A DNA stretch of 6,821 nucleotides, taken from Synergistota bacterium. Its GTDB lineage: Bacteria; Synergistota; JAGHAJ01. The DNA is taken from NCBI GenBank assembly GCA_021161545.1, contig JAGHAJ010000067.1, positions 1 through 6,821 of the forward strand, written 5' to 3'. The position numbers were made by a program, and so were the translations under genes. The notes beneath the pieces are model-generated. The model had not been told where the DNA came from. It searched no databases and worked only from the letters and a program-made list of their open reading frames with translations. Below, one piece after another: positions 1-6,821 of the stretch; within the stretch, counting starts at the first letter, position 1, and every line of letters starts with the position of its first letter.

Positions 1-461
1 CCCTCATGGAAAGTTCCCCTATTAGTAGCACCATCACTAAAGAATGCAACTGCAACTTGCTTACTACTCTTCACTTTACTTGCAAGGGCAGCACCCACAG
101 CAAGAGGAATACCCCCAGCTACAACACCATTTGCCCCAAGCATTCCAATAGAGAAATCCGCTATGTGCATAGAGCCACCCTTCCCATGACAATACCCAGT
201 AGTCTTACCAAAAAGCTCTGCCATCATAGGTTTCAGGTCAGCACCTTTCGCTATCGTGTGCCCGTGCCCTCTGTGTGTGCTTGTAATGTAATCATCCTTC
301 CTCAGATTTGCACACACTCCTGTAGCAATAGCCTCTTCACCTATATAAAGGTGAACAAAACCGGGTATTTCTCCATCCAGAAATAGCCTCTCTACCCTCT
401 TCTCAAAATGTCGTATTTTGAGCATAGTCCGAAAAAGTGACAGCAACACTTCCTTATCCAT
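1..461 (-). CDS. acoA: Acetoin/pyruvate dehydrogenase E1 component, alpha subunit (5' part; runs off the left edge)
   Basis: The visible 153 codons encode the N-terminal part of a thiamine-diphosphate-dependent E1 alpha subunit. Such a subunit pairs with E1 beta to decarboxylate a 2-oxo acid, or to cleave acetoin, and passes the acyl group to a lipoyl E2 in the cytoplasm. Numbered from the Met at 461, the family signatures are GFVHLYIGEEA (34-44), THRGHGH (62-68), MMAELFGKTTGYCHGKGGSM (79-98), LGANGVVAGGIP (108-119) and the diphosphate/Mg loop FSDGATNRGTFHE (141-153). The loop has SDG where GDG is usual. The HRGHGH and GYCHGKGGSMH forms match acetoin dehydrogenase alpha subunits best, and the AcoR-like gene upstream supports this, but a pyruvate dehydrogenase alpha subunit cannot be excluded. 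An in-frame ATG at 467 also exists. The ATG at 461 was chosen because the GGAGG lies 7 nt before it and only 1 nt before the other. About half of the usual length of roughly 320 residues is present, and E1 beta, E2 and E3 would be expected beyond the left edge. Confidence 0.9.
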   Translation of the reverse strand, partial: MDKEVLLSLFRTMLKIRHFEKRVERLFLDGEIPGFVHLYIGEEAIATGVCANLRKDDYITSTHRGHGHTIAKGADLKPMMAELFGKTTGYCHGKGGSMHIADFSIGMLGANGVVAGGIPLAVGAALASKVKSSKQVAVAFFSDGATNRGTFHE

Positions 462-468
462 CTCCATA

Positions 469-476
469 CCTCCCCC
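469..476 (-). promoter_or_regulatory. Strong Shine-Dalgarno of the acoA-like gene; decides the start
   Basis: On the minus strand the sequence reads GGGGGAGGTATGGAGATG. The GGAGG core is 1 nt from the first ATG (467) and 7 nt from the second (461), so initiation at 461 is favoured. The purine run is unusually strong compared with the other genes in the window. Confidence 0.7.
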
Positions 477-494
477 AAACAGCTTGTAATCTGT

Positions 495-524
495 ATTTTA
501 CCAGAAAATGTGAACTTTGTCCAA
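495..524 (-). promoter_or_regulatory. Putative sigma70/sigmaA promoter with extended -10 for the acoA-like gene
   Basis: On the minus strand TTGGAC (524-519; or TGGACA at 523-518) is followed, with an 18 (or 17) nt spacer, by TAAAAT (500-495). A TG precedes the -10 by one base (TGGTAAAAT), which makes an extended -10. The expected transcription start is near 488, giving a leader of about 27 nt before the ATG at 461. No GG-N10-GC (-24/-12) sigma54 element was found in the gap. The call rests on consensus match by eye only. Confidence 0.5.
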
Positions 525-592
525 CTCTGAACATAAACACTACAGTAGTAGTAATCAGTATTTATAGTATTCAGGGGAGTATAAAAAATACC

Positions 593-2512
593 TTATGTCG
601 TATATTGTACAATTTTATACTTTTTCATCTTGCTGTAAAGGGTGCTCCGTTGTATGCCGAGCAGCTTGGAGGCTCTGTAGATATTACCATCTGTAGCTTC
701 AAGTGCCTTTTTTATGAGAGCTATTTCCATCTCTCTCAACGGGATTACAGTATCAGATCCATTATCGGTAGAGTCGTATCCTTCACTAATTATGTAGGAT
801 GGCATCTCTTTAAGAGTTATTTCTTCACCTTCAGCCAGGAGAACTGCCCTTTCTATGACAGTTTCAAGCTCTCTAATGTTTCCTGGCCAGTTATACCTGA
901 GAAAGAGTTCCTTAACCTCCGGCGAGAGGCGATACTTCCTACCGGTTGCAGTTTCAATTCTCTCAAAGAGTCTATCCACTATAAGCGGAATATCTTCCTT
1001 ACGCTTACGCAGAGGAGGTATGCATATACTCAGGACGCTAAGGTAATAAAACAGGTCCACATTAAAGCTTCCTTTCTCCATTTCTTTTTTTAGGTCAACA
1101 TCTGTGGATGCTATTACTCGTATATCTATAGGTATAGAATCTATACTCCCTACTCTAAGAATTTGCTTCTTCTGAAGGGTGTAAAAAAGTCTTTCTTGTA
1201 AATCAAGAGGTAGTGCCACAATGTTATCAAGAAATAGTGTTCCACCGTTAGCAAGCTCAAGCTTTCCCGGTCTTCCTTCTCTATTATAGTCAGCAGCAGC
1301 ACCAAAGAGGTCTTGCTCTATTAGGCCTCTGGGCATAGCACCACAATTCACAGTAACGAAGGGTCCATCAGAGCGGTGGCTTGCATTGTGAATAGCCTGA
1401 GCAATAATTTCTTTACCCACACCCCTCGGACCAGAAAGCAGAACAGGGACATCAGAGTGTGCAGCGATCTTTATAAATCTCCTGATTTCCTTCACAAATT
1501 TATTGTCCCCTACTATATCATCAAACGTAAATATTGCTCTTGCACCTATGAAGTGAGTAACTAAATCCTGAACCCTGCTTATTTCTCTGAAGATATCAAC
1601 AACTGCTATAAGGTTATCATTCTCATCCTTAACGGGGACTGCCGTCTTTATAAAGTGCAACAATCCTCTTTTACTCTTGACTATAAACTCTTTATCAACA
1701 TATCCCTTCTTGGTCTCAAATACATCCAGAACAACAGGAATAAAATCAACTATATCAGCAACAAACTTTCCAACAGCTTCCTGAGGGGAAACCTTCAATA
1801 TTTCTCCTGCCTTACTGTTCATAGTCAAGACATTACCCTTATCGTCAAAGAGTATCAAACCATCCGAAATACCCTCTATAATAGCCCTCTGATACTTCTC
1901 AGATACGGTAAGTCTCTTCGATGCCAGTACAAATTGGATTCCATTTTCAACCGATTTTGCCAACGAATATAACCATCCAAGTTTATATACGTCAAAACCA
2001 TCTACTTTAGAGAAAGCAGAAACAACCGCTACTAACTTCCCATTCTCATCGTACACAGGACACGAAGCATCCCACGTATTTAAGAAGTCCACATGATAAT
2101 GCTGATATCCAATCACCGTATGTGGTACTCCATCAATAAGTGTTAATGATACAGAAGTGGTACCAACTGTATCCTCTTTCCAGTAAGCTCCACAGTGTAT
2201 GGGAATCCCTATGTCCACATCTCCAACCACAGAAAGTACAACACCATCTTTATCAAAAAGGATAAATTTCATCTCAGACTGCAAAATTAATCCTTTCTGC
2301 CTCCTAATAGAAGAGAGAAATGCAGATATCAGCTCCTTATTATCCTCTTTCTTGGCGCTAAGTTCAGTTATCGGGACCATGTAATCTCTCCTACTAAAAG
2401 GATCAAATCCCCTTTCCTTTAACCTCCTCCATGAATTTCTTATTTCAGATGGTAAGATATTACTGAGTATATCCCTGTTTATAAAGTCTTCCCATGCAGA
2501 TTTATAATCCAT
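593..2512 (-). CDS. AcoR-like GAF-PAS-AAA+-Fis regulator with a degenerate sigma54-activation domain
   Basis: This 639-residue protein has the layout of AcoR-type bEBPs. The N-terminal region contains IRNSWRRLKERGFDP (24-38), as in the LxxSWxRC...GxDP start of the family. A GAF-like sensor follows at about 60-170 (WKEDTVGTTS at 111-120), then a PAS domain at about 205-310, an AAA+ domain at about 330-560, and a Fis-type helix-turn-helix at about 594-634 (IYRASKLLGIQRSTLYSKMKKYKI region). Walker A is GPRGVGKE (361-368, Lys367 kept), and WPGNIREL (542-549) with the sensor II Arg is kept. The GAFTGA loop expected after FG403-404 is absent and the segment is shorter. Walker B is LFLDN (Asn430 in place of Glu). 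The two arginine-finger positions are Asn484 and Tyr490, and sensor I reads ASTD in place of the usual ATN. ATP hydrolysis and sigma54 contact are therefore unlikely. The start ATG has AAGGAG 7-8 nt upstream, overlapping the proS stop. A role in controlling the downstream dehydrogenase gene is inferred from family and position. Confidence 0.9.
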   Translation of the reverse strand: MDYKSAWEDFINRDILSNILPSEIRNSWRRLKERGFDPFSRRDYMVPITELSAKKEDNKELISAFLSSIRRQKGLILQSEMKFILFDKDGVVLSVVGDVDIGIPIHCGAYWKEDTVGTTSVSLTLIDGVPHTVIGYQHYHVDFLNTWDASCPVYDENGKLVAVVSAFSKVDGFDVYKLGWLYSLAKSVENGIQFVLASKRLTVSEKYQRAIIEGISDGLILFDDKGNVLTMNSKAGEILKVSPQEAVGKFVADIVDFIPVVLDVFETKKGYVDKEFIVKSKRGLLHFIKTAVPVKDENDNLIAVVDIFREISRVQDLVTHFIGARAIFTFDDIVGDNKFVKEIRRFIKIAAHSDVPVLLSGPRGVGKEIIAQAIHNASHRSDGPFVTVNCGAMPRGLIEQDLFGAAADYNREGRPGKLELANGGTLFLDNIVALPLDLQERLFYTLQKKQILRVGSIDSIPIDIRVIASTDVDLKKEMEKGSFNVDLFYYLSVLSICIPPLRKRKEDIPLIVDRLFERIETATGRKYRLSPEVKELFLRYNWPGNIRELETVIERAVLLAEGEEITLKEMPSYIISEGYDSTDNGSDTVIPLREMEIALIKKALEATDGNIYRASKLLGIQRSTLYSKMKKYKIVQYTT

Positions 2513-2520
2513 GCAATATC

Positions 2521-2527
2521 TCTCCTT
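2521..2527 (-). promoter_or_regulatory. Shine-Dalgarno of the regulator gene, overlapping the proS stop codon
   Basis: The minus strand reads TCTTAAGGAGAGATATTGCATG. The proS stop TAA (2528-2526) shares its two A residues with the AAGGAGA ribosome-binding site, about 7-8 nt before the ATG at 2512. The gap between the two genes is 13 nt, so the regulator is most simply read as part of the proS transcript. Confidence 0.7.
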
Positions 2528-4262
2528 AAGAGTTTATTTCATCTATCTCCTTCTTTATCGCCAACTCTACTGCATCCACTATCTCATTCACTGAATATAA
2601 CTTAACCTCTCCACTTCTCCTCCACCTTAACTCCACCTTACCTTCTTTAAGATATTTACCTACAGTCACCCTCAAAGGTATACCCATAATATCGGCATCG
2701 TTGAATTTTACCCCTGGGCTTTCATCTCTATCATCTATAAGTACTTCCACACCCCTATTAATCAGCTCAGAATATATTCTTTCCGCAGTTTCTCTCTGTT
2801 GCTCATCTTTAACAACCACCGACACTACTATTACATGATAAGGTGCAATAGTCATCGGCCATATAATCCCCTTATCGTCATGTAACTGTTCTATGACAGC
2901 AGCCATAGTCCTTTCAACGCCTATCCCATAACATCCCATTACATAATACTTCTTCTCTCCATTCTCATCTAAAAATGTTGCATTCATAGCTTCGCTATAC
3001 TTAGTGCCTAATTTGAATATATGTCCTACTTCTATACCCCTTCTCACTTTCATAGGAAAGCCACATTTTGGACACTTGCTTCCATCATGCACTTTCCTTA
3101 TATCTGCAACCTTCATATCATCAGGGAAATCTTTCTGCGGATTCACATTTTTAAGGTGGTAATTCTCTTTATTTGCACCAACAACAACATTTTTCATGCG
3201 CATAACAGATTCATCAACCACCACAACTGCATCTTTAAGCCCTATAGGTCCTATAAAACCACCACCTCCAGGTGTAATAGACAAAACCTCTTCCTCCGTA
3301 GCTGGATTCAAATACAGACAACCAAGCAAATTCTTGAGTTTTATTTCATTTATATCATAATCTCCTCTCACAAAGGCTGCCACTATATTCCACTTTTCAC
3401 CAGAGTATATAGCTTCATACACAACAGCTTTTACGGTCCTACTCTTATCTATTGCCAAGAAATTAGCAAGTTCTTCTATTGTCTTAATGTTCGGCGTATA
3501 GACCTCTTGTATATCCATCTCTTGAGCATCTTCAGGTGGGTCAAGCTGATCTGTAGCCTTTTCAAGGTTAGATGCATATCCACAACTATCACAAAATGCT
3601 ATTTCAGCTTCTCCTGTATCTGCAAGCACCATAAACTCGTGAGAGACATCTCCACCTATCGCACCACTATCAGCTTCAACTACTCTGTAATCCAAACCAC
3701 ACCTTTTGAATATCCTGCAATAAGCATCATACATAGCATCGTAACTCCTATTCATACCTTCTTCGTCCCTATCAAAACTGTAAAGGTCCTTCATAATAAA
3801 CTCTCTTGCTCTCATGACTCCAAATCTTGGTCTGATTTCATCTCTAAACTTCACCTGTATCTGATACAACAGTAGAGGAAGTTTTCTATAAGACCTATTG
3901 TTATCTCTAACAAGCGTCGTTATAACTTCCTCATGAGTAGGACCAAGTGCAAATGTTCTTTCCTTTCTATCCTCTAATCGCATCAACTCGGGACCGTAAT
4001 CATACCATCTACCACTTTCAAGCCATAGCTCTGCAGGTTGTAGAGCTGGCATAAAAAGCTCTTGCCCTCCTTTTGCATCCATTTCTTCTCTTATAATGTT
4101 TTCAATCTTCTTTACAACTCTATAACCTATAGGTAACAAAGTATAAATACCAGAAGCAAGTTTCCTTACAAGCCCTGCCCTTAACATAAATACATGACTT
4201 ACTGTTTCAGCCTCTTTTGGATTCTCCCTAAGAGATGGGAAAAATAACCTACTAACTCTCAT
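2526..4262 (-). CDS. proS: Prolyl-tRNA synthetase, bacterial type with INS editing domain
   Basis: This class II aminoacyl-tRNA synthetase charges tRNA-Pro with proline in the cytoplasm. The 578 residues match the bacterial long form. Class II motif 1 lies at about 41-75 (RKLASGIYTLLPIGYRVVKK region). Motif 2 is at about 139-164 (FRDEIRPRFGVMRAREFIMK) and motif 3 at about 444-460 (CYGIGVERTMAAVIEQ). The INS (YbaK-like) domain that deacylates Ala-tRNA-Pro sits between motifs 2 and 3 at about 240-380, with TVKAVVYE (Lys278) and GGGFIGPIGL. Short cysteine pairs CDSC and CPKC flank it. The C-terminal anticodon-binding domain is at about 470-578. The start was set at ATG 4262 (MRVSRLFFPSLRE, the usual beginning), not at the TTG at 4280, because AGGAGGG sits 6-7 nt before the ATG and lies inside the extension. 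It overlaps the ispG end by 11 bp, which suggests translational coupling. Confidence 0.97.
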   Translation of the reverse strand: MRVSRLFFPSLRENPKEAETVSHVFMLRAGLVRKLASGIYTLLPIGYRVVKKIENIIREEMDAKGGQELFMPALQPAELWLESGRWYDYGPELMRLEDRKERTFALGPTHEEVITTLVRDNNRSYRKLPLLLYQIQVKFRDEIRPRFGVMRAREFIMKDLYSFDRDEEGMNRSYDAMYDAYCRIFKRCGLDYRVVEADSGAIGGDVSHEFMVLADTGEAEIAFCDSCGYASNLEKATDQLDPPEDAQEMDIQEVYTPNIKTIEELANFLAIDKSRTVKAVVYEAIYSGEKWNIVAAFVRGDYDINEIKLKNLLGCLYLNPATEEEVLSITPGGGGFIGPIGLKDAVVVVDESVMRMKNVVVGANKENYHLKNVNPQKDFPDDMKVADIRKVHDGSKCPKCGFPMKVRRGIEVGHIFKLGTKYSEAMNATFLDENGEKKYYVMGCYGIGVERTMAAVIEQLHDDKGIIWPMTIAPYHVIVVSVVVKDEQQRETAERIYSELINRGVEVLIDDRDESPGVKFNDADIMGIPLRVTVGKYLKEGKVELRWRRSGEVKLYSVNEIVDAVELAIKKEIDEINS

Positions 4263-5316
4263 ATCTATCCCTCCTATCAAGAATATCTTTTACAAAAGAC
4301 AAAAACCATTCTCCAGCCTTAGCAGCATCTATCATCTTAATAATCTTACCTCTATAGTAAATAACCCCCTTACCAGAACTACCAACAATGCCTATATCTG
4401 CCTTCTCAGCTTCTCCAGGCCCATTAACCGCGCAACCCATAACAGCAATTTTCAGTCTATCCCTAACCGCCGAAGTCAGAAATGATAACTTTTCCACAAT
4501 AGAGATAACGTCTATCTCCTGTCTTCCACAGGTGGGGCAGGAAATTATCTCTACACCCTCCCTCAATCCAACAGACTTCAAAATCTCTATACCAACAACA
4601 ACTTCCCTCACAGGATCGTCCGTTAAAGAAATTCTTATTGTATCACCTATACCATTTAATAACAATCCCCCTATTCCAATAGCAGATTTTACTGTACCTT
4701 GCAAAAAACCACCTGCCTCCGTGACACCTAAATGAAGAGGATAATCCACCAGTTTAGACATGAGTCTATAACCAGATATAGTAACTATAACATCTGTAGA
4801 TTTAACAGAGATAACGATATCCCGAAAACCAGTATCTTCCAGCATTTCTACCTCTCTCAATGCAGATTCCACTATTTCCCGGGAAATATTCTTATAGTCT
4901 GCAACAATATCTCTTGGTAGAGAACCTGTATTCACGCCAACTCTTATAGGTATACCTCTCTCCATGGCAGCCTTTGCAATATCTCTCACATGAGAAGGGT
5001 TCCTTATGTTTCCTGGGTTTAATCTGAGTTTATCAGCTCCATGTTCTATGGAAAGTAGAGCAAGCCTGTAATCAAAATGGATATCTGCCACTATTGGGAC
5101 AGAAACCTCCTTCTTTATACGGGATATAGCCTTTGCAGACTCCTCGTCTGGTATAGTTATCCTAACTATATCTACCCCGGCGTATTCCATCTGCTTTATC
5201 TGGGATATATTATCATCCACAGCAGAAGCAGGGAACTGTGTCATGCTTTGAACAGAAACTTTATTACTTCCCCCAACATATACCTTTCCTACACTAACAA
5301 CCCTTTTACTACTCAT
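4252..5316 (-). CDS. ispG: (E)-4-hydroxy-3-methylbut-2-enyl-diphosphate synthase
   Basis: IspG (GcpE) carries out the reductive conversion of methylerythritol cyclodiphosphate to HMBPP, the penultimate step of the MEP isoprenoid pathway, using a 4Fe-4S cluster. From the ATG at 5316 the protein has 354 residues, as expected for the short bacterial form. The N-terminal TIM barrel shows VSVQSMT, VPIVADIHFD, KLRLNPGNI and IRVGVNTGSL. The C-terminal cluster domain shows SCPTCGRQ (Cys260, Cys263) and MGCAVNGPGEA (Cys295 and the ligand Glu302). An in-frame GTG at 5325 would overlap rseP by 4 bp but has no good Shine-Dalgarno. GAGGTGA precedes the ATG at 5316 by 5-8 nt, so that start was chosen. Its position after dxr and rseP, and before proS, is the common arrangement, and dxr supplies an earlier step of the same pathway. 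Confidence 0.97.
   Translation of the reverse strand: MSSKRVVSVGKVYVGGSNKVSVQSMTQFPASAVDDNISQIKQMEYAGVDIVRITIPDEESAKAISRIKKEVSVPIVADIHFDYRLALLSIEHGADKLRLNPGNIRNPSHVRDIAKAAMERGIPIRVGVNTGSLPRDIVADYKNISREIVESALREVEMLEDTGFRDIVISVKSTDVIVTISGYRLMSKLVDYPLHLGVTEAGGFLQGTVKSAIGIGGLLLNGIGDTIRISLTDDPVREVVVGIEILKSVGLREGVEIISCPTCGRQEIDVISIVEKLSFLTSAVRDRLKIAVMGCAVNGPGEAEKADIGIVGSSGKGVIYYRGKIIKMIDAAKAGEWFLSFVKDILDRRDRYES
4269..4275 (-). promoter_or_regulatory. Shine-Dalgarno of proS inside the end of ispG; decides the start
   Basis: AGGAGGG lies 6 nt before the ATG at 4262, within the last codons of ispG. It would fall inside the coding region if the in-frame TTG at 4280 were used, so the shorter start is preferred. 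Confidence 0.75.
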
Positions 5317-5321
5317 ATCCT

Positions 5322-5328
5322 TCACCTC
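5322..5328 (-). promoter_or_regulatory. Shine-Dalgarno of ispG overlapping the rseP stop codon
   Basis: GAGGTGA contains the rseP stop TGA (5324-5322) and lies 5 nt before the ATG at 5316 (8 nt counted from GAGG). This layout favours ATG 5316 over the GTG at 5325 as the ispG start. Confidence 0.65.
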
Positions 5329-6335
5329 AAGCTTACTATATCCCTAAACGTAATATATACAACAAGAGATATCAATATCCAGAAACCAACAAGATGCACG
5401 TATTCTATCTTCTTAGGGTCTATCTTCTTACCACTTAGAAACTCTACAAGATAAAAGATTAATCGTCCTCCATCTAAGGCTGGGAAGGGAAAAAGGTTAA
5501 TTAAAGCAAGATTTATACTCAAAAACGCCGTAAAGGAGAAAAATGTTATCCACCCCTGAGAAGCAGCTTTTCCAGCCATATATGCAATCGCTACGGGACC
5601 CTTCAATTGCAAAGGTATATGATGAATGACAGCATTCCATAAAAATACTACCATCAATACAAGCATCCCAAACACATATGTAGTAGCTTTGTAAATGGAA
5701 GAAAAAAGGTTATACCTCTCAATAACAGGATATATACCTATGAGTGCAACCTTCTTCTTACTATCATATCTCGGCTTTACCTTAAATAAAATCCTCTTAC
5801 CTCTCCTATCCACAACTATGTTAAGCTCTTTTCCCCTAACTTTATGTATGTATTCTGAAAGTTCTTTCCAGTTTTTCACTTTAATACCATCAACAGATAC
5901 TATTCTGTCCCCTGCTCTTATACCAACAGTCTCCGCAGGATATCCATGAATTAGACCACCTACCATTGCCGTAGTAAGGTTCGGCATACCATTAAAGAAG
6001 AAAACAACAGCAATAAACGGTATAGCAATAAGCAGATTCATTACAGGACCAGCAGCAACTACCAACGCCTTTTTCCACAGAGGCTGCGATAAAAATCCTC
6101 CTTCTACTGTTTCATCATCCTCACCGAAAAATCTTACAAACCCCCCAAGGGGTACAATCCTTATACTGTACTTTATCTCTCCCTTACCCCAAGAAGCCAA
6201 AATACTGCCAAATCCTATTGAAAATTCTTTAACCCTTATACCCAAAAGCCTTGCAACGACAAAGTGTCCTCCTTCGTGGAATAAAACCAATATAGCAATT
6301 GCAACAATAAAACTACCTAAAGAGTAAAAAAACAT
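5322..6335 (-). CDS. rseP: Site-2-type intramembrane zinc metalloprotease (RseP/RasP family)
   Basis: This membrane-embedded metalloprotease of the M50 family cuts transmembrane segments of anti-sigma factors and remnant signal peptides. The 337 residues are typical of the single-PDZ Gram-positive-like form; the E. coli protein is longer with two PDZ domains. Transmembrane helix 1 carries the zinc motif HEGGH (His20, Glu21, His24). A conserved GPVMN (96-100) starts the next membrane segment at about 90-114. One PDZ domain spans about 122-190 (AGDRIVSVDGIKV). A further membrane segment lies at about 215-237, and the third zinc ligand is in NLFPFPALDGGR (280-291, Asp288). A last hydrophobic segment lies at about 312-328. 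Start ATG 6335 overlaps the dxr stop in TGATG and has AAGGGAG about 7 nt upstream. The actual substrate cannot be told from this window. Confidence 0.95.
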   Translation of the reverse strand: MFFYSLGSFIVAIAILVLFHEGGHFVVARLLGIRVKEFSIGFGSILASWGKGEIKYSIRIVPLGGFVRFFGEDDETVEGGFLSQPLWKKALVVAAGPVMNLLIAIPFIAVVFFFNGMPNLTTAMVGGLIHGYPAETVGIRAGDRIVSVDGIKVKNWKELSEYIHKVRGKELNIVVDRRGKRILFKVKPRYDSKKKVALIGIYPVIERYNLFSSIYKATTYVFGMLVLMVVFLWNAVIHHIPLQLKGPVAIAYMAGKAASQGWITFFSFTAFLSINLALINLFPFPALDGGRLIFYLVEFLSGKKIDPKKIEYVHLVGFWILISLVVYITFRDIVSLR

Positions 6336-6821
6336 CAGAAATCTCCCTTCATTACTATATCCTCAGCCACTCTATAGGACCTCTCCACCATAGAAATAAC
6401 AGCATCTTCAGATACATCCCTATCTTCATCCCACATCTGCTCTACAGTCCTCCTAACCACTTCAAATACCTCTAAAAACCCTATTCTTCCCTCAAGAAAT
6501 GCCCTTACTGCCAATTCATCGGCACCTATAAAGGCAGCAGGTAATAATCCTCCCTTCTTTCCCACCTCGTAGCCAAGGGAAAGCATGGGGAAGCTCTCCA
6601 AATCAGGTTCTTCGAAAGAAAGAATCCCATCTAACCTTAAATAAAGTCTATCTGCAACCTTCCTCCTTTTTGGGTAAAAAAGTGCATAGTGGACGGGCAA
6701 CCTCATATCCGTCACACCTGCAAGCATCTTGATACTACCATCCTCAAACTCTACCATACCATGCACAATACTCTGAGGATGCACCATTACCTTTATATGC
6801 TCATAGTCTATGCCGAAAATC
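6335..6821 (-). CDS. dxr: 1-deoxy-D-xylulose 5-phosphate reductoisomerase (3' part; runs off the right edge)
   Basis: DXR converts DXP to 2-C-methyl-D-erythritol 4-phosphate with NADPH, the first committed step of the MEP pathway that IspG nearly completes. About 161 C-terminal codons are present. The frame is open to the window edge, beginning FGIDYEHIKVMVHPQSIVHG, so the Met at 6787 is internal and not a start. The segment HPQSIVHGMVEFEDGSIK, then TDMRLPVHYALFYP, is the diagnostic DXR core, followed by the helical C-terminal domain. The usual NAANEVAV-type segment reads IGADELAV here, a modest divergence. The catalytic metal-binding and NADPH-binding parts lie beyond the right edge. The stop TGA overlaps the rseP ATG by one base. 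Confidence 0.95.
   Translation of the reverse strand, partial: IFGIDYEHIKVMVHPQSIVHGMVEFEDGSIKMLAGVTDMRLPVHYALFYPKRRKVADRLYLRLDGILSFEEPDLESFPMLSLGYEVGKKGGLLPAAFIGADELAVRAFLEGRIGFLEVFEVVRRTVEQMWDEDRDVSEDAVISMVERSYRVAEDIVMKGDF

Follow-up and report, generated by a model that had tools for sequence, protein, structure and literature searches.

The window, a stretch of 6,821 nucleotides that forms contig C105 of a 1.58 Mb Synergistota assembly (288 contigs, 82% complete), encodes a regulator with the fold of sigma-54 enhancer-binding proteins (EBPs), and it raises the question of how such a protein works once the parts that serve sigma-54 have gone. A few model bacteria have supplied the known EBPs without the GAFTGA motif, and proteins of this fold continue to be labeled 'sigma-54-dependent' by automatic annotation. 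The type of regulator is itself already known (DhaR; TyrR, HupR and VpsR also lack GAFTGA), and the window holds a clean new example, which has lost the residues for sigma-54 contact and for hydrolysis, retains the nucleotide-binding ones and comes from an assembly with no rpoN match. With it one could ask if GAFTGA-less regulators are gated by ATP binding alone, and if the GAFTGA-less state evolves repeatedly upon rpoN loss.

The regulator and its closest precedent

The regulator gene, DhaR/AcoR-like, occupies positions 593..2512 of the minus strand, where an open frame runs from 2512 to 593 and encodes 639 aa, intact as an earlier note on this DNA had described it. That note had also listed GAF-like, PAS, AAA+ and Fis-type helix-turn-helix (HTH) parts. 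Pfam recovered the last three: the PAS domain (residues 208-313; 1574..1891, minus strand), the AAA+ domain with its lid (residues 333-581; 770..1516, minus strand; Sigma54_activat and AAA_lid_14) and the HTH (residues 592-632; 617..739, minus strand; HTH_8 E 2.8e-14). The GAF-like sensor region (about residues 80-195; 1928..2275, minus strand) was sub-threshold in Pfam (GAF_2 E 0.034) and is seen in alignments with DhaR and with the DhaR sensor structure 4lrx, which matched residues 85-294 (phmmer, E 3e-11). The AAA+ domain scored 168.8 bits against PF00158 (Sigma54_activat). A structure model, built on an 11-sequence alignment, folded the AAA+ domain and the HTH with confidence and was weak over the sensor half. 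Judged by its sequence, the regulator is a descendant of sigma-54-type regulators, minus precisely those parts that sigma-54 work requires.

The top NCBIfam family was DhaR (E 7e-121), the closest precedent and one that the earlier note did not name. E. coli DhaR, also 639 aa long, is colinear with the regulator over 567 residues at 28% identity with no gap in L1, and shares the order GAF, PAS, AAA+ and Fis HTH. In both E. coli and Klebsiella, DhaR has an L1 segment of equal length, has lost the Walker B Glu and both arginine fingers, and retains the Walker A Lys. The two differ in that DhaR has also lost the Walker B Asp and the sensor II Arg, both retained in the window regulator, and in that the latter adjoins E1-alpha, E1-beta and TRAP genes, not dhaKLM.

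PMC3162934 presents TyrR, DhaR and HupR as EBP homologues that have lost the sigma-54 interaction and depend on sigma-70, describes DhaR as a sigma-70-dependent activator, and gives VpsR and YplP as probable further EBPs without sigma-54 interaction; GAFTGA is altered in species without sigma-54 (PMC3162934). Rhodobacter NtrC, Caulobacter NtrC and VpsR are discussed in PMC10274813. On the evidence of these papers, TyrR, HupR, the two NtrC proteins and VpsR are GAFTGA-less EBP folds reported or inferred at sigma-70 promoters, and the window regulator resembles such sigma-70-acting proteins in lacking GAFTGA while retaining the DNA-binding domain. TyrR differs from it in keeping the Walker B Glu and both arginine fingers, and the Rhodobacter and Caulobacter NtrC proteins differ in being response regulators, not GAF/PAS one-component sensors.

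Motif states of the AAA+ domain

Motif columns were scored against 38 diverse representative intact relatives, among which 35 columns reach a conservation of at least 95%. The sites on which the earlier note had built its case were found as it had read them. Walker A (GPRGVGKE, residues 361-368; 1409..1432, minus strand) retains Lys367. After FG403-404, the L1 segment (residues 404-418; 1259..1303, minus strand) lacks GAFTGA, reading AAADYNREGRPGKL versus, for example, HEKGAFTGAVARKRGRF in intact relatives, and the loop is shorter by 3-4 residues. In Walker B (TLFLDN, residues 425-430; 1223..1240, minus strand) Asn430 stands at the site of the catalytic Glu, and in the arginine-finger segment (1043..1063, minus strand), FNVDLFYYL versus FREDLYYRL in intact relatives, Asn484 and Tyr490 replace both Arg. 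A further invariant Arg, absent from the earlier list, is also gone (Arg444 to Tyr). Asp471 at sensor I, which that list did include, is indeed present but counts for little, as the residue at this site varies (N, H, K, C or A) among relatives competent for sigma-54. The Walker B Asp, the switch Asn389 and the sensor II Arg547 are all retained.

Sorted by function, the regulator loses 5/5 near-invariant columns of the sigma-54-loop/hydrolysis class, retains 7/7 of the nucleotide-binding class, and retains 20 of the remaining 23 (three lost). The contrast between 5/5 losses in the first class and 3/30 in all other columns (Fisher p 0.0002) is a measure of concentration and no blind test, because the classes come from knowledge of PspF and most of the sites had been named beforehand. 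In E. coli DhaR the same columns show losses of 5/5 in the loop/hydrolysis class, 2/7 in the nucleotide-binding class and 10/23 elsewhere. As far as the alignment tells, the pattern in the window regulator is one of focused loss, not decay.

A decaying gene, whose partner rpoN was lost and whose AAA+ domain now drifts under relaxed constraint, would fit the lack of an rpoN match in the assembly and the long branch on which the regulator sits in trees. Against it stand the full-length frame, the retention of the nucleotide-binding columns and of most others, the concentration of the losses in one functional class, the strong HTH_8 match, and a codon-position G+C that resembles that of the neighboring genes. 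We consider decay improbable. The selected repurposing that the earlier note had proposed instead would rest on the retained core.

Search for a sigma-54 partner, the putative target operon and the proposed mode of action

The earlier note had suggested a search for rpoN, and no match was found in the 82%-complete assembly with PF04552 or TIGR02395. Across the phylum these profiles matched in 15/61 and 42/185 genomes, respectively, and TIGR02395 picks up even divergent rpoN. With the genome only 82% complete, rpoN could be missing by chance. PF00158 gave one strong match in the genome, to the regulator gene itself, along with matches on contig C177 and a weak one on C170. The C177 match was rejected as a second EBP, being a ClpB-type protein, and the scan yielded no other clear EBP in the same incomplete assembly. 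Three other genomes of the phylum (G115, G146 and G151, each at least 92% complete) encode an EBP with intact GAFTGA and have no rpoN match, so the link between intact EBPs and rpoN is not strict in this phylum.

The genes dxr, rseP, ispG and proS lie upstream of the regulator on the same strand. Downstream, after 125 bases, begins the E1-alpha gene of a 2-oxoacid dehydrogenase, which the contig end cuts after its first half (1..467, minus strand). It continues on contig C10 (L103), which opens with the second half of the gene and whose end overlaps that of the window by 34 identical bases. Beyond E1-alpha, C10 carries E1-beta and then the TRAP genes DctP, DctQ and DctM, and the E1-alpha/E1-beta and TRAP transporter genes likely form an operon. 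Dehydrogenase E1 genes beside a regulator are the classic AcoR setting. Upstream of E1-alpha, a sigma-70-like promoter (TGGACA-17-TAAAAT with TG before the -10; 495..523, minus strand) was recognized by consensus match only, and it is only suggestive, since two such sites occur in positions 400-700 against 0.9 expected. No -24/-12 element of a sigma-54 promoter was matched upstream of E1-alpha. Seven matches to TGGCAC-N5-TTGC in the genome, versus none for the reversed pattern, were rejected as sigma-54 promoters, all lying inside long open frames. A candidate operator palindrome upstream of E1-alpha, a single 9-bp imperfect pair, was dropped (p 0.32 in shuffles).

Could the protein still activate the sigma-54 polymerase, its motif changes being tolerated? 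PspF E108Q offers some encouragement, as it remodels despite poor hydrolysis (PMC4132715). With GAFTGA absent, both arginine fingers gone, no rpoN found in the assembly and no -24/-12 element upstream of E1-alpha, we regard this as extremely improbable. The focused motif losses, together with the lack of an rpoN match or another clear EBP in the assembly, support a sigma-54-independent, non-hydrolysing protein, and the precedent of DhaR agrees with the earlier note's view of a putative pseudo-ATPase.

The regulator is thus probably, in our assessment, a one-component sensor of the EBP fold that does no sigma-54 work, does not hydrolyse ATP, binds it and controls the E1-alpha promoter. Its GAF-like and PAS domains would sense a metabolite or a partner protein. 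ATP, probably still bound given that the core residues are all retained, would be used for oligomer assembly, and the Fis-type HTH would bind DNA. No longer working with sigma-54 or hydrolysing ATP, the protein would control a sigma-70-type promoter of the E1-alpha/E1-beta/TRAP genes, comparable to DhaR and its own target. PspF R168A is ATPase-defective and forms a nucleotide-independent hexamer, and E108Q is a constitutive hexamer (PMC2745333, PMC4132715); by analogy, the window regulator may be a standing oligomer. Against this model, the incomplete genome showed no DhaK, no significant operator palindrome turned up upstream of E1-alpha, and Caulobacter NtrC, without GAFTGA, is still able to influence sigma-54 genes in mutants (PMC12421884).

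Our guess is that the regulator activates and does not repress. As a repressor, its oligomer would cover the E1-alpha promoter until a ligand releases it, with no contact to RNA polymerase. An intact DNA-binding domain beside a missing polymerase-contact loop would suit such a role, in E. coli both DhaR and TyrR carry the annotation of dual regulator, and Caulobacter NtrC both activates and represses at sigma-70 promoters (PMC12421884). The best-matching precedent, DhaR, is nevertheless, in PMC3162934, a sigma-70-dependent activator, and repression appears somewhat unlikely.

Common or separate loss

Searches of a collection of genome contigs, of 185 genomes of the phylum and of viral contigs gave no close orthologue: no match that spans most of the protein exceeded about 38% identity. 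The nearest intact full-length relatives come from Caballeronia (L085, 37.8% over 480 residues) and Bacteroidales (L042 and L043, 31-32%), and Pantoea plasmid proteins (L080 among the nearest) have intact machinery at 31-32% identity to the regulator. These AcoR-type sigma-54 regulators share its domain order at 31-38% identity but retain GAFTGA (or GSFTGA or GAFTGS), a DE Walker B and both arginine fingers. The earlier note had held that intact motifs in close orthologues would point to local decay or an assembly error; these searches gave no such orthologue, and the intact relatives found are all distant (about 30-38% identity).

A second degenerate GAF/PAS EBP of the phylum (L057, 1459-3477, minus strand; genome G164) has an ERHAFHGV loop, an FLND Walker B and FSRELYALL in the finger segment; it adjoins an rnfC-like gene, and its genome does have rpoN.

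A strict DhaR orthologue, with one common loss and not a separate one, would agree with the equal L1 length and with the AAA+ tree, where the window regulator, DhaR and L057 form one clade (96/89). Once the motif columns are removed, the tree no longer recovers this clade but does not reject it either (p-AU 0.23). The N-terminal domains place the window regulator with the intact L085 (94/94); constraining it with DhaR gave p-AU 0.053, and adding L057 gave 0.028. The regulator also scores 404.5 bits against NF008485 (DhaR), below the curated cut-off of 551, and DhaK (PF02733) was not found in the incomplete genome. Strict orthology seems unlikely. Tentatively, and with less assurance than the mode of action above, we propose a second, independent route to the DhaR state: in a lineage that had lost rpoN, the last EBP would have been retained as an ATP-binding, non-hydrolysing sensor controlling a 2-oxoacid dehydrogenase/TRAP operon by way of sigma-70, its hydrolysis and sigma-54-contact residues lost and its nucleotide-binding core intact.

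A third degenerate EBP of the phylum (L021, 193-2013, plus strand; genome G039) carries a PrpR_N sensor. Its L1 region is mostly deleted and its Walker B is gone; the gene lies upstream of a pdxA-like gene, in a genome without an rpoN match.

Many genomes of the phylum have an EBP beside a very divergent rpoN that falls below the TIGR02395 cut-off (L005-L018, L059-L077). EBPs beside divergent rpoN often read GAYTGA, and those in genomes with canonical rpoN mostly GAFTGA or GSFTGA; loop and rpoN type possibly co-vary in the phylum. Two rpoN matches (G019:C1:297192-298361 and G055:C41:3231-4373) contain one in-frame stop each, TAA and TAG, respectively.
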